Source: Cytophagales bacterium
Lineage (GTDB): Bacteria > Bacteroidota > Bacteroidia > Cytophagales > Thermoflexibacteraceae
Reading direction: 5' to 3'
NCBI GenBank assembly: GCA_013299115.1
Contig: JAAFKA010000004.1
Coordinates: 62,001 to 126,000, forward strand
DNA: 64,000 nt
Every line of letters starts with the position of its first letter. The first letter of the stretch is position 1. The notes below the pieces were generated by a model that made no database searches, was not told the origin of the DNA, and worked only from the letters and a program-made list of their open reading frames with translations. The position numbers and the translations under genes are program-made. This document shows, piece after piece, positions 1 through 64,000 of the stretch.

Positions 1-486
1 ATTTGTACTTTGTCCTTGGTAACTTCCTATAAACCCTGATAAGCCTAACAAGGCATAAAAACAAAGCATGACATAAATAAAACGGTAAAAATAATTAAAA
101 TCAGGCACGCAAGAGTCTGCAGTTTGTTTGATAGCAGGGGCAATAACTTTTCTATTGTATGAAATCAAAAAATAGGTTTGCTGCAAACCCTTGAAAAACA
201 AAATATTACGAAATAAAGGCTTTAAAAAAGGCAATCGATGCCCCACAATATAGAGCATACTCTCCAAACCATAATGCACCTCATGGGTTTGTGTATTAAC
301 CAGAGCTATTTCGTTTTTTGCTCTTGCTCTGTCCACTACTTCACAAGCAGGAAAAGCATCAAGTTGGTCGTATTTCCAACGTCCTTCTTTGTCCAACCAA
401 CCATATTTTGTAAAAGCACCTGTGTAAACGGCACACATAGGACACTCGTGGTCGTAAATGATGACGTGGTTTGATAGAGTTTTCAT
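1..486 (-). CDS. DCC-family thiol-disulfide oxidoreductase-like protein (DUF393), truncated by window edge
   Basis: The frame is open on the minus strand from an ATG at 486 to the first base of the window, so the C-terminus is missing. The N-terminus reads IIYDHECPMC, which matches the D-x-x-C-P-x-C signature that gives the DCC (DUF393) family its name and is a thioredoxin-like redox motif. A hydrophobic stretch near residues 140-155 (FYRFIYVMLCFYALLGL) suggests membrane association. Several short ORFs on both strands here are shadows of this frame. The family assignment rests on the CxxC context. The substrate is unknown. No partner gene is visible because the operon, if any, lies outside the window. 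Confidence 0.75.
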   Translation of the reverse strand, partial: MKTLSNHVIIYDHECPMCAVYTGAFTKYGWLDKEGRWKYDQLDAFPACEVVDRARAKNEIALVNTQTHEVHYGLESMLYIVGHRLPFLKPLFRNILFFKGLQQTYFLISYNRKVIAPAIKQTADSCVPDFNYFYRFIYVMLCFYALLGLSGFIGSYQGQSTN

Positions 487-624
487 AACTTTCAGAAAAA
501 AATGAAACTTTTTCTTTATAACGCAAGAGAAGTAAAAAAGTTGAGTTTCCAAACAAAATTTGGTAGTTTTTTATCAAAAAATGAATTAAAGTTGTCCATT
601 ATTGGTTAAAAATAAAAATTACCT

Positions 625-708
625 TGGTAGTGCCAGACAAGTACTGTCTTAAAACTAATATTTCTCAAAGGAATGTTGGTTTTGAGCATGACATCTGTGG
701 CACTACTA
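625..708. repeat. Palindromic repeat family A, copy 1 (GGTAGTGCCA ... TGGCACTAC)
   Basis: This segment of about 84 bp starts GGTAGTGCCA and ends TGTGGCACTACTA, so its ends are inverted repeats. The interior, with segments such as CTCAAAGGAATGTTGG, also occurs at 16250-16310 and 48341-48433. The N-terminal 20 residues of a longer reading frame starting at 673 come from this element, which argues that the downstream HMA gene starts at 733. Confidence 0.7.
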
Positions 709-732
709 TTACTTCTAATCATTTCTAAACGT

Positions 733-1080
733 ATGTTAAAATATCTTTTAACCTTTTTGTTGGGCTTTTGTCTGCAAATAGGATTTGCTCAAAGTAAAGA
801 AACAGGCAAAGAAACCGCAGAGGTTAAAATCAAAACTTCTGCCCAGTGTGATATGTGCAAAAAACGGATTGAAAAAGCCTTAAAAGTAGAAAAAGGCATC
901 AAAAAAGCTGTACTTGACGTGGACAGCAAGGTGCTAACTGTGGTTTATCAAACCAAAAAGACTGATGTAACTGCTATTAAAAATGCCGTAACAAAAGTTG
1001 GTTATGATGCCGATGAGGTAAAAGCAGACGAAAAAGCCTATAAAAAATTGCCTGATTGCTGCCAAGTTGGCGGACATTAA
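733..1080 (+). CDS. Secreted heavy-metal-associated (HMA) domain protein
   Basis: The protein has 115 residues. A signal peptide (MLKYLLTFLLGFCLQIGFAQ) is followed by one HMA ferredoxin-like domain containing AQCDMCKKRIEKAL, with the CxxC metal-binding pair of copper and mercury chaperones such as CopZ and MerP. The C-terminus has another possible metal ligand set (DCCQVGGH). The ATG at 733 is preferred over an in-frame ATG at 673 because the upstream codons lie in a dispersed repeat and would bury the signal peptide. It probably binds Cu, Hg or a similar soft metal in the periplasm. No metal-exporting ATPase gene is adjacent, so the physiological partner is unknown. Confidence 0.8.
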   Translation: MLKYLLTFLLGFCLQIGFAQSKETGKETAEVKIKTSAQCDMCKKRIEKALKVEKGIKKAVLDVDSKVLTVVYQTKKTDVTAIKNAVTKVGYDADEVKADEKAYKKLPDCCQVGGH

Positions 1081-1178
1081 CAAGCCGTATATTTGCCTTG
1101 TATGACTGTAACATACGCAACTTACGTTAACTAACAATAAAACTAACAATAAAACACTAACAATTAACAACTACTATT

Positions 1179-1811
1179 ATGGTACTAAACCTTTGTATTA
1201 TTGCCTTTGCCATTACTTTGGTCTATTTGGCGGTTGCAGAAAGAGTGGCAACACACATTCGTTTTTTGGTTATAGAAGGATTGTTACTTTTTGTCATTGC
1301 TCTTATCGAACTCAAACATATAGATTTTGCTAATTTAGCTTTTATCTTGGCAGAAACTTTGTTATTCAAGGCATTGGTAATTCCTTATTATTTGCAGCAA
1401 ATCATAGAAAGAAATAAAATTTCGAAAACAGTCAATACCACTATTCCAATTTTTTATATTCTAATTATGGTGTCGGTAGCCATTATTTTATTTTTCATTT
1501 TTGCTTATAGTTTGCCTTCGCAACAACTCAAAATTAAATATTTTACAGTTTCTATCTCTGCTATTTTCACAGGTTTTGTCTTGATAATGACTCACCGAGA
1601 GGTAATTAGCCATTTGATTGGTTATTTAATCATAGAGAACGGCATTTTTTTGCTTTCTGTAGCCATTGGCAGCGAAATGCCTATGATTGTCAATACAGGT
1701 ATTTTGCTTGATATCCTGATTAGTGTGGTTGTTTTGGGGGCTTTTGTCAATCGAATTGGTAGGAAATTTACAGAAATGGAAGTTACTAAATTGTCAGAAC
1801 TGAAAGACTAA
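1179..1811 (+). CDS. HyfE/NuoK-like membrane subunit (hydrogenase-4 component E family), orphan
   Basis: This 210-residue protein is almost entirely hydrophobic, with six to seven predicted transmembrane helices. The segment LIGYLIIENGIFLLSVAIG followed by IVNTGILLDILI resembles the HyfE family of hydrogenase-4 and related Mrp/complex I-like complexes, in which this subunit is a NuoK homologue. Such genes normally sit beside hyfB/hyfF and other complex subunits, but none is present here. The gene overlaps the converging BamA-like gene by 4 bp at the stop codons. The fold and family call is reasonably good. The function outside a complex is unknown. Confidence 0.7.
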   Translation: MVLNLCIIAFAITLVYLAVAERVATHIRFLVIEGLLLFVIALIELKHIDFANLAFILAETLLFKALVIPYYLQQIIERNKISKTVNTTIPIFYILIMVSVAIILFFIFAYSLPSQQLKIKYFTVSISAIFTGFVLIMTHREVISHLIGYLIIENGIFLLSVAIGSEMPMIVNTGILLDILISVVVLGAFVNRIGRKFTEMEVTKLSELKD

Positions 1812-3076
1812 AAAGCCTCTGAAATCAGCACATACAAGTTGGTCGAGTTCAGCCGAAAAGTATTTTGGCGGTTGTCTTCGTTAAAGCCTAAACCATAGTC
1901 GAGGCGGAGATTTAATCTTTCGCCTTTGATAAGTGCAAAACGCAAGCCTGCCCCTACTGCATATTTGAGGTTATCGAAAGAAAATTTGTCGAGTTTATCA
2001 CTTACTCTACCTACAGAGGCAAAAGTAGCCCCGCCCAAACGCCAAATCAATGGAAAACGGTATTCGGCTTGCAAGGCAAGGGCGTGGTTATCTTTGTACC
2101 TGCCTGCATAGTAGCCACGCATCATGGTATTGCTACCCAAAATCCCCAAGTTGCGGAAGTGTGTCTGCCCGTCTGTAAACGTACCTGTGAGTTGAAAAGC
2201 CAATACTTGATTGCGTGTGGTTTTAAAATATTTGCGAACATCAAAACGGACTATGTTATGTTGGAAATCACTGCCCCACAAATTATTAAAATCGAGGGCT
2301 GTAAGCTGAATTAAACCACCTTTGTTGGGTGCGTAGGCGTGGTTGCGGGTGTCGTAAGAAACTACCAAACCCATGCCCACACTCAAACCGCCATTTTTGC
2401 CATAAATAGGCGAATTGGCAAATACACCATTGGTGGTGTACTCTACATCAAATATTTTCTGCAACTCTACAATGCCACCAACAAACAATCTTTTATAAAC
2501 CCGCCGCAACAGTTGCGGATTAACCAAAAATTGCGAGTAACTATATACTTCTTCGGCTTCTTGTTTGCTATTGTTGCCAATTCCCCAAAATCTATCGGGA
2601 AATTTGCTTGCAGTGTTCTCAAAACGCAAAACATATTTTTCTTTTGGGAAAAAAATATTGCCACCTATGCCTATGATAATTTGGTTGCGGGTGGTATAAA
2701 TAAGTCCTGTAGGAATGGTGGAAGTTCGCAATAAGGTATCATTTTTTTTGGTTTTAAACACATAAGCCGTAGCAAAACCAAACCCAAAAGCTGTTTCAGC
2801 AGAGTAGGCAGCCAATGGAAAGACCAAAAACTTGTTCCGTTGTGCTTTACGAACAGAGTCTTCTCTTCGTTTTTGCTTAATGGAATCGGTAAAAAAGTTT
2901 TTACCTAACTTATTAGTTACCGCCAAGGTGTCTGACAAGTATTTTTGGGCTTTTGAAAGTAATTTATTGTGTGGCGTAGCTTTTTCAACTAATTTTTCTT
3001 TGACAGGTACAAACAAACCAGCCACCAAAGCAGACGACCAAAGGCAGAGGAGAAATGATAAAATTGCAAATTTCAT
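1808..3076 (-). CDS. BamA/TamA (Omp85)-like outer-membrane surface antigen
   Basis: The protein has 422 residues and a signal peptide at 1-19. A C-terminal beta-barrel of the bacterial surface antigen (D15/Omp85) type is marked by alternating hydrophobic strands, GGLIQLTALDFNN, an LGSNTMMRGYYAGRYKD segment like the family's conserved loop, and a final barrel strand ending YVLISEAF with terminal aromatic Phe. There is no recognisable POTRA array, so it is a short barrel-only member, a form common in Bacteroidota. The stop overlaps the converging HyfE-like gene, and its start lies 4 bp downstream of the ccmE stop, so the two are co-transcribed. It probably assembles or transports material at the outer membrane. 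The substrate is unknown. Confidence 0.8.
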   Translation of the reverse strand: MKFAILSFLLCLWSSALVAGLFVPVKEKLVEKATPHNKLLSKAQKYLSDTLAVTNKLGKNFFTDSIKQKRREDSVRKAQRNKFLVFPLAAYSAETAFGFGFATAYVFKTKKNDTLLRTSTIPTGLIYTTRNQIIIGIGGNIFFPKEKYVLRFENTASKFPDRFWGIGNNSKQEAEEVYSYSQFLVNPQLLRRVYKRLFVGGIVELQKIFDVEYTTNGVFANSPIYGKNGGLSVGMGLVVSYDTRNHAYAPNKGGLIQLTALDFNNLWGSDFQHNIVRFDVRKYFKTTRNQVLAFQLTGTFTDGQTHFRNLGILGSNTMMRGYYAGRYKDNHALALQAEYRFPLIWRLGGATFASVGRVSDKLDKFSFDNLKYAVGAGLRFALIKGERLNLRLDYGLGFNEDNRQNTFRLNSTNLYVLISEAF

Positions 3077-3080
3077 AGCT

Positions 3081-3494
3081 TTACTTCAATTCTTTTTCTT
3101 CGTATTTAGATGGGCATTTCATCAAGATTTCACTGGCAACAAACACGCCATTTTGGTATTTGCCAATGACTACTACTTTTTCGGATTTTTTGAAGTCTTG
3201 CATAGCAGGTGGCGGATTGTAGCAAACTACTTTCTGAATTTCTTTATTTTCGTCTATCAGGGTGAAAGACAAATAGTTAGCATCTCTTAGTGGCTCGTAT
3301 TCTACGCCTACCACTTCTTTTGCCTCGTTTTTTGTAAGTTCTCCTACAATATGTACTTTGTCTGTTTCTCCATTAGTAGCCATTGTTTTGGCTGTTTTGA
3401 AATTGACATATTGACTTGCATTGCCTGCAGAAGATACAATAATGCCAATGGCAATGGCAATAACCACAATACCAATTAGATGTGATATTTTCAT
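3081..3494 (-). CDS. ccmE: Cytochrome c maturation haem chaperone CcmE, cysteine (CxxxY) type
   Basis: The protein has 137 residues. An N-terminal signal anchor (HLIGIVVIAIAIGIIVS) precedes a single OB-fold domain. The C-terminal motif CPSKY matches the haem-attachment site of CcmE, but the usual His of HxxxY is replaced by Cys. CxxxY variants are known from some archaea and deltaproteobacteria. CcmE carries haem from CcmC/D to the CcmF lyase at the outer face of the inner membrane. None of the other ccm genes is in the window. It is directly upstream of the BamA-like gene and probably in the same transcript. Confidence 0.85.
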   Translation of the reverse strand: MKISHLIGIVVIAIAIGIIVSSAGNASQYVNFKTAKTMATNGETDKVHIVGELTKNEAKEVVGVEYEPLRDANYLSFTLIDENKEIQKVVCYNPPPAMQDFKKSEKVVVIGKYQNGVFVASEILMKCPSKYEEKELK

Positions 3495-3580
3495 TTTTCT
3501 TTGCTGTTTTTGCTTTGCTGCAAAGATATGAAAATAAAACTAAGTCTAATAAAGAGTGGGTAGAATTTATATCTGCTATG

Positions 3581-3702
3581 AATAGAGGTTATTACGATAA
3601 TTTTTGTATAGAAAATTAACTTGTTAATTTTCAGCTAATTGACCTTGCAGTTGGAGGCAACCCCCGCCAAAGGGTACGGTACAAATCGTAATAACCTCTA
3701 TT
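3581..3702. mobile_element. MITE-like element, 122 bp, copy 1
   Basis: The element has perfect 18-bp terminal inverted repeats (AATAGAGGTTATTACGAT at 3581 and its reverse complement ending at 3702). A near-identical copy in opposite orientation lies at 21601-21719. The interior holds TTGGAGGCAACCCCCGCC and a second stem (TTAACTTGTTAA). It contains no coding capacity. It lies between ccmE and the DUF6011-like gene. Element ends are clear. Target-site duplication is not evident. Confidence 0.8.
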
Positions 3703-3732
3703 CAACCTTCAAAATTAAGCATTAAAAATTAC

Positions 3733-4167
3733 CTACCCAAACAAAGTTCTTGTTTTGTCTTTTATCCATTGCCTAATCACTTTGCCCTCAATTTCGCCAC
3801 CTTCGTAGGGTAAGGTAGCCAAAAAATCACGTTTGAATACCTGATACCACCGCAAAGCAACGGCGGGCGTGGCAAAATGCCACAAAATATTGAGAGCAAG
3901 GTCGGCAGCACCCTCAGAGGTGTTGCCCCATTCGTAGCCCTGCGTGGCGTGCAAAAATACCTTGTGTGTTACATTGGTCAGAGGTGCATCGTCATTACCA
4001 CGTTTCAGTAGCACATTTTCGGTTAGCATCCCACAATAACGGTCTGCAAAAGAATGACGATAACGCAAAACATCTGCCTGAATTTTCTCCCAACAATCAG
4101 GACCTATACCACGAGCAATGCTTTCAGGTTCGGTCAAAGGTTTATTGCACAATAAACAAGTTTTCAT
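3733..4167 (-). CDS. Small zinc-ribbon protein with DUF6011/DUF6166-like regions
   Basis: The protein has 144 residues if it starts at the ATG at 4167 (MKTCLLCNKPLTEPES). The longer frame would add 14 hydrophobic residues that overlap the divergent ffs promoter region. The N-terminus has CLLC and a later GPDCWEKI, the pattern of the DUF6011 putative zinc-binding domain. The C-terminal half (SEGAADLALNILWHFATP ... FKRDFLATLP) resembles DUF6166. No enzymatic motif is visible. It stands alone, divergent from ffs. The function is unknown. Such proteins occur on mobile elements and chromosomes and may bind nucleic acid, but that is inference. Confidence 0.65.
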   Translation of the reverse strand: MKTCLLCNKPLTEPESIARGIGPDCWEKIQADVLRYRHSFADRYCGMLTENVLLKRGNDDAPLTNVTHKVFLHATQGYEWGNTSEGAADLALNILWHFATPAVALRWYQVFKRDFLATLPYEGGEIEGKVIRQWIKDKTRTLFG

Positions 4168-4196
4168 AAAGAGAATCGAAAAAAAGATTACTAAAA

Positions 4197-4227
4197 TTTG
4201 TAAAAACAAAAAACCTTCCTACCTTTG
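4197..4227 (+). promoter_or_regulatory. Bacteroidota-type sigma-A promoter of ffs
   Basis: TTTG at 4197-4200, a 19-bp spacer and TACCTTTG at 4220-4227 give an exact match to the Bacteroidota consensus TTTG-N19-TAnnTTTG. The predicted start is about 4-5 bp downstream, at the mature 5' end of the SRP RNA. Confidence 0.85.
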
Positions 4228-4231
4228 CAAC

Positions 4232-4322
4232 GGCAAATCAGTACGACCTGCTCCCTCTGAACCCCGCCAGGGTCGGAAGGCAGCAACGGTGTGAGGTCGA
4301 TGCGGTGCGATATTGGTTTGCC
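4232..4322 (+). ncRNA. ffs: Signal recognition particle RNA, small bacterial (4.5S) type
   Basis: The universally conserved SRP domain IV is present, with the tetraloop and asymmetric loops visible around 4249-4299 (CTCTGAACCCCGCCAGGG, then TCGGAAGGCAGCAACGGT). The ends GGCAAATC and GGTTTGCC pair to close the helix, and a T-run follows at 4323-4328 as terminator. Length about 91 nt is normal for the short bacterial form without an Alu domain. The RNA binds Ffh and directs membrane proteins to the translocon. The promoter at 4197-4227 fits exactly. Confidence 0.95.
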
Positions 4323-4399
4323 TTTTTTGTTTCAAAATTTATTTTATGCTAAACTGCCTTGTTGCAGTTTTTTTTGTGCCTTTTATAGCCAATTATCAG

Positions 4400-4432
4400 A
4401 ATTATCCGACCCCTCAAAGGTGGCGGATAATT
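4400..4432. repeat. Hairpin repeat family B, copy 1 (AATTATCCG ... CGGATAATT)
   Basis: A 33-bp palindrome, AATTATCCGACCCCTC...TGGCGGATAATT, is flanked by AATTATCAG and by AGATTCAACTACTTA. The same module with its flanks occurs at 16316-16348 and 21503-21535. It may act as a terminator but lacks a clear T-run here, so it is better described as a dispersed palindromic repeat. Confidence 0.65.
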
Positions 4433-4479
4433 AGATTCAACTACTTATTACCAACAAGATAAAAACTTCTAATCAAAAA

Positions 4480-4722
4480 ATGAACAACTGGGTAGAAAAT
4501 AATAACCGTTTGAGCAAAACTTTTGTGTTTGCAAATTTTGTAGAGGCTTTTGCTTTTATGACACAAGTGGCTTTTCTTGCCGAAAAGCACAACCACCACC
4601 CCGACTGGACGAACATCTACAATAGAGTGGAAATCAACCTCAATACGCATGACGCAGGGGGGACTGTAACCGACAAAGACCGAAAATTGGCTGCTGCCAT
4701 AGACCAAATCAAAATTGCCTAA
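4480..4722 (+). CDS. phhB: Pterin-4a-carbinolamine dehydratase (PCD/DCoH family)
   Basis: This 80-residue protein contains the family signature EKHNHHPDW followed by [20 protein letters not shown]. The paired histidines (HHP) and the later His-Asp are the catalytic residues. The enzyme dehydrates 4a-hydroxytetrahydrobiopterin in the cycle serving phenylalanine hydroxylase, although many bacteria lacking that hydroxylase also carry PCD for molybdopterin or other pterin metabolism. The length is slightly below the usual 95-110 residues but the domain is complete. No pterin gene is adjacent. Confidence 0.9.
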
Positions 4723-4724
4723 CG

Positions 4725-4830
4725 TGAATGTAGCCTACGCTTTAGCGTGTGAAGACTAAAATGTAGCCTACGCTTTAGCGTGTGAAGACTAAGATGTAGC
4801 ATACGCTTTAGCGTGTGAAGACTAAGATGT
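4725..4830. repeat. Tandem repeat family C, three units of about 35 bp
   Basis: Three tandem copies of a unit containing ATGTAGCCTACGCTTTAGCG, then TGTGAAGACTAA, follow directly after phhB. Each has the palindrome ACGCTTTAGCGT. The third unit reads TAGCATACGC, as in the related copies at 32653-32750 and the partial copy near 38929. The unit is non-coding and probably a hairpin-forming REP-like sequence. Confidence 0.8.
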
Positions 4831-4875
4831 TTTTGGTTGCTCACAACCGAAAACATTGCGGATTTGAGAATCCGC

Positions 4876-4932
4876 AAGCACTATAAATAAAAACAAGCAC
4901 TATAAATAAAAACAAGCACTATAAATAAAAAA
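4876..4932. repeat. Short tandem repeat, three units of 20 bp
   Basis: Three near-perfect copies of CAAGCACTATAAATAAAAA lie between the family C array and the terminator of the tRNA-like RNA. Confidence 0.85.
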
Positions 4933-4953
4933 AGGTATGCCAACAGCACACCT
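4927..4953 (-). terminator. Rho-independent terminator of the tRNA-like RNA transcript
   Basis: Read on the minus strand: AGGTGTGC, loop TGTTG, GCATACCT, then a run of T. It follows the CCA end of the tRNA-like RNA by about 45 nt, closing a transcript of about 355 nt that starts near 5285. Confidence 0.75.
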
Positions 4954-4996
4954 CTTTAACCTTAACCAATAAACAACACATAAAATAAACACATGT

Positions 4997-5167
4997 TGGC
5001 TGTAGGGGAAGGAGTCGAACCTTCAAGAGGTGGTTAGTTTTGTTCAGGAAATAAAGCTACAAGGCAAAGGTTACGATGACCTATAACTTTACTTCCTGTC
5101 AAAATTTGTCCCATGCTCCTCGCCCACGAGAACGGTGGGTATGGCTGCCAAATTTCATCACCCTACA
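4997..5167 (-). ncRNA. Unclassified structured RNA with tRNA-like ends (acceptor stem, T arm, CCA)
   Basis: On the minus strand the 5' end TGTAGGG pairs perfectly with CCCTACA near the 3' end, which is followed by G and CCA. A perfect 5-bp T arm (GAAGG, loop TTCGACT, CCTTC) precedes it. After the 5' acceptor strand comes a leucine-type D arm (ATG, loop AAATTTGGCAGC, CAT) and then CCCAC, a 7-nt loop CGTTCTC, and GTGGG. The loop lacks U33, and about 98 nt, including a long hairpin (CAGGAAGTAAAG...CTTTATTTCCTG), sits where a variable arm would be. The total is 171 nt. It is not an ordinary tRNA, it lacks the tmRNA 5' consensus and a recognisable tag, and it is too short for a group I intron-bearing tRNA. 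It has its own promoter and terminator. Confidence 0.6.
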
Positions 5168-5289
5168 ATAAAATTTATCAAAGAAACTGAACAAGTAATT
5201 TGAAAATTTCGCAACTTCGTAGTTGCTTACTATTACTTGTGTTTGTTGCTTTTTAGTTTGCTCATTCTCTTTCTGAATGATTGACAATA

Positions 5290-5321
5290 CAAAGATAATA
5301 GGCAAAATCTATTTTTGCAAA
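5290..5321 (-). promoter_or_regulatory. Bacteroidota-type promoter of the tRNA-like RNA
   Basis: On the minus strand TTTG (5321-5318), a 20-bp spacer, and TATCTTTG (5297-5290) match TTTG-N19/20-TAnnTTTG. The predicted start near 5285 leaves a leader of about 118 nt upstream of the tRNA-like 5' end. The leader can form a hairpin with CAAGTAAT/ATTACTTG arms and an inner GCAACT/AGTTGC stem. Confidence 0.75.
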
Positions 5322-5406
5322 TTTTTTAATAAAATTTAATAAAATTTAGAAACTTATCAAAAATACAATCATTTCATTGCAATTTTTTTAATAACAGCTT
5401 TTAAAA

Positions 5407-5889
5407 ATGGACAAGAATTTGAAAATTGATAACATCGATATCAAGATTTTATCTGAATTGATGAAAAATGCCACGACGCCTTACACCGAAATAGCAGACA
5501 AAATTCACCTATCAGGGGGAACTATCCACGTGAGAATGAAAAAATTGGAAGATATGGGTATTGTGCAAGGCTCGTCTTTGTCTGTAGATTTTAGTAAGTT
5601 GGGCTACGACATTACAGCCTTTTTGGGCATTTACCTCCAAAAAAGTGCTTTGTATGAGCCTGTAACCCACGAATTGGCTAAAATTCCTGAAATCCTAACT
5701 TTGCACTACACCACAGGGGCATACAGTATTTTTGCTCAAATTATTTGCAAGGATACCAAGCACTTGCGGGAGGTCTTACACGATAAAATTCAGAAAATCA
5801 AGGGAATAGAAAGAACTGAAACTTTTATTTCTCTCGAAGAAAAACTCAAAAGACCTGTGCAGTTGCAACCAGATGATTACAAATCATAA
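5407..5889 (+). CDS. Lrp/AsnC family transcriptional regulator
   Basis: The protein has 160 residues, typical for the family. The N-terminal winged helix-turn-helix (DNIDIKILSELMKNATTPYTEIA, then LSGGTIHVRMKKLEDMGIV) is followed by a RAM/ligand-binding domain with the characteristic GAYSIFAQIICKDTKHL strand-helix segment. Such proteins form octameric or larger assemblies that sense amino acids and control amino-acid metabolism. It is a single gene, bounded downstream by palindromes at 5892-5939, and its target genes are not indicated by context. Confidence 0.9.
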   Translation: MDKNLKIDNIDIKILSELMKNATTPYTEIADKIHLSGGTIHVRMKKLEDMGIVQGSSLSVDFSKLGYDITAFLGIYLQKSALYEPVTHELAKIPEILTLHYTTGAYSIFAQIICKDTKHLREVLHDKIQKIKGIERTETFISLEEKLKRPVQLQPDDYKS

Positions 5890-5891
5890 TA

Positions 5892-5939
5892 GTATTTGAT
5901 AAATCAAATACCTACGTAGGAACTTGATTTATCAAGTTC
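5892..5939. repeat. Three adjacent palindromes (TTGATAAATCAA-type, family D)
   Basis: GTATTTGATAAATCAAATAC (5892-5911), CCTACGTAGG (5911-5920) and GAACTTGATTTATCAAGTTC (5920-5939) are three perfect palindromes end to end, just after the Lrp/AsnC gene. The core TTGATWWATCAA also occurs at 23392-23413 and 43151-43170. They may terminate transcription, but there is no T-run. Confidence 0.7.
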
Positions 5940-6201
5940 TCTGAAAACTCGTGTTCTATTTCATAAAAGCTTGATTTTTGCTCAAACTATAAAGATGGCT
6001 GCCCCTGTGGGTACAGATTTTCTCGCCTAACTCACAAAAGTTTTTTTTACCTGTGATTGACCTAATTGAACCAAGACAGGAGTAAAATACGATAATAAAG
6101 ATTTCATAGACATAGATTTGAAACAAAGATAGCTTTTTTTCCTAAATTTGAAAAATCTGTAATGTTTTCAGTACACAGCACTATGAAAAAGCCAATGTTT
6201 C
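5940..6201. other. Intergenic stretch with no supported gene
   Basis: The region is AT-rich. On the minus strand a 28-codon frame (MSMKSLLSYF...) at about 6027-6112 lies below a TATCTTTG box at 6132-6125, but there is no good -33 element and no homology could be recognised. It could be debris of the same insertion that left the ISAs1 remnant. Confidence 0.3.
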
Positions 6202-6420
6202 CTATATTATGAATTTGATAAAAGGAGGTGCTGCGTACTTGTAATAAGCCGTTTGCTCAAATTCTTTCCCACTTCTTAGTCCCCAACGCCTCACTTTGAT
6301 AAGCCTTTCAATCCCATTCCAGCCTTTGGGCATGGCTGTTTTATTCTCAATGAGCCAAAATTTGCGATAAATTTGGTTGCCATGCGACTCTTCGTGGTCT
6401 GCGGTAATCTTGAACTTTTG
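6202..6420 (-). pseudogene. Remnant of an ISAs1-family transposase (C-terminal part)
   Basis: A 72-codon minus-strand frame with no start codon reads KFKITADHEESHGNQIYRKF, then IERLIKVRRWGLRSGKEFE and QTAYYKYAAP. These match the ISAs1 transposase DDE region pattern (E-x-x-HGR-I-E-x-R, then the GL-x-x-I-x-V-R segment and the YY-I-S motif). The frame is preceded by a stop and the N-terminal two thirds are missing. HGR appears as HGN, so it is decayed. It is a fossil of an insertion sequence with no visible inverted repeats. Confidence 0.6.
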
Positions 6421-6532
6421 TTAAAAAATCGGGTAGTTGTAAATCCGTTTTTATTGACAATTTTTTTGCAAAGATAAACATTTTTTAGAAACAATCGACC
6501 CTGCCCTAAAGGGTTGGTTTGGCATTTTTTTT

Positions 6533-6860
6533 ACAACCTCGAAGAGGTTGAACAACAATAGCCCTACGTGAAACATAGGGAATACGACGCTGTCGTCTTG
6601 CAACAACCTCGAAGAGGTTGAACAACAATAGCCCTACGTGAAACGTAGGGAATACGACGCTGTCGTCTTGCAACAACCTCGAAGAGGTTGAACAACAATA
6701 GCCCTACGTGAAACATAGGGAATACGACGCTGTCGTCTTGCAACAACCTCGAAGAGGTTGAACAACAATAGCCCTACGTGAAACGTAGGGAATACGACGC
6801 TGTCGTCTTGCAACAACCTCGAAGAGGTTGAACAACAATAGCCCTACGTGAAACATAGGG
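6533..6860. repeat. 70-bp tandem array, about 4.7 units, hairpin-rich
   Basis: Units start at 6533, 6603, 6673, 6743 and 6813. Each unit holds three stems: ACCTCGAAGAGGT, CCCTACGTGAAACGTAGGG and GACGCTGTCGTC. Units alternate between ACATAGGG and ACGTAGGG, giving a 140-bp higher-order period. Reading frames on the minus strand here simply translate the repeat and are not genes. Confidence 0.9.
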
Positions 6861-6986
6861 ACACAAAGCACGTGAATCTGAAACCCAATCAAAGGCAAAA
6901 CACGTAGATATAAAATTTTAAAGACAAAAAAACCTCCAATTTTCCAAACCTTTTTTCTTATTTTACGTTGCAAAGGCTATCTAAAA

Positions 6987-7013
6987 ATGATTTATGATTT
7001 ATGATTTATGATT
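6987..7013. repeat. Heptamer repeat (ATTTATG)n, left flank of four-helix-bundle gene
   Basis: About 3.5 units of ATTTATG overlap the stop codon region of the four-helix-bundle gene. Matching arrays flank the other side at 7373-7463. Confidence 0.8.
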
Positions 7014-7367
7014 TTTCTTTTGTTTTTGTGTAAGAATGATAGATTTGATAATTTTTAGCATTTCGGTTGCATCTTGATAGATAGAAGTAAATTCATCTTC
7101 GTTTAGGTAACTGGTTTGATGTAATAGTTCTAACCAATAACAAGTTTCATCACATTCTTTTTGTGCGATGGCTAATTGATGAATAAAGTCGGCTGCACTT
7201 TCTGCATTGGTAGTTTCACGAATATTTGCACCAACAGAAGTACCAGCACGAAGTAGTTGTTTAGAAAGTACAAATTCTTTGTTAGTTTCTCTATGTGTTA
7301 AATATTGGTATAGTCTTACCACTCGTAGTGCCAAAGCAAAACTTTTCTCTTTTGTTATATTTGCCAT
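6999..7367 (-). CDS. Four-helix bundle protein (S23/IVS-type, Avd-like)
   Basis: The protein has 122 residues. The pattern KSFALALRVVRLYQYL, then LSKQLLRAGTSVGANIRE, then FIHQLAIAQKECDETCYWLELL is the signature of the four-helix bundle family (TIGR02436). The family includes proteins encoded in rRNA intervening sequences and is related to the Avd accessory protein of diversity-generating retroelements. No reverse transcriptase or variable repeat is near. The gene is tightly bracketed by ATTTATG heptamers, which suggests a small mobile or selfish cassette. It lies head-to-head with the giant gene at 7475. Confidence 0.85.
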   Translation of the reverse strand: MANITKEKSFALALRVVRLYQYLTHRETNKEFVLSKQLLRAGTSVGANIRETTNAESAADFIHQLAIAQKECDETCYWLELLHQTSYLNEDEFTSIYQDATEMLKIIKSIILTQKQKKNHKS

Positions 7368-7372
7368 AAAAA

Positions 7373-7463
7373 GATTTATGATTTATGATTTATGAATTTT
7401 GCAATTTTGCACAAAAAAATCATAAATCATAAATCATAAATCATAAATCATAAATCATAAATC
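7373..7463. repeat. Heptamer repeats (ATTTATG)n and (CATAAAT)n, right flank
   Basis: About three ATTTATG units run up to 7393, then the inverse orientation CATAAAT runs for about six units (7425-7463) to 12 bp before the giant gene's ATG. The inner parts can form a long AT hairpin. Confidence 0.85.
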
Positions 7464-7474
7464 ACACATACATC

Positions 7475-10400
7475 ATGAAAAAAATATTTCTACTTTTTTG
7501 GTTTTGTTTAGGAGCAATGCAGGGGTTTGGGCAGAGTGAAACAGTTGCTACTTTTGCAGCCCTACAAACAGCTATCAGTAATGGCAATGGTTTTGCTGGA
7601 GATTATACGATTACAATACAAAACAGTTTTACATTTACAAATGCTAACACAGCAGCCACAGGCACAACAGCCTTACCAGCCGTAAATAAAACTAATGGAA
7701 AGCTAATTATCAAAGGTGATAATTTTACAATAGACAGGGCTGTTGGATTTCCTATTGCACCAGTTGTAAGATTTTTATTAATCAGTACAGCAAGCACCGT
7801 AGAAATAGAAAAACTAACTATCAAAGGCTGGGCTTTGTTGAATGATAGAGGGGCTGGAATCAACAACACAGGTACATTAACCTTAACAAACTGCACAATA
7901 GAAAACAGTGCTATTTCTGGTACAATCGCAGAAGGAGGTGGTTTATACAATGCTGGAACAGCTACTTTGAATAACACCACCATAAAAAACAACACTATAC
8001 AAGGTACTGGAAATATTTTAGGTGCTGGAATTTGTAATGCAGCAGGAACAACTATCAACCTCAATAACTCAATCATAGAAAGTAATACATTTGGGTTTTC
8101 AACAGGAGATTTATTGGGTGGTGGAATTTATAACGCAGGCACAGCCAACATCACAAACACAACTATCAAACTAAATACAGTTAATATTTCTGCTAATAAT
8201 GCCAATGGTGGTGGGATTTATAACATTGGCACTTGTACTATTTTACGTTCTACTATCCACAATAATGAGGTAGGTTCTGCAAGTATTGTTACTAATGGAG
8301 CAGGAATTTATCATGATACAGGTTCTCTTACAATACAATATAGCACAATATCCACAAATAGCATACTAACAGGTTTAGGTTCAGGCGAAGGTGCTGGCAT
8401 TTATTGTGGTAATGGTAATTTTACATTAGAGAACATAAGCGTAGTAAGAAATGATAACCAAACTTCTACCAGCAGTGGTTTGTATGCAGCTTTGAGTGGT
8501 GGTACTATTCGCAATTCTTTGTTTTTAGATAACACAAATAATGATGTTTTTTATGCTACAGGCTTACCAACAATGACTAACAATATTGCTGCCTCTGTTA
8601 CAGGTTTCACACCAGCAGGGTTTAACACAAGCATTACTACCTCTGACATCATAGACAATGTACTTAGGGACAACGGAGGTGCCACCTTTACCCACGCCTT
8701 AGTTGCCAATATAAACAACGTGGCTATTGAAGGGGGAACAGCAATTATATTACCAACAACAGAAACAGACCAAAGAGGAGAAAGTTTATTAGGTGGAAAC
8801 AGAGATATTGGAGCTTATGAGTTTGGGACTTTTTATGTTACGAATGGCTTGAATGCTGGGGTTGGTTCGTTAAGAGAGGCTATTACTGCAAGTAATTTTA
8901 CAACTACACCAACTCCGTTGCCTGATTTGAATGGTAGTACTCCCAACAGAACCATTAAATTTAAAATTCCTTCTTTAACTCCTCTATGTTCCTTGACCTC
9001 TGCCTTGCCTACTATTACCAAACCTGTTATCATAGACGGTAGCACACAACAAAGTTTTTTACCTCTTTCAAAGAAAGTAGAAATTGATGGAACTTTTTTA
9101 ACAGCAGGAAACGGATTTACTATCTTAGCCTCTGCACCCAATACACAAGTCTATGGTTTATCTTTTTTTAGAATTAGTAGTGGTGCTGGGATTGCTAATA
9201 ATGCCAATAATGTAACGATTGGGGGTTTGGGTAATAAAGGTAATGTTTTTCAGGCTTGTAGTTCTAATGGGGTGTATGCTGCCAATGGCAATAATACAAT
9301 TATTGAAAATAATTATTTTGGCTTGTTAGAAACTGGTGCTTTAGGAACAGCCAATACAAGTTACGATATTTGGGTGGGTGGTGCAGGTGCTATGACAGAT
9401 GTAATAATAAAAAATAATGTTTTAGGTGCTATGAGAGGGGGGATTGGATTTGGGTCAAGCCTGCCAACGAATACGGTAACAACAACAACCATAGAATTTA
9501 ACCGCATAGGCTTTACTGCTGGCAATGCGAATATTACAAGCCTCACTGGTGTAGGTATTCACACCAACGAAGGCACAAATGGAATTACCATTCAGAACAA
9601 CGCAATAGGCAACCGAAGCAATGCAGCAGGAATAGTAGTAATGCCAAGAACAAGTAGTGTAATCATAAGAAATAACGGAATTGGCATGGCTGGTGATATT
9701 GCTGTGAATTATGCTGCTGCACCATGTCAAATAGGAATAGATGTGCGTGATATGATAACAAATGGAATTACCATAGACGGAAATTATATAGGAAGTGCCA
9801 TACAAGACGCAATAAAATTAAGTTCAAATATTTATGCAGGTGCAAATGCTTGTAATATCCAAAATAATTTTATTGGTATGACCCCAGCCCCTTATGCTGC
9901 AAGACCCAATAATAATGCAGGTATTTTTTTAGGTGATGGCACTACACCAATTAGTGGTATTACTCTTTCTAATAATCATATAGGCAATAGTTTAGTCGGC
10001 ATTTATGGTAATGCTCTACAAAATTCTACCATTAGCCAAAACAAAATTGGACTTTATCCTCTTGTGCTACCATCAACAGTGGAAATTGCTGCCCCAAACT
10101 CCAGAGGGTTAGTAATTGAAGGCACTATGGCTGCTTCAAGTAGCTTAACAATTACCAATAACACTATTTCAGGTAATACAAGTGGTTTAGGCTATGGCGT
10201 ACAAATAGCCAGTGCTACTACCACGCCTTTCGTTTTCACAGGCAACAAAATAGGAACTAATACTGCTGGTGATACTGCCATTCCAAACGGAACAGGGATT
10301 TTGATAGGCACAGGGGCAAGTGGGCTGACGATTGGGGGGGTAGCTGGGCAAGAAAATATAATTTCGGGGAATAGTGTAGATGCACTGATTATTAGTGCGA

Positions 10401-13400
10401 ATAATACCACGGTAAGAAATAATTACATTGGTTTAGACATCAATGGCACAGCACTTATTCGCAATCAAAATGGTTTAACTATTACAGGGATAAATATAAC
10501 AGGCACAGTAATAGAAGACAATACTATTTCTGGTACTGCTATTGCAGGTGGTGATGCTGTAACTTTAAAAGGAATACCAACTTCTTTTAAACGAAATAAA
10601 ATAGGGACAGACAAAGATGGCAATGCTTTAATTTTAGCAACAGGTGTTTTTGCTATTGGAGGGCGAGGTGTGTTATTAGAAAGTTTAGCTCCCACCCCTA
10701 CGCCACTTAACATAGAAAATAATGTAATAGCTTCTTGCGATAATTCGTGTATAAGAGTTGAAAACTCTTCTAATATCAGTATTTTTAATAATCGGATTGG
10801 CGTAAATATAAATGGTAGTAATGTAGGAGGTACTTTGGGTACTAATAGTGTAGGTATTTGGTCTGTTGGTACTTCAACTAATAATGTAAGAATTAAAGGT
10901 AATATCATTTCTAATCTTGTTACAGGGGTTTTATTAGACAGACCAGCTATTGTTGAAAATAACAAAATTGGTTTAGATTCCGCAGGCACAGCAGCCCTCC
11001 CCAACTCCACAGGCATCTCCATCGGCTCAGGTTTATCAGGCATCACCATTGGCGGAGCAAATGCAACTGATGGCAATTCTTTTGCTGCAACAGATAAAGG
11101 TATTGACACAGCCTCTCCTTGCATTATTAGAAACAATTTATTTGGAGTGCAAACAGATAGAAATACCTTATTGCCACCTTTGACTCTACCCAATAACTAT
11201 TTTGCTGCCCAAGCCATTCACCTCAATACAGGTTCAGCAGGTAGTTCTGTAACAGGCAATATTATCTGCCAAGCCCATAATACAAATAGTTATACCATTG
11301 GTGTTGCTCCTTTTCTTATTACAGTTGCTGGCACTGCCGATGCTATCAAAATCAATGCAAACAATATTACAGTTGATAACAATAGAATTGGTATTACAGG
11401 CAATGGTGCAGCAGGAGGCAATGATGTAGGAATAACTTTTACACTGAATACAGCTATTGGAGATTGCGATATTAGCAATAATATTATCTCCAATAATACC
11501 AATGTAGGTATTTATGCAGGTTGTAATCCTTCTACTTTGGGTAATAGCATAATCAACAATCATTTTGGAATGTTGAGCAGTGCTTCAAATTCAGATATTT
11601 CTACCAGTCCCTCACAAGTTGCCATTGCTTTAGACAGAGGTGCTGGTTTTAGTGCCAATACGTTTAATATCAATGACAATGTAATAAATAATACCAGCCG
11701 AGCAGGAATTATTTTGCAATCTAACAATAATACTTTACTAAGAAACAAGATAGGAGTAAACGGAAATTTAATAGCCTCACTCAATACAGGCATAGGACTC
11801 ATTGTAGGTGGCTATGCTGTTACAGGTGGTGGCTCGAACAATACGATTGGAAATGCAAGTAATGGCAATGTCATTGCTAACAACACACAAGGTATTTTAA
11901 TTGCTTCGGGTGCAGTCGGCAATAATACAGGCAATAATAATTCAATTACCAACAATCAAATTTATAGAAACCGAGGACAAGGTATCAATATTGGGATTGG
12001 AAACTCCAACCGAATCTCCCAAAACTCCATCTACTCCAACGGAACAGCAGCCACAGGTTTTGCGGAAAAAGGAATAGACCTCAATTTATCTTTGCCACCT
12101 GCCCAACAAGGCAACAACGGACAACCAGCACCTACCATTACCAATGCTGCCATAACTTCTGCCAACAGCATTACAGTTACCTTGACGGTCAATCCATTGG
12201 TAGCTGGCACACACACCATCGAGTTGTTTAAAACAGCCAATAGTGTACCTCTTGCCCAAGTGGAAGGAGAAATTTATTTAGGTAGTGTAAACCAAAATTT
12301 TACGGTTGCTGGTTCTCAAAGCATTATAATAACTATCAACCCTACAAATGCACCTATTAGTTCTACGGATTATATCACTGCCACTGTTACCTCTGTCATC
12401 ACTTCGCCTGTTGTCAATATTAACACTTCCGAGTTCAGCACACCCTATTTGCTTTGCTCCACAAGTATTACAAGCATCACCACCCAAAACACCACCACCA
12501 CCTGTTTTGGCACCACTGCCGATGTCCGAATTAACCTAAACACCCTTGCCAACGCATTGGCAAAATTTGACATAGACACAGACGGCAACGGAACTTACGA
12601 ATACACAGGCGTAAACCTCCAAGTCGATGCTGCGGGCAAGTTTTTGTTATTGCCCGCAGTCAGCGGCGGCACAGCCTTTGCCAATACCAGAGTTTTCGAC
12701 CAAACATTGAGCTGCTTGTCGCCCGCCTTTGCCAATGGTTTCACAGTTTCCAATGCCACGCTGCCCACGCCCATCATCAGGGCTGCAAGGGTGGTGCAAG
12801 CCACTTCTTGCAGCACACCCAACGCAAGGCTGGTGGTAAGGTTGCAAAATTTTGTCCCCAATTCTTTCTATACAGCTCGTGTGGGCGGTGCTTTGCCTGT
12901 TTCTGCCACCATCGTTGGCGATTCGCTAAGTTTTTCTTTGGCTACTGTTCCCTTTGGCACACAGTTGGGTACAACCTTGCAAGTAAGCCAAGCCCCTAAC
13001 TGCGTTTCTGCCCCTTTTGCGTTTTCGGCACTCTTGCAAGCCCCTACGCAAAACATAGACACCACATTGGTAGTCAGCACGCCAAATGATGAAATTTCGC
13101 CCAACTTTGCAGCCCAAATTATAGTTGCAAATTCCAGAGATAGCATCGAATACAGCTTAGTTTTACGCAGTACCAACCAAACCATAGGCAATGCCCAGCA
13201 AGGTCGCAATGGCACAAACCTCACGTTCAGTACAGGCAACTTGACCACCGAAGGTAGTTATACTTACAGCATTGTGGCTCGTCATGTCCGCACAGGTTGC
13301 AGCCTGCCCTTGCAACGCACCGTTGTTATCAAAGTATTTTCGGGCATTTACCCCGAAGAATTGGATATTTTGCGTGAAGTTTACAACAGCACCAATGGCA

Positions 13401-15709
13401 ATAATTGGGATATTCGCTGGGATTTTTCCCAAAGTTTCACCACTTTCTTAGGCGTAAAAACCTTTGGGGGCAGAGTTACCGAAATCAAACTCCCCGCTAA
13501 CAACCTCACAGGCGTATTGACTAACCGAACTTTGCTCTTGCGTAAGTTGCAAATCTTAGACATCACAGGCAACAGCCTCGACTTTGGCTCTGTTGAGGCT
13601 TTTGTCAGTCAAGCCTTTGCCTTCACCTATTCCAATCAGGCACGCATCAACCGCAGCATAGACACCACCGCCTACACAGGCACGAGCATGGTGTTGAGTG
13701 CCAGCAGTCGTGGCACAGCCAACCTCTACCAATGGCAGAAAGATGGCGTAAATATTTCGGGGGCAACCTCCAATAGCTTGACTATCAACCCCTTGCAAAA
13801 CACAGATGCAGGAATTTATACCTGCATAGTCCGCAACACCATAGGCACGCAACTTACCTTGACCCGCAACACTATCCGTTTGCGAACCATTACCCGCAAC
13901 GTGAGCAGCACAGACCTTACGCTGTTGATAAAAATCAACGAAAGTTTGGGCGGGGCAAATTGGACTAACAAATGGAAACTCGACGGTACAGTCCCCGTTG
14001 CCGAATTGTATGGTATTCAGATGGAAGGCGACAAAATCAAGTATATCAATTTGGCAAACAACAATTTGATTGGCACTATTCCCGACATCATTCCTGTTGG
14101 CAACAATATTTTGTCCGACTTGATTTACCTCAATCTATCGGGCAACCAAATTTCGGGTATGATACCTGCCACGTTGGGCAATCTCAAAAAATTGCAATAT
14201 TTAGACCTTAGCAACAACATACTCACAGGCGAAGTGATTAGGGAAATTGGCAACTTGCCCGACCTCGTAACCCTTTGGGTGGGTAACAACCAATTTAACA
14301 ACCTGCACAGCAATTTGGGCAACTTGGCTAAATTGGAAAACTTTTTTGCCCAAAACATCAAAATCACCACTGTTTTTGCAGATTGGTCTAAACTGACTGC
14401 CCTCAAAAAACTGAATTTGAGCAACAACAACCTCAAAGATTTGCCCCAAAGTATAGACAAACTAATAAATTTGGAAAGTTTGGAATTGGCAAATTGCCAA
14501 TTTGAAACCTTGCCCAATGTTTTTGGCAATCTCAAAAAATTGCAAGAACTCAGCCTGCAAAACAACAAATTGGCTACTTTGCCTCCTTCTTTTGCCACCC
14601 TCACCACGCTGCAAAGAATGGTGCTGCACACCAATTTATTGGATTTTGCCGACCTCGAACCACTGCAAACCTTGCCTGTATTGAACACAGACGGGGCAGT
14701 CTATGAACCGCAAGGCAGAATAGGCACAGCCCAAGAAGTGTTGTTTACCGCAGACCAGAGCCTCGACATCAGCCAAACCATAAACGGAACAGCCAACAGC
14801 TACCAATGGCTCAAAGATGGGTTGCCAATTAATACGCCCAACCTCAACCGAATTTTCCGCAGCCCTGTAGCTTTTTCAGATGCAGGAGTCTATACTTTGA
14901 CAGTCAAAAACAGCCTTGCCAAAAGATTAACCTTATTCAGTCAAGCTATTTTGGTGCGGGTTTCTTGTGGCAACTCCACCAGCGTAGCCATAGAGCAGGC
15001 AGGTGCAGCCGGATATTGCGAGGGCGAAGCCATTAACACAACCCTCACAGCTAAGGCTTTAAACAACGTGCAAGCCGTTGGTTATCAGTGGTTTAAAGAC
15101 AACGCAAGGTTAGTAAACGAAACTACAAGCCGTTTGTCAGTCATTTTGTCGGGCAACTACGTAGTGCATATCACCGCAGCCGATGGTTGTGTGTTTATCT
15201 CCCAACCTGTTGCCTTGCTTGCCTTAGCCAAACCTAAATTCAATTTGCAACAGCAACAAAACAGATTGGAAGTAGCCGTAACGCAAAGCAAAGGCAGAGT
15301 AGAATATGCTTGGTATCTGAACAACCAACGCATAGTCGATGAAAACAGCCGTACTTTTCAGGCAAGACAAGCTGGAGAATACTATGTAGTGGTTACGGAC
15401 AGCCTAAACTGCCCCGCCAAATCGCAAACAGTTCGGGTTACTGTTACAAGTGCAGCCGAAGAATTGGACAAACAAGTAGCCGTTTACCCAAATCCTACGC
15501 AAGATTTCTTGACCATAGACCTGCCCACAGATTTTGGTTTCCAATCAGTAAAGGTTTACAACAGCGTGGGGCAAACTTTGCAACTACCTATTGTCAATCA
15601 AAGCCCACAAAAATTGCAACTAAACACCCAACACTTGGCATCAGGGCTGTATCAAGTGGAGTTAAGAGGCAAAAAAGGTGTGGTGTATAAAAAAATAGTG
15701 AAACAGTAG
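7475..15709 (+). CDS. Giant T9SS-exported surface protein: beta-helix, LRR and Ig-like domains
   Basis: The protein has 2744 residues. A signal peptide (1-20) is followed by two long right-handed parallel beta-helix regions (about 25-450 and 480-1560, many NN-x-I and GGGIYN turns). They are separated by a CSLREA-like segment at about 454-470 (GLNAGVGSLREAI). Then come beta-sandwich segments (1560-1950), an LRR module (YNSTNGNNWD start, about 1957-2045), an I-set-like Ig domain (YQWQKDG...DAGIYTC, about 2055-2145), a second LRR array (about 2147-2400), two to three further Ig-like domains, and a C-terminal T9SS type A sorting domain (VYPNPTQDFLTID to the end, about 2669-2744). It is an adhesin or polysaccharide-binding surface protein by analogy. 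Base composition and codon choice change around 12.0-12.5 kb, suggesting a mosaic origin. Confidence 0.9.
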   Translation: MKKIFLLFWFCLGAMQGFGQSETVATFAALQTAISNGNGFAGDYTITIQNSFTFTNANTAATGTTALPAVNKTNGKLIIKGDNFTIDRAVGFPIAPVVRFLLISTASTVEIEKLTIKGWALLNDRGAGINNTGTLTLTNCTIENSAISGTIAEGGGLYNAGTATLNNTTIKNNTIQGTGNILGAGICNAAGTTINLNNSIIESNTFGFSTGDLLGGGIYNAGTANITNTTIKLNTVNISANNANGGGIYNIGTCTILRSTIHNNEVGSASIVTNGAGIYHDTGSLTIQYSTISTNSILTGLGSGEGAGIYCGNGNFTLENISVVRNDNQTSTSSGLYAALSGGTIRNSLFLDNTNNDVFYATGLPTMTNNIAASVTGFTPAGFNTSITTSDIIDNVLRDNGGATFTHALVANINNVAIEGGTAIILPTTETDQRGESLLGGNRDIGAYEFGTFYVTNGLNAGVGSLREAITASNFTTTPTPLPDLNGSTPNRTIKFKIPSLTPLCSLTSALPTITKPVIIDGSTQQSFLPLSKKVEIDGTFLTAGNGFTILASAPNTQVYGLSFFRISSGAGIANNANNVTIGGLGNKGNVFQACSSNGVYAANGNNTIIENNYFGLLETGALGTANTSYDIWVGGAGAMTDVIIKNNVLGAMRGGIGFGSSLPTNTVTTTTIEFNRIGFTAGNANITSLTGVGIHTNEGTNGITIQNNAIGNRSNAAGIVVMPRTSSVIIRNNGIGMAGDIAVNYAAAPCQIGIDVRDMITNGITIDGNYIGSAIQDAIKLSSNIYAGANACNIQNNFIGMTPAPYAARPNNNAGIFLGDGTTPISGITLSNNHIGNSLVGIYGNALQNSTISQNKIGLYPLVLPSTVEIAAPNSRGLVIEGTMAASSSLTITNNTISGNTSGLGYGVQIASATTTPFVFTGNKIGTNTAGDTAIPNGTGILIGTGASGLTIGGVAGQENIISGNSVDALIISANNTTVRNNYIGLDINGTALIRNQNGLTITGINITGTVIEDNTISGTAIAGGDAVTLKGIPTSFKRNKIGTDKDGNALILATGVFAIGGRGVLLESLAPTPTPLNIENNVIASCDNSCIRVENSSNISIFNNRIGVNINGSNVGGTLGTNSVGIWSVGTSTNNVRIKGNIISNLVTGVLLDRPAIVENNKIGLDSAGTAALPNSTGISIGSGLSGITIGGANATDGNSFAATDKGIDTASPCIIRNNLFGVQTDRNTLLPPLTLPNNYFAAQAIHLNTGSAGSSVTGNIICQAHNTNSYTIGVAPFLITVAGTADAIKINANNITVDNNRIGITGNGAAGGNDVGITFTLNTAIGDCDISNNIISNNTNVGIYAGCNPSTLGNSIINNHFGMLSSASNSDISTSPSQVAIALDRGAGFSANTFNINDNVINNTSRAGIILQSNNNTLLRNKIGVNGNLIASLNTGIGLIVGGYAVTGGGSNNTIGNASNGNVIANNTQGILIASGAVGNNTGNNNSITNNQIYRNRGQGINIGIGNSNRISQNSIYSNGTAATGFAEKGIDLNLSLPPAQQGNNGQPAPTITNAAITSANSITVTLTVNPLVAGTHTIELFKTANSVPLAQVEGEIYLGSVNQNFTVAGSQSIIITINPTNAPISSTDYITATVTSVITSPVVNINTSEFSTPYLLCSTSITSITTQNTTTTCFGTTADVRINLNTLANALAKFDIDTDGNGTYEYTGVNLQVDAAGKFLLLPAVSGGTAFANTRVFDQTLSCLSPAFANGFTVSNATLPTPIIRAARVVQATSCSTPNARLVVRLQNFVPNSFYTARVGGALPVSATIVGDSLSFSLATVPFGTQLGTTLQVSQAPNCVSAPFAFSALLQAPTQNIDTTLVVSTPNDEISPNFAAQIIVANSRDSIEYSLVLRSTNQTIGNAQQGRNGTNLTFSTGNLTTEGSYTYSIVARHVRTGCSLPLQRTVVIKVFSGIYPEELDILREVYNSTNGNNWDIRWDFSQSFTTFLGVKTFGGRVTEIKLPANNLTGVLTNRTLLLRKLQILDITGNSLDFGSVEAFVSQAFAFTYSNQARINRSIDTTAYTGTSMVLSASSRGTANLYQWQKDGVNISGATSNSLTINPLQNTDAGIYTCIVRNTIGTQLTLTRNTIRLRTITRNVSSTDLTLLIKINESLGGANWTNKWKLDGTVPVAELYGIQMEGDKIKYINLANNNLIGTIPDIIPVGNNILSDLIYLNLSGNQISGMIPATLGNLKKLQYLDLSNNILTGEVIREIGNLPDLVTLWVGNNQFNNLHSNLGNLAKLENFFAQNIKITTVFADWSKLTALKKLNLSNNNLKDLPQSIDKLINLESLELANCQFETLPNVFGNLKKLQELSLQNNKLATLPPSFATLTTLQRMVLHTNLLDFADLEPLQTLPVLNTDGAVYEPQGRIGTAQEVLFTADQSLDISQTINGTANSYQWLKDGLPINTPNLNRIFRSPVAFSDAGVYTLTVKNSLAKRLTLFSQAILVRVSCGNSTSVAIEQAGAAGYCEGEAINTTLTAKALNNVQAVGYQWFKDNARLVNETTSRLSVILSGNYVVHITAADGCVFISQPVALLALAKPKFNLQQQQNRLEVAVTQSKGRVEYAWYLNNQRIVDENSRTFQARQAGEYYVVVTDSLNCPAKSQTVRVTVTSAAEELDKQVAVYPNPTQDFLTIDLPTDFGFQSVKVYNSVGQTLQLPIVNQSPQKLQLNTQHLASGLYQVELRGKKGVVYKKIVKQ

Positions 15710-15727
15710 AAAATATTTAGTGAAACC

Positions 15728-15786
15728 TCGGCAGTGGTCAATAGACCCTGCCGATGGTTGAACGGAGGAGGTCGAGGGTCTATCGA
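15728..15786. repeat. Inverted-repeat region after the giant gene
   Basis: ATAGACCCT (15741) pairs with AGGGTCTAT (15775), and CGGCAG pairs with CTGCCG, so two alternative stems are possible. It probably serves as a terminator or is a dispersed repeat. No clear T-run follows. Confidence 0.4.
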
Positions 15787-15888
15787 GTATAACTTACGTT
15801 AATTAAAGAAATGATTTTTTCTCAAACTTTGCAACTACAATTCCAAAAAATACTACCTTTGTCTTGTCAATTTTAACCACCAACGTAT

Positions 15889-16239
15889 ATGTATATTCAG
15901 GTCTTAAAATCCAAAATACACCGAGCCAAAGTTACCCAAGCCGAGTTGAACTATGTCGGTAGCATTACCATAGACAAAGACCTTATGGAAGCTGCTAACT
16001 TAATAGAAGGAGAAAAAGTGCAAATAGTCAATAATAACAATGGAGAAAGGTTTGAAACCTATGTTATAGTAGGCGAAAGAGGGACAGGTATTATCTGCCT
16101 AAATGGTGCAGCAGCACGTAGAGTGCAGGTTGGCGATATTATCATTATTATTGCCTATGCCCTGATGGATTTTAACGAAGCTAAGGTTTTCAAACCTCAG
16201 TTGGTATTTCCTGATGAAAATAACAAATTAGTAAAGTAA
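15889..16239 (+). CDS. panD: Aspartate 1-decarboxylase (pyruvoyl-dependent)
   Basis: The protein has 116 residues, the usual length. The self-cleavage site is YVGSIT with Gly24-Ser25, where serinolysis makes the N-terminal pyruvoyl group. The conserved [10 protein letters not shown] and [21 protein letters not shown] segments are intact. It converts L-aspartate to beta-alanine for pantothenate and coenzyme A synthesis in the cytoplasm. It stands alone without panB or panC. A TACCTTTG box at 15854-15861 with TTTG at 15828-15831 is a plausible promoter, though the 22-bp spacer is long. It would leave a leader of about 25 nt. Confidence 0.95.
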
Positions 16240-16249
16240 TATTAAGTTT

Positions 16250-16310
16250 TGGTAGTGCCACAGATGTAATATGTAGAACTAACATTCCTCAAAGAGATAT
16301 TAGTTGCTCT
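16250..16310. repeat. Palindromic repeat family A, copy 2 (partial)
   Basis: GGTAGTGCCACAGATGTAAT followed by AGAACTAACATTCCTCAAAG matches the copies at 625-708 and 48341-48433, but this copy lacks the far inverted end. It lies 11 bp after panD. Confidence 0.7.
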
Positions 16311-16315
16311 AACCC

Positions 16316-16348
16316 AATTATCCGCCACCTTTGAGGTGTCGGATAATT
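16316..16348. repeat. Hairpin repeat family B, copy 2
   Basis: AATTATCCGCCACC, TTT, GAGGTGTCGGATAATT is followed by CTGATAATCAGATA and later by ATTTAAGTCTAAC. The arrangement is inverted relative to the copy at 21503-21535. Confidence 0.7.
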
Positions 16349-16450
16349 CTGATAATCAGATACATAGACACTAAAACACTGTCGATTATTTAAGTCTAAC
16401 AACATAGTTGCCCTAACCCCAAAAACACTTTCTGGAGTTTATATTAAATC

Positions 16451-16885
16451 TTATTCGTAGTTGGGTAAGTCCTTTAATTCTTTGTACAATCCATGTTCGT
16501 ATGCAAAGTAATGATGTACTAAGCCATTGGTAAGAGCAAGGTAGGGAGCCTGAATAGTGAGATTATAGGTAAAAGTTTGTTCTAACACTTTTGCGTCTAT
16601 GCGTATGTGTGTGGCTTTACACTCTACCAACAAAAAAGGCTGCAAATTCCGTTGATGGACAATAATATCTGTCCGTTTTTGGAGTTGATTGGTTTGGTGA
16701 CTTTTTTCTACACTCATCAGGTTTGTGGGATATTGCTGAGAAACCAAGAAATTGATAAAGTGTTGCCTTACCCACTCCTCTGGGGTAAGAAGTACATATT
16801 TTTTTCGCACCTCGTCATAAATATAGAGTTGTTGATTATTTTTTTTCAGTCGGGGTGCAAAAGATGGGAGGTTGAGGTTTTCCAT
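16451..16885 (-). CDS. HSDR_N-type PD-(D/E)XK nuclease-like protein, stand-alone
   Basis: The protein has 144 residues. The fold signature TDIIVHQRN followed by LLVECKA gives the D...ExK-like catalytic pattern with Cys between Glu and Lys, as in the N-terminal domain of type I restriction R subunits (HSDR_N_2). The protein has only this domain, and no helicase, HsdM or HsdS gene is near. Stand-alone proteins of this kind are common and conserved in Bacteroidota, and their role is unresolved. The gene is single on the minus strand. Confidence 0.8.
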   Translation of the reverse strand: MENLNLPSFAPRLKKNNQQLYIYDEVRKKYVLLTPEEWVRQHFINFLVSQQYPTNLMSVEKSHQTNQLQKRTDIIVHQRNLQPFLLVECKATHIRIDAKVLEQTFTYNLTIQAPYLALTNGLVHHYFAYEHGLYKELKDLPNYE

Positions 16886-17058
16886 AGAAAATGACTATGA
16901 TTAAGACATAGAGTATATAAGCCAAAGATACTCGGAATAATTGAAAAGTTAAAATTAAAGGCAAAGTTTACGAAGACTTACAAGGACTTACTTCATTTTT
17001 TGCCCCTATCCTTTCTGCAATTTGCTTTTTTACTTTCAAAAATGTATCTTGCTGTGCT

Positions 17059-19806
17059 ATGAAAAAGTTTTTATTTATTTACTTGGGTTTTTTATTTTGC
17101 TTTTCGTCTGCATTTGCCCAATCTGTTTTCGTTTTAGATACTCCCGATAAAATCCTTTCTATTGGGCAGTCGGTAGCTTTTTATCAAGACTCTACCAATC
17201 TGTTGAAAATCAACGACTTGTTGCAAGCAGACAAGCAAAAATTGTTTGCACCCAGCCCCCAAGCCACGCCTAATTTTGGCAATACGCCTTATGCCATTTG
17301 GGGTAAGTTTACAGTCCGTTGTGCCACCGAAGGTACTTGGCTACTCAAAATAGACAACCCCATGCTGGACGAAGTGCAGTTTTTTAGCCCTGTTTTGGGT
17401 GCAGATTCCGCCTCCGCTACCACCTACACCACCACACGCATAGGGGCTACCCTGCCTTTTGTGCAGCGAAACTACCTGACGAATATATTTTTGTTGCCTT
17501 TGCAAACAACAAAAGATAATACAGGCTTACAAACGTATTATTTTAGGGTAAAAAGCAATTTTCCTGTGGAGTTGCCCTTGCAAGTAGGTACGTGGAAACC
17601 TTTTTTTGAGCAGCACCACCGCAATGATGTAGCCTATGGACTGTATTTTGGTATTATGCTGGTCATGGCTTTGTATAATTTGTTTGTCTTTGTTTCTGTC
17701 AAAGACAAAACCTATTTGTTTTATGTAGGCTATGTATTTTTTATAGCTTTGTTGTACGGCTCAATCAAAGGCTATTCTTTTGAATTTTTGTGGCGAAATT
17801 ACGCAACTATCAATTTTTATGTGCCTACCATGGCTTCCATTGCCCCTATTTTTGCTCTTTTATTTGCTGCTTTTTTCCTACATTCCAAAGAATATACCCC
17901 ACGTTTGCACAAAGTAAGCTATGCTTTGCATCTTTTGTTTGGCGTTTGCATTTTGCTCAATCTGTCGGGAGATTATCAAATTAGTGCTGCTGTTTCGCAA
18001 GGCGGGGCTATGCTGTTTGTTGTTTATTTGCTCACGTTGGGCATAGTCAATTACCTGAATAAGAACAAGATAGCACGTTTTTTTCTCTTGGCTTGGGTTT
18101 GTTATATTGTGGCTGTCATTGTTTTCATTCTCCAACTCAATGCGGTGCTGCCTTCTAATTGGTTTACTTCCAATTCGGTATTTTTTGGCTCTGCCATCGA
18201 AGTTATTTTGCTTTCTTTTGCCTTAGCCGACAAAATTGCGGTGTTGAAAAAAGAAAAGGAACAAACTTTGTTGGCAAACGAAATCTTGATAAGAGAACAA
18301 AAGCAAGAACTTGCCGAGAAAGTAAGAGAACAAACCAGAGAATTGGTAGAGGCAAACGAGGAGTTACGCAACTCAACGGAGGAGCTGCACGTGATGAACG
18401 AGGAATTGCAAAAAACTTTAGAACTTGCCAATTCGCAAAAAGCCGAAATAGACCAAAAACATGGGGAGTTGGAAAACTCTTACCGCAGCGTAAATATTTT
18501 GAGTGAAATAGGCAGACAGGTCAATGCAACGCTGGATTTGCGAATTATTATCAAAACTGTTTATGACAATATCAACGAGCTGATGCCAGCCGAGTTTTTT
18601 GGTATTGGTATTTATCGTGAGCAGGGCAATTTGTTGGAGTTTGACGGCTTTATGGAAAACGGGGCAGAATTGCCTTTTCACACCGAAAGTTTAACAGAAA
18701 ATTGGCGTTATGCGGTGCAGTGTTTCAATTCGCAACAAGAAATTATTTTGCACCATGCCTCAGCAGAAGTTACGAATTACAAAGCAGAAATAGGTATTAC
18801 CCCCGAAGCCATTTTGTACCTGCCTTTGGTCTATCAAAACAAACCACTGGGCGTAATCACTGTGCAGAGTGAAAAACCAAATGCCTACAATGCTTACCAC
18901 TTGACTATGCTCCGCAGCATAGCCTCATACACTGCCTCTGCCTTAGACAATGCCCTGTCTTACAGAGAAATAGAGAAAAATAGAACGGAAATTCAGAAAA
19001 AAAACGAAGACATTACCGCCAGCATCAGCTACGCCAAACGGATACAAACGGCTATGTTGCCTACAAATTCGCAATTAGAAAGTTTGATAGGCAAAGGCAA
19101 CTTTTTTGTTTTCTTCAAACCACGCGACATTGTATCAGGAGATTTTTACTGGGCTGCCGATATGCGAGGTGATGCGGTGATAGCCGTTGGCGACTGCACA
19201 GGGCATGGCGTGCCTGGGGCTTTTGTGAGCATGATAGGTAGCAGTTTTTTAGACGAAATTGTATTGGCAAACGGTTTTACGAACCCAACTACTATTTTGA
19301 AACATCTCAATAAGAAGATAGTAGAGTTTTTTAAACAAAAAACTATTCTGGGCGACGAAGCAGTGAGTGATGGTATGGATATTTCGGTTATTTCTTTATA
19401 CAAAACCAAAAACGTGGCACCTGACCAGCCCGCAAAATTTGAAAAAGCCTTGTTTGCAGGGGCAATGAATCCCCTGTATTATGTGCAGGAGGGCAAATTA
19501 TTGGAAATAAAAGCCACCAAAACTGCCATTGGTGGGGCAAGCAAAGATACCAAAGTGGTGTTTGAGAGTACGCCAATCAATTTAGAAAAACCTACTACTT
19601 TTTACTTGTTTTCAGACGGCTACCAAGACCAGTTTGGTGGCGAAAAAAACAAAAAATTTATGACTGCTAACTTTCGCAGACTCTTAGAAAGTGTGCAGGA
19701 GCAACCAATGGAAAACCAAAAGAATGTATTGGCAGTTACTTTAGCAAATTGGCAGGGAGCAGAAAAACAAACAGATGATATATGTGTGGTGGGATTGAGT
19801 GTGTAA
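17059..19806 (+). CDS. 7TM-DISM receptor with GAF domain and SpoIIE (PP2C) phosphatase
   Basis: The protein has 915 residues: signal peptide (1-21), extracellular 7TMR-DISM beta-sandwich (about 35-185), seven-helix membrane region (about 195-395), coiled coil (about 400-485), GAF domain (about 490-640) and a C-terminal SpoIIE-type PP2C phosphatase. Metal-binding Asp motifs are visible in the phosphatase (SGDFYWAAD, VGDCTGHGVPGA, SDGMDISV, SDGYQDQFGG). The DISM module binds carbohydrate or other small ligands in related proteins. The output would dephosphorylate an anti-sigma antagonist or similar partner. No such partner is adjacent. TTTG at 17021 and TATCTTGC at 17045 could be a promoter giving an almost leaderless mRNA. 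Confidence 0.9.
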   Translation: MKKFLFIYLGFLFCFSSAFAQSVFVLDTPDKILSIGQSVAFYQDSTNLLKINDLLQADKQKLFAPSPQATPNFGNTPYAIWGKFTVRCATEGTWLLKIDNPMLDEVQFFSPVLGADSASATTYTTTRIGATLPFVQRNYLTNIFLLPLQTTKDNTGLQTYYFRVKSNFPVELPLQVGTWKPFFEQHHRNDVAYGLYFGIMLVMALYNLFVFVSVKDKTYLFYVGYVFFIALLYGSIKGYSFEFLWRNYATINFYVPTMASIAPIFALLFAAFFLHSKEYTPRLHKVSYALHLLFGVCILLNLSGDYQISAAVSQGGAMLFVVYLLTLGIVNYLNKNKIARFFLLAWVCYIVAVIVFILQLNAVLPSNWFTSNSVFFGSAIEVILLSFALADKIAVLKKEKEQTLLANEILIREQKQELAEKVREQTRELVEANEELRNSTEELHVMNEELQKTLELANSQKAEIDQKHGELENSYRSVNILSEIGRQVNATLDLRIIIKTVYDNINELMPAEFFGIGIYREQGNLLEFDGFMENGAELPFHTESLTENWRYAVQCFNSQQEIILHHASAEVTNYKAEIGITPEAILYLPLVYQNKPLGVITVQSEKPNAYNAYHLTMLRSIASYTASALDNALSYREIEKNRTEIQKKNEDITASISYAKRIQTAMLPTNSQLESLIGKGNFFVFFKPRDIVSGDFYWAADMRGDAVIAVGDCTGHGVPGAFVSMIGSSFLDEIVLANGFTNPTTILKHLNKKIVEFFKQKTILGDEAVSDGMDISVISLYKTKNVAPDQPAKFEKALFAGAMNPLYYVQEGKLLEIKATKTAIGGASKDTKVVFESTPINLEKPTTFYLFSDGYQDQFGGEKNKKFMTANFRRLLESVQEQPMENQKNVLAVTLANWQGAEKQTDDICVVGLSV

Positions 19807-19958
19807 GCAAATTTAATCTCCTACAAAAATTTACAATTACTTAACAGCATTTCCTGCAAATTTTTTCCAAATTGTTGCAACTTTGTCATAACTATTTTCT
19901 ACTTCCAATAGTTTGTAGAATTATTGTTGCTTTTCATTTCTTTTCTCTCAAAAAATCC

Positions 19959-21335
19959 ATGCGATATATAGACCTTGTGAACCAAACTTTCCACTTCCCA
20001 ACCGAACTGTTTAAGTTGGAAAATGATTCACTCACTTTTAACGACATAGCTTTGCAGCCTATTATAGAGCAATATGGCACACCGTTGCGTTTGACTTATT
20101 TGCCAAAAATTGGCGAGCAGGTAAACAAATGTCGCGAATGGTTTAAAAAAGCAATGCAAAAGCATAATTATCAAGGTGATTATACTTACTTCTATTGTAC
20201 CAAGTCTTCGCACTTCAAATTTGTGCTGGACGAGGTGCTGAAAAACCAAGTGGAAATTGAAACTTCATCGGCTTATGATTTGGTGATAATGAAAAAATTG
20301 TATGCCGACAAAAAAATAACCAAGCAAACTCAAATCATTTGCAACGGCTACAAACGCCAAGCCTATACAGATTTGATAAGAGAATTTATCAATGAAGGGT
20401 TTAATTGTTTGCCTATTTTAGACAATATGGGGGAATTGGAAGCCTACCAAAACCTGAACAAGCCTATTCAGGTTGGTATTCGGGTGGCAGCAGACGAAAA
20501 ACCTAATTTTTCTTTCTATACTTCGCGTTTGGGTATTCGCCACAACGATATTGTGGATTTTTATAAGCAACAGATTCACGAAAATCCCAATTTTAAACTC
20601 AAAATGCTGCACTTTTTTATCAATTCGGGTATTAAAGATACGGCTTATTATTGGAGTGAACTGAACAGAATAGTCTATAAATACTGCGAATTGAAGAAAA
20701 TTTGCCCCGATTTAGACACCATAGACATTGGTGGTGGTTTTCCTATTCAAAACAATTTGCATTTTGATTATGACTACGAACACATGATTAACGAAATAGT
20801 GAAAACTATTAAGTATGTGTGCGACAAAAATTTTGTGCCTACGCCTCACATTTTTACCGAATTTGGGAGTTTTACAGTAGGCGAAAGTGGCTGCCATATT
20901 TTTTCGGTGGCGGGCGAAAAGTTGCAAAACGAAAGGGAATTGTGGTACATGATAGACGGTTCTTTCATTACGCACCTGCCCGATACGTGGGGCATAGGGC
21001 AAAAATTCTTGATGTTGCCCATCAATAATTGGGAGCATGAAGCCCAAAAAGTAAATTTAGGTGGCGTTACATGCGACAGTGATGATTTTTATAATTCCGA
21101 TGCTTACACTATCAACATTTATTTGCCCAAAATCAATGGCGACAAACAATACATTGGTTTCTTTCATACAGGGGCATACCAAGAGTCGTTGGCGGGTTAT
21201 GGCGGCACGCAACACTGCCTGATTCCTTCGCCTCGTCATGTGTTGATAGACAGGAACGAAAAAGGAGAATTGACAACTTCCTTGTTCCACGCAGAACAAG
21301 ATGCAGAACAAATGCTGAAAATTTTGGGGTATTAG
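19959..21335 (+). CDS. speA: Biosynthetic arginine decarboxylase (fold III PLP enzyme)
   Basis: The protein has 458 residues from the ATG at 19959 (MRYIDLVN). The longer frame from 19872 adds a non-conserved leader. The PLP lysine lies in YCTKSSHFKF. IDIGGGFPIQ is the glycine-rich phosphate-binding loop, and GGVTCDSDD contains the catalytic Cys-Asp of the decarboxylase group. It is shorter than enterobacterial SpeA (about 650 residues), as expected for the Bacteroidota lineage. It converts arginine to agmatine for polyamine synthesis in the cytoplasm. The agmatine-processing genes are not in the window. The substrate is inferred from family. Confidence 0.8.
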   Translation: MRYIDLVNQTFHFPTELFKLENDSLTFNDIALQPIIEQYGTPLRLTYLPKIGEQVNKCREWFKKAMQKHNYQGDYTYFYCTKSSHFKFVLDEVLKNQVEIETSSAYDLVIMKKLYADKKITKQTQIICNGYKRQAYTDLIREFINEGFNCLPILDNMGELEAYQNLNKPIQVGIRVAADEKPNFSFYTSRLGIRHNDIVDFYKQQIHENPNFKLKMLHFFINSGIKDTAYYWSELNRIVYKYCELKKICPDLDTIDIGGGFPIQNNLHFDYDYEHMINEIVKTIKYVCDKNFVPTPHIFTEFGSFTVGESGCHIFSVAGEKLQNERELWYMIDGSFITHLPDTWGIGQKFLMLPINNWEHEAQKVNLGGVTCDSDDFYNSDAYTINIYLPKINGDKQYIGFFHTGAYQESLAGYGGTQHCLIPSPRHVLIDRNEKGELTTSLFHAEQDAEQMLKILGY

Positions 21336-21362
21336 ACTCTAATTAAAATTATTTGTACATTT

Positions 21363-21432
21363 TTTGTCATTCTGAACATAGCGAAGAATCTGGAGTATTA
21401 TCTCTGATTCTCTGCTATGTTTAGAATGACAA
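21363..21432. repeat. Inverted repeat of the GTCATTCTGA...GAAGAATC type
   Basis: The left arm at 21363-21390 (GTCATTCTGAACATAGCG, then AAGAATC) and right arm at 21406-21432 pair over about 27 bp with few mismatches around a 15-nt loop. The sequence resembles a palindromic repeat widespread in several bacterial phyla. It lies 28 bp after speA and may serve as its terminator. Confidence 0.75.
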
Positions 21433-21502
21433 AGTGCAAAATATTAAGTAGTTAGACTTAAATAATCGATAATATTTCAAGTACTAAGTATCTGATTATC
21501 AG

Positions 21503-21535
21503 AATTATCCGACACCTCAAAAGTGTCGGATAATT
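21503..21535. repeat. Hairpin repeat family B, copy 3
   Basis: AATTATCCGACACC, TCAAAA, GTGTCGGATAATT is preceded by GTATCTGATTATCAG and followed by AGGTTCAACTACTTA, the flanks also seen at 4400 and 16316. Confidence 0.75.
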
Positions 21536-21565
21536 AGGTTCAACTACTTACTATCTAATTATACA

Positions 21566-21597
21566 AAAAAAGCTACGGATTTCGTCTGTAGCTTTTT
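21566..21597. terminator. Rho-independent terminator (probably for rpsP, bidirectional)
   Basis: AAAAAGCTAC, loop, GTAGCTTTTT is a strong hairpin with A and T tracts on both sides. It lies on the 3' side of rpsP (minus strand), from which it is separated by the MITE-like element. Confidence 0.8.
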
Positions 21598-21600
21598 ATC

Positions 21601-21719
21601 AATAGAGGTTATTACGATTTGTACCGTACCCTTTGGCGGGGGTTGCCTCCAACTGTAGGGTCAATTAGTTGAAAATCAAGAAGTTATTTTTCTATACAAA
21701 ATTATCGTAATAACCTCTA
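21601..21719. mobile_element. MITE-like element, about 119 bp, copy 2 (inverted)
   Basis: The terminal repeats are AATAGAGGTTATTACGAT and ATCGTAATAACCTCTA. The sequence is nearly identical to the reverse complement of 3581-3702, including GGCGGGGGTTGCCTCCAACT. It sits between the rpsP stop (21744) and the rpsP terminator. No reading frame is present. A related transposase would have to act in trans. Confidence 0.8.
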
Positions 21720-21743
21720 ATATACTGTTTGTTTTTATCTAAA

Positions 21744-22244
21744 TTAAGCCTCAGTAGTTTCTGGGGCAGTTGGTGCAACGGGCGGAGGGACTTCATTTTT
21801 CTTTTTGATAGCCTCTGCTCTTGCTTCTTTTACTTTGGTTTCAGCTGCCAAAGCTGCTTTTTTCTGTTCAGCTTTTTTCTTAGCAACTTCTACACCGCTA
21901 TTTTGAGTAGTTGCAACTTTTGCATCTTTCCATGTTTTCAATTTGGCATCAGCAGTTTCTTGGCTGATAGCTTTTTTGTTTACCCCTATTTGCAAGTGTT
22001 TTCTGTATAATACGCCTTGTTGCGACAATAAATGACGCACAGTGTCGGTTGGTTGTGCACCTACCATAACCCAATAAAATGCTCTTTCTTCATCTAACAT
22101 CAATTTGTTAGGTTGAGAAGTAGGATTGTAGCTACCTATTTTTTCAATAAAACGACCATCACGTGGTGATTTTGAGTCGGCTACTACTACGTCGTAGATA
22201 GCCAATTTTTTACGTCCTCTGCGAGCTAATCTAATTTTTACCAT
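21744..22244 (-). CDS. rpsP: 30S ribosomal protein S16 with C-terminal extension
   Basis: The protein has 166 residues. The first about 80 are canonical S16 ([44 protein letters not shown]). The remaining about 85 form a Lys/Ala-rich, probably helical tail ending in a Pro/Thr/Glu segment, as in many Bacteroidota. S16 binds 16S rRNA and aids 30S assembly. The usual partner rimM does not follow. The promoter is at 22308-22339. Confidence 0.97.
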
Positions 22245-22307
22245 GTTTGAAAAATAATTTTAATGGTGTGTGTGGAACTCGTCCACGTTTTCTTAAATTT
22301 TAGGTTG

Positions 22308-22339
22308 CAAAGGTAGCATTTATTTTTTGAATTTCCCAA
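22308..22339 (-). promoter_or_regulatory. Probable rpsP promoter
   Basis: TACCTTTG on the minus strand (22315-22308) is an exact TAnnTTTG box. A TTG lies 21 bp upstream (22339-22337). The predicted leader is about 60 nt. Confidence 0.65.
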
Positions 22340-22461
22340 CTTTTTATATAGTTTTTTTATAGTTTATAAACAATTCTTGAAATGTGCCATTTTAAAAAGA
22401 ATTGTAGTTGATACCTTTATTTTGTCGCATTACTTACTTAAAAGCTGTTCTTATTTAAAAT

Positions 22462-23361
22462 CTATTTTTGCGCATTCGTTTTGTGATACTGTTCTGCCAT
22501 CTGCATCAGCGGATAGGCTACGACTGAAAACAGAATAACCAACGTACCTGCATAAAAATAGAGGGTCATCATCTCCGATTTGCCATGAATGAGCAAAGCT
22601 GCAATCATACCATAAACAGGCGACAAATTGGAAACTAAGACGACTGTAAACGGAGAAATTATTTTCATTACCTTGATAAGCACCGAATAGGCATAGATAG
22701 ACGACCCCAAAGCCACTACCAATATCAAAACAATATCGTTGTACGCTGGTATGTGCAACGAAACAGAATGAAAATAGTTGTTGATAGGAAACAAAATAAT
22801 AGTGCCTACCCAAGCTCCCAACATTTGGTAAAAACTCACGACATAAACACTTTGTGATTTTGCAAATTGAGCATTTAGCACTGTAACCAAAGCCCCAAAA
22901 AAGGCTGCTACAATGGCAATGAACAAGCCCATGCCATAATCAAACCCCGAACTGAATATCATATAGACCCCAAAAATGGCACATACACCTGTCAAAATTT
23001 GGTAATAATCTAACTTTCGGTTCGTAACAATTGGATTGATAAAACTGACCCACAAGGGGCTGGTGGCTACGCCCACTAAGGTTACAGAGGAGTTTGCTAT
23101 TTTGGCTGCTAAGGCGTGGAGAGTCCAGTAAACGGCTGTAATTAAACCTGTTATCAGCAATTCGGCTATGAGTCGGGTATCTAATTTGACGTTGAGTTTT
23201 CGCCACCAAACCAACCCACCAAACAACAAGGCTGCTAACAAGGTGCGGTAAAACACAATTTCTAACGAAGACAGATTGATTAACCTATTGATAGAAGGTA
23301 TCAAACTGCTAATGAGAATAATAAAATGCAGTTGAAGGTAATAACTTCGCGATTCGGACAT
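22462..23361 (-). CDS. EamA/DMT-superfamily transporter
   Basis: The protein has 299 residues with ten predicted transmembrane helices in two EamA repeats. The first repeat covers about 10-135 (SLEIVFYRTLLAALLFG, then LVGVATSPLWVSFI) and the second about 145-285 (VSFYQMLGAWVG, then LVSNLSPVYGMIAALLIHG). The Pro-rich ATSPLW and NLSPVYG segments at the ends of helices 4 and 9 are typical of drug/metabolite transporters. The substrate cannot be predicted. The gene is single, with a family D palindrome just upstream of its start. Confidence 0.88.
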   Translation of the reverse strand: MSESRSYYLQLHFIILISSLIPSINRLINLSSLEIVFYRTLLAALLFGGLVWWRKLNVKLDTRLIAELLITGLITAVYWTLHALAAKIANSSVTLVGVATSPLWVSFINPIVTNRKLDYYQILTGVCAIFGVYMIFSSGFDYGMGLFIAIVAAFFGALVTVLNAQFAKSQSVYVVSFYQMLGAWVGTIILFPINNYFHSVSLHIPAYNDIVLILVVALGSSIYAYSVLIKVMKIISPFTVVLVSNLSPVYGMIAALLIHGKSEMMTLYFYAGTLVILFSVVAYPLMQMAEQYHKTNAQK

Positions 23362-23391
23362 GAACAGTATTTTAAATGAAAACTAAACGTA

Positions 23392-23413
23392 GGTATTTGA
23401 TTTATCAAATACC
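23392..23413. repeat. Palindrome family D, GGTATTTGATTTATCAAATACC
   Basis: A perfect palindrome lies about 30 bp upstream of the DMT transporter start. It shares the core TTGATTTATCAA with 5892-5939 and 43151-43170. Confidence 0.65.
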
Positions 23414-23584
23414 GATTTGACTTTGCAGGAACTAACATTTTTTTGAAAAATAGTAGTTCTTAGTATTATAGTTGCAACATTATTGTTTTTAAGTCAAACA
23501 AGCTAACTACGTAATTAAGAGTAAAAAGGTTACAAAATTCTATATAATTTTTACTTTTTTTCTTGTGGTTTCAAAATTAACTAT

Positions 23585-23815
23585 TTAATAGCTTTTTTTA
23601 CTTTTGGGTTCTCTTTTGTTTCTCAATTTTTCTATTTGCTCAATTTCTAAACCTGTTATCTTGGCTATGAACTCATTGCTTACTCCCTCCAAAATTGCAT
23701 TTAATACAATTTCTTTTTTGGTATCTTTTGCTCCCGCCTTATACTGCACCTCCAATGAGTTTTCCATATCTCGGTATTGTTTCAGGCTGTCCTCATAGTC
23801 TTGCCTATCTTTGCC
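23585..23815 (-). pseudogene. 3' fragment of an Rpn/PD-(D/E)XK nuclease family (transposase-associated) gene
   Basis: The frame reads GKDRQDYEDSLKQYRDMENS, then VLNAILEGVSNEFIAKITGL, then EIEQIEKL. This is the C-terminal pattern of Rpn-type PD-(D/E)XK proteins (YEESLKYYRD followed by the IAKxTGLSxEEI helix). The nuclease domain is absent. The fragment begins in the codon right after the TGA of the DUF4126 gene and in the same frame, so the upstream gene runs directly into it. It was probably left by deletion or insertion. An internal ATG at 23767 could give a 60-residue peptide, but a functional product is doubtful. Confidence 0.65.
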
Positions 23816-24382
23816 TCATTCCTTCTTTATCAATTTTTTTATTCCCCAGCCCAACAGCAAAGCAAGCACCACCACGAAAAATAGTCCTGTCAATAAAGGC
23901 ATAAACAAAGCTGCCACCGAACCACCAATCGCAGCCGTATTTTCTGTGCTAGCCACCAAACTGTTGCCCATACCTACTGTGGCTTTGCTGGAAAGCAACC
24001 GAACAGCCGTAGTGCCTGCCTGCACAGTGGCTGCACTACCTCCACCCAATAGCAAGCTGAGTCCCCATGCCCAAAGTGGGTCATTGAGTGGCAAAACCGA
24101 AGCACTGACTAACGTACCTGCAATGACCGAAGACGGGGCTGCTATGGTGTCTAATAAATTGTCGACAAAGGGGAAATAATAAGCCAAAATTTCGGCAGTC
24201 GTAGCTGTAAGCAAACAACCAAAGGCTGTCCATGTTTGCAACCAAGCAAAACTATCAGACAAATGCAACAGTCCTGACAAAGAAGCTATGTTGGCAGCCA
24301 ACAAAGGCACAAAAACCCTGAATCCACAGCAGGCACTCAAACTAATACCCAACAAAATACTTAATAATAAGGAGGTTTCCAT
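23816..24382 (-). CDS. DUF4126 membrane protein
   Basis: The protein has 188 residues with about five hydrophobic segments and small-residue-rich loops (LSACCGFRVFVPLLAANIAS, then SSVIAGTLVSASVLP). It ends KKLIKKE. The N-terminal SAxxGFRVFVPLL pattern identifies the DUF4126 family, whose function is unknown. It is the last intact gene of the minus-strand run that starts with the TIR protein, 58 bp after the second Uma2 gene. It may be only loosely linked to it. The stop codon abuts the Rpn remnant. Confidence 0.8.
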   Translation of the reverse strand: METSLLLSILLGISLSACCGFRVFVPLLAANIASLSGLLHLSDSFAWLQTWTAFGCLLTATTAEILAYYFPFVDNLLDTIAAPSSVIAGTLVSASVLPLNDPLWAWGLSLLLGGGSAATVQAGTTAVRLLSSKATVGMGNSLVASTENTAAIGGSVAALFMPLLTGLFFVVVLALLLGWGIKKLIKKE

Positions 24383-24440
24383 TGTTTTTTATGCTAAATA
24401 AATATAAATTGTTTGGAAATTACACATGCTAAAGCATATA

Positions 24441-25103
24441 CTATAACTCCACCCCTTGATAAATCTCCTCCACTTTTAATTGACTATTGATTGTAGGCAA
24501 GTGCAAAGTTTCTGTTAGGCTTTCATAAGTTTGGTAGAGCCAAGTCGTCGCAGTTTGTTTTAGGTAATGTTCTATCAATAATTGGTCTTGTTCTATCAAA
24601 ATATATTCTTTCAAAGTTTCAATGTGCTTGTATTCTTTCAACTTCGCCACCCTGTCAATTTGTTGAGTGGAAGGGGATAAAACCTCGACAATTATAATTG
24701 GATTGAGTATAATCCCATCAGTTGTAAATTTTTCTTCTTTGGGTACAACTGTAACGTCAGGGATTCTATAACCTCCTGTTAAAGCAATGTAAATACTGGG
24801 TGCTTGGGCATATACAAAATAAGGTTTGCCTACCAGACTTGTTCGCAGGGCATAGTGCAAATTGGAGATAATTTTACCATGATTAGAAGTAGCCATTGGG
24901 TATGTTTTTAAAAGGTCATCAGGAGTAGAACTAAAAAGTGTTTGCAATACTGAGTCGGGCAACACTTCGCCATTAAACCGCCAATAAATCCGCCCTTGCA
25001 CCATCTCAAACCATGCCCCAAATTTGTCGCACAAGTGCAGATATTCCTCTGCCGAATACAGGCGAGGCGGTGTAGCAATAGGCAAAATTTCAGTTGTAAG
25101 CAT
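24441..25103 (-). CDS. Uma2 family (DUF820) PD-(D/E)XK endonuclease-like protein, copy 2
   Basis: The protein has 220 residues. The core has the Uma2 pattern IPDVTVVPKEE, then ILNPIIIVEVLSPSTQ, then KLKEYKHIETLKEYILIEQD, supplying the D...E-x-(V/L) and lysine positions of the restriction-like fold. It is a tandem paralogue of the gene at 25146-25808. Both ends are nearly identical between the two (the last 79 residues differ at two positions) while the middle, about residues 50-120, is diverged. Uma2 proteins are widespread in Cyanobacteria and Bacteroidota. Their biological role is unresolved. Confidence 0.88.
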   Translation of the reverse strand: MLTTEILPIATPPRLYSAEEYLHLCDKFGAWFEMVQGRIYWRFNGEVLPDSVLQTLFSSTPDDLLKTYPMATSNHGKIISNLHYALRTSLVGKPYFVYAQAPSIYIALTGGYRIPDVTVVPKEEKFTTDGIILNPIIIVEVLSPSTQQIDRVAKLKEYKHIETLKEYILIEQDQLLIEHYLKQTATTWLYQTYESLTETLHLPTINSQLKVEEIYQGVEL

Positions 25104-25145
25104 AAGAAAAATTAGTAAGTTTTTGTAACATTTACTTTTGGTTTA

Positions 25146-25808
25146 CTACAACTCCACCCCTTGATAAATCTCCTCCACTTTTAATTGGCTATTGATTGTG
25201 GGCAAGTGCAAAGTTTCTGTTAGGCTTTCATAAGTTTGGTATAGCCAAGTTGTCGCAGTTTGTTTTAGGTAATGTTCTATCAATAGTTGGTCTTGTTCTA
25301 TCAAAATATATTCTTGCAAAGTTTCAATGTATTTGTATTCTTTCAACTTCGCCACTCTGTCAATTTGTTGAGTAGAAGGAGATAAAATTTCGACAATTAA
25401 CAAGGGGTTAAGCACCAAATTCTTTTCATTTCGAATGGTTTGCAAAGGTGTAACTGTGGCATCAGGTACTCTGTAACTTCCTGTCAAAGCTATGTAAATG
25501 TTGGGGGCTTGGGTATAAACTTTGTAAGGTTTACCTTGTATCGTATTGCGTAAAAGGGCGTAAATGTTACCCACTAAAAGGTCGTGATTTTCGGCTGCCA
25601 TCGGATAGTCGTTTAGTAGTTGGTGTTCGTTAGAAGTCAATAAGATTTGAATAATAGAGTCGGGCAACACTTCGCCATTAAACCGCCAATAAATCTGCCC
25701 TTGCACCATCTCAAACCATGCCCCAAATTTGTCGCACAAGTGCAGATATTCCGCTGCCGAATACAGGCGCGGAGGTGAGGACGTTGGTAAAGTTTCTGTT
25801 GTAGTCAT
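25146..25808 (-). CDS. Uma2 family (DUF820) PD-(D/E)XK endonuclease-like protein, copy 1
   Basis: The protein has 220 residues from the ATG at 25808 (MTTTETLPTSSPPRLYSAAE). The frame extends further upstream but into the WG-repeat gene, and the start chosen aligns with the paralogue. The catalytic pattern is VPDATVTPLQ, then LLIVEILSPSTQQ, then EYKYIETLQEY. It lies 17 bp after the WG-repeat gene and 42 bp before its paralogue, so the three are likely co-transcribed. The function is unknown. Confidence 0.88.
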   Translation of the reverse strand: MTTTETLPTSSPPRLYSAAEYLHLCDKFGAWFEMVQGQIYWRFNGEVLPDSIIQILLTSNEHQLLNDYPMAAENHDLLVGNIYALLRNTIQGKPYKVYTQAPNIYIALTGSYRVPDATVTPLQTIRNEKNLVLNPLLIVEILSPSTQQIDRVAKLKEYKYIETLQEYILIEQDQLLIEHYLKQTATTWLYQTYESLTETLHLPTINSQLKVEEIYQGVEL

Positions 25809-25825
25809 AAAAAAATTAGTATGTT

Positions 25826-26980
25826 TTACTTTTTCGGTGGAATTTTCATATCTATCTCCTCTTTTTTGCCCTCTTTGCTGCCAAAACCTGTATAATCTCC
25901 TTTGCCAAATTGCAATTTTTCGTATTCCACAGGCACTACTTCGAAACCAGCAGGCGTAATAATTCCCCATACTTTTTCTTTGCGAACTAAAAGCAAAGAA
26001 GCCAAAAATTTGTCGTCTGTTTCAGCAGGAAACAGCCATTTGATTTCGTGGTATTGGCAAGGTACTGCCAATTTTTTGTCGGCTTGCAATACACCAAATT
26101 TATTATTTTTGCCAACAATGGCTACTTGTTGGTGAAAATTTTCTGCATATTCCCAAGTATTTTCTATTTTCAGTTCAGATTGAGGGTTGATATAGCCAAA
26201 TTTACCATCTTTTTTGACCAACGCCCAGCCGTCTGCAAAAGGAGCTATACTTTCAAACTCACGAGTGTAAACGTCTTGTGTAGTTAGGTTGATAATTCCC
26301 CATTTGCCGTTTTGTTTCACTTTGATAAGCAACCAAGTTTTTGCTTTGGGCTTTTCAGATTCTTTGAGGAGTTGCAAAAATTCTATGCCATCATATTCGG
26401 CTTTGAGTATAATTTTTTGGCGGAGTTCCATCAAGCCTAACTTTCTATCTTTGCGGACTATGGCAACTTCGGGCATGACCAAATGCTGGGCAGTGTCTTT
26501 GAGCAACCAAATATCTTCGTAGGAAGTGCGAATCAACATATTGCCACGTGCATCGCCCAAACCTATTTTGCCTAATTGTTTGAATTTCACAACCATACTT
26601 TCAGGTACATTGCTTTCGCAAGTTTCGGGCAAATACGTAATTTCGTCATAAGAAAAAGTGCAAATAGGTTTGCCATCGAGCATAGTCAAGGCACATAAAT
26701 TGCCTTTTTTGACCTTTAAAATCCCTTCCCAACGGCTACAATCTTTGTCTTTGCCCCTAAATTGCGAAATTTCATCATAAATAATAGGCAACAGCACTTT
26801 GCCTGTGTCATTGGCAATTCCTTGTTTGTTATTGACCTTTACCACCAGCGTATAAACCTCAGCAGTTGGCGTGTGAATGGTGTCTATAATGGTTGCACTT
26901 TTCAAATCTATTTTTTCTTGTGCCACCAATGCAAAAGATAAAAACAAAAAGGCAACAAAAATTGATAGTTGTTTTTTCAT
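25826..26980 (-). CDS. Secreted WG-repeat protein
   Basis: The protein has 384 residues. A signal peptide (1-20, ending FALVAQ) is followed by about eight WG-type repeats recognisable by NGKWGIIN, DGKFGYINP, NNKFGVLQ and KVWGIITPAG. WG repeats form beta-rich scaffolds found in secreted and toxin-related proteins. The C-terminus is Lys/Glu/Gly-rich. It starts 20 bp after the stop of the triple-TIR gene and precedes the Uma2 pair by 17 bp, so it probably belongs to that transcript. Its role is unknown. Confidence 0.85.
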   Translation of the reverse strand: MKKQLSIFVAFLFLSFALVAQEKIDLKSATIIDTIHTPTAEVYTLVVKVNNKQGIANDTGKVLLPIIYDEISQFRGKDKDCSRWEGILKVKKGNLCALTMLDGKPICTFSYDEITYLPETCESNVPESMVVKFKQLGKIGLGDARGNMLIRTSYEDIWLLKDTAQHLVMPEVAIVRKDRKLGLMELRQKIILKAEYDGIEFLQLLKESEKPKAKTWLLIKVKQNGKWGIINLTTQDVYTREFESIAPFADGWALVKKDGKFGYINPQSELKIENTWEYAENFHQQVAIVGKNNKFGVLQADKKLAVPCQYHEIKWLFPAETDDKFLASLLLVRKEKVWGIITPAGFEVVPVEYEKLQFGKGDYTGFGSKEGKKEEIDMKIPPKK

Positions 26981-27000
26981 AAATAATTCAACAAAATTTG

Positions 27001-30000
27001 TTATTTCTTTTTCTTTGGTTTTTCCAAATCACCACGTTTAAAATAGTTCCATTGCGGGTCGGTGAGGTCGTTTCCTCGCATACGGTTGCGTAGCCTATCG
27101 TAAAGTTGGTGTATGTCTATGGGGCGTATGTGGAGTTTATTCATACCACCAAAAATGACGTGCTTAGTGTGCTGGTCGAAGGCTATAGAAAATATTTTTT
27201 GGTTTTCACTGTCTATGCGAACAGGCACAATTTTGTCTATTTTGCCGTTTTCCATCTGTTTCAAATCCCAAAGCATGACCACGCCGTCAAGTCCACCCGT
27301 AGCCAGCCAGTTGGCATCTCGGCTAAAAGAGGCAACCGAAACAGCCCCCAAATGCTTTTTGGTAAAGACTTGGGGCAAAGGCAAGGCAGATACACCTACT
27401 CGGTAGGTGGTGGCGTCGAATTTGAAATACAGCACTTCGCCTCGCAAATTGCCTACAACCAAATGTTTGTCCTTGTCATTGTAAGCCAAACTATAAAACG
27501 GACTAAAATAATACCTTTTGTGAATAACCGAAGGCAATTTATCCAATTCATTGAGGTCATAAAACAAAATTTGCCCTACTCTGTCCGCACCAATCCAGTA
27601 ATTTTCGTGTACCACAAAGGCACTCACAGGATAAGTAAGCTGAATATCTTTGATAATTTTTTTGTTGGCAACGTCCCAAATAGTCAAAGATTTTTTGCTG
27701 TCTAAGGAAGTAGAAACCAGCCAATTTTTCTTTTCGCAATAGGCAATATTCAACACACTTTGGGCATTGTGATTATACAAAGTATTGGTTTTGCCATCTT
27801 CTGTATTCAACGTCATCACATTGCCATCGGAAGTACCCAATAAAATTTCGGTGCTTTTGGTTGGATTAAAGAGCAAAGTCCGCACTAAATTTTCGGTTTT
27901 GGGCAGACGATACTCCGCCAATTTTTTTATTTTTGGGAAGTTGGTTTCGTCTTCTTTGTTCAGTTTGCTCACCACCAACCTGCCAATGGTATCACTGTAA
28001 GCCAATTTGTCAGTTTGATAGTCCCAAGTCAAGCCCCATGCCTCTGCTTTTTGGAGTACGCCTTTGGTTTTATCAAACTTCAATGAGGCATCTTGCAAAG
28101 CCTCTATGATTTCCGACTCAAATTGGCTGGGCTTTTTCACAATATCATAGGCCGCCGCACTCAAATCGTAAGACGACAGAGCCAACAAAGCCCGCAGGGT
28201 ATCATTTTCTTGCTCTACAGATTTTACGGCAAATTCTTTAGCATTGAAACGATAGAGTTGGAAGTTTGCCGACAAGTTGGCTGCTTCGGTTTCTTTTTTG
28301 GCATCATTTGCCTCTTTGGTTTTTAGCTCGGCAAGTTGGCGGGCTTTGTCTGCCTTTTCTCTTTCTACTTCCGATTGTTGCCTTGCCTCTACTGCTTGTT
28401 TGGTCTGCTCTTTTGCCACTTGTTCGGCTTGTACTGCCCTTATTTTTTCGGCATCAGCCTTGCGTTTTTCATTTTCTGCACGTGCTTTTTCAGCTTGTGC
28501 CTTCACTTTTTCCTCATTCGCTATTTGCTCTTGCAACAAAGCCTTGTTTTTTTCATCTAAGGCTTGTTGCTTGGCATCTTCGGCTAATTGAGCATTTTTT
28601 TCAGCTTTTTGCTGGGCTATTTGGGCATTGGCTGCTTCTTTTTCTGCCACCAAACTTTGTTTGTAGGCAAATCCTCCTGCTATCAACGCACCTATCAACA
28701 GCAAAACCGCAGCTACTAATAAAGCCTGTAAAACCCTTGCTTTGCGTTTTTCTGCCAACAACCCTGCTGCAAAAGCCTCCTTGCTTTTGAGAATATACTC
28801 TTGTTGCAATTTGCTGGGACGAGGCTGTTTAGCATTTTTTTCTGCCTCTTGCAACCAAAAATCTGCCACCGACAACTCCGACCCACGCAACAACAAATCA
28901 CTATCTCTGTTGTTGTTGTTCCACTCCATAGCCCGCAACGACCATTTGGTATGATTCTGCACATATTCACGGTCTATTTCTAAGGTGCGGATTAACTCAC
29001 TGAAAGAAGTATGAAAATCTACGGTGTTGGGTCTAAAATTAATCCACTGCACCGCAGCCAACGCAGGGTGCAAGGTTTTGGTATCTACTTCTTGCAATAG
29101 TAAGGTTACAAACCTTTTGTTCAGTTTTTGGGCATACTCCACCTCGTCTGCACAGTAAGGCGAATTGATAGCTTGCGGAGAAATAATGAACAAAAAGTTA
29201 TCTGCCCCTGCTATGCCCTTGTAAATTTCTTGTTGAAAATCTGCTCCAGATGCTATGCTGTCTTGGTCAAACCAAGTTGTTTTGCCGTTAAGTTGGAGTT
29301 CTCCGTTGAGTTTGCGTGCAAAGTCGCCATCGGTACGTGAATAAGAAACAAAAACTTCTGTATTCAGTTGGGTGCTTTTGGCATCACTTTCCAAAATAAA
29401 AGCCTCGTGCAGCGTAGTGGGCTGGTGGGTGCTGCGTTGCTTGCCCAATTTGAGCCACGTCTTTGCCTGTTCGAGGTTGTAACCCCGCAACAAAATACTT
29501 TGGTTTTGGTTTTGTTGCTCCCAACGCAGGGCTTGGGTCAAAAAAGTTTTATGTTGTTCGAAGTATCTTTTTTCTTTGTTTATCTCCACCAATAGTTGTT
29601 CCATCGACTTTTGGTAAACAGCCTCGTCTGCAAATGCTTTTCGGAAATCTATGTATTGCAAAGGCTGCAAAATTTTAGGAAAATCCTCATTCGGAATGGT
29701 GCGAAGATAAATAGGAATAATCCGTTTGTGGTAGTTGGCTGCGTGTTCGAGTTCGAGCATACAGTATTTGGAGGCAATAGATTGGGGAGAAATCAAGAAA
29801 ATAAAGTTGTCGGCTTGCTCTATCCCTGCATTGATTGCCCTGCCATAAATTTCGCCTGTATGGATGTCGCCTTTGTTTGTCCAAGTTGTGATGTTTCGCC
29901 GAGTCAAGGATTTTTGGATTTCCTCTCTCAACACCATATCCTCCGTAGCATAAGACAAAAAGGCTTCGGTCATCAAACCATTAGCATTTTTCTTCGCTTC

Positions 30001-30603
30001 AGCTATAAAATCGCAATGCAAATCGGAAGGCTGGCAAGGGGCTTGTTGGTTGCCAAATTCAGTATCCAACCAAGTTTCTGCCTCCTGTCTTTCTTTCCCC
30101 ACCAACAACAAAGACGTACTACGCAGTTGCTTTTGCCACCGCAACGCCTGTATTAAAATTTCGGTGTGCTTATTTACATAGTCCTTGTGCGACTCTATTA
30201 AGCCTCGCAAACCAGCATAAGACTTGTCGTAATCATCTACGTCCTCTCTGAAATAAATCCAATTTAGTTTTTCTATCGTCTGGTGCATCAACCGCAGTTC
30301 TTCGGGGTTGGGCATCACGTGCATGATGGGAATAATCCGTTTGTTCAGCTTAACCGCATGAACCACCTCCTTCAAACAATATTCGGACTTCACCGAGTGC
30401 GGGGCAATGATAAAAATAAAGTTGTTGGCAGTTTCTATACCCTCATAAATCTGCTCCTGAAAATCTACGCCCAACGGTATATCCTCTTGGTCAAACCACA
30501 CATCAAACCCTTCGGCAACCATGCGTTTGTGCAAGTCCGCAGCAAATTGTTTGCTGTCTTTGCGTCCATAAGATATAAATGTGTCTTTACACTTCACTGG
30601 CAA
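27001..30603 (-). CDS. Triple TIR-domain, transmembrane, coiled-coil, WD40 beta-propeller protein
   Basis: The protein has 1200 residues. It has three TIR domains (about 5-125, 212-335, 415-540), each followed by a similar linker (QALRW...LLLxG...A..WL...). Then come one transmembrane helix (about 627-647), an Ala/Glu/Lys-rich coiled coil (about 650-790) and a beta-propeller of WD40-like repeats (about 830-1180; ATGGLDGVVMLWDL is the clearest). Each TIR keeps the Glu of the S-x-Y-C-x-x-E motif at 79, 284 and 487, the position of the NADase catalytic Glu. TIR2 has lost the WFDQ loop (WTNK instead). The single-TIR version of this layout is known in cyanobacteria and Bacteroidota. Roles in NAD+ depletion defence or signalling are inferred, not shown. 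It heads an operon with WG-repeat and Uma2 genes. Confidence 0.88.
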   Translation of the reverse strand: MPVKCKDTFISYGRKDSKQFAADLHKRMVAEGFDVWFDQEDIPLGVDFQEQIYEGIETANNFIFIIAPHSVKSEYCLKEVVHAVKLNKRIIPIMHVMPNPEELRLMHQTIEKLNWIYFREDVDDYDKSYAGLRGLIESHKDYVNKHTEILIQALRWQKQLRSTSLLLVGKERQEAETWLDTEFGNQQAPCQPSDLHCDFIAEAKKNANGLMTEAFLSYATEDMVLREEIQKSLTRRNITTWTNKGDIHTGEIYGRAINAGIEQADNFIFLISPQSIASKYCMLELEHAANYHKRIIPIYLRTIPNEDFPKILQPLQYIDFRKAFADEAVYQKSMEQLLVEINKEKRYFEQHKTFLTQALRWEQQNQNQSILLRGYNLEQAKTWLKLGKQRSTHQPTTLHEAFILESDAKSTQLNTEVFVSYSRTDGDFARKLNGELQLNGKTTWFDQDSIASGADFQQEIYKGIAGADNFLFIISPQAINSPYCADEVEYAQKLNKRFVTLLLQEVDTKTLHPALAAVQWINFRPNTVDFHTSFSELIRTLEIDREYVQNHTKWSLRAMEWNNNNRDSDLLLRGSELSVADFWLQEAEKNAKQPRPSKLQQEYILKSKEAFAAGLLAEKRKARVLQALLVAAVLLLIGALIAGGFAYKQSLVAEKEAANAQIAQQKAEKNAQLAEDAKQQALDEKNKALLQEQIANEEKVKAQAEKARAENEKRKADAEKIRAVQAEQVAKEQTKQAVEARQQSEVEREKADKARQLAELKTKEANDAKKETEAANLSANFQLYRFNAKEFAVKSVEQENDTLRALLALSSYDLSAAAYDIVKKPSQFESEIIEALQDASLKFDKTKGVLQKAEAWGLTWDYQTDKLAYSDTIGRLVVSKLNKEDETNFPKIKKLAEYRLPKTENLVRTLLFNPTKSTEILLGTSDGNVMTLNTEDGKTNTLYNHNAQSVLNIAYCEKKNWLVSTSLDSKKSLTIWDVANKKIIKDIQLTYPVSAFVVHENYWIGADRVGQILFYDLNELDKLPSVIHKRYYFSPFYSLAYNDKDKHLVVGNLRGEVLYFKFDATTYRVGVSALPLPQVFTKKHLGAVSVASFSRDANWLATGGLDGVVMLWDLKQMENGKIDKIVPVRIDSENQKIFSIAFDQHTKHVIFGGMNKLHIRPIDIHQLYDRLRNRMRGNDLTDPQWNYFKRGDLEKPKKKK

Positions 30604-30754
30604 GTCTTGTTAAAAAAATAGTAGATTGTTTGTTTGATAACTTGCAAATTGTGTGCAAGAAAATGTTTTGACAAGTTAAAAACAAGAGAGGAGATTTGCA
30701 AGGATTTGAGAAAATTGATTATTATATCCTATGTTCTCTTTGGGCAAATATACT

Positions 30755-32551
30755 TTAAGCCGAAGGTAAAGAAAAGTAAAAAATAGTACCTTTGCCTTCG
30801 TCACTTTCCACCCAAATTTTGCCGTTTTGTTGCTCTATAAATTCTTTGGCAATAGCCATAGCCAAACCTGTTTTGGATTGTAGTTTGGTGGTGCTTGACG
30901 TAGGCAAATATTTTTGGAACACATTTTTCTTTTGCTCGTCTGTCATACCATTGCCAAAATCCTCTACCGAAAAAATAACTTCGTTTTCTTTTGGGTCTTC
31001 TACTGCCTTAACCACAATTTTGCCTTTGCTTGGCGAATAACGCAAAGCATTGGAAACGAACATAACAAAAACCCATGCAGTTTTTTCCAAATCTGCATTG
31101 ACTTTTGCCATTTCGTACTCATAAAAAGTTTCTATCTTGATTTCTCTTTGTTCTGCCTGTGCAGCAAATACATCAGAGGCATACTGCACAATGTCTTTGG
31201 GGTGCGTGAGTTGATAGACAAAAGTGGTGTTGTCCTCCTCGTCTTCTGCCTTCATTTGCAAACTCAATAGTTCGGTTTTTATTTTTTGCAACTTTTCGTT
31301 TTCATCTCTTACTTTTTCCAACGCCTCTATTTCACGATTATTGAGGTCGCCGCTGCCCTCTGCCTCCAAAACTTTGATTTGCTGTTGAATAGCATTGATA
31401 GGTTTTTGCAGTTTGCGGGTTATGGTTTTGATAAAATCTAAGGTTTCACGGTCGTGTTCTTCGTATTCTGTGATGTTTTTGAGTATAATCACATAGCCTA
31501 ATTCGTGAGGGGCTTCGTCTTCTTGCTCCACGTTTACGTCTATCACTTCTTGGTCGTAATAGCTTTCTTTGCCATCGGCAAACAACTTAATGTTAAAATC
31601 CTCGTTATTGCGGTTGAGTAGCAAACGTCTAAACAATTCGTTGAATCTTGCCACGTCAGCAGCATTTTTGCCTATAATGGCTTGGTCGTCCACGCCCAAC
31701 AATTCTTCGGCTACTTTATTTGCAAAGAGAATAACGTCATTTTCGTCAAAGCCAATAATGCCATCAGTCATATTGTTGATAATGGCAGCAATTCGGTTTT
31801 TTTCGAAAGTAATTTTGGCTACGTTGCTGTGTTCGTATTGGTCTAATTTTTCGACCATACTATTAAAGGCTTTGGCAAGTTCGCCAAATTCGTCATTGGA
31901 AGTTTGTTGCAACCTTTCCTCGTAGTGTTTTTCCTCTATTTTTTTGATACTTTCTGTTAGATTTTTGATAGGGCTGGCAATGTATTCGGGGAAGGTAAAA
32001 ATAAAGACAATGGTAAACATAAAGCAAATGGTGCCAACTAAGGCAATGTAGTTAAAGCCTGTTTTAGCATCTTCTTGTATCACTTCGTTTTTTATTTTCA
32101 GTTCACGCAGTTGCAAATCTTTGAGTTGGTAGCATTTTTCGTTCATCTTTTTTTCTATCCGATGAGCCTCTGCCCGTTTGATAGGTGAGGTCATCATTGC
32201 ATATCTATACTCCTCAAAAATTTTGCGTATCTCCTTTGTCAATACTTTTTCTCTTTCATCAGTAGCAGCTTTTTCCTGTTTGGTAAGATTGAGTTCTACT
32301 TGGTGGAGTTGTTCTTTGTAAGCATTGATAGAAGTGCGGAGGGTGTCTTCGAGCAAGAAATCCAACTTGTCTAAGGCTCGCATCATGTCTTGTGAATAGA
32401 CCACGCCCTCGTAGTGGTTGGCAATCATGGCATTTGCACTATTTTCTAATTTTTTTAGCGAATAGCCTCCAATCAATGTAAGCAGAATGATAAGAACAAA
32501 TAAGGAAACCAAACCTGCGGAAATTTTGGTTTTTATGCGTGTAGCAGCCAT
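30755..32551 (-). CDS. HAMP-PAS histidine kinase-like sensor lacking the phospho-acceptor His
   Basis: The protein has 598 residues: transmembrane helix (11-31), periplasmic helical sensor (32-165), second helix (166-188), HAMP (about 190-240), PAS (about 250-365) and HATPase_c (about 480-598). The ATP-binding boxes are present (N501 in FVSNALRYSP, D531-G533-G535 in DFGNGM, TGLAMAIAKE). In the H box the usual SHELxTP is TRKLQKP (residues 378-384), with Arg379 where His belongs. Autophosphorylation at that site is therefore impossible, and the protein may act as a kinase-dead regulator or in a heterodimer. No response regulator is adjacent. Confidence 0.85.
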   Translation of the reverse strand: MAATRIKTKISAGLVSLFVLIILLTLIGGYSLKKLENSANAMIANHYEGVVYSQDMMRALDKLDFLLEDTLRTSINAYKEQLHQVELNLTKQEKAATDEREKVLTKEIRKIFEEYRYAMMTSPIKRAEAHRIEKKMNEKCYQLKDLQLRELKIKNEVIQEDAKTGFNYIALVGTICFMFTIVFIFTFPEYIASPIKNLTESIKKIEEKHYEERLQQTSNDEFGELAKAFNSMVEKLDQYEHSNVAKITFEKNRIAAIINNMTDGIIGFDENDVILFANKVAEELLGVDDQAIIGKNAADVARFNELFRRLLLNRNNEDFNIKLFADGKESYYDQEVIDVNVEQEDEAPHELGYVIILKNITEYEEHDRETLDFIKTITRKLQKPINAIQQQIKVLEAEGSGDLNNREIEALEKVRDENEKLQKIKTELLSLQMKAEDEEDNTTFVYQLTHPKDIVQYASDVFAAQAEQREIKIETFYEYEMAKVNADLEKTAWVFVMFVSNALRYSPSKGKIVVKAVEDPKENEVIFSVEDFGNGMTDEQKKNVFQKYLPTSSTTKLQSKTGLAMAIAKEFIEQQNGKIWVESDEGKGTIFYFSLPSA

Positions 32552-32652
32552 TTTTTTGAGTTGTTTGTTTGTAGCAAACTTTTGTGTGATACAAATGTAT
32601 AAACTTTGCAGAAGTTAGCAAATTTTACTTTCAAAATTGCACGATTGCCTCG

Positions 32653-32750
32653 AATGTAGCATACGCTTTAGCGTGTGTTAATACTACAAAGCACACGCTA
32701 AAGCTTATGTTACAATACTGCAAAGCACACGCTAAAGCGTATGTTACAAC
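32653..32750. repeat. Repeat family C, three units in mixed orientation
   Basis: AATGTAGCATACGCTTTAGC, then GTGTG, is followed by two reverse-orientation units (GCACACGCTAAAGC with TATGTTACAA). It forms a large hairpin. Its right end overlaps the stop codon of the XRE gene (32744). Confidence 0.8.
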
Positions 32751-33025
32751 TTATCTTTCAACCTTTTTAGGTCTGCCTCTTGCTGGGCTATAAAAGCCAA
32801 GATTTCTTCTTTCGTCTTGTTTTTACTGTCCGAAAAATCGGCAATATCAATTTGCAAAATTCGTAGCAAGTCTAAGAATTTAGTCAAAGATAAATCAGAT
32901 TTGCAGTTTTCATACTTGCTGTATTGCACTTGTGTAATACCCAGTTGGACTGCTACTTCTGCCTGACTCATGCCCAACTGTTTGCGGGCTTTCACGAGTT
33001 TGTCGACTATTTCTTGTGGTGTCAT
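32744..33025 (-). CDS. XRE-family (Cro/C1-type HTH) transcriptional regulator
   Basis: The protein has 93 residues from the ATG at 33025 (MTPQEIVDKL). The helix-turn-helix is ARKQLGMSQAEVAVQLGITQ, then VQYSKYENCKSDLSL, followed by a helical tail. Upstream in-frame ATGs exist at 33037 and 33055. The latter is excluded because a consensus -7 box ends at 33057, putting the transcription start at about 33052. The last codons and stop lie in a family C repeat. It is similar to stand-alone regulators or antitoxin-like proteins, but no toxin gene is adjacent. Confidence 0.8.
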   Translation of the reverse strand: MTPQEIVDKLVKARKQLGMSQAEVAVQLGITQVQYSKYENCKSDLSLTKFLDLLRILQIDIADFSDSKNKTKEEILAFIAQQEADLKRLKDKL

Positions 33026-33056
33026 CGTGGCACACATGATTAAAAAAAGTTCCATG

Positions 33057-33087
33057 CAAATATAATTTTAAGTTTTATGAAAACAAA
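33057..33087 (-). promoter_or_regulatory. Bacteroidota-type promoter of the XRE gene
   Basis: TTTG (33087-33084), 19-bp spacer, TATATTTG (33064-33057) on the minus strand match the consensus exactly. It decides the downstream start codon of the XRE gene. Confidence 0.8.
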
Positions 33088-33323
33088 CTTTTTAACTTAA
33101 ATATAATTTTTTAACCCTTATCGGATTTACTTTTGGGTTTATCGTTAAAAGTGTTTCACTGAACGAATAGGCAAAGGTCGGTTTGATTCTTGTGATATAT
33201 TCATATAGGCAAAAGCAAAAAATATTATTTATGGTTACTAAAAAAGTTTAAAAAATATTCTTTTAAGGAGAATAATATTTTATATTCGTTTTCAAGTACA
33301 AATAACTAAGAGCTAAAAATTGT

Positions 33324-34430
33324 ATGTTGTTAACCAAAAATATATTAAATGCCTGTATAATTGTTGGCTCGGTAGGGCTATTGGCTTGGTATTTTTCCAA
33401 TATTGTAACCTATTTTGTGGTTGCTTTTGTGCTGGTTTCTATCCTCAAAGTGCCTACGGATTATTTTTGCCAACTGCACTTGTTGGGCATACGACTGCCT
33501 CGTGTGGTGGCTGTGCTGCTATCTTTTGGCATTTTATTGGGCATTATTTCTATTTTTGCCTTGCTTTTTGTCCCTCTTTTTACTGCTCAACTCAAAATTT
33601 TGGCTTTCAATGATTTTTCTGAACTGCTGGCAAAGATAGACAAACCCATTTTTGCAATAGAAAAAATGCTGTTAGATAATCATTTTATTAAGAGAGAAGA
33701 GGGATTTTTGGTAGAGGCAATTAACAATAGCGTAAGTAGCTTTTTTGATAAAATCCAATTCGACAAAATTATTCCTAACCTTCTTAGTACAGCCTCCAAT
33801 ATTGTCATTGGTATTTTAATGGTTACTATTATTACCCTTTTTACGTTGATAGAAAAAGGGCTTTTTCGCAGTCATATCATTGCGCTTATTCCCAATAAAT
33901 ATTTTGAGGTTACAATCAATGCTTTGTATAAAATAGAAAAACTGATGTCTAACTATTTGCTGGCTTTGTTGCTGCAAATGTTGTCTATTTTTACCACTAC
34001 TTCGTTGGGTTTAATCATAGCAGGTGTAGATTATGCCATTACCATCGGTTTGTTGGCAGCTTTAATTAATGTTGTACCTTTTGTGGGACCTATTACCAGT
34101 ACAAGTTTTGGCTTGTTTGTGGCTATTTCCACCACCACCTTAGACCTCAACAACAGCGAAGTTTTTATGGTTTTGGTGGCAAAAGTGCTTACAGTTTTTG
34201 GTTGTGTGCAGTTTATAGATGCTTTTATTATGCAGCCCATCATTTTTTCTAAGAGTGTGAAAGCACACCCCTTAGAAATTTTTGTAATGATTTTTGTAGG
34301 CTCTACTTTGGCAGGCACGTTGGGTATGGTGTTAGCTGTGCCTGTTTATACGATATGCAAGGTTATTTTTATAGAAATGCGAAAAGGCTACCAAACTTAC
34401 AAGGTTTTTAAAATAGAAACAGGGAGTTAA
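33324..34430 (+). CDS. AI-2E family transporter (PerM/YdiK-like permease)
   Basis: The protein has 368 residues with about eight transmembrane helices. The C-terminal half has the family pattern VPFVGPITS, then FIMQPIIFSKSVKAHPLEIF, then LAGTLGMVLAVPVYTI. A long amphipathic segment (about 95-150) separates the N- and C-terminal membrane parts. Members export autoinducer-2 or act as Na+/H+ antiporters. The substrate cannot be decided here. An imperfect hairpin (AAAATATTCTT...AGAATAATATTTT) lies about 50 bp upstream. Confidence 0.88.
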   Translation: MLLTKNILNACIIVGSVGLLAWYFSNIVTYFVVAFVLVSILKVPTDYFCQLHLLGIRLPRVVAVLLSFGILLGIISIFALLFVPLFTAQLKILAFNDFSELLAKIDKPIFAIEKMLLDNHFIKREEGFLVEAINNSVSSFFDKIQFDKIIPNLLSTASNIVIGILMVTIITLFTLIEKGLFRSHIIALIPNKYFEVTINALYKIEKLMSNYLLALLLQMLSIFTTTSLGLIIAGVDYAITIGLLAALINVVPFVGPITSTSFGLFVAISTTTLDLNNSEVFMVLVAKVLTVFGCVQFIDAFIMQPIIFSKSVKAHPLEIFVMIFVGSTLAGTLGMVLAVPVYTICKVIFIEMRKGYQTYKVFKIETGS

Positions 34431-34517
34431 TCGAATTTTACGCAATAAAATCAAAAAATCAAAAAAAAGTTTTATCATTGTGTTAGCATTCAAAATTTAC
34501 CTAAATTTTTTATCATT

Positions 34518-34955
34518 ATGAGCTTTGTAGGTCATTTGCGTTATTATGCGGGCATTTTGCTCATTATTTTCGGACTTTTTCTTACGTTTGGTGGCGTGGT
34601 GCAACTCAACGAAGGCAAAGAAAGCATTGGTAGTTTCCTTGCTTTGGTCTTTTTTATAGGCGTGTTGCCTACGGCTACGGGTGCATGGATGGTTTACACA
34701 GCCAAAAAAACAGGTCGAATCAAACAGCAGCAAAAGCAGGAAAAAGAAGTAATGGAGTTTGCTATGAAATCTGGTGGCAACATTACCATAGCCCAAACCG
34801 CCATGCTCACGTCTTTGTCCCCTTCGGAGGCAGAAAAATTATTGACCAATATGCAAGAGCAAGGAGTTTTTGTACTCAAAGTGAGTGAAAGTGGGCATAT
34901 TGTCTATCAAATAGCAGGACTATTGGGCAAAGATGAAAAATTGATTGATGTGTAA
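34518..34955 (+). CDS. Small membrane protein with C-terminal winged-helix-like region
   Basis: The protein has 145 residues with two transmembrane helices (about 8-28 and 42-62), a Lys/Gln-rich linker, then a helical segment (NITIAQTAMLTSLSPSEAEKLL, NMQEQGVFVLKVSESGHIVY). This looks like a winged helix built on the A-L-x-LxxxEAxxLL-x-LxxxG pattern, as seen in small Bacteroidota and Firmicutes membrane proteins. The function is unknown. It lies 87 bp after the AI-2E gene and 24 bp before the flavoprotein, so it may share a transcript. Confidence 0.65.
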   Translation: MSFVGHLRYYAGILLIIFGLFLTFGGVVQLNEGKESIGSFLALVFFIGVLPTATGAWMVYTAKKTGRIKQQQKQEKEVMEFAMKSGGNITIAQTAMLTSLSPSEAEKLLTNMQEQGVFVLKVSESGHIVYQIAGLLGKDEKLIDV

Positions 34956-34979
34956 TTTTATTGTTATCTTTTACTTGCT

Positions 34980-36548
34980 TTGAACACCACACTTCGTTTC
35001 GTTTTACCTCCCGAAATTGCCTTCGACTCGGCAAATTTTCGGCAGTATGTTTTGCAACAACACCAACTACCCGATGAACCTGCGGTGGTGGTCAGGCAGT
35101 TACGCCGTTCTATCGATGCCCGCAGCAAACAAGTGAAAGTAAATGTAGAGGCAGAACTATTTGTCAATCAACCTGTTACGCCTTTGGTAAGCTACCAAAA
35201 AAATTATCCTGATGTGAGCAAAGCACCACAAGCAATTATAGTGGGGGCAGGCCCCGCAGGATTGTTTGCAGCCTTGCGATTGGTAGAGTTGGGCGTAAAA
35301 CCTGTGGTGATAGAACGAGGGAGTGATGTGCGGACACGCAGACGAGATTTAGCAGCCATAAACAAAGACCACGTAGTAAATCCTGAATCTAATTATTGTT
35401 TTGGCGAGGGCGGTGCAGGCACGTATTCTGATGGAAAACTCTACACAAGGTCGACCAAGCGGGGAGATTTCAGGCGAATTTTGGAGATTTTCAACGTACA
35501 TGGGGCAAGTGAGGAGATTTTGGTAGATTCGCACCCGCATATTGGCACAAATAAACTACCTGCCATTGTAACAGCCATTCGCCAAAGTATCTTAGATGCA
35601 GGCGGCGAAGTGCTTTTTGATACCAAAGTTACAGATTTTAGGTTGAAAAATGGACAAATGACAGGTGTAGTGTTGCAAAACGGCTCAACCATCGATGGAA
35701 TTGGTGTTATTTTGGCAACAGGACATTCGGCAAGAGATATTTTCGAACTCCTGCACCAAAAAAATATTCTCATCGAGGCAAAGCCCTTTGCCTTGGGTGT
35801 GCGAGTGGAACACCCGCAATACCTCATAGACCGAGTGCAGTATCACTGCGACCAACGCGGCGACTATTTGCCCGCCTCCTCCTATGCTTTGGTGAGTCAA
35901 ATCAAGTACAAAGGCAAAGAAAAAGGAGTTTTTTCGTTTTGTATGTGTCCTGGGGGCTTTATAGTGCCTGCTGCCACCGCCCCGATGGAGGTGGTAGTCA
36001 ATGGAATGTCGCCCTCACGCCGCAATTCCAAATTTGCCAATTCGGGCATTGTCGTTTCCATAGACGAAGAAGATACTGCACCTTTCAGTAAATTTGGGGT
36101 GCTGGCGGGCTTGCGTTTTCAACAAAGTGTAGAGCAACAGGCTTGCAAAATAGGTGGCAACAGCCAACAAGCCCCTGCCCAACGGTTGGTGGACTTTACA
36201 CAACGCAAATTGTCGCCTACTTTAAATGAAACTTCTTACCAACCAGGGCTGTTGTCGGCAGAAATGGATTTGGTATTGCCCACACAACTTGCGTATAGGT
36301 TGCGAGAGGGATTTAAAGAGTTTGGCAAAAAAATGAGAGGGTATTTGACTAACGAGGCTCAGATTGTGGGCGTGGAAAGTCGCACTTCCTCCCCTGTGCG
36401 TGTGCCACGAGATAGAGAAACCTACGAACACCTGCAAATCAAACGACTGTTTCCCTGTGGCGAAGGGGCTGGTTTTGCTGGTGGCATAGCTTCGGCTGCT
36501 ATGGACGGCGAGAGGTGTGCAGAAAAATTGGTGGCGTTGTATAAATAA
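34980..36548 (+). CDS. FAD-dependent NAD(P)/FAD oxidoreductase (COG2509-type)
   Basis: The protein has 522 residues and starts with TTG at 34980, because the only upstream in-frame triplet before the stop at 34953 is not a start codon. The N-terminal domain (RSIDARSKQVKVNVE) is typical of this family. The Rossmann motif is AIIVGAGPAGLFAALRLVELG. The GEGGAGTYSDGKLYTR segment and the C-terminal FPCGEGAGFAGGIASAAMDG (FAD contact) are characteristic of COG2509 dehydrogenases. The substrate is unknown. The TTG start and close spacing to the upstream gene suggest translational coupling. Confidence 0.88.
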   Translation: MNTTLRFVLPPEIAFDSANFRQYVLQQHQLPDEPAVVVRQLRRSIDARSKQVKVNVEAELFVNQPVTPLVSYQKNYPDVSKAPQAIIVGAGPAGLFAALRLVELGVKPVVIERGSDVRTRRRDLAAINKDHVVNPESNYCFGEGGAGTYSDGKLYTRSTKRGDFRRILEIFNVHGASEEILVDSHPHIGTNKLPAIVTAIRQSILDAGGEVLFDTKVTDFRLKNGQMTGVVLQNGSTIDGIGVILATGHSARDIFELLHQKNILIEAKPFALGVRVEHPQYLIDRVQYHCDQRGDYLPASSYALVSQIKYKGKEKGVFSFCMCPGGFIVPAATAPMEVVVNGMSPSRRNSKFANSGIVVSIDEEDTAPFSKFGVLAGLRFQQSVEQQACKIGGNSQQAPAQRLVDFTQRKLSPTLNETSYQPGLLSAEMDLVLPTQLAYRLREGFKEFGKKMRGYLTNEAQIVGVESRTSSPVRVPRDRETYEHLQIKRLFPCGEGAGFAGGIASAAMDGERCAEKLVALYK

Positions 36549-36559
36549 GGTAGTTTTAA

Positions 36560-36900
36560 AAAGCTATTTCGTTGCGACCTATTCAAATCAAAGATAGTAC
36601 AATTACCATTTGCAATGGATTGGCAGCCGAAACAAGTATCTATTTTGATAATATAGAAAAATTTGAATTGACTACCAAACCTCCACAAGATACGAAAGCA
36701 ATAAAAACAGCTCTACTGAAAGGTTTGGAGGAGCATAATGTAGTTTTGTATTTGAAAGAACCAATACAAGTTACTTTGTTGTTTGGTATCAAAAAACTGC
36801 AACTACGATTTTGTTCTACGCTGACCACGCCAAGTATTTTTCTCAGGTATTAGGAGAAAAATTAAGTAAATTTGCAAAAGTTCGTATGCAATTTTTCAGT
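36560..36900 (+). pseudogene. C-terminal fragment of a Bacteroidota membrane/PH-like protein, truncated and frameshifted
   Basis: The frame after a stop at 36557 reads ISLRPIQIKDSTITICNGL, then LLKGLEEHNVVLYLKEPIQV, then LLFGIKK. At an AAAAAA run (36789-36796) the frame shifts, and the next frame continues KTATTILFYADHAKYFSQVL. Together these match the tail of a Bacteroidota protein family with a GxEEHNxxLxLKEPIxVxxxxGxKK...D...F pattern. The N-terminal membrane part is missing. It directly follows the flavoprotein gene. The end coordinate is approximate because the frame runs into the converging gene at 36905. It could be a sequencing indel in the homopolymer, but the missing N-terminus argues for a real remnant. 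Confidence 0.5.
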
Positions 36901-36904
36901 CAGA

Positions 36905-37165
36905 CTACTGTGCATACTGTTCTTTTGCTTCCAAAACCTCCTCTACTAAACGGTACGAAAGATTTTCGTCTGAATGGCGTGCTTCGGTTACGATGTACTC
37001 TACTACGTCCATAAAGGCTGTTTTATTGATATTATTAGCAATAGATTTGCGATAATAAGATTGTTCTAAATTGAGAATGAGCAATACATCTGCTTTGCTT
37101 AATTTACTTTTTGCTTCTTTTGACAAGCCGTAAAATACGGGTGATGCAAAATCTAATGAGTTCAT
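36905..37165 (-). CDS. Conserved small hypothetical protein
   Basis: The protein has 86 residues from the ATG at 37165 (MNSLDFASPV). It is hydrophilic and mostly helical by appearance, Lys/Glu/Tyr-rich (LSKADVLLILNLEQSYYRKS, then VEYIVTEARHSDENLS, then LVEEVLEAKEQYA). No signal peptide or known motif is visible. An in-frame upstream ATG at 37219 would add 18 residues. Periodicity and amino-acid composition look like a real protein, but I do not recognise the family. Confidence 0.5.
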   Translation of the reverse strand: MNSLDFASPVFYGLSKEAKSKLSKADVLLILNLEQSYYRKSIANNINKTAFMDVVEYIVTEARHSDENLSYRLVEEVLEAKEQYAQ

Positions 37166-37331
37166 AAAAGTTTTGTGTTGCGTTAAGTTGTTTGTCGCAA
37201 ATTTGTTGTTGTAATACATACCTTGATTTACGTTGATTAGAAAATTTGGTTACTTTATTTTTTCAAACTACATACACAAAGACGCAATTCAGCGAATAAA
37301 AGTTACAACTTATCGAAAGTTTTGAACATTT

Positions 37332-37970
37332 TTATTTAGAAGTTCTTTTTATCAGCATCTCTGCCACTATCAAATTCGGCACCCAACTCAACCACGCAAC
37401 CAAAATATACAAATCTTTGCCATACAAATCGGAAATCATAGGAAAGATGTAAGTATAAATTCGCAGACTAATAGCAGACAACGTGAGGGCATAGCTCCGA
37501 ATCATCATTTGACGATGCTGCACCACATCTTTTTTGCGAATGGAAGTATAGGCAAAGAAAGTAAAAATCCACCAAAGCAGCGAAGTAAACACAAAGGAAA
37601 CCTTAGCTGGCACACCGCCATTGGCATACAGAGCCATAATAAAACCACTGGGGCAACTCAAAAACAGCACAAAAAACACATACAACTTGCCTATGTTGCG
37701 GTGCAAATTTACACGATTTTTTAGCCATTGGTTGTTAAATTGTGTCAATCCTGCTGCTAATACAAAAAGGCTGGTCGTGATATGCAGATAAAAAGACCAA
37801 TACCAAAATTTATTGTGTAAAATGCCTTGTTTGGTCAGCAAAAAACTTATTTCTGTATCAAAAGAAAGGTAAGGCAAGGTCAATTTACCCATGAGCAAAG
37901 CAAAAAAAAGCAAAGCCACAAACAAGCCTACATAAAAAGGATACGATATGTTTTGTTTTATAAACATCAA
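37332..37970 (-). CDS. DUF2306 membrane protein
   Basis: The protein has 212 residues with about six transmembrane helices. NLHRNIGKLYVFFVL, then DVVQHRQMMIRSYALTLSA with a following Arg, is the conserved H-R-x-x-G-K-x-Y plus H-R-x-x-M-x-R-S-Y-A-L-T pattern of DUF2306, which may bind haem or resemble cytochrome b561-like proteins. Function is not established. The gene is single, with a convergent palindromic repeat upstream at 37994-38044. Confidence 0.85.
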   Translation of the reverse strand: MMFIKQNISYPFYVGLFVALLFFALLMGKLTLPYLSFDTEISFLLTKQGILHNKFWYWSFYLHITTSLFVLAAGLTQFNNQWLKNRVNLHRNIGKLYVFFVLFLSCPSGFIMALYANGGVPAKVSFVFTSLLWWIFTFFAYTSIRKKDVVQHRQMMIRSYALTLSAISLRIYTYIFPMISDLYGKDLYILVAWLSWVPNLIVAEMLIKRTSK

Positions 37971-37993
37971 TTCTGAAAATTAGGAGATAGTAC

Positions 37994-38044
37994 CTTTCAT
38001 ACGATTGTCAAGGTGCGAAAAGCACCGTTGCCAACGTATAAAAA
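37994..38044. repeat. Palindromic repeat family E, copy 1 (ATACGATTGTCAAGGT ... ACCGTTGCCAACGTAT)
   Basis: A stem of about 16 bp per arm encloses a GCGAAAAGC loop. The same sequence in reverse orientation is at 41219-41264. Confidence 0.75.
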
Positions 38045-38123
38045 CAAAAAAACTTTGCAAGCAAGTTAGTGCTTTTTGGGTTTATTTATTTAGTTTTGTC
38101 AAAAATTTTATGTAAGTTTCTAT

Positions 38124-38897
38124 ATGTTTAAAGACACCGAAGTAACCTCATATACCATAGCCAGCGACAATGTATTAAATCAAAGGCTACTTTTTGCTTA
38201 TCTGCAAGCTGCCAATATGGTCAAGGGCAATATGCTCGAAGTGGGCTGCGGAGCAGGCAAAGGCGTAGAATTATTTTCGAAAGTGTGCCAACACTACACT
38301 GCCATAGATAAAAACGACCAACTCATTGCTCACCACACCAAAAAATATCCGCACTACAAATTTATCAACGCTTTTGTGCCACCTTTGGTGGGCTTGGCAG
38401 ACAATAGTTTTGATTTTGTGGTGAGTTTGCAAGTGATAGAACACATAGAAGACGACCACGAATTTCTGAAAGAAATTTATCGAGTGATGAAATCGGGGGC
38501 AAAGGCTATTATTTCTACGCCCAATATCAAGTTGTCATTGACCCGAAACCCTTGGCACGTGAGAGAATACACCACACCCGAATTGGAAACTTTGCTTAAC
38601 AAATATTTTGACAGAGTAAGTTTTGGCGGTGTTTTGGGTAGTTCTCGTGTGATGGAATATCAGGAAAGAAACAGAAAATCTATTGCCAAATTCAAAAGAT
38701 TCGACATTTTTGACTTCGAAAACAAATTGCCACGTGCTTTGTTGCAAGTTCCTTACGATATTTTGAATAGAATGAATCGCAACAAGTTGAAAGAAAATAA
38801 TGATGAATTGGTAGCAAGTATCAACCAATCTGATTTTTCTATTAGTGAAAATGCAGAAATTTGTTTAGACTTTTTTTGTGTGTTGGAGAAAAAATAA
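38124..38897 (+). CDS. Class I SAM-dependent methyltransferase
   Basis: The protein has 257 residues. Motif I is MLEVGCGAGKGVELF, motif II-like YTAIDKNDQLIAHH follows, and FDFVVSLQVIEHIEDDHEFL is the acidic motif with the I-E-H-I-x-D signature of Methyltransf_11/23 enzymes. The C-terminal half has an unusual helical region. The substrate is unknown. Similar proteins act on quinones, lipids or sugars. A TAGTTTTG box (38091-38098) could be a promoter element but has no proper -33 partner. Confidence 0.88.
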   Translation: MFKDTEVTSYTIASDNVLNQRLLFAYLQAANMVKGNMLEVGCGAGKGVELFSKVCQHYTAIDKNDQLIAHHTKKYPHYKFINAFVPPLVGLADNSFDFVVSLQVIEHIEDDHEFLKEIYRVMKSGAKAIISTPNIKLSLTRNPWHVREYTTPELETLLNKYFDRVSFGGVLGSSRVMEYQERNRKSIAKFKRFDIFDFENKLPRALLQVPYDILNRMNRNKLKENNDELVASINQSDFSISENAEICLDFFCVLEKK

Positions 38898-38928
38898 TAG
38901 TAATTTGCGTAGCACAAATGTAGCATAC

Positions 38929-38960
38929 GTTTTAACCTGTAGTATTTGCATAAAACTCTG
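38929..38960. repeat. Partial copy of repeat family C
   Basis: AATGTAGCATACGTTTTAAC matches the first half of the family C unit (ATGTAGCATACGCTTTAGCG) but with the second arm diverged. Confidence 0.45.
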
Positions 38961-38998
38961 CTTAGTGTGATTTTTTGCAGAGTTTGCAAAGCAAATTC

Positions 38999-39072
38999 AG
39001 TTCAACATTCAACATTCAAAACTAAAAATTCAACATTCAACATTCAACATTCAACATTCAAAACTAAAAATT
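38999..39072. repeat. Heptamer tandem repeat (TTCAACA)n
   Basis: Eight or more copies of TTCAACA or CAACATT, interspersed with AAAACTAAAAATT, lie directly upstream of ftsI. Similar AT-rich heptamers occur upstream of scpB (43785) and other genes. Confidence 0.75.
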
Positions 39073-39098
39073 AAGAATTCAACATTAAAAATTAATTT

Positions 39099-41201
39099 AT
39101 GAGTATCCGCCAATCCATATTATTTCGAGTACGCATAGCTTTTTTGCTGCTGCTGTTGGTCTGTGGGGCTATTGTTGCTCGCATTTTGTACTTGCAAACC
39201 ATCACGGGCGACAGGTGGCGAAAAAAAGCAAAAGATAGTGGCTTGGCGTTTCGCAGTGTTACGGCTATGCGGGGCAATATTTTGGCTTCCGATGGCAGTT
39301 TGTTGGCTACCTCCACTATGTTTTACCAACTTGCAATAGACCCCACCGTAGCTGATGACGAAACTTTTAACAAAGGCATAGATTCATTGGCAATGCTGCT
39401 GGCAAAGAAATTTGGTAAAAAATCTGCCAAAGAAATCAAAACCGAATTGGTGTTGGCAAGACAAGAAAAAAGACGTTACAAGCAATTAGTCGAAGAGCCT
39501 ATTACCTACCAACAACGCAACATGGCTTTGACTTTTCCTATTTTGAGGGAAGGCAAACGCAAAGGAGGTTTGATTTTGGAAAAAACCCAAGAAAGATTAA
39601 GACCTTTTGGCGACTTAGCAAAACGTACCATTGGTTTTGTGCAAGAAGACACAGGTGGTTTGGTGCGGGGGCGAGGTTTGGAATATAGCTACCAAAATCA
39701 GTTGTCTGGCACAAATGGCGAGGCTATCTACCAACGCATAGCAGGCGGTGCGTGGAAACCCATAGGCGATGGCGAACAAATAAGACCCGAAGACGGCTTA
39801 GACATTGTTACGACCATAGACATTCACCTGCAAGAAGTGGTGGACAAAACTTTAAGGCAAGCCTTGATACAGCACCAAGCCGACTATGGTTGTGCTATTT
39901 TGATGGAGGTGCAAACAGGCGAAATCAAAGCTATTGTGAATTTGGGCAAAGAAAATGGGCAATATGTAGAAAATAACAACTATGCCGTAGGCGACATGGG
40001 TTTGTCTGAGCCTGGCTCCACTTTCAAAATAGCAACGATGGCTGCTTTGTTAGAGGAAACTAATATCAATTTGGCGGACACTGTGCAGACAGGCAACGGC
40101 AAGTACAAATTTGCTGAAACAGCCGAAATGACAGACGTAAAAGAAGGGGGCTATGGCAAAATTTCGGTCAAAGAAATTTTTGAAAAGTCGTCTAATATTG
40201 GCGTTTCCAAAATGGTTTTTAAGTATTTTAGAGAAAAACCAGCCAAGTTTTACGAATATTTGGAGAAGTTTCAACTCACTAAGCCGTTAGGCTTTCAGAT
40301 GTCAGGCGAGGCAAGTCCTTTGATTAAAAAACCAACAGACAAGTCGTGGAGTAGCACCTCCTTGCCATGGATGTCCGTAGGTTATGAGTTGCGTTTAGCC
40401 CCTATTCACACCTTAGCTTTTTGCAATGCGTTGGCAAATGAAGGCAAATTTATGCAGCCTTTGATTGTGAAGGCAACGATGAAAGGCGACAAAATCATAG
40501 ACAGATTTTCGTCTAAGGTATTGGCAAACAACATTGTATCAGAAAAAACTTTACGCACCTTGCGAACTTTAATGGAGGGCGTAGTAGAAAATGGCACAGC
40601 TACCAATATCAAAACCAAAGAGTACAAAATTGCGGGCAAGACAGGCACAGCCGAAAAAGTAGAAAAAGGTGTTTACATAGAAAAACATTATACTTCTTTT
40701 GTTGGTTATTTCCCTTCCAACCAACCCAAATATAGTTGTATTGTGGTGATAGACAATCCCAAAACAGCCAGCCAATATGGTGCTTTGGTGGCAGCTCCTG
40801 TATTCAAAGAAATTGCAGACTTTGCCTACCGTTCTTACCTGATGAACAATGAGTTTAAGAAAACAGTAGTCAATCCTCGCCCACCTTTGATTAGAGCAGG
40901 CTATCAAGCTGATATTCAGTTACTTGGCAACGAATTAGGTTTTAGAGTAGAAAGCAAAACCGAATCAGAATGGTCTTTTGGCAGAGTGCGTACAGATAGT
41001 TTGTTGTTGGCAGAAAACAAAGTTTTCAACAGCCTTGTGCCTAATGTAACGGGTATGAGTTTGAGAGATGCCCTGTTTTTGCTCGAAAATAGAGGATTGT
41101 CCGTAGCTTTTTTGGGTAAGGGCAAAGTTACCCACCAATCGGTAAGACCAGGCACCAAAATTATTAAAGGTACAAGAATTGTGCTGACTTTGGGGAATTG
41201 A
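39099..41201 (+). CDS. ftsI: Penicillin-binding protein, FtsI/PBP3-type transpeptidase with C-terminal PASTA domain
   Basis: The protein has 700 residues: an N-terminal transmembrane helix (about 10-30), a PBP dimerisation domain, a transpeptidase domain and one PASTA domain (about 640-700). The active-site motifs are S307-T-F-K310, S364-S-N and K514-T-G. It cross-links septal peptidoglycan during division. In most bacteria ftsI sits in the dcw cluster, but here it is isolated between a methyltransferase and an alcohol dehydrogenase. A single copy cannot be assumed. The start ATG is preceded by heptamer repeats. Confidence 0.92.
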   Translation: MSIRQSILFRVRIAFLLLLLVCGAIVARILYLQTITGDRWRKKAKDSGLAFRSVTAMRGNILASDGSLLATSTMFYQLAIDPTVADDETFNKGIDSLAMLLAKKFGKKSAKEIKTELVLARQEKRRYKQLVEEPITYQQRNMALTFPILREGKRKGGLILEKTQERLRPFGDLAKRTIGFVQEDTGGLVRGRGLEYSYQNQLSGTNGEAIYQRIAGGAWKPIGDGEQIRPEDGLDIVTTIDIHLQEVVDKTLRQALIQHQADYGCAILMEVQTGEIKAIVNLGKENGQYVENNNYAVGDMGLSEPGSTFKIATMAALLEETNINLADTVQTGNGKYKFAETAEMTDVKEGGYGKISVKEIFEKSSNIGVSKMVFKYFREKPAKFYEYLEKFQLTKPLGFQMSGEASPLIKKPTDKSWSSTSLPWMSVGYELRLAPIHTLAFCNALANEGKFMQPLIVKATMKGDKIIDRFSSKVLANNIVSEKTLRTLRTLMEGVVENGTATNIKTKEYKIAGKTGTAEKVEKGVYIEKHYTSFVGYFPSNQPKYSCIVVIDNPKTASQYGALVAAPVFKEIADFAYRSYLMNNEFKKTVVNPRPPLIRAGYQADIQLLGNELGFRVESKTESEWSFGRVRTDSLLLAENKVFNSLVPNVTGMSLRDALFLLENRGLSVAFLGKGKVTHQSVRPGTKIIKGTRIVLTLGN

Positions 41202-41218
41202 AAAGAATGAGTAACTAT

Positions 41219-41264
41219 TTTATACGTTGGCAATGGTCGCAGACCTTGACAATCGTATAAAAAA
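41219..41264. repeat. Palindromic repeat family E, copy 2
   Basis: TTATACGTTGGCAATGGTC, loop, GACCTTGACAATCGTATAA. It is the reverse complement of the arrangement at 37994-38044 and lies between ftsI and the alcohol dehydrogenase gene, where it could act as a terminator. Confidence 0.75.
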
Positions 41265-41280
41265 ATAAAATCTAAAAATT

Positions 41281-42426
41281 ATGGAAAACTTTATCGCATA
41301 CAACCCCACCAAATTGGTATTTGGCAAAGGGAGCATAGCCCAATTAGGCAAAGAATTACAACCTTATGGCAAAAAAGCCTTAGTGGTCATCGGCAAAGGC
41401 TCTGTCAAGCAAAATGGGATTTTGGAGGCTGTTTATCAGCAACTTACCGCAGCAGGTGTGAGTTATACGCTGTATGAAGGTATCAAATCTAACCCTATTT
41501 ACCAAGATGCTGATGCTGCGGTAGCCCAAGCCAAAATATTTCAGGCAGATATGCTAATAGCAGTAGGTGGTGGCTCAGTCATAGACTCTGCCAAAGCCAT
41601 TGCAGCAGGTTATTACGTGGAACATTCGGTTTGGGATTTCTATTTGCGTAAAGCCCCCGCCCCCACCAAAGCCTTGCCCATTTTTGCAGTGCTTACGTTG
41701 GCAGCCACAGGTACAGAAATGAATATGTTTACAGTCTTGCAAAGTGATGACGAGAAGGCAAAACATGGCTACGGAAGTCCTTTGTTATACCCCAAAGTAT
41801 CTTTTTTAGACCCCGAATATACCTATTCTGTTCCTCAAAACTACACAGCTTATGGCGTAGCAGATTTGATAGCCCACAGTTTAGAACAGTTTTTTGATAC
41901 CAGCCATTCGCCTTTGAGTGATGCTTATGCAGCCGAAATTATCCGTTTGGCTATGCACTATGGTTTGGAAGTTCACCAAAACCCGCAAAGCTATGAGGCA
42001 AGGGCAAATATCATGTGGTTGGCTACCTCCGCCCTCAATGGGTCTTTGGCAGCAGGCAAGTTAGGCGGAGATTTTGGGGTGCATGGCATAGAACATTGTT
42101 TGAGTGTGTTGTTCGACATAGCACACGGAGCAGGACTTTCTATTGTTTATCCTGCGTGGATGCGTCATTTTTACAGCCAAATTGAAGGTAAATTGACATT
42201 TTTGGCACAGCGGACTCTGCACGAAAAAGCAACCGCCAATGATTTTATAGTAGCCTTAGAAAATTTTTTTACCACTATCAACACCCCTATTCGCCTTGCC
42301 AAAGCAGGAATAGGCAAAGACAAACACGCCTTAATTTTGGAAAACTTAAAGCAAAACAATCCCAAAGGTCGTTTTTTTAAGCTCACTGCAACAGATTATA
42401 GCAGCATTTTGGAGTTGATGGCGTAA
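41281..42426 (+). CDS. Iron-containing alcohol dehydrogenase (BdhA/YqhD-like)
   Basis: The protein has 381 residues. GGGSVIDSAKAIAAG is the NAD(P)-binding loop. Metal ligands are visible as D in YGVADLIAHSLE, H in the same segment, H in GVHGIEH and H in FDIAHGAGL. It reduces aldehydes, typically butanal or methylglyoxal, with NADPH, according to closest families, but the true substrate is not predictable. It is separated from ftsI by a palindromic repeat, so it is probably an independent unit. Confidence 0.9.
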   Translation: MENFIAYNPTKLVFGKGSIAQLGKELQPYGKKALVVIGKGSVKQNGILEAVYQQLTAAGVSYTLYEGIKSNPIYQDADAAVAQAKIFQADMLIAVGGGSVIDSAKAIAAGYYVEHSVWDFYLRKAPAPTKALPIFAVLTLAATGTEMNMFTVLQSDDEKAKHGYGSPLLYPKVSFLDPEYTYSVPQNYTAYGVADLIAHSLEQFFDTSHSPLSDAYAAEIIRLAMHYGLEVHQNPQSYEARANIMWLATSALNGSLAAGKLGGDFGVHGIEHCLSVLFDIAHGAGLSIVYPAWMRHFYSQIEGKLTFLAQRTLHEKATANDFIVALENFFTTINTPIRLAKAGIGKDKHALILENLKQNNPKGRFFKLTATDYSSILELMA

Positions 42427-42490
42427 AAAAATTGAGAGTTGTCAGTTAAGTCTAACTACTTAGGTTTTGGGATACACTCAATAAATTTAT

Positions 42491-43030
42491 TTATTCAGTT
42501 TCTTCGCCCTCCTCGTATTCGCCTACGGTGTAGTCGTAGTCGTTGTTTTTAGCATATTTGCTGCACAACGCATCTAAATCTGCTAAAAAGTCCTCTTGAT
42601 TTTCAGTGTAGATATAAAAACCTTCCATCCAGTAAGCGTCGTCGTCTTCCTCGTCTTCCACTACCTCAAAATCAAAGCCGTTTTCATCTGCGTAGGTTTC
42701 GCAAAGCTCCTCCAATTTATCTACAAAAGTTTCGCCTTTTTTAGTAACAATGTAGAAATCAAAAAGCTCTAACAAAGCATCGTCATCAAAATAATCCTCG
42801 TCATCATCATCGAAATCGTCATCATCTTGATTGTCGTCTGCTGGGTCGTCTTTGGGTGGTGGTGGCGGTGGATTTTTTTGAGAAGCAAGCCACAAATAAG
42901 AGGCAGTCTGCAATTTTTTAGCAGTATCGTCTGTTTGAAATGCAGTTTCGGAATAGCCTCTGACATTCCATTTTGCAACATTTTCTGATGGAGCAAGCAA
43001 AATGTGTGGGTAATTACTAAAATGTGTCAT
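42491..43030 (-). CDS. Acidic hypothetical protein with Asp-rich low-complexity segment
   Basis: The protein has 179 residues. A Pro run (PPPPPP, about 54-59) precedes a very acidic stretch rich in Asp, then two partly similar segments (LFDFYIVTKKGETFVDKLEELCETYADENGFDF and, 40 residues later, GFYIYTENQEDFLADLDALCSKYAKNNDYDY), which look like an internal duplication. There is no signal peptide. The family is unknown. A role binding cations or a basic partner is only an inference from the acidity. Confidence 0.65.
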   Translation of the reverse strand: MTHFSNYPHILLAPSENVAKWNVRGYSETAFQTDDTAKKLQTASYLWLASQKNPPPPPPKDDPADDNQDDDDFDDDDEDYFDDDALLELFDFYIVTKKGETFVDKLEELCETYADENGFDFEVVEDEEDDDAYWMEGFYIYTENQEDFLADLDALCSKYAKNNDYDYTVGEYEEGEETE

Positions 43031-43146
43031 CTAACAAATGATTTTTACAAATAAATAGGCAACAGCAAGAAATAATGAGTAGTTTATATGCAACCTTGCT
43101 ATTGATTCCCTAAATTAGTAAAAAGAATTGAAACTTCAAACACTTT

Positions 43147-43174
43147 TATTAAATTTGATAAATCAAATTTTTTA
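43147..43174 (-). terminator. scpB terminator / palindrome family D
   Basis: AAATTTGATAAATCAAATTT (43151-43170) is a perfect palindrome with a T-run on both sides. It lies 6 bp beyond the scpB stop. Confidence 0.65.
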
Positions 43175-43179
43175 TGGTA

Positions 43180-43761
43180 TTATACTTCTTCCTGTTGTGT
43201 TTCCCCAATCTCATTGTTTTTTTCATCTGCCAAATCTTTGGGCAAAGGCAATTCTTTGAGGTTGTTGATACCAAAATAATCCATAAATTTTTCAGTAGTG
43301 CCGTACAAAACAGGTCTGCCTATGGTTTCAGCCTTGCCCTGCATCAAAATCAATTCTTTTTCGAGCAGTTTTTGTATGGCATAGTCGCAATTTACCCCTC
43401 TGATTTGCTCAACTTGGGCTTTGGTTATGGGTTGTTTGTAGGCAATAATAGCAAGAGTTTCGAGAGCAGCTTGCGAAAGTCGTTTTTTAGACTTTTGTTT
43501 TAGCAGCAGTTGTATAGTTGGTTGGTAGGTTGGTTTGGTCAAAAATTGGTAGCCGCCACCTGTTTGCACTAATTGGAAGGCAAATTCTCCTGTCAAATAT
43601 TTATTTATCAAAGCCTCTACCAATAATTGAATTTGTGTAGTGGTTAGGGCTGTTTCTGTTAATTCTGCCAAACAATTTTGAATTTCGTCTATTTTTATGG
43701 GCATTGGCGAACAAAATAGAAGAGCCTCCGTATGTAAAACCAAAAAATCAAAATTGTCCAT
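43180..43761 (-). CDS. scpB: Segregation and condensation protein B (SMC-ScpAB subunit)
   Basis: The protein has 193 residues from the ATG at 43761 (MDNFDFLVLHTEALLFCSP). The longer frame adds AT-rich repeat-derived residues. ScpB contains two winged helices; ALETLAIIAYKQPITKAQVEQIRGV and YAIQKLLEKELILMQGKAE, with GRPVLYGTTEKFMDYFG, are the signature segments. It helps SMC condense and segregate chromosomes. The usual partner scpA is not adjacent. The gene upstream in this orientation is a ParA-type ATPase, which fits a chromosome segregation theme. Confidence 0.93.
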   Translation of the reverse strand: MDNFDFLVLHTEALLFCSPMPIKIDEIQNCLAELTETALTTTQIQLLVEALINKYLTGEFAFQLVQTGGGYQFLTKPTYQPTIQLLLKQKSKKRLSQAALETLAIIAYKQPITKAQVEQIRGVNCDYAIQKLLEKELILMQGKAETIGRPVLYGTTEKFMDYFGINNLKELPLPKDLADEKNNEIGETQQEEV

Positions 43762-43853
43762 GAATTTTGAATGTTGAATGTTGAAAAATAAATAATTGAT
43801 AATCAAATACTTATAAAACTAACAATTAAAAATTAAAAACTCAAAATTCAAAA

Positions 43854-44513
43854 TTAAATAAAGCAGTTTTTCCTAAACTCGTCAAAATATTGGTTAAATT
43901 CGTCATCAGTAATAGAAGGTTCTACAATTTCGGTAGCCGTAGATACCAAACGGCGGTAACGTACCAAATTAGAAATAGCTGAATAAAACAACTGCATACC
44001 AGCTTTGCCACTCAATTTATGCAATAGTGCGTGTTCTATGGTCTTGTCTTTTTTGTTAATTACCCCAAAAATTTCCCAAGTTTTGTTGTGTTCCTTTGCC
44101 ATATCTTCCAAATAGGTTAAAAAACCAATGGTGGCGTTGATGTCTAAAATACTTGCCACAATAGGAATAATCACAATATCTGACTGCACCAAACTGTGAT
44201 ACAACTCTACACTTTTCAGATTGCCCGGTACGTCCATAAAAATCATGTCGTACTTTCTTTTGGCAAGGGTCAAAGTTTTTTCGAGGTTTACTTCGGGTTG
44301 AGCCTGATTCCAATTAAAAGCAAACACATCATAACTACTCAGTCCTTTTTCTTGTTCTTTTTTATAAATAGTTTTGACAGATTGTTGCGGGTCGGAGTCT
44401 ATGACCAGCAGTTTTTTGTCTGTCCGTTTATGAACAGCAGCAGCCGTAAGCATCAGCAAAGTGGTTTTGCCTGCTCCTCCTTTTTGGTTTGCAAAAGAAA
44501 TGATTTTTGTCAT
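43854..44513 (-). CDS. ParA/Soj-type ATPase
   Basis: The protein has 219 residues, shorter than classical ParA. The deviant Walker A motif is FANQKGGAGKTTLLML with the signature lysine, Walker A' is LLVIDSDPQQS, and Walker B is YDMIFMDVPGN. No N-terminal DNA-binding extension is present and no ParB gene is adjacent, so it is either an orphan partition or positioning ATPase or the chromosomal Soj with ParB elsewhere. It sits just upstream of scpB on the same strand, separated by an AT-rich repeat of 92 bp. Confidence 0.9.
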   Translation of the reverse strand: MTKIISFANQKGGAGKTTLLMLTAAAVHKRTDKKLLVIDSDPQQSVKTIYKKEQEKGLSSYDVFAFNWNQAQPEVNLEKTLTLAKRKYDMIFMDVPGNLKSVELYHSLVQSDIVIIPIVASILDINATIGFLTYLEDMAKEHNKTWEIFGVINKKDKTIEHALLHKLSGKAGMQLFYSAISNLVRYRRLVSTATEIVEPSITDDEFNQYFDEFRKNCFI

Positions 44514-44571
44514 GGCTGTATGGAATGTAACACTATGCTTTGCCTGTGTATTTTACAAAAATTATCACAAT

Positions 44572-44604
44572 AAACTTTCCAAGTCTTAAAGACTTGGAAA
44601 GTTT
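44572..44604. terminator. Hairpin terminator of metK
   Basis: AAACTTTCCAAGTC, TTAAA, GACTTGGAAAGTTTT forms a 14-bp stem with a T-run in the minus-strand reading. It lies 56 bp beyond the metK stop. The same core (CCAAGTCT...AGACTTGG) is a common Bacteroidota repeat. Confidence 0.75.
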
Positions 44605-44660
44605 TACCAAATTTTACTTGCAGTTGTAGCAACAGCAAGCACCTTAATTTTAAGCTATGC

Positions 44661-45932
44661 TTACAATTTAAAAGCAGCTTTCACTTTGTCCACGTGGTCG
44701 AGTTTTTCCCAAGTAAAGAACTCTAATTGTTTTTTCTCTTTGGTACGAACTTCTTGTTTCACGCCGTTTTCCTCTTTAATGCGTACATAATTTACCTCCA
44801 CCTCTTGTGTATAAGGCTCACGACCTACGTGTCCGTAAGAAGCCGTTGGGAAATAAATTGGGTTTTTCAACTTCAATCTTTCAATCAAAGCCTTTGGACG
44901 CATATCAAAAATTTCGCCAACTTTGTTTGCAATTTCGCCATCAGACAATTTTACTTTGGCTGTTCCGTAGGTGTTAATGGTAATAGAAACGGGTTTTGCA
45001 ACGCCAATAGCATAAGCCACTTGCACCAACAACTCATCTGCCACACCAGCAGCTACCAAGTTTTTGGCAATGTGACGCGCAGCATACGCAGCACTTCTAT
45101 CTACTTTTGAAGGGTCTTTGCCCGAAAAAGCACCACCACCATGCGCACCTTTGCCTCCGTAAGTATCTACAATGATTTTGCGACCTGTCAAACCAGAGTC
45201 GCCATGCGGACCACCAATCACAAATTTTCCTGTCGGGTTGATGTGGTAAATGGTGTTGCTATCCAACAAGTTAGCAGGAATTACGCGTGGAACTAAGATA
45301 TTGCGGACATCTTCGTTTATTTTTTTCAACATCACTGTTTCCTCAGCAAAATCGTCGTGTTGAGTAGAAACTACAATGGTGTGTACTCTTTTGGGTTTGT
45401 TGTCATCACCATATTCAATGGTAACTTGTGCCTTGCTGTCAGGGCGAAGATAAGGCATCAATTTTGGCTCCTCTTTGCGTATTCTCGCCAATTCTTTCAT
45501 CAATCGGTGCGAAAAAGCCAAAGCCATTGGCATATATTCAGGAGTTTCTTTAGAAGCATACCCAAACATCATACCTTGGTCGCCAGCCCCTTGCTCTTTG
45601 TTTTCGCCTTCGTCCACACCACGTGCAATATCGGGAGATTGGCTATGCAAAGCCACGACTACACCGCAAGATTCGGCTTCAAATTTGTATTCTGCATTGT
45701 TGTAACCAATTTTTTTAATGGTTTCTCTCACAATATCAGGAATTTCTACGTAGGCGTTGGTTGTGATTTCACCCGCCAAAACTGCCAAACCTGTCGTAAC
45801 TAAGGTTTCGCAAGCTACTCTTGAATGAGGGTCTTGCGACAACATGGCATCAAGAATAGAGTCGGAGATTTGGTCGGCAATTTTATCGGGATGTCCTTCT
45901 GATACAGACTCCGAAGTGAATAGATAAGCCAT
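44661..45932 (-). CDS. metK: S-adenosylmethionine synthase
   Basis: The protein has 423 residues, slightly longer than E. coli (384) due to inserts in the C-terminal part. [17 protein letters not shown] is the ATP-binding N-terminus. [12 protein letters not shown] and the [25 protein letters not shown] metal and phosphate loops are intact. It makes S-adenosylmethionine from methionine and ATP in the cytoplasm. No SAM riboswitch is visible upstream, only a hairpin GCAACTTTG...CAAAGTTG about 60-80 bp from the start. It is bounded by a terminator at 44572. Confidence 0.97.
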
Positions 45933-46108
45933 TGCTATTGAATTGTTATGAAAATGAATAAAACAGTTTTCTTGTAGTTTGCAACAACTTTGCTACAAAG
46001 TTGCTACACAAAATCGGGGTGCAAGTTAAAAAAATTTGCAGAAAATAAATAAACTGTTCTATAATTTTTCATAAAATCTAATCTGTACGCAAAAACTTGA
46101 TAATTTTT

Positions 46109-47695
46109 TTATTTCCCTTTCCACTTCAAACCATATAAATCTTTGCGTCTATCATTCAAATTGCGAACACTGCCTTTGCTTTTGAGTTCTTTGAGTAAGC
46201 TCAAATCCACGTCTGCAATAATGGTCATCTCTGTATTCGGTGTAGCTTCTGCAATGATAGCATTGTTTGGAAACGAAAAATCCGAAGGCGAAAATACAGC
46301 AGATTGGGCATATTGCAAGTCCATATTTCGCACTTTTGGCAAATTGCCTACACTGCCCGCAATGGCTACATAACATTCGTTTTCTATGGCACGTGCTTGG
46401 GCGCAACGTCTGACGCGGTGATAACCATTTTGGGTGTCGGTCATAAAAGGCACAAACAAAATTTTCATATCTTTGTCTGCCATGATTCTTGGCAACTCTG
46501 GAAACTCTACATCATAGCAAATCAAAATGCCAATTTTGCACACATCTGTATCAAAAACATGGAGTTTCGAGCCACCTTGTACGCCCCATTCGTTTCTTTC
46601 ATCAGGCGTAATGTGGAGTTTGTACTGTGCCTCATAAGTGCCATCACGTCTGCAAAGGTACGATACATTGTAGAGGTCGTGTCCGTCATAGTGAGGCATA
46701 CTGCCCGCCACAATGTTGATATTGTAAGCTATGGCGTATTCCACAAATTTTGTCCGCAATTCCTCTGTATAATTTGCCAACTTGCGAATGGCTTTGGCTG
46801 CCGACTCCTCGTTGAAGTGTGCCATCAACGGAGCATTAAAAAATTCGGGAAAGACTACAAAGTCGGCTTTGTAGGCACTTACGGCATCTACAAAAAACTC
46901 TACATTGTCTAAAAACGACTTCAAAGAAGTTACAGTCCGCATTTGCCACTGCACCACACCCAAACGGATAATTTCTTTTTCGCCACCTAATATTTTCTCT
47001 TTTTCTATGTAGTAAATATTATTCCACTCCAACAACGTAGCATAAGCCTGTGATTCGGTGTCGTCAGGCAAATAATTGGTTAGAATCTTAACCACGTGAA
47101 AATCATTGCTTAGTTGAAAGGTCAAAATAGGGTCGTAAATTTCTTTTTGTTTGACCAAATCAATATATACACGCGGCGTGAGTTCATCTGCATATTTTTT
47201 GTAACCAGGAATACGCCCACCTAAAATAACTCCTTTGAGGTTGAGGTTTTCGCAAATTTCTTTTCGGGCATCATACAGCCTCCTGCCTAAGCGAAGTCCT
47301 TGATAATCGGGGTGAACAAAAACATCGATGCCGTACATCATATCGCCGTTTTCGTCGTGAGTCGTAAAGTTATAGTTGCCTGTAATTTGTTCGTAGGTGT
47401 GGTTGTCGCCATATTTTTGATAAGCTACTATCAAACTCAAGGCACAGGCTATCATTTTGCCGTTGTCTTCAATACAGATTTGTCCTTCGGGAAAAATTTG
47501 CAACAAGTTTCTTATCTGTTCATAAGACCACGTAGAGTCGCCAATATTAGAATAGACAAATGACATGATTTCGAGCAAATCGTCATAATCAGCTGTTCGC
47601 AGGTTGCGGAGGTTGAGCTTATGGGCAATTCCGTTGTCATTCTTAATGCTCGAACTGGTGTTAGCACTTGTATTTTTGATAGTAGTTGGCTGCAT
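46109..47695 (-). CDS. GNAT acetyltransferase-carbon-nitrogen hydrolase fusion protein
   Basis: The protein has 528 residues. The N-terminal GNAT domain (about 27-175) includes a GLRLGRRLYDARKE acetyl-CoA loop. The C-terminal nitrilase-superfamily hydrolase (about 235-510) has the Glu in VVFPEFFNAPL, the Lys in YKLHITPDE and the nucleophilic Cys in GILICYDVEFPELPRI. The two domains occur fused in many Bacteroidota. The reaction is unknown but pairs N-acyl transfer and amide or nitrile hydrolysis. It stands as an independent unit between metK and bcp. Confidence 0.88.
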   Translation of the reverse strand: MQPTTIKNTSANTSSSIKNDNGIAHKLNLRNLRTADYDDLLEIMSFVYSNIGDSTWSYEQIRNLLQIFPEGQICIEDNGKMIACALSLIVAYQKYGDNHTYEQITGNYNFTTHDENGDMMYGIDVFVHPDYQGLRLGRRLYDARKEICENLNLKGVILGGRIPGYKKYADELTPRVYIDLVKQKEIYDPILTFQLSNDFHVVKILTNYLPDDTESQAYATLLEWNNIYYIEKEKILGGEKEIIRLGVVQWQMRTVTSLKSFLDNVEFFVDAVSAYKADFVVFPEFFNAPLMAHFNEESAAKAIRKLANYTEELRTKFVEYAIAYNINIVAGSMPHYDGHDLYNVSYLCRRDGTYEAQYKLHITPDERNEWGVQGGSKLHVFDTDVCKIGILICYDVEFPELPRIMADKDMKILFVPFMTDTQNGYHRVRRCAQARAIENECYVAIAGSVGNLPKVRNMDLQYAQSAVFSPSDFSFPNNAIIAEATPNTEMTIIADVDLSLLKELKSKGSVRNLNDRRKDLYGLKWKGK

Positions 47696-47761
47696 TTTAA
47701 TTTTTAATTTTAAATTTTAAATTAAACAAAATTATTAGGTTGTGTATGGTGCTTTTTCACA

Positions 47762-48220
47762 TCACACAAGCTGCTTTAAGAACTGTGCTGTATGATTTTT
47801 AGTTTCTATTTTTGTCATAATATCCTCAATAATTCCTTGTTCATTTATCAAAAAAGTAGTACGAATAGTTCCCATATAACTTCTGCCGTACATTTGCTTT
47901 TGCTGCCAGGTACCATAGAGTTGGTGTACATGTAAATCTGTGTCTGCCAATAACTTGAAAGGTAGTTTGTATTTTTCTATAAACTTGCGGTGCGACTTTT
48001 CATCATCACTGCTAATGCCCAGCACTTCGTAGCCTTCTTGTTGGAGGAGTTGGTAGTTATCTCTCAAATTACAGGCTTGGACAGTACAGCTTGAGGTGTT
48101 GTCTTTGGGATAAAAGTACAAAACTACCTTTTTGTTCAGATAGTCCGATAGTTTTACCACATTGCCATTTTGGTCTTTGGTTTCAAAATCTGGGGCTTTG
48201 CTGCCAATAAGTAGAGTCAT
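47762..48220 (-). CDS. bcp: Thioredoxin-dependent thiol peroxidase (BCP, peroxiredoxin Q)
   Basis: The protein has 152 residues, with the BCP core SKAPDFETKDQNGN, then YPKDNTSSCTVQACNLRDN. The peroxidatic Cys is in the T-S-S-C motif, and the resolving Cys follows five residues later, as in the atypical two-Cys BCP group. It reduces hydrogen peroxide and organic peroxides using thioredoxin in the cytoplasm. The gene is single and divergent from gldH. Confidence 0.95.
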   Translation of the reverse strand: MTLLIGSKAPDFETKDQNGNVVKLSDYLNKKVVLYFYPKDNTSSCTVQACNLRDNYQLLQQEGYEVLGISSDDEKSHRKFIEKYKLPFKLLADTDLHVHQLYGTWQQKQMYGRSYMGTIRTTFLINEQGIIEDIMTKIETKNHTAQFLKQLV

Positions 48221-48340
48221 ATTACAAATTTATTACTATTTAACTCCTACCAATAGCTTTTTGTTTGTGAGGATTGAAATGATTTTTTCAATAGCTTTTG
48301 TAAAAATCCAAAAATTTGCTAATTTAGCAAGGCAAATGGA

Positions 48341-48433
48341 TAGTGCCAAACAAGTAATGCCACAAATGTAATGCTCAGAACTAACATTTCTTTGAGCAAT
48401 GCTAATGCCGAGCCTTGCATTTGTGGCACTACC
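48341..48433. repeat. Palindromic repeat family A, copy 3
   Basis: The ends are TAGTGCCAAACAAGTAATGC and TGCATTTGTGGCACTACCA. The interior is CAAATGTAATGCTCAGAAC, TAACATTTCTTTGAGC and GCCGAGCC. It lies just upstream of gldH (start at 48472) and may affect its leader. Confidence 0.75.
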
Positions 48434-48471
48434 AATAAATGATTGTAAAACAACTCAAACCCACAAACAAA

Positions 48472-48942
48472 ATGCAAAAGTATTTATTTGTTATCAGCCT
48501 TTTTTGCTATTTAGCTTTGGCAAGTTGCCAGCCTTCGTTGCACAGCGAAGTGGTAGAAATCCCTTCGGGTGCGTGGAAAAAAGACAAACCTGTAGAGTTT
48601 AAGGCTACAATTAATGACATCAGTCTTCCTGTAAGCATCAATTTGGTCTTGCGTCATAGTTCCAATACCTTATATCACCACGTCAATGTGGCTGTAACTA
48701 TGACCTCGCCCAGTGGTAAGAAAGAGCAAACTTTTCACACTTTCGACATCCGCGACAAAGCAACGGGAGAACTGAAAGGTGATGCAACTGGAGATTTTTG
48801 TGATACTGAATTAGTAGTTTATCCTTCGCTTGCTTTGACCGAAAAAGGCAATTATACGTTTAGTGTACGCCAAGAGATGGAAGAACAAATTTTGCCTTTG
48901 ATGTTAGATATAAGTTTGAAGGTGGTACAAATAAAAAAATAA
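48472..48942 (+). CDS. gldH: Gliding motility lipoprotein GldH
   Basis: The protein has 156 residues from the ATG at 48472. The frame opens earlier, but MIVKQLKPTNK precedes a clear lipoprotein signal (MQKYLFVISLFCYLALASC, lipobox LASC). The body has the GldH pattern LVLRHSSNTLYHHVNVAVTM, an SPSGKK segment, then a GELKGDATGDFCDTELVVYP beta segment. GldH is part of the gliding and T9SS machinery in Bacteroidota and is periplasmic or anchored in the outer membrane. gldB/C/D/F/G/I/J and other gliding genes are not in the window. The family A repeat immediately precedes it. Confidence 0.88.
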   Translation: MQKYLFVISLFCYLALASCQPSLHSEVVEIPSGAWKKDKPVEFKATINDISLPVSINLVLRHSSNTLYHHVNVAVTMTSPSGKKEQTFHTFDIRDKATGELKGDATGDFCDTELVVYPSLALTEKGNYTFSVRQEMEEQILPLMLDISLKVVQIKK

Positions 48943-48953
48943 GGTAACAAAAT

Positions 48954-49009
48954 GAGGCTGCCTGAAAGTCAAATTTGCATAACAGATTTTATTTTTTTTT
49001 GGCAGCCTC
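48954..49009. terminator. Bidirectional terminator between gldH and glpK
   Basis: The arms GAGGCTGCC and GGCAGCCTC enclose a 38-nt loop rich in T. The loop is long, but the arms are perfect and both flanks are A/T-rich. Confidence 0.55.
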
Positions 49010-49032
49010 TTAAAAACTTATTATTCCCTCTT

Positions 49033-50541
49033 TTACTCTGGTTTCCACGTTGGTTTTTCCCATTGCATAGTCCTTTTGACAGCCTCCTGCCAACCTGCAT
49101 ACAGTTCTTTGCGTTTGTCGGCTGTAATGTTCGGCTCAAAAGTTTGTTGCAACTTCCAAAGATTGCTTACATCTTGTTTGTTCCATAAACCAGCCCCGAT
49201 GCCCGCCAAAAAAGCTGCCCCACGTGCTGTACTTTCTATAATTTCTGGTCTTTGCACAGAAACTCCCAAAATGTCTGCCTGAAACTGCATGAGCAAATTA
49301 TTTGCCGTAGCCCCGCCATCTACACGCAAAGTTTTCAGTGGAATACCTGTATCTCTTTGCATGGCATCGAGCAAATCTTTCGATTGGTAAGCCATAGCCT
49401 CCAAGGTAGCCCTGATGAGGTGGTTATTTGTAACGCCACGAGTCAAGCCAAAAATAGCCCCGCGTGCATACATATCCCAGTATGGTGCCCCCAAGCCACT
49501 AAACGCAGGCACTACATAAACCCCTGCTGAGTCCTCCACTTTGGAGGCAAAATATTCACTGTCTTTTGATTCTTGTATCAATTTTAGCCCATCACGCAAC
49601 CACTGCACCGCAGCACCAGCTATAAATACGCTGCCCTCTACCACATACTCCACTTGATTGTTGATACCCCAACCAATAGAACTTACTAAGCCTTGTTCGG
49701 AATGTACCAATTTGTTGCCTGTGTTTTTGAGCAAAAAACAACCTGTGCCGTAGGTGTTTTTTGCCATACCTGCTGTAAAACAAGCCTGCCCAAATAGGGC
49801 TGCTTGCTGGTCGCCTGCCACACCTGTTATGGGAATTTCTACCCCATCAAACAATCTGCTGTCTGTATGTTCAAAATCCCCACTCGAATTGCGAACTTCG
49901 GGCAACATACTGGTCGGAATATTCAGTTCATCTAAGATTCTTGCGTCCCAATCCAATTTTTTTATATTATAGAGCATGGTACGTGAAGCATTGGAGTAGT
50001 CTGTAACGTGCAGCCAACCTCCTGTGAGTTTCCATATCAGCCACGTGTCTATTGTACCAAACAACAATTCCCCTCTTTCGGCTCGGTTTCTTCCATTGGG
50101 TATGGTGTCCAAAATCCATTTGAGTTTGGAAGCAGAAAAGTAAGCATCGATAACCAAACCTGTATTTTTTCGCACATAATCCTGAAAGGCAGGAATGTAT
50201 TTGAGTTTGTCGCAAATACTTGCAGTTCTGCGGTCTTGCCAAACAATGGCATTGCAAACAGGCTCCCCTGTGGCTTTGTCCCAAACTACGGTGGTTTCAC
50301 GTTGGTTGGTAATGCCAATGGCTTTGATTTCCGTAAACTTGGTTTGTGCATCATACACCACTTTGCGTATCATTTCATACTGCACATTCCAAATTTCTAC
50401 GGCATCATGCTCCACCCAACCCGCCTGCGGATAGATTTGATTAAACTCTTTTTGGGCTATGCCTTTCATATTGCCCTTTTCGTCGAAAAGTATGGCTCGG
50501 CAGCTGGTGGTGCCTTGGTCTATGGTTAAGATGTATTTCAT
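49033..50541 (-). CDS. glpK: Glycerol kinase
   Basis: The protein has 502 residues. [21 protein letters not shown] is the FGGY-family N-terminus, and [19 protein letters not shown] is a conserved active-site segment containing the nucleotide-binding loop and catalytic Asp. The ATP site [16 protein letters not shown] follows near the C-terminus. It phosphorylates glycerol to glycerol 3-phosphate in the cytoplasm. The usual partners glpF and glpD are absent from the window, so it is not in a typical glp operon here. Confidence 0.96.
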
Positions 50542-50598
50542 TTGGCAATTTTTTTCTAAAATTAGTGATAATTATTTAGGATAGTTTCCCAAGGCAAC

Positions 50599-50626
50599 TT
50601 ATCAGACCCTCGCAGGGGTCTGATAA
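50599..50626. terminator. Hairpin after the DUF4296 gene region (TTATCAGACCC ... GGGTCTGATAA)
   Basis: The arms TTATCAGACCCT and AGGGGTCTGATAA enclose a short CGC loop. It lies 10 bp beyond the stop of the DUF4296 gene and upstream of glpK. The sequence preceding it (TTTAGGATAGTTTCCCAAGG, CAACT) also resembles TTTAGGATAGTTGCCTAAGA, CAACT at 51107-51131. Confidence 0.6.
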
Positions 50627-50636
50627 ATGGATTATA

Positions 50637-51083
50637 CTATCGTACCGTTGCTTCTTGTGGCGTAGTGGACAAGGGTACTGCTACTGCACCTGTCATTTTC
50701 TTGATAACCGTATCTACCCTTGCTTTGCGGAGCATAATAGTATCAAAAACAGTAGTGTACATTTTTTTGAGTAGTTTCGGGTCTTTTGCATAGTGAGTAT
50801 AACTTTCAAAATATTTTGCCGAGTCTGTTTTGTATTTATCAAAAATCTCTTGCTCATATTTTTTATACCTTGCCATTTGCGAAGCATAATTGAGTGGTGC
50901 TAAGCCTACGGCTGCTTCTACCAACTGCAATTCGGTCATGATGGCTGTCATGGTGTCCACACCCAGCCTACGAATAGTGGCTTGTTCATTATTTTTTTGT
51001 TCAACTATTTGCTGTTGCTCACCACAAGCCACTGCCCATATAGCTGATAAGAGTAATGTAAAAATAAAAGGTGTTAATTTCAT
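50637..51083 (-). CDS. DUF4296 lipoprotein
   Basis: The protein has 148 residues. The signal peptide is followed by lipobox AVAC and CGEQQQ, which marks a lipoprotein. The body, TAIMTELQLVEAAVGLAP, then YKKYEQEIFDKYKTDSAKYFES, then LLKKMYTTVFDTIM, matches DUF4296, a family conserved in Bacteroidota. It is predicted to be exposed in the periplasm or outer membrane. The function is unknown. It is a single-gene unit. Confidence 0.85.
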   Translation of the reverse strand: MKLTPFIFTLLLSAIWAVACGEQQQIVEQKNNEQATIRRLGVDTMTAIMTELQLVEAAVGLAPLNYASQMARYKKYEQEIFDKYKTDSAKYFESYTHYAKDPKLLKKMYTTVFDTIMLRKARVDTVIKKMTGAVAVPLSTTPQEATVR

Positions 51084-51358
51084 TTAATTAGAAAATAGTA
51101 ACTGTTTAGGATAGTTGCCTAAGACAACTAAATTGTTTTTTGCAAGTAAATTTACTCAAGTAATGACTAATATTTGTGCTAAAGTACCCAAAATAGTAGG
51201 ATGTACATCAAAACCTTGTACTTGTCCTTTGCCCACAGGAACTAATTATTTATCCATACTGGAGATAGTAGAAAACATACCAAAACATATAGGGTAAATA
51301 AAAAACAAAGATAACAAAAGATGTGTACAATACCGTAGGTAAAGTCACAAACGACTAA
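51084..51358. other. Intergenic stretch with no supported gene
   Basis: It contains the short repeat TTTAGGATAGTTGCCTAAGA, CAACT (51107-51131) and a 44-codon frame (MTNICAKVPKIV...) with Cys-rich CTSKPCTCPLPTG. I cannot assign this frame and do not call it as a gene. Confidence 0.3.
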
Positions 51359-51596
51359 TCTTTTGCCACTTCAACCATTGGACTTGTTTAGTTGGAGAAA
51401 TATAACGTATTTTGCACACAGATAACGCAGATTTTACGGATTAAAAATACTGATTTTTTATTTTTTTGTCCATAAAAATCAGTTTAATCAGTGTTATCTG
51501 TGTGCGAAGTCGTCTGTTTGAAGGCAACTAAACAAGTCCATTGCCAAAGTCTATCGACTATTGGCAAGGTTTCACTCTTTTGCCACTTCAACCATT
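51359..51596. repeat. Insertion-like palindromic element flanked by a 21-bp direct repeat
   Basis: A direct repeat (TTTTGCCACTTCAACC core) is found at 51359-51379 and 51576-51596. The right copy is the last codons of the fatty acid hydroxylase gene. Between them are a perfect 16-bp inverted repeat (TGGACTTGTTTAGTTG at 51379-51394, complement at 51525-51540), an inner pair GCACACAGATAAC (51414-51426, 51493-51505) and a third stem around 51447-51484. A final hairpin TTGCCAAAGTC...GACTATTGGCAA lies at 51541-51567. It looks like an insertion that duplicated the gene end, or a stacked repeat. Confidence 0.7.
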
Positions 51597-52240
51597 TCCA
51601 TTTCGGTTACTTTTTCTCTCTTAAACATGGTTTGAAAAACCATGTCCCAAAATGTGGTGCTTACACCAAAACCATTTTCGGGGTCTTTGTAGTGGTGATA
51701 CATATGGTGGTTTTTGAGGGCAACCCAAAATTTGCTTTTAAAATTGGCGTGGTGCAACGCATAATGGGTCATATCATAGAACAAATAAGCAGCTACCAAA
51801 CCCACAAAAAAAGGATTGACATAGATTGCACCAAATAGTTGTTTGAAACTCCAATAAAAAAACAAAGCCAAAGGAATACTAATGACGGGTGCCATCACCA
51901 AACGGTTACTGTCGTTGGGATAGTCATGGTGTACGCCATGCGACCAGAAATGAATAGTTTTGCCCCACTTTGTAGTCGGGTGATAGTGAAACACAAAACG
52001 GTGCAGCACATACTCCACCAAAGTCCACATAGCCAGCCCTATGGGTATCATGCCCAGAAAAGGCAAGATAGCAAGTTTTTGCACAGCCAAAGCATAGTAA
52101 GCACAATAAATTATCACTGGAACAAACACAAACAAAGGCATGGTATAATGTACCTTTGTAAACACTTCCAAAACATCACTTTTGAACAGACGCACCGACT
52201 CATCTTTGTTCGATACGTAATTTTTGCGTTGGGTAGTCAT
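51572..52240 (-). CDS. Fatty acid 2-hydroxylase-like / sterol desaturase superfamily membrane enzyme
   Basis: The protein has 222 residues with about four membrane helices. All di-iron histidine boxes are present: HRFVFH, HGVHHDYPND, HYALHHA and HHMYHH. The order and spacing match the FA2H-type fatty acid hydroxylases, which 2-hydroxylate sphingolipid acyl chains. Sphingolipids are common in Bacteroidota, so this role is plausible. The exact substrate is inference. The last codons are duplicated as one half of a direct repeat around an inserted palindromic element. Confidence 0.85.
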   Translation of the reverse strand: MTTQRKNYVSNKDESVRLFKSDVLEVFTKVHYTMPLFVFVPVIIYCAYYALAVQKLAILPFLGMIPIGLAMWTLVEYVLHRFVFHYHPTTKWGKTIHFWSHGVHHDYPNDSNRLVMAPVISIPLALFFYWSFKQLFGAIYVNPFFVGLVAAYLFYDMTHYALHHANFKSKFWVALKNHHMYHHYKDPENGFGVSTTFWDMVFQTMFKREKVTEMEMVEVAKE

Positions 52241-52260
52241 ATAATTTTAAATTTTTAATT

Positions 52261-52323
52261 GTAAGTGGTAAGTTTTGTATTAGACTTTCTACAAAAGTAC
52301 CTATCAGGTGGCTTACCACTTAC
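52261..52323. repeat. Inverted repeat GTAAGTGGTAAG ... CTTACCACTTAC
   Basis: Perfect 12-bp arms at 52261-52272 and 52312-52323 around a 39-nt loop. It lies just upstream of the hydroxylase start in the gap before the giant gene. The rest of the gap (52324-52542) is AT-rich, with no clear promoter and no gene. Confidence 0.65.
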
Positions 52324-52542
52324 TAATCATAACAAGAAATGGTTTGATAAAATTTCGCAAATTTAGCTAACATTATTTAGTTCTGCAAACCCAAATTCCT
52401 TAACTTATTTTTTTAAGCCACAAGTAAGCAAATAATGAAACTTTTATGATAGATTTACGATAAACTAAGCAAGATTTTTGCTGTAAATTATTTCATTACA
52501 ATCATTGCTACATCTTTTTTCATCTAAATCATTCTTAACTAT

Positions 52543-55500
52543 ATGAACAAGGCTTTCTTTTATAAAACTATTTTTGTCTGGTTGCTGGGGTGTTGTGTAT
52601 TATTAGGAGTTAGCAATCCTCTCTTTGCCCAAGCTACTTTTGTGCCAGGCGGTGCAAATAATTGGAATAACACTGCTCGTTGGAGTACTGGTGCTATCCC
52701 AACAGCAGCCACAACTGTTACCATTCCTGTTGGTGCAACTTGCAATGTAGATGTGGCTGCGGTTTGCAGCTCTATTACTTACACCATAGGTAATGGTAGT
52801 TCAACAATAAGCATCAATGCAGGGCAAAGCCTTACGGTTACTAATGCTATCAACATCAACGGACCCAATGGAGGCATAAACAGCAATACGTTGGCTGTTG
52901 GCAGTGGCACTGTAACTTGTGGTTCTATTACTGTACTCACAGAAGGCACAAATGGCAATCGTGATTCTGATATTACCATAAGCACAGGCACATTGAATGT
53001 TACAGGCAACTTGACCATGAGTGCAACAGCCAACCGCAGTGATATTGTGTTCACAGGTGGAGGCACTATCAATGTAGGCGGCAATGGCACACCTTGTTTC
53101 CAAACAGGCAGCTTGACTACTTTTGCAAACAGCACCATCAATTACAACCGAGCAGGCAACCAAGAAGTTTCGGTTCAAGGTACAGATTTTGGAGGTAGCA
53201 ACTACGAAAACCTCACAGTTTCAGGCAGTGGAACAAAAACTTTGCGAGGAAACACAAACGTAAACGGAAACTTGGCTATCAATGGAACATCTGTACTTGA
53301 CCCCGCTAACAACGACCTAACCGTAACAGGCACAACCAACATAGCCGCCACAGCAACTTTTAATGATACAAACAACGGAAGCACCAATATATTTATAGGG
53401 GCTGTTACCAATGCAGGTACATGGACAAGCACAGCCGTAACTACGACCACTAATCTCATCTTTCGCAACGGAATTACTAATTCTGGCACTTTCAATGCAG
53501 GTGCAGCAAGGTTTAACACCAATAATCAAGCCCTTGCAGGTGGCGGTGCTATGAATTTTGCCAATGCCGTAGATGTTACTGGAGTCATCTTGACTAATAA
53601 CAACACCAATACCATCACCATCACAGGCGTATTAGACGGAACTGGCACTTGGACACAAGGCGGTGTAGGCAGTACATTAAGCATTAACAACGCCACCCAA
53701 CCTATGGCAACAGGTACGTTAAATGCTGCCACTTGCGCCAATACAGTCAATTATAGTTTAGCAGGCAACCAAAACATAAAAGGTGGGAACTATTGCAACC
53801 TTACCACTTCGGGAACAGGTACAAAAACAGTACAAGGGGCTATCACTGTCAATGGCAATTTGTCTGTTCAGTTGAATACTACTTTCCAAATGAATGGGCA
53901 AAATATCACAGTCAATGGCACTTCCAATATTGCAGGAACAGCCACCACCAATGCCGACAACGCCTCTAACAACTTTGTAGGTTTGGTAACAATTTCGGGA
54001 ACTTGGGACAATACAGCCCAAAACACAGCAGGTTGGACTTATTTTAGAGGAGGAATTACCAATACAGGCACTGCCAATATGGGAATTATTGACTTCATTA
54101 CCAACAATCAAACCATTACAGGCACTTTCAACTATGCTGATGATGTTTATATTGAAGGCACAATTACAACCAATTTTGTAAATGCAACCAACATTGTAGC
54201 TGGCACAATCTGGTACACCAATTGGAGTGGGGCAGCAGTGGTCAATTTCAATAGCACTTTGACTATCAACGGAGAATTGCGAGTGAGCAATACAGGCACA
54301 CACACCTTCACAGGCAACGTAACAGTAAACGGAACAGGAAATTGGAATGGAGTAGGCAACCCTAATATGAGTTTTGGGGGAAGTGCAGCTTTCAATAGCC
54401 CAAATTTTACGGCAGGCACAGGCATTTATAATTTGACAAACACAGGAGGAACAGCCACTTTTGGCAGCACCTATATTGGTGGTAGTGGTACGCCATTTAT
54501 TCCTGCAATTACTAACTTAACCTTAGCAGCCAATGCTATTTATGATGTAAGTTTTCCTGTTCGGTTAGATGTTACCAACTTAATTGTCAATGCAGCAGCT
54601 ACTTTGCGAAACGTCAATCGAATTGATGTTGCCACAGCCATTACAGGTACAGGTACTATTTTGCAACAAAACAATTCTAATTTGCGAATTGGCGGCACCA
54701 TAGCAGCCACAGTAAATTTGCAAGCTGCCACCAATGCCAACATTGTAGAGTATTTTGCCAATGCCAACCAGACTGTAAGGGCAGTAAATTATTATAGTTT
54801 GTCTTTGACTTCTACAAGTGCAAACACGACCAATATAAAAAGCCTTGCCACAGGTGCAGCCACCATAAGGACAACGGGCTTTTTGTATATTAACCAAGCT
54901 ACTTTTGCAGTTAATACCGCAGGAGGAGGTAGCTTTGTGCCTTCATCTGTAACCGAAAATCCATACAGCAGATTTACTTATACACCTGTTGTTACTACAA
55001 CAGCAGCTTTCAATACCGCAAACCCTTACAACGGACAGTTTGACGAAATTTCGGCACTTTCCTCTGCTTTGCCAAATTATAACGGAAACTACGTCATCAG
55101 TCAAGGTGGGCAAGATTTAGCTTTTGTAAGAGGAGACAATGGCGGAGGGGCAGGGCTTTTTGCAGCCAAAACCACAGATTTTGCCGTTGCACCTACCACA
55201 GCCATTATCAAATTTAACATAGCTGCCAAAAGTTTTTTCAACGACAACAACGTAGCCACTTTATACATAGGCACAGGCACAGGAGCAAATGCAACCGTAG
55301 ATGGCACAGTCAAGGCACAAATTCAGTTCAATATGGTGGCAGGTGGCAATAACGACCAATTCCAAGTTGTGTATCCCGATGCAGGAGGTTTTACGAGTGC
55401 CACCCAAACAGGTACACAGCAGGTAATGATGATTGTCAATACTTCGGGGGCAGCTTTTGGCTATACAGACCCTTGCAATGCAGCCAATACAGTAGCAAAC

Positions 55501-57543
55501 AACCGAGTAGATATTTGGGTAGGTGGCACGCAATTAGTCAATGACCAAACTATGGCAAGTGCAGGCACTGCCTTCACTGATATTAAATTCGTTTATAATG
55601 CAGGCACTATCAATGGAACTTTGGCTGTTCAACCCACTTTGTATCTTAGCAATTTGACTATTCAAAACGCAAACCCCGCAACCACCAACCTTTCAGGACA
55701 GGTCAATAGGTATGCAGCCGTAACAGCTATCAATGTAGCCACAAGAACCATGACCGTAGATAATCCTACTTGCTTTAATGTAGGAGATTTGGTCATGATT
55801 ATGCAAATGAAAGGTGCAACCATTACCAATACCAATACCGCAGCTTACGGAACCATCACAGGCTACAACAATGCTGGTCGTTATGAAGCAAGAACTATTA
55901 GTGCCATTGCAGGTAACAACATCACATTTAGTACCACATTTAGTTTTCCTTTCGATGCCACCAAATCTGTTCAGTTGATTAAAATTGCCAACGTAACAGG
56001 CAATGTAACCCTCGATGGTACAATCATGCCCCAAGCATGGGACGGCACAAAAGGCGGAGTAGTCGTCATCTTTGCTTCGGGAACAATGACCTTCAATGCA
56101 GACATTAACGCAGCAGGTATGGGTTTCAGAGGAGGCAATGTATCTACCAACTTTGCAGGTGGCAGCATAGGCGTAGATTGCAGCGAAGGTAGTTATGTCC
56201 AAAATGATGTCCGTTGGGGACAAAAAGGCGAGGGCGTAGTGGCAGTAGCAGATGCAGGTGTGGGTATCTATGCAAGAGGAAGGTTAGCAAATGGCGGAGG
56301 CGGTGGCAATCCCCACAACTCTGGTGGTGGTGGCGGTAGCAATTTTGGCACAGGAGCAAATGGTGGCAGACAATGGAACTGCATAGGAGGAGATGCTGAA
56401 AACGGCTGCAATGTAGGCAATCAAAACGGCGACCCGACGGCAACAGCCCTCAACAATGGTGTAGGTGGCACAGGCTTAGACTATACAGTAGATGCCTCCA
56501 ATAGAGTACGCCTATTTATGGGCGGTGGTGGTGGTGGTGGTCAGCAAAACAATGACTTTGCTACCGAAGGCATGGCAGGTGGTGGTATTGTAATTTTGAG
56601 AACTACCAATATCATTGGCAACAACCGCACAATTTTTGTCAATGGAGCTTCCCAATTAGTCTTGGCAGGCAACGACTCTGGTGGCGGTGGCGGTGCAGGT
56701 GGCACAGTGTTTTTTGACAGCCCAACTTACACAGGCAATCTAACAGTAAACGCAAGAGGTGGCAAAGGCGGCGATGTAAATTTTGCGTCTTGCCATGGCA
56801 ACGGTGGCGGAGGTGGTGGTGGCATTGTTATTTTTGCAGCTCCTCAACCCCCAAATGTGGCTATCAGCAATGGAGGAGGACCCAGTAGCCGAAATATTGA
56901 TGGAGCAGATTGTAGCAATTTAGCTAATCCATTTTTCTGTACTACTCCCGCAGGTGCAGGTGGACAAATCATAGCTGGTAACAATATCGTCTTGTTGCCT
57001 GTTAATCTCCTTTCGTTTACGGCTGAAAAAGACCACAAAAAGGTAAACCTCAAATGGATAACAACTTCTGAAAAAGACAATGCCTATTTTGAGGTGCAAC
57101 GCAGCACCGATGGCGAAAACTTTGTAAGTATTGGCATGGTAAAAGGCAATGGCACAACCAATACCAAACAAACTTACACAGACACCGACTACTACCCAAA
57201 CAGTGGCATAAACTACTACCGTTTGAAACAAATAGACATAGACGGGTCTATTCGGTACTCAAAAATAATTAGCTTGGTCTTTGACGAGGCAGTAGTTTTT
57301 GAAGTTGTTATTTACCCTAACCCCACACCTACCAACCAACTAAATATTCGGTTAGCAGAAAATTTGGGTGAGATAAAAGTAGAAGTGGCAGACCTGTTAG
57401 GCAGAACTATTGCCAGCACCCTCAAACAAAACAGTCCACAAGAATATACCTTGACCTTGCAAAACAGCAAAAGTACAGGTACTTACCTCATTCGTGTTTT
57501 GACTGAACAAGGGCAGGTTATTAAAAAATTGGTGGTAGAGTAA
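52543..57543 (+). CDS. Giant T9SS-exported repeat protein with Gly-rich region and C-terminal sorting domain
   Basis: The protein has 1666 residues. The signal peptide (1-29, ending NPLFAQ) is followed by a beta-strand-rich array of short repeats (about 30-830) dominated by N/T/G (NNWNNTARWSTGAIPTAATT at the start, GTGTKTLRG..., GNLAINGTSVLDP...). A further beta-rich part covers about 830-1150. Then come a Gly-rich domain with GGGGGGGG runs (about 1240-1470), a fibronectin-like module (NLKWITTSEKDNAYFEVQRS, about 1490-1580) and a T9SS type A sorting domain (VVIYPNPTPTNQLNIRL to end, about 1585-1666). It is probably a cell-surface adhesin. No enzymatic domain is seen. Confidence 0.88.
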   Translation: MNKAFFYKTIFVWLLGCCVLLGVSNPLFAQATFVPGGANNWNNTARWSTGAIPTAATTVTIPVGATCNVDVAAVCSSITYTIGNGSSTISINAGQSLTVTNAININGPNGGINSNTLAVGSGTVTCGSITVLTEGTNGNRDSDITISTGTLNVTGNLTMSATANRSDIVFTGGGTINVGGNGTPCFQTGSLTTFANSTINYNRAGNQEVSVQGTDFGGSNYENLTVSGSGTKTLRGNTNVNGNLAINGTSVLDPANNDLTVTGTTNIAATATFNDTNNGSTNIFIGAVTNAGTWTSTAVTTTTNLIFRNGITNSGTFNAGAARFNTNNQALAGGGAMNFANAVDVTGVILTNNNTNTITITGVLDGTGTWTQGGVGSTLSINNATQPMATGTLNAATCANTVNYSLAGNQNIKGGNYCNLTTSGTGTKTVQGAITVNGNLSVQLNTTFQMNGQNITVNGTSNIAGTATTNADNASNNFVGLVTISGTWDNTAQNTAGWTYFRGGITNTGTANMGIIDFITNNQTITGTFNYADDVYIEGTITTNFVNATNIVAGTIWYTNWSGAAVVNFNSTLTINGELRVSNTGTHTFTGNVTVNGTGNWNGVGNPNMSFGGSAAFNSPNFTAGTGIYNLTNTGGTATFGSTYIGGSGTPFIPAITNLTLAANAIYDVSFPVRLDVTNLIVNAAATLRNVNRIDVATAITGTGTILQQNNSNLRIGGTIAATVNLQAATNANIVEYFANANQTVRAVNYYSLSLTSTSANTTNIKSLATGAATIRTTGFLYINQATFAVNTAGGGSFVPSSVTENPYSRFTYTPVVTTTAAFNTANPYNGQFDEISALSSALPNYNGNYVISQGGQDLAFVRGDNGGGAGLFAAKTTDFAVAPTTAIIKFNIAAKSFFNDNNVATLYIGTGTGANATVDGTVKAQIQFNMVAGGNNDQFQVVYPDAGGFTSATQTGTQQVMMIVNTSGAAFGYTDPCNAANTVANNRVDIWVGGTQLVNDQTMASAGTAFTDIKFVYNAGTINGTLAVQPTLYLSNLTIQNANPATTNLSGQVNRYAAVTAINVATRTMTVDNPTCFNVGDLVMIMQMKGATITNTNTAAYGTITGYNNAGRYEARTISAIAGNNITFSTTFSFPFDATKSVQLIKIANVTGNVTLDGTIMPQAWDGTKGGVVVIFASGTMTFNADINAAGMGFRGGNVSTNFAGGSIGVDCSEGSYVQNDVRWGQKGEGVVAVADAGVGIYARGRLANGGGGGNPHNSGGGGGSNFGTGANGGRQWNCIGGDAENGCNVGNQNGDPTATALNNGVGGTGLDYTVDASNRVRLFMGGGGGGGQQNNDFATEGMAGGGIVILRTTNIIGNNRTIFVNGASQLVLAGNDSGGGGGAGGTVFFDSPTYTGNLTVNARGGKGGDVNFASCHGNGGGGGGGIVIFAAPQPPNVAISNGGGPSSRNIDGADCSNLANPFFCTTPAGAGGQIIAGNNIVLLPVNLLSFTAEKDHKKVNLKWITTSEKDNAYFEVQRSTDGENFVSIGMVKGNGTTNTKQTYTDTDYYPNSGINYYRLKQIDIDGSIRYSKIISLVFDEAVVFEVVIYPNPTPTNQLNIRLAENLGEIKVEVADLLGRTIASTLKQNSPQEYTLTLQNSKSTGTYLIRVLTEQGQVIKKLVVE

Positions 57544-57615
57544 AGAATGGTTTTGATAATTTGCTTTTTCTCCAATAAAATTTATAACTTTGTGATTGAT
57601 AAGTAAGTGGACAAA

Positions 57616-57649
57616 TTTATCGGACACCTTTAATAAGGTGTCCGATAAA
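57616..57649. terminator. Hairpin after the giant gene (TTTATCGGACACC ... GGTGTCCGATAAA)
   Basis: The 15-bp arms TTTATCGGACACCTT and AAGGTGTCCGATAAA enclose a TAAT loop. The TATCGGACACC core resembles the family B hairpins. It lies 73 bp after the stop. Confidence 0.65.
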
Positions 57650-57774
57650 TGATTTTCAAGGAGTTACAAAAATAGAAACTTATTTTTATTTTGTCTTATT
57701 ACTTAGGTTGATAAGTTTGTATATTCCCTAAGGGCAAATATACTAATCATTCGTCTTTGGGCGAAACTACACTC

Positions 57775-58914
57775 ATGGCAGACCACCACTTATATAGCTT
57801 GTTTGGCATTGCAGCATTTTTCTTTTGCTTGCAACTGATTTATTGGTTTATTTTCTTGCGTTTGGCTTTGTATAAAACACCAACTTTGGCAGAGCAAAAA
57901 GCTGACTATCAAGGAGTTTCTGTAATCGTGGCAGCCCACAACGAAGCCGAAAACTTGCAAAAATTGCTGCCTGCTTTGCTTGCCCAGCAATACGAAAATT
58001 TTGAAATCATTATCATAGACGACCGCAGCCACGACGATACACGACAGGTTATTTTTGATGCCCAAAAACTAAGCAACAGAGTCAAATTGGTGCGAATAGA
58101 CCACAAACCAGACGAACCCGATGGCAAAAAGTTTGCCTTGACTATGGGCATAAAAGCTGCAAAAAACGAATGGTTGCTCTTTACTGATGCCGACTGCATA
58201 CCCAACAGCCCACAATGGATAACCCAAATGGCTATGCAGTTTACTGCCGAAAATCATTTTGTTTTGGGGGTTTCGCAATATGAAAACCAGCATGGTTTGC
58301 TCAATGCTTTCATACAATTTGAAACTTTTTTGACTGCCTTGCAATACTTGGCGTGGACATTGGCAGGCACACCTTACATGGGCGTAGGGCGTAATTTGGC
58401 TTATCGCAAGTCTGTTTTTATGCAAAACAACGGCTTTTATAGGCACACCACTGTAACAGGTGGCGATGACGATTTACTCATAAACAGATTGGCAAAAGGC
58501 TCTACCACCGCCATTTGCATACAGCCCGACAGCCAAACAACTTCTGTACCTAAACAAACATGGGCAGCTTGGTATGCTCAGAAAAAACGCCACCTCTCCG
58601 TTGGCAAATATTACAAATTATCGGACAAAATTCGCACTTCGCTGTTCTCTTTTTCTGTTGCTTTCTTTTGGCTCTTTTCGCTGGTGCAGGTAGGCGTAGG
58701 CTTGTGGTTGCAAAACGAATTTTTGTTGTATTCCGCAGGGGCAATGCACGTCTTGCGGTGGCTGTTGGCAGTGTTGGTTTTGCTTTTTGCCCAAGATAAA
58801 TTGGGGGCAAAAGCCTACGCTGGAGCTTATCCTTTCATAGAGTTGTTTTATGTAGGCTACCAATTTACAGTCGGTTTTGTTGCCTTGACTACCGAAAAAG
58901 TGGCGTGGAGGTAG
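57775..58914 (+). CDS. Membrane-associated glycosyltransferase family 2
   Basis: The protein has 379 residues from the ATG at 57775 (MADHHLYSLFGI). A TTG at 57757 is possible but unlikely. An N-terminal transmembrane helix (about 5-30) is followed by a GT-A domain with IIIDDRSHDD, FTDADC (the DxD motif), a GGDDDLLINRLA acidic segment and AWYAQKKRHLSVGKYY, which is the Q-x-x-R-W-like motif. Two C-terminal membrane segments (about 300-370) complete it. It uses a nucleotide sugar to build polysaccharide or glycolipid. The donor is unknown. It converges with the TPR kinase (16 bp between stops). Confidence 0.9.
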   Translation: MADHHLYSLFGIAAFFFCLQLIYWFIFLRLALYKTPTLAEQKADYQGVSVIVAAHNEAENLQKLLPALLAQQYENFEIIIIDDRSHDDTRQVIFDAQKLSNRVKLVRIDHKPDEPDGKKFALTMGIKAAKNEWLLFTDADCIPNSPQWITQMAMQFTAENHFVLGVSQYENQHGLLNAFIQFETFLTALQYLAWTLAGTPYMGVGRNLAYRKSVFMQNNGFYRHTTVTGGDDDLLINRLAKGSTTAICIQPDSQTTSVPKQTWAAWYAQKKRHLSVGKYYKLSDKIRTSLFSFSVAFFWLFSLVQVGVGLWLQNEFLLYSAGAMHVLRWLLAVLVLLFAQDKLGAKAYAGAYPFIELFYVGYQFTVGFVALTTEKVAWR

Positions 58915-58930
58915 TTTTTAATGTTATCTA

Positions 58931-61405
58931 CTAACCTGCCACAGCCAACAAAGTTTCAAATTTTTCCTCGTTCATTTGCTCAATAGCACTTTGTAGGTCT
59001 TTTTTCCATTCTTCTAAGTTGGCACTATTAGTAGGCAAAGTTTCAATTATTTGGTCTAAGGCAGAGGTTTCATAAACAATATATTGTTTTAATTGCACAA
59101 CAAAAGGTTGCAAAGCTATTTTTTCTGCATCTGATAGCACAAATTCCCTTGTTGGGGCAAATACAGTCAAGGGCAAAGTTATGCTCGTTTCTGTTTTCGT
59201 TGTTTCTACCCATTGTAAACTAAGAATAAAAGTTGTGCCTTTGCCCACTTCACTCTCCACACTAATAGAACCAAGATGAGCCTCTATTGCTAATTTACAG
59301 AAGGTCAAACCCAAGCCAGTAGATTGCACCCCACCCGAATTCTTAGCCTCCACTTGTCCAAACTGTTGAAAAACAACATGGAGTTTGTCTGCGGGGATAC
59401 CCTGCCCCGTGTCAATCACTTTGATAGTTACTTTTCTACTTATTTCATCTGTTGTGTTTTGCAGGGTAATATGTCCGTTGAGAGGCGTATATTTAATGGC
59501 ATTTGTCAAGAGATTGACAAAAACACGATGCAGCATATTGGCATCTGCCTGTACAGACACAGTGGGTAGCAATTCATTGTGAATAATAATAGCCTTCGCT
59601 TGTGCCAAAAATTGCACCTCTCCAATGGCTTCATAGACCAAATTATACAAAGTAGTTGGCTGCAAATCAATGTGCATCTTCGTAGCAGCATATTTATGAA
59701 CATCAAGAATGTTTAGCACCTGATTGAGCATTTGACGACCATATTGTTTTGCTTTATTGAGCTGCTCAGGAAATTTATATTCGGGCAAATTGATTAGCAC
59801 ATTCAATGGATTTTTTAGGTCGTGTACTATCATGCTCGTCATGGTTTGCTTAAAAGAGTCTAATTCAATAAGCTTGAGATTTGTTGCCTTTAATGCTTCT
59901 GACTGTAGCAAAATTTCTTCTTTTGATTCTTTAATAATGTCATTTTGTGCCTGTATTTCTGCATTTTTGGTTTGCAAAAGTTCCTTAGCTTTGCGTTGTT
60001 TTTGTAAACTTCTAAAAATGAGGTAAGCAATTACTATCATAATACCCAAACCAGCGAGGGTGCTGTTGCGAATAAATTTTTGCTCTTGCAATTCTTTTTC
60101 TTTCTCTATATCTTTTTTTGCTTCTTCAGCCTTTAATAAAGCCACTTTTTTGTCGTACTCATAATTTGCTTGCAAATTAGCTGTTTTCTTTTCTACGTCT
60201 AAATTATTCAGACTATCTGCACACAACTTAAACTGCTGGTGGTGATACAAAGCTTGTTTATAGTTACCCATAGCTTGATAAGTTTGGCTCAATACAATAT
60301 TTGCATCACGAATGAGGACTTTATTGTTTATTTGAAGAGATAATGCCATACTTTGCTGCCCATTTTGCAAAGATTTTTTATAATCTTTTAGCACCAAAAA
60401 TACTCTTGCTAATCCATTGGTATTGTAAGCAATTCCATTTTTATCTCCTCTTTTTTCATTCATAGCAAGGACTTGTTGATAATAAGTTAATGCTTTTTGG
60501 TATTCATTGGTTAGTAAATAGACATCTGCCATGTTATTATAAATAGAAGCAATACCTTCCTTATCTCCCATTTTTTCTCTTACCTGAAGAGCTTTAGCAT
60601 AAACAAGTAGGGCTTCTGAATATTTGCTTTGGTTTTTATAAATAAGTGCTATGTTATTAAGACAAATTCCAATACCTAATTTATCGTTTATGGTTTCAAA
60701 AAGTTTTAAAGCCTCTAAGTGCTTTTCCAGAGCCTCGTTTAATTTATCTTGGCTCTTATAGACCAATGCCATGTTATTTAACAACATGGCTCTTTGCTTA
60801 TCATTTGTCTTTTCTACCAACCGTAAGGACTTCAAATAGGTGTCTAATGCTTCTGCATAGTTTCCTTGTCGTTGTAGAATAGCTGCAATATTATTCAGCG
60901 TATTTACAATGTTTTTTACGTCATTTAATTTCTCAAAAATAGACAAAGCCTTGAAGTTCATGAGTTGCGAAGAGTCCAAAGAGCCTTGATTTTTATAAAC
61001 TAAACCAATGTTTCTATACAGCTTTCCCAGTCCCATTTTGTAATTAATTTTTTCTGCCAAAGGAATAGCATCAAGGTTATACTGCAAGGATTTTTTATAG
61101 TCTGCTTTTCTAAGATAAATCAATGCCAAATTGTGCATAGCCTCAACAACTCCCTTCGTATAAGCCTGTTTCTCTGATAGGTTTTTGCTTTTTTCGGCAA
61201 AAAGTAAGGCGGTGTCTTCTTGCACTGTGTAATATCTGAATGACAAATCATTCAAAGTGTTCAAATAATTGGTGTCTTGTTCAGAATTTTTAGAGGACTC
61301 AAACTTTGCCACTACCTTTTTAAGGCTGTCTATGGCTTGTTTTTGAGCAAGTGCAGCAAAAGAAATAAAAGAGGAAAGTAAACAACAGAAGATATACTTG
61401 TTCAT
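58931..61405 (-). CDS. TPR-containing sensor histidine kinase
   Basis: The protein has 824 residues: signal peptide (1-20), about seven tetratricopeptide repeats (about 85-390; DYKKSLQYNLDAIPLAEK, LNEALEKHLEALKLFE and others), one transmembrane helix (about 444-466), coiled coil, HisKA with the H box MIVHDLKNPLNVL (His528) and HATPase_c (NLLTNAIKY, DTGQGIPADKL, GVQSTGLGLTFCKLAIEAHLG). A C-terminal tail of about 85 residues after the ATPase domain has no recognised family. The extracytoplasmic TPR sensor may bind a protein. No response regulator lies next to it, so the output partner is unknown. Confidence 0.92.
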   Translation of the reverse strand: MNKYIFCCLLSSFISFAALAQKQAIDSLKKVVAKFESSKNSEQDTNYLNTLNDLSFRYYTVQEDTALLFAEKSKNLSEKQAYTKGVVEAMHNLALIYLRKADYKKSLQYNLDAIPLAEKINYKMGLGKLYRNIGLVYKNQGSLDSSQLMNFKALSIFEKLNDVKNIVNTLNNIAAILQRQGNYAEALDTYLKSLRLVEKTNDKQRAMLLNNMALVYKSQDKLNEALEKHLEALKLFETINDKLGIGICLNNIALIYKNQSKYSEALLVYAKALQVREKMGDKEGIASIYNNMADVYLLTNEYQKALTYYQQVLAMNEKRGDKNGIAYNTNGLARVFLVLKDYKKSLQNGQQSMALSLQINNKVLIRDANIVLSQTYQAMGNYKQALYHHQQFKLCADSLNNLDVEKKTANLQANYEYDKKVALLKAEEAKKDIEKEKELQEQKFIRNSTLAGLGIMIVIAYLIFRSLQKQRKAKELLQTKNAEIQAQNDIIKESKEEILLQSEALKATNLKLIELDSFKQTMTSMIVHDLKNPLNVLINLPEYKFPEQLNKAKQYGRQMLNQVLNILDVHKYAATKMHIDLQPTTLYNLVYEAIGEVQFLAQAKAIIIHNELLPTVSVQADANMLHRVFVNLLTNAIKYTPLNGHITLQNTTDEISRKVTIKVIDTGQGIPADKLHVVFQQFGQVEAKNSGGVQSTGLGLTFCKLAIEAHLGSISVESEVGKGTTFILSLQWVETTKTETSITLPLTVFAPTREFVLSDAEKIALQPFVVQLKQYIVYETSALDQIIETLPTNSANLEEWKKDLQSAIEQMNEEKFETLLAVAG

Positions 61406-61521
61406 AAAAATTTAGTTTAGATATAAACAAATATAAGAATTATTTGCAATTACTTACAAAAACCTAACATTAATTCTTTCAAATGCAAAGTGGTTTTGTA
61501 ATTGCATATAGTTGTGCCTGA

Positions 61522-61650
61522 CTAAATAGAGGTGCTGACCTCCGCAAAACTTAAGTTTTCGTAGAGTTTTTTGAGGTCTTGCATCTTAATGAGTTTTTGC
61601 CCACTTACGTTGATGCCCCGCAAGAGAGAAAGATAAGAGATTTGATAGGT
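61522..61650 (-). pseudogene. N-terminal fragment of a DUF1697 gene
   Basis: A 42-codon minus-strand frame after an in-frame TAA and without an ATG reads ISYLSLLRGINVSGQKLIKM, QDLKKLYENLSFAEVSTSI, then a TAG stop. This is the conserved start of DUF1697 proteins (LLRGINVGGxxKxKMxDLxxLLExLGFxxVxTYIQSGNV). The rest of the gene is missing, the stop replacing Q-S-G-N. It is a gene fossil with no function. Confidence 0.65.
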
Positions 61651-61697
61651 TTAAAATTTTATCGATAAGTTTGTAGCTTTTTTGCAACCCTTTTATT

Positions 61698-62615
61698 TTA
61701 ATCATTCAACCACCCTCTACTCCTAAACCAAAAATAAATGCCAACGGCAATGCTTATCATAGAAACCCAGACATAATGGTAGCCAAATTTCCATTTCAAT
61801 TCAGGAATAAAATCGAAGTTCATGCCATACAAACCCACCACGAAACTCAACGGCAAGAAAAATACAGAGAAAATAGTCAAAACCCGCATCACTTCGTTGG
61901 TGCGGTGCGAAGCCAAAGAAAGGTGAATATTGAGCAAGTTGGTAGCATTTTCCAACAGTTGCTCGGCATTATAGTAAAGTTGCTCGGAAACATCTACCAT
62001 GTCTTGGAGGTAAGGTGGCGACTCTTGCTGCATAAGCCCACGTTTGATAAGGTTTTCGTGAAACATATACAACATTTTTTTGTAAACGGCTGTTCGGCGG
62101 CGGAGCAAATACATTTTTTGGATAATGGAAGCTGGGGTAGTACCTGCAAAAATCTCTTTTTCGTATTCCTCTATCTCCTCCATTGCATTGAGAATTGGGT
62201 TTTCGTAAGTGGCAATGATGCCCCCCAACAAGTCTATCAAAATAGCATCTGCCATATTGGAAACTCTATTGGCAACTTTCCACTTATTGCGAATAACTTT
62301 TAAGTAATCTTTATCGGTGCGGTGAACAGTAATCACATAGTTGGTATGCACAAAAATAGCCAACTTGTTGGTCAGTTTTCGCACCGTATCTCCCGAAGGG
62401 TCTGCATCAGAGTCGTAGCCGCGTGTGATAACAAACGACACATTGCCATTTCTCTCAAACTTAGGCAAGTTTTCGGGTTCGAGGCAATCATGCACAGAGG
62501 CAGAGTGGAGGTCATACTGCACAGACATCTGCGAAAGTTCTCGCAACGTAGGGTCTATGAGATTAATCCATTCAAAATCACTGTTTTCGGTCTTTTTTAC
62601 TATTACTTCTATCAT
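61698..62615 (-). CDS. corA: Magnesium/cobalt transporter CorA
   Basis: The protein has 305 residues. The long cytoplasmic N-terminal domain is followed by two C-terminal transmembrane helices. VVGLYGMNFDFIPEL contains the essential G-M-N motif at the outer end of helix 1, and the C-terminus ends GIYFWFRSRGWLND. The loop EEIEEYEKEIFAGTTPAS and the stalk helices resemble other CorA proteins. It mediates Mg2+ uptake as a homopentamer. The gene is single, with the DUF1697 remnant downstream. Confidence 0.93.
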   Translation of the reverse strand: MIEVIVKKTENSDFEWINLIDPTLRELSQMSVQYDLHSASVHDCLEPENLPKFERNGNVSFVITRGYDSDADPSGDTVRKLTNKLAIFVHTNYVITVHRTDKDYLKVIRNKWKVANRVSNMADAILIDLLGGIIATYENPILNAMEEIEEYEKEIFAGTTPASIIQKMYLLRRRTAVYKKMLYMFHENLIKRGLMQQESPPYLQDMVDVSEQLYYNAEQLLENATNLLNIHLSLASHRTNEVMRVLTIFSVFFLPLSFVVGLYGMNFDFIPELKWKFGYHYVWVSMISIAVGIYFWFRSRGWLND

Positions 62616-62847
62616 AGCTTGCCGTAACCCTTCAGGATTTTTTGCTTGAAGGTTTGTTTAGAAAAGTCTTTTGGTTTGGCAAAGATAAGTTTTTATCTAT
62701 GCAAACCAACAAAAGGAGCTTACAAAATTAAAAAAACTCTTTGGGCTTGCAATTTCTTATAAAAAAAAGATAAAATAATTTTGCAGTAGCTTTTGATTTG
62801 ATTTAATTGCAGAAAATAATCTATCGTTTTTAACCATTTGACTCCTT

Positions 62848-64000
62848 ATGTCGTTAAAAAATCTACTATCAACTGTTGCTTTTTTTATTTTACTTACCTC
62901 TTGCCCCGTCTTTGCCCAAAAGTATAAAGGAGATACTTGGCAGACTGTGCAAGAAAAAAAGACAGGCAAAGTCTATATTCTTCATTATGACAGAAAACCT
63001 TTTGTCTATGTCAATGAAAGAGGCAAAGTAACAGGCATAGAATACGATATTATTACGGAATTTTTGGCTTATTTGCAAAACGAAAGAAATATCAAACTCA
63101 AAATAGAGTGGGTCAAATTTGACGACTACCACACTTTATTCAAAGAACTAACAGCTTGCGACCACGGTGTGTGGGGCTTGCCTTCTGTACCCCTCAACGA
63201 AGTAAGCATCAAAGAAGTGCAAACTTCACAGGTGTTTATGCCCGATATAGAGGTGTTGATAAGCAGCCAAAATATGCCCCCTGTCCGCGACAAAGTGAGC
63301 CTAAGAAGCACCTTACGCCACCACATTCCTGTTACCATGCCCTCCTCAACGGTGGAAATGAGCATGAACAGAATCAGACAAGCCTATTTTCCCGACAAAC
63401 AATATGAATTGGTGCAAACCGAGTGGGACGTAGTGGAAAAAGTAGCCAACAATCCCGATAGATTTGGCTATGTTTCATTGATAGACTATTATTTGGCACT
63501 GAAACAAGGCAAGGACATTAACAGACAAAAATATTTTGAAATCAAAAGGTCTAACTTCGCCTTTGTATTCCCCTACACCAGTGATTGGACTGATGCTTTT
63601 GATGACTTTTTTCACGAAGACCGTTATAAGCAACTTATCAACCTGATAATCAAAAAACATTTGGGTACAGACGTGAGTGATGTGTTGTTAGAAGTACCTG
63701 GTGAGGCTCACCAAAAAATAATGGACGCAGAGGAAATGGCGGAAAGGTCTTTCTTGAAAATGCAAAAAACACAAAACGACTTCGATGCCTTCAAATGGTG
63801 GCGGGCTTTGCCTGTTGGTTTATTGTTGGTCATTCTATTGGCTATTTTGGTTGCAAAAATGTATCGCAACAAAAAAGCAAACCTCAACCATTTGGCTGCA
63901 AAAGACGAGGAAATAGAAAGATTAAACCTCCAACTGCACCACGCAAACGAGCAAGCACACGATGGAATAACCTTTGCAAAACATATACAAGAAGTGCTGA
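62848..64000 (+). CDS. Periplasmic-binding (SBP_bac_3-like) receptor, probable SpoIIE phosphatase; truncated by window edge
   Basis: The frame is open from the ATG at 62848 to the last base of the window. The signal peptide (1-24, ending CPVFAQ) is followed by an extracellular domain (about 30-290) resembling bacterial extracellular solute-binding proteins family 3 (FVYVNERGKVTGIEYDII; VTMPSSTVEMSMNRI). One transmembrane helix follows (about 312-333, ALPVGLLLVILLAILVA), then a coiled coil leading into DGITFAKHIQEVL. This last segment matches SISYAKRIQTAML, which begins the SpoIIE phosphatase in the 17059-19806 receptor, so a PP2C output beyond the window is likely. The output domain itself is not visible. 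Confidence 0.82.
   Translation, partial: MSLKNLLSTVAFFILLTSCPVFAQKYKGDTWQTVQEKKTGKVYILHYDRKPFVYVNERGKVTGIEYDIITEFLAYLQNERNIKLKIEWVKFDDYHTLFKELTACDHGVWGLPSVPLNEVSIKEVQTSQVFMPDIEVLISSQNMPPVRDKVSLRSTLRHHIPVTMPSSTVEMSMNRIRQAYFPDKQYELVQTEWDVVEKVANNPDRFGYVSLIDYYLALKQGKDINRQKYFEIKRSNFAFVFPYTSDWTDAFDDFFHEDRYKQLINLIIKKHLGTDVSDVLLEVPGEAHQKIMDAEEMAERSFLKMQKTQNDFDAFKWWRALPVGLLLVILLAILVAKMYRNKKANLNHLAAKDEEIERLNLQLHHANEQAHDGITFAKHIQEVL

Follow-up and report, generated by a model that had tools for sequence, protein, structure and literature searches.

A tRNA-like RNA and its transcription unit

The stretch of DNA analysed here, 64,000 nucleotides of a Cytophagales genome (the window), carries on its minus strand a gene for a structured, tRNA-like RNA and, beside it on the opposite strand, a gene for an AsnC-type regulator. 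The element is real and belongs to a wider RNA family. Its parts and immediate surroundings are as follows.

4924..4979, minus: 3' trailer like the end of the FopS sRNA (26.4 bits against a gathering score of 56)
4929..4957, minus: intrinsic terminator, 3' of the window copy
4999..5167, minus: tRNA-like RNA, U1 to C74 (model R1, 127.5 bits); the CCA runs on to 4997
5001..5007, minus: acceptor stem, 3' strand CCCTACA; G73 is 5000 and C74 is 4999
5008..5024, minus: T arm, GAAGG TTCGACT CCTTC, seen in the sequence and aligned in the family
5027..5030, minus: variable-arm helix, 3' strand CCTC, partner 5118-5121; covaries
5038..5104, minus: distal hairpin region of fast-changing sequence (fold -25.9 kcal/mol, z -6.24)
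5099..5158, minus: 19-codon ORF of the initial annotation, unconserved and thought to be due to chance
5118..5121, minus: variable-arm helix, 5' strand GAGG, partner 5027-5030; covaries
5123..5139, minus: anticodon-type arm; loop CGTTCTC in the window copy, CTGTCTC in the family consensus
5141..5158, minus: leucine-tRNA-like D arm; GG present, no U20a (numbering by eye)
5161..5167, minus: acceptor stem, 5' strand TGTAGGG, partner 5001-5007; covaries across the family
5290..5321, minus: Bacteroidota-type promoter TTTG-N20-TATCTTTG, read in the sequence; the motif recurs upstream of relatives
5407..5889, plus: divergent AsnC-type regulator, 160 aa (NCBIfam AsnC 155.6 bits, LrpA 78.9)

The acceptor stem, G73, the perfect T arm, the leucine-like D arm and the loop CGTTCTC are all present where the initial annotation had placed them, and so is the long hairpin in the variable-arm position. 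The 172-nt fold of the element has a z score of -3.32, and none of 200 shuffled sequences folded equally well. Two further features noted at the outset exist in the window and do not extend to the family. One is the encoded CCA: CA follows C74 in just 10 of 91 copies. The other is the 19-codon ORF, which is unconserved because the length of the D loop varies by 1-2 nt among copies; a coding role for it was rejected on these grounds. A second copy of the family lies elsewhere in the same genome (G000:C23:160291-160455).

A stand-alone transcription unit had also been proposed, and the sequence agrees, with a predicted promoter and terminator at the places named. The promoter motif TTTG-N17-23-TAnnTTTG occurs upstream of 59 of 138 loci, whereas base shuffling of these regions leaves 0.69 occurrences on average. 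By eye, hairpins followed by T runs stand 3' of many other family copies. Counted from the end of the -7 box, the window leader is 122 nt long; the family range is 12-139 nt, which places it at the long end. The FopS-like trailer also follows several copies in genomes of the window host's family, and 40 nt of it are repeated at one further site of the host genome (G000:C56:205430-205469).

Comparison with known classes bears out the claim that the RNA is tRNA-like and yet neither an ordinary tRNA nor a tmRNA: ARAGORN and Rfam return neither at the element. ARAGORN found no tRNA and no tmRNA across the 64-kb window, the tRNA model (RF00005) gave 40 matches in the host genome without the window element among them, and the element has no Rfam match at gathering scores. 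In a permissive search its best weak match was FopS (RF04319; E 0.063, 26.4 bits), on the trailer only and too low for membership of that sRNA family. The sole Rfam match in the window is a Bacteroidales small SRP RNA at 4224-4327 on the plus strand (68.9 bits). Overlapping ORFs with near-identical repeated peptides at 6564-6973 suggest a tandem DNA repeat.

Among the three origins first offered for the element, an unusual tRNA with an insertion comes nearest, and a tRNA-mimicking regulator is a less favoured possibility. A degenerate tmRNA derivative is unsupported: a normal tmRNA is encoded elsewhere in the genome (G000:C73), the window holds no tmRNA match, the body of the RNA is that of a class II tRNA, and the ORF is unconserved.

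Extent and architecture of the RNA family

The RNA family is apparently undescribed, and its members occur in numerous Bacteroidota as well as in some Bacteroidota phages. A literature search, conducted outside most subscription journals, brought up no description that we recognised as this family. BLAST in relatives, one of the checks initially suggested, finds the 181-nt element at E 0.1 or better in 40 of 59 genomes (its own included). Copies are often in tandem, and one locus (L013) carries six. When an alignment of 29 copies (A1) was scored for standard pairs in the stated cloverleaf, 696 of 696 cells paired, compared with 49-62% for slid partners, and 9 of the 24 pairs showed two-sided changes, spread over all five helices. 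In short, the acceptor, the T arm and the remaining tRNA-type helices covary in relatives, as is expected of the cloverleaf of a tRNA. When 104 distinct copies from named genomes were fitted to the model, pairing held in 98.8% of 2496 cells (slid controls, 55-63%) and 11 pairs showed both-sided change, in an alignment that leans toward the structure.

Covariance model R1, built from the window element and its relatives, was run on 295 genomes of the class. It scores at least 70 bits in 51 of them, a cut-off chosen after the scores were seen, with matches of 77 to 196 nt. Below the family, scores reach at most 57.2 bits, and among the matches listed lengths are about 80-87 nt, those of ordinary class II tRNAs. 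One genome tallied as RNA-negative (G184) carries a diverged RNA. The lowest-scoring family match, in G023 (L052), is 77 nt long and has no long variable arm. ARAGORN calls this member (L052:5338-5414, minus strand) tRNA-Asp(atc), and its genome also has AsnA; the other short variants without the insert, at L214 and L227, are likewise called tRNA-Asp. A pattern scan of named genomes yielded at least 119 stretches, 80 of which were made into loci. Hosts named among the matches listed include Pedobacter, Mucilaginibacter, Chitinophaga, Hymenobacter, Dyadobacter, Algoriphagus and Neolewinella.

Between the variable-arm helix and the distal hairpin sits a conserved internal loop, approximately GGGAYAAA on one side and CTAAC on the other. 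The distal hairpin drifts in sequence and length; most copies fold, and some fold no better than shuffles. Its loop reads GRTWGACCA in 90 of 251 distinct sequences. The first pair closing this loop is invariant. The second is standard in 66 of 90 sequences, where shuffles give 39 and at most 51, and neither the third nor the fourth rises above the shuffled range. A pairing between a loop TCYC and GGGA of the internal loop was dropped, as by eye it fails in several copies. A mobile element was also rejected, with no recurrent element genes around 61 loci.

In IMG/VR, 99 contigs match the family pattern and 80 became loci. Across these 80, R1 gives 78 matches of at least 82 bits, including one truncated by a contig end, and two lower-scoring matches that are both truncated in this way; there were 127 viral R1 matches altogether, of which a sequence filter retained 77, and 78 rank above the first contig-cut entry. 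Recurrent neighbours include a terminase large subunit cluster (34 loci), and single members of other neighbour clusters were named as portal, PhoH, ThyX, DnaB and head protein. None of the 80 viral loci has an AsnC gene. ARAGORN, run on 20 of the 80, places some copies inside tRNA arrays, and one locus (L221) also has a tmRNA. One phage copy of each of two kinds gave no match to isolate phages, and one bacterial copy gave none to plasmids.

The viral loci hold other structures of this general type. Five of them (L224, L231, L234, L235, L238) have a second kind of tRNA-like RNA, in several copies on some phage contigs. Its ends are AGTCAGG/CCTGACT, its D and T parts resemble those of a tRNA, and where the anticodon arm would be it has a variable stretch. 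A third tRNA-like form, starting CAAGGAGTGGCGAAACGGTAAACGC and with a long internal insert, lies at L289:4516-4660 and L249:7213-7350. By eye, a self-complementary stretch of 6-10 nt follows a GGTTGACCAC motif in phage copies such as those of L253, L222, L234 and L261; it differs among phages (GTTGCAAC, GCGCGC, GCCGGCCGGC) and might resemble a kissing or dimer site. Near the RNA in seven viral loci is a protein cluster with an example (L256:9009-10139, minus strand) judged by eye to resemble a class II glutamine amidotransferase.

The AsnC-type regulator and its divergent slot

Clustering of ORFs around 61 RNA loci gave a single cluster present in at least five loci, an Lrp/AsnC-type regulator found in 38 of the 61. 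All 38 are divergent to the RNA, at 92-338 bp. In the loci from named genomes such a regulator is divergent in 49 of 80; among these loci the gene is split over two frames in L142, its frame overruns the RNA in L165, and it is cut by the locus end in L166. Four regulators compared with NCBIfam score 156, 156, 179 and 158 bits for AsnC versus 58-79 for LrpA and 48-56 for Lrp, all four under the AsnC equivalog cut-off of 227. An AsnC ortholog is present in 50 of the 51 RNA-bearing genomes and in 17 of the 244 others among the same 295, with a cut-off of 163 bits that was fixed after the scores were seen, at the lowest-scoring RNA-bearing genome that has one. Two motifs are enriched in the intergenic regions between asnC and the RNA (n=84), ATTTGCA in 41 against 8.2 expected and AAAGAAC in 23 against 3.2 expected. 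They may be regulator or start-site signals.

Twenty AsnC loci without a 70-bit RNA were inspected, namely the 17 above and three with a lower AsnC score. In five of these 20 an asparagine synthetase occupies the divergent slot, 117-154 bp from asnC: AsnB at L352, L353 and L358 (658, 662 and 941 bits; cut-off 499) and an archaeal-type asparagine synthetase A at L354 and L356 (326 and 332 bits; cut-off 309). The archaeal enzyme structure 3p8t matches L354 at 6.8e-52. Beside AsnC at L364 lies a diverged RNA (3469-3582, minus strand; 32 bits) that keeps the acceptor stem and T arm and has no recognisable anticodon arm. Neither synthetase nor RNA is in the slot at 14 of the 20 loci; in nine of these the neighbour lies on the same strand, and in the other five a divergent gene is spaced differently. 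The divergent gene of L355 gave no match in a family search. A further 15 AsnC loci came from RNA-bearing genomes in which AsnC lies apart from the RNA; 12 of them showed a called AsnC frame, and by eye none of the divergent neighbours of those 12 starts like a synthetase.

A supported set of 34 proteins in the AsnC tree contains all five that are linked to a synthetase, alongside RNA-linked proteins of Pedobacter and Mucilaginibacter. L354, with synthetase A, and L358, with AsnB, belong to one genus, and their AsnC proteins pair as sisters (100/76). The RNA thus often adjoins an AsnC-type regulator where some relatives have an asparagine-making enzyme, and therefore may help to make asparagine. 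In E. coli, asnA is activated by AsnC, less strongly when asparagine is present, and the regulator is described as divergent to its target (passages of PMC4482635 and PMC8707732).

Identity bases, amidotransferase and the proposed role

The loop was recounted by model columns on R1 matches, because the search patterns required TC at positions 35-36 and C at 38, and the loop finder favoured TC. R1 gave 94 matches, and removal of three ordinary tRNAs left 91 copies, 88 of them distinct. In these 88 pattern-free sequences U35 and C36 are universal, C38 is found in 86 and G34 in 72; position 37 is U in 75, C in 9 and G in 4, and never A. The marks of a decoding-competent loop, U33 and a purine at 37, are seen in 62 and 4 of the 88, respectively. 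The set of 251 distinct sequences, two of whose three subsets were picked by a pattern fixing positions 35, 36 and 38, has U35 and C36 throughout, C38 in 249, G34 in 224, U33 in 200 and A37 in one. G73 and U1-A72 are each present in 90 of the 91 copies; the remaining one is truncated at a contig end.

The family consensus loop, CTGTCTC, differs from that of host tRNA-Asp (CTGTCAC) at position 37 only. Among the host tRNAs read, G73 is found in those for Asp, Asn and Ser, A73 in those for Leu, Glu and Gln, and U1-A72 in those for Asn and Gln. By eye, host Asp and Asn tRNAs have U20a, and host Gln tRNA and the family RNA do not. Because host tRNA-Ser also has G73, this base alone is no pointer to aspartate. 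Passages of PMC9976931 list G73, G34, U35, C36 and C38 as strong aspartate determinants, describe G1-C72 and G2-C71 as conserved in bacterial tRNA-Asp, with G1-C72 crucial, and state that U1-A72 confers amidation of Asp-tRNA-Asn and that G1-C72 and U20a prevent it in Asp-tRNA-Asp. At the family level all five strong determinants are present (the window copy has U34). Two other bases of AspRS substrates, G10 and G1-C72, are not: position 10 is A, G or U, and U1-A72 stands instead. The features of a GatCAB substrate, U1-A72 and no U20a, are both found, and the RNA therefore combines AspRS with GatCAB determinants. Charging by AspRS may fail in some copies, since U34 and G33 are found in both copies of the window host, C34 or A34 in Hymenobacter-like copies, and no recognisable anticodon arm in that of L364.

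GatCAB, read from gatB alone, is present in all 51 RNA-bearing genomes versus 75 of 109 others (20/29 and 55/80; Fisher p 5e-7, with ancestry disregarded and the RNA-negative genomes hand-picked). Within mixed families, gatB is found in RNA-bearing versus negative members at 6/6 versus 0/3 (f61), 4/4 versus 0/1 (f56) and 3/3 versus 0/1 (f23); a fourth (f36) has 1/1 versus 2/3, one of the two being just a distant homologue. Tested RNA-negative members of five families (f24, f44, f70, f84, f65) retain gatB, so the RNA implies gatB here and not the reverse. It is likely that gatB is needed also for Gln-tRNA, and the association may in part be due to shared ancestry.

AsnB-like proteins above the cut-off occur in 73 of 80 genomes, AsnRS in 79 and AsnA in three, and these counts do not support the RNA as the sole asparagine source. 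Two of the three AsnA genomes, Hymenobacter-like, bear the RNA in odd copies, with a CTCTCTC loop or of the 77-nt form. Given how common AsnB-like proteins are, a need for the RNA to make asparagine is not supported. Forty AsnB-like proteins from the top of the list (20 RNA-bearing and 20 RNA-negative genomes) are each about 26-33% identical to the three slot AsnB, a level that is no guide to whether they make asparagine.

Taken together, the AsnC linkage, the gene replacement in the slot and the identity bases point to asparagine. Judging from sequence, we tentatively favour a non-decoding tRNA dedicated to the asparagine regulon, whose aspartate charge GatCAB would amidate to asparagine, and we rate this about as likely as not. 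It is also possible, with somewhat less confidence, that a tRNA gone from translation has become a reusable carrier that makes a free amino acid with AspRS and GatCAB, its gene taking the position of one for a metabolic enzyme next to an AsnC-type regulator, with phages carrying copies.

On the carrier model, AspRS would recognise the GUC loop, C38 and G73 and load aspartate onto the RNA; GatCAB would recognise U1-A72 without U20a and convert Asp-RNA to Asn-RNA; and the asparagine would then be released or handed over. Misreading of aspartate codons by a GUC tRNA that carries Asn would be prevented by the expanded variable arm and by position 37, a pyrimidine or G in the family and A in tRNA-Asp. 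When asparagine runs short, transcription of the RNA would be raised by the divergent AsnC-type regulator, in the way E. coli AsnC acts on asnA, and phages would carry the RNA to supply asparagine. The weak points of the model are release of asparagine at a useful rate and the common AsnB-like proteins. One asparagine per charging round would demand fast release, and no deacylase was found.

Next after the carrier comes its main rival, a regulatory RNA of the asparagine regulon that would be charged by AspRS, or compete for AspRS or GatCAB, and so report aspartate and asparagine supply, acting via the variable distal hairpin without itself making asparagine. The AsnC linkage suits such an RNA, as do the AsnB-like proteins common in RNA-bearing genomes and the fast change of the distal hairpin, expected of a target-binding part. 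We nevertheless consider it rather unlikely, for a sensor alone leaves unexplained both the asparagine synthetases in the slot of relatives and gatB in every RNA-bearing genome tested.

Less likely again is a carrier of aspartate, asparagine or another amino acid for non-ribosomal use, for example in lipid, wall or peptide modification. Non-translational tRNAs exist, and the family keeps the bases for charging and amidation and not the decoding features; yet no transferase recurs beside the RNA at the 61 loci, and presence in lytic phages fits cell-wall use poorly. That the RNA serves translation as a seryl or other class II tRNA derivative, such as a missense tRNA, we regard as very improbable. 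Passages of PMC9976931 give a long variable arm and G73 as bacterial serine determinants, host tRNA-Ser has G73, and phage copies can sit in tRNA arrays, but C72 is listed there for serine, where the family has U1-A72. In addition, none of the 88 distinct copies has A at position 37 (all have U, C or G), U33 is absent in 26 of them, and the host genome has a standard tRNA-Asp. Y RNAs mimic tRNA and occur in phages, but a YrlA-type partner of Ro60, or another tRNA-mimicking protein scaffold, is scarcely credible here. TROVE is missing from the host genome and present in 5 of the 25 genomes tested, which weighs heavily against it; the window element and four relatives' loci have no Rfam match, and no Ro60-type gene recurs beside the RNA.

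If the carrier model is right, asparagine would be made on a dedicated RNA carrier in many Bacteroidota and some of their phages, and by a synthetase in others. Amino acid metabolism carried by RNA and set apart from decoding would then have a living example, cells with AsnRS would have a reason to retain GatCAB as well, and phage genomes would gain a metabolic RNA. Should the proposed chemistry prove wrong, there is still a structured RNA family in 51 of 295 sampled class genomes, without an Rfam match, linked to an AsnC-type regulator and directly testable.

The RNA can be set beside several known systems. It resembles class II tRNA-Leu in its long variable arm and in a D arm that is nearly letter for letter that of host tRNA-Leu(GAG), and ordinary tRNA-Leu is the kind that R1 picks up next after the family. 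It differs from tRNA-Leu in having G73 and not A73, U1-A72, an aspartate-type loop and an expanded variable arm. With the bacterial Y RNA YrlA it has in common a tRNA-like module and presence in phages, although the family has no Ro60 link or Rfam match. The Bacillus cereus pseudo-tRNA tRNAOther is likewise tRNA-like and reported to be non-translational (PMC3399842), whereas the organism and the reported phenotype are different. As in passages on E. coli asnC-asnA (PMC4482635, PMC8707732), an AsnC-type regulator is divergent to an asparagine gene, but the target slot in the family has an RNA and not a synthetase. The final comparison is with tRNA-dependent asparagine synthesis on tRNA-Asn, for which passages of PMC4206432 describe ND-AspRS and GatCAB in Deinococcus, Thermus and Bdellovibrio. 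Common to both would be the predicted loading of aspartate on a U1-A72 tRNA, followed by GatCAB amidation. In contrast to that pathway, the family carrier would be a separate, apparently non-decoding RNA with its own gene under an AsnC-type regulator, and its loop is GUC, so ordinary AspRS could serve.
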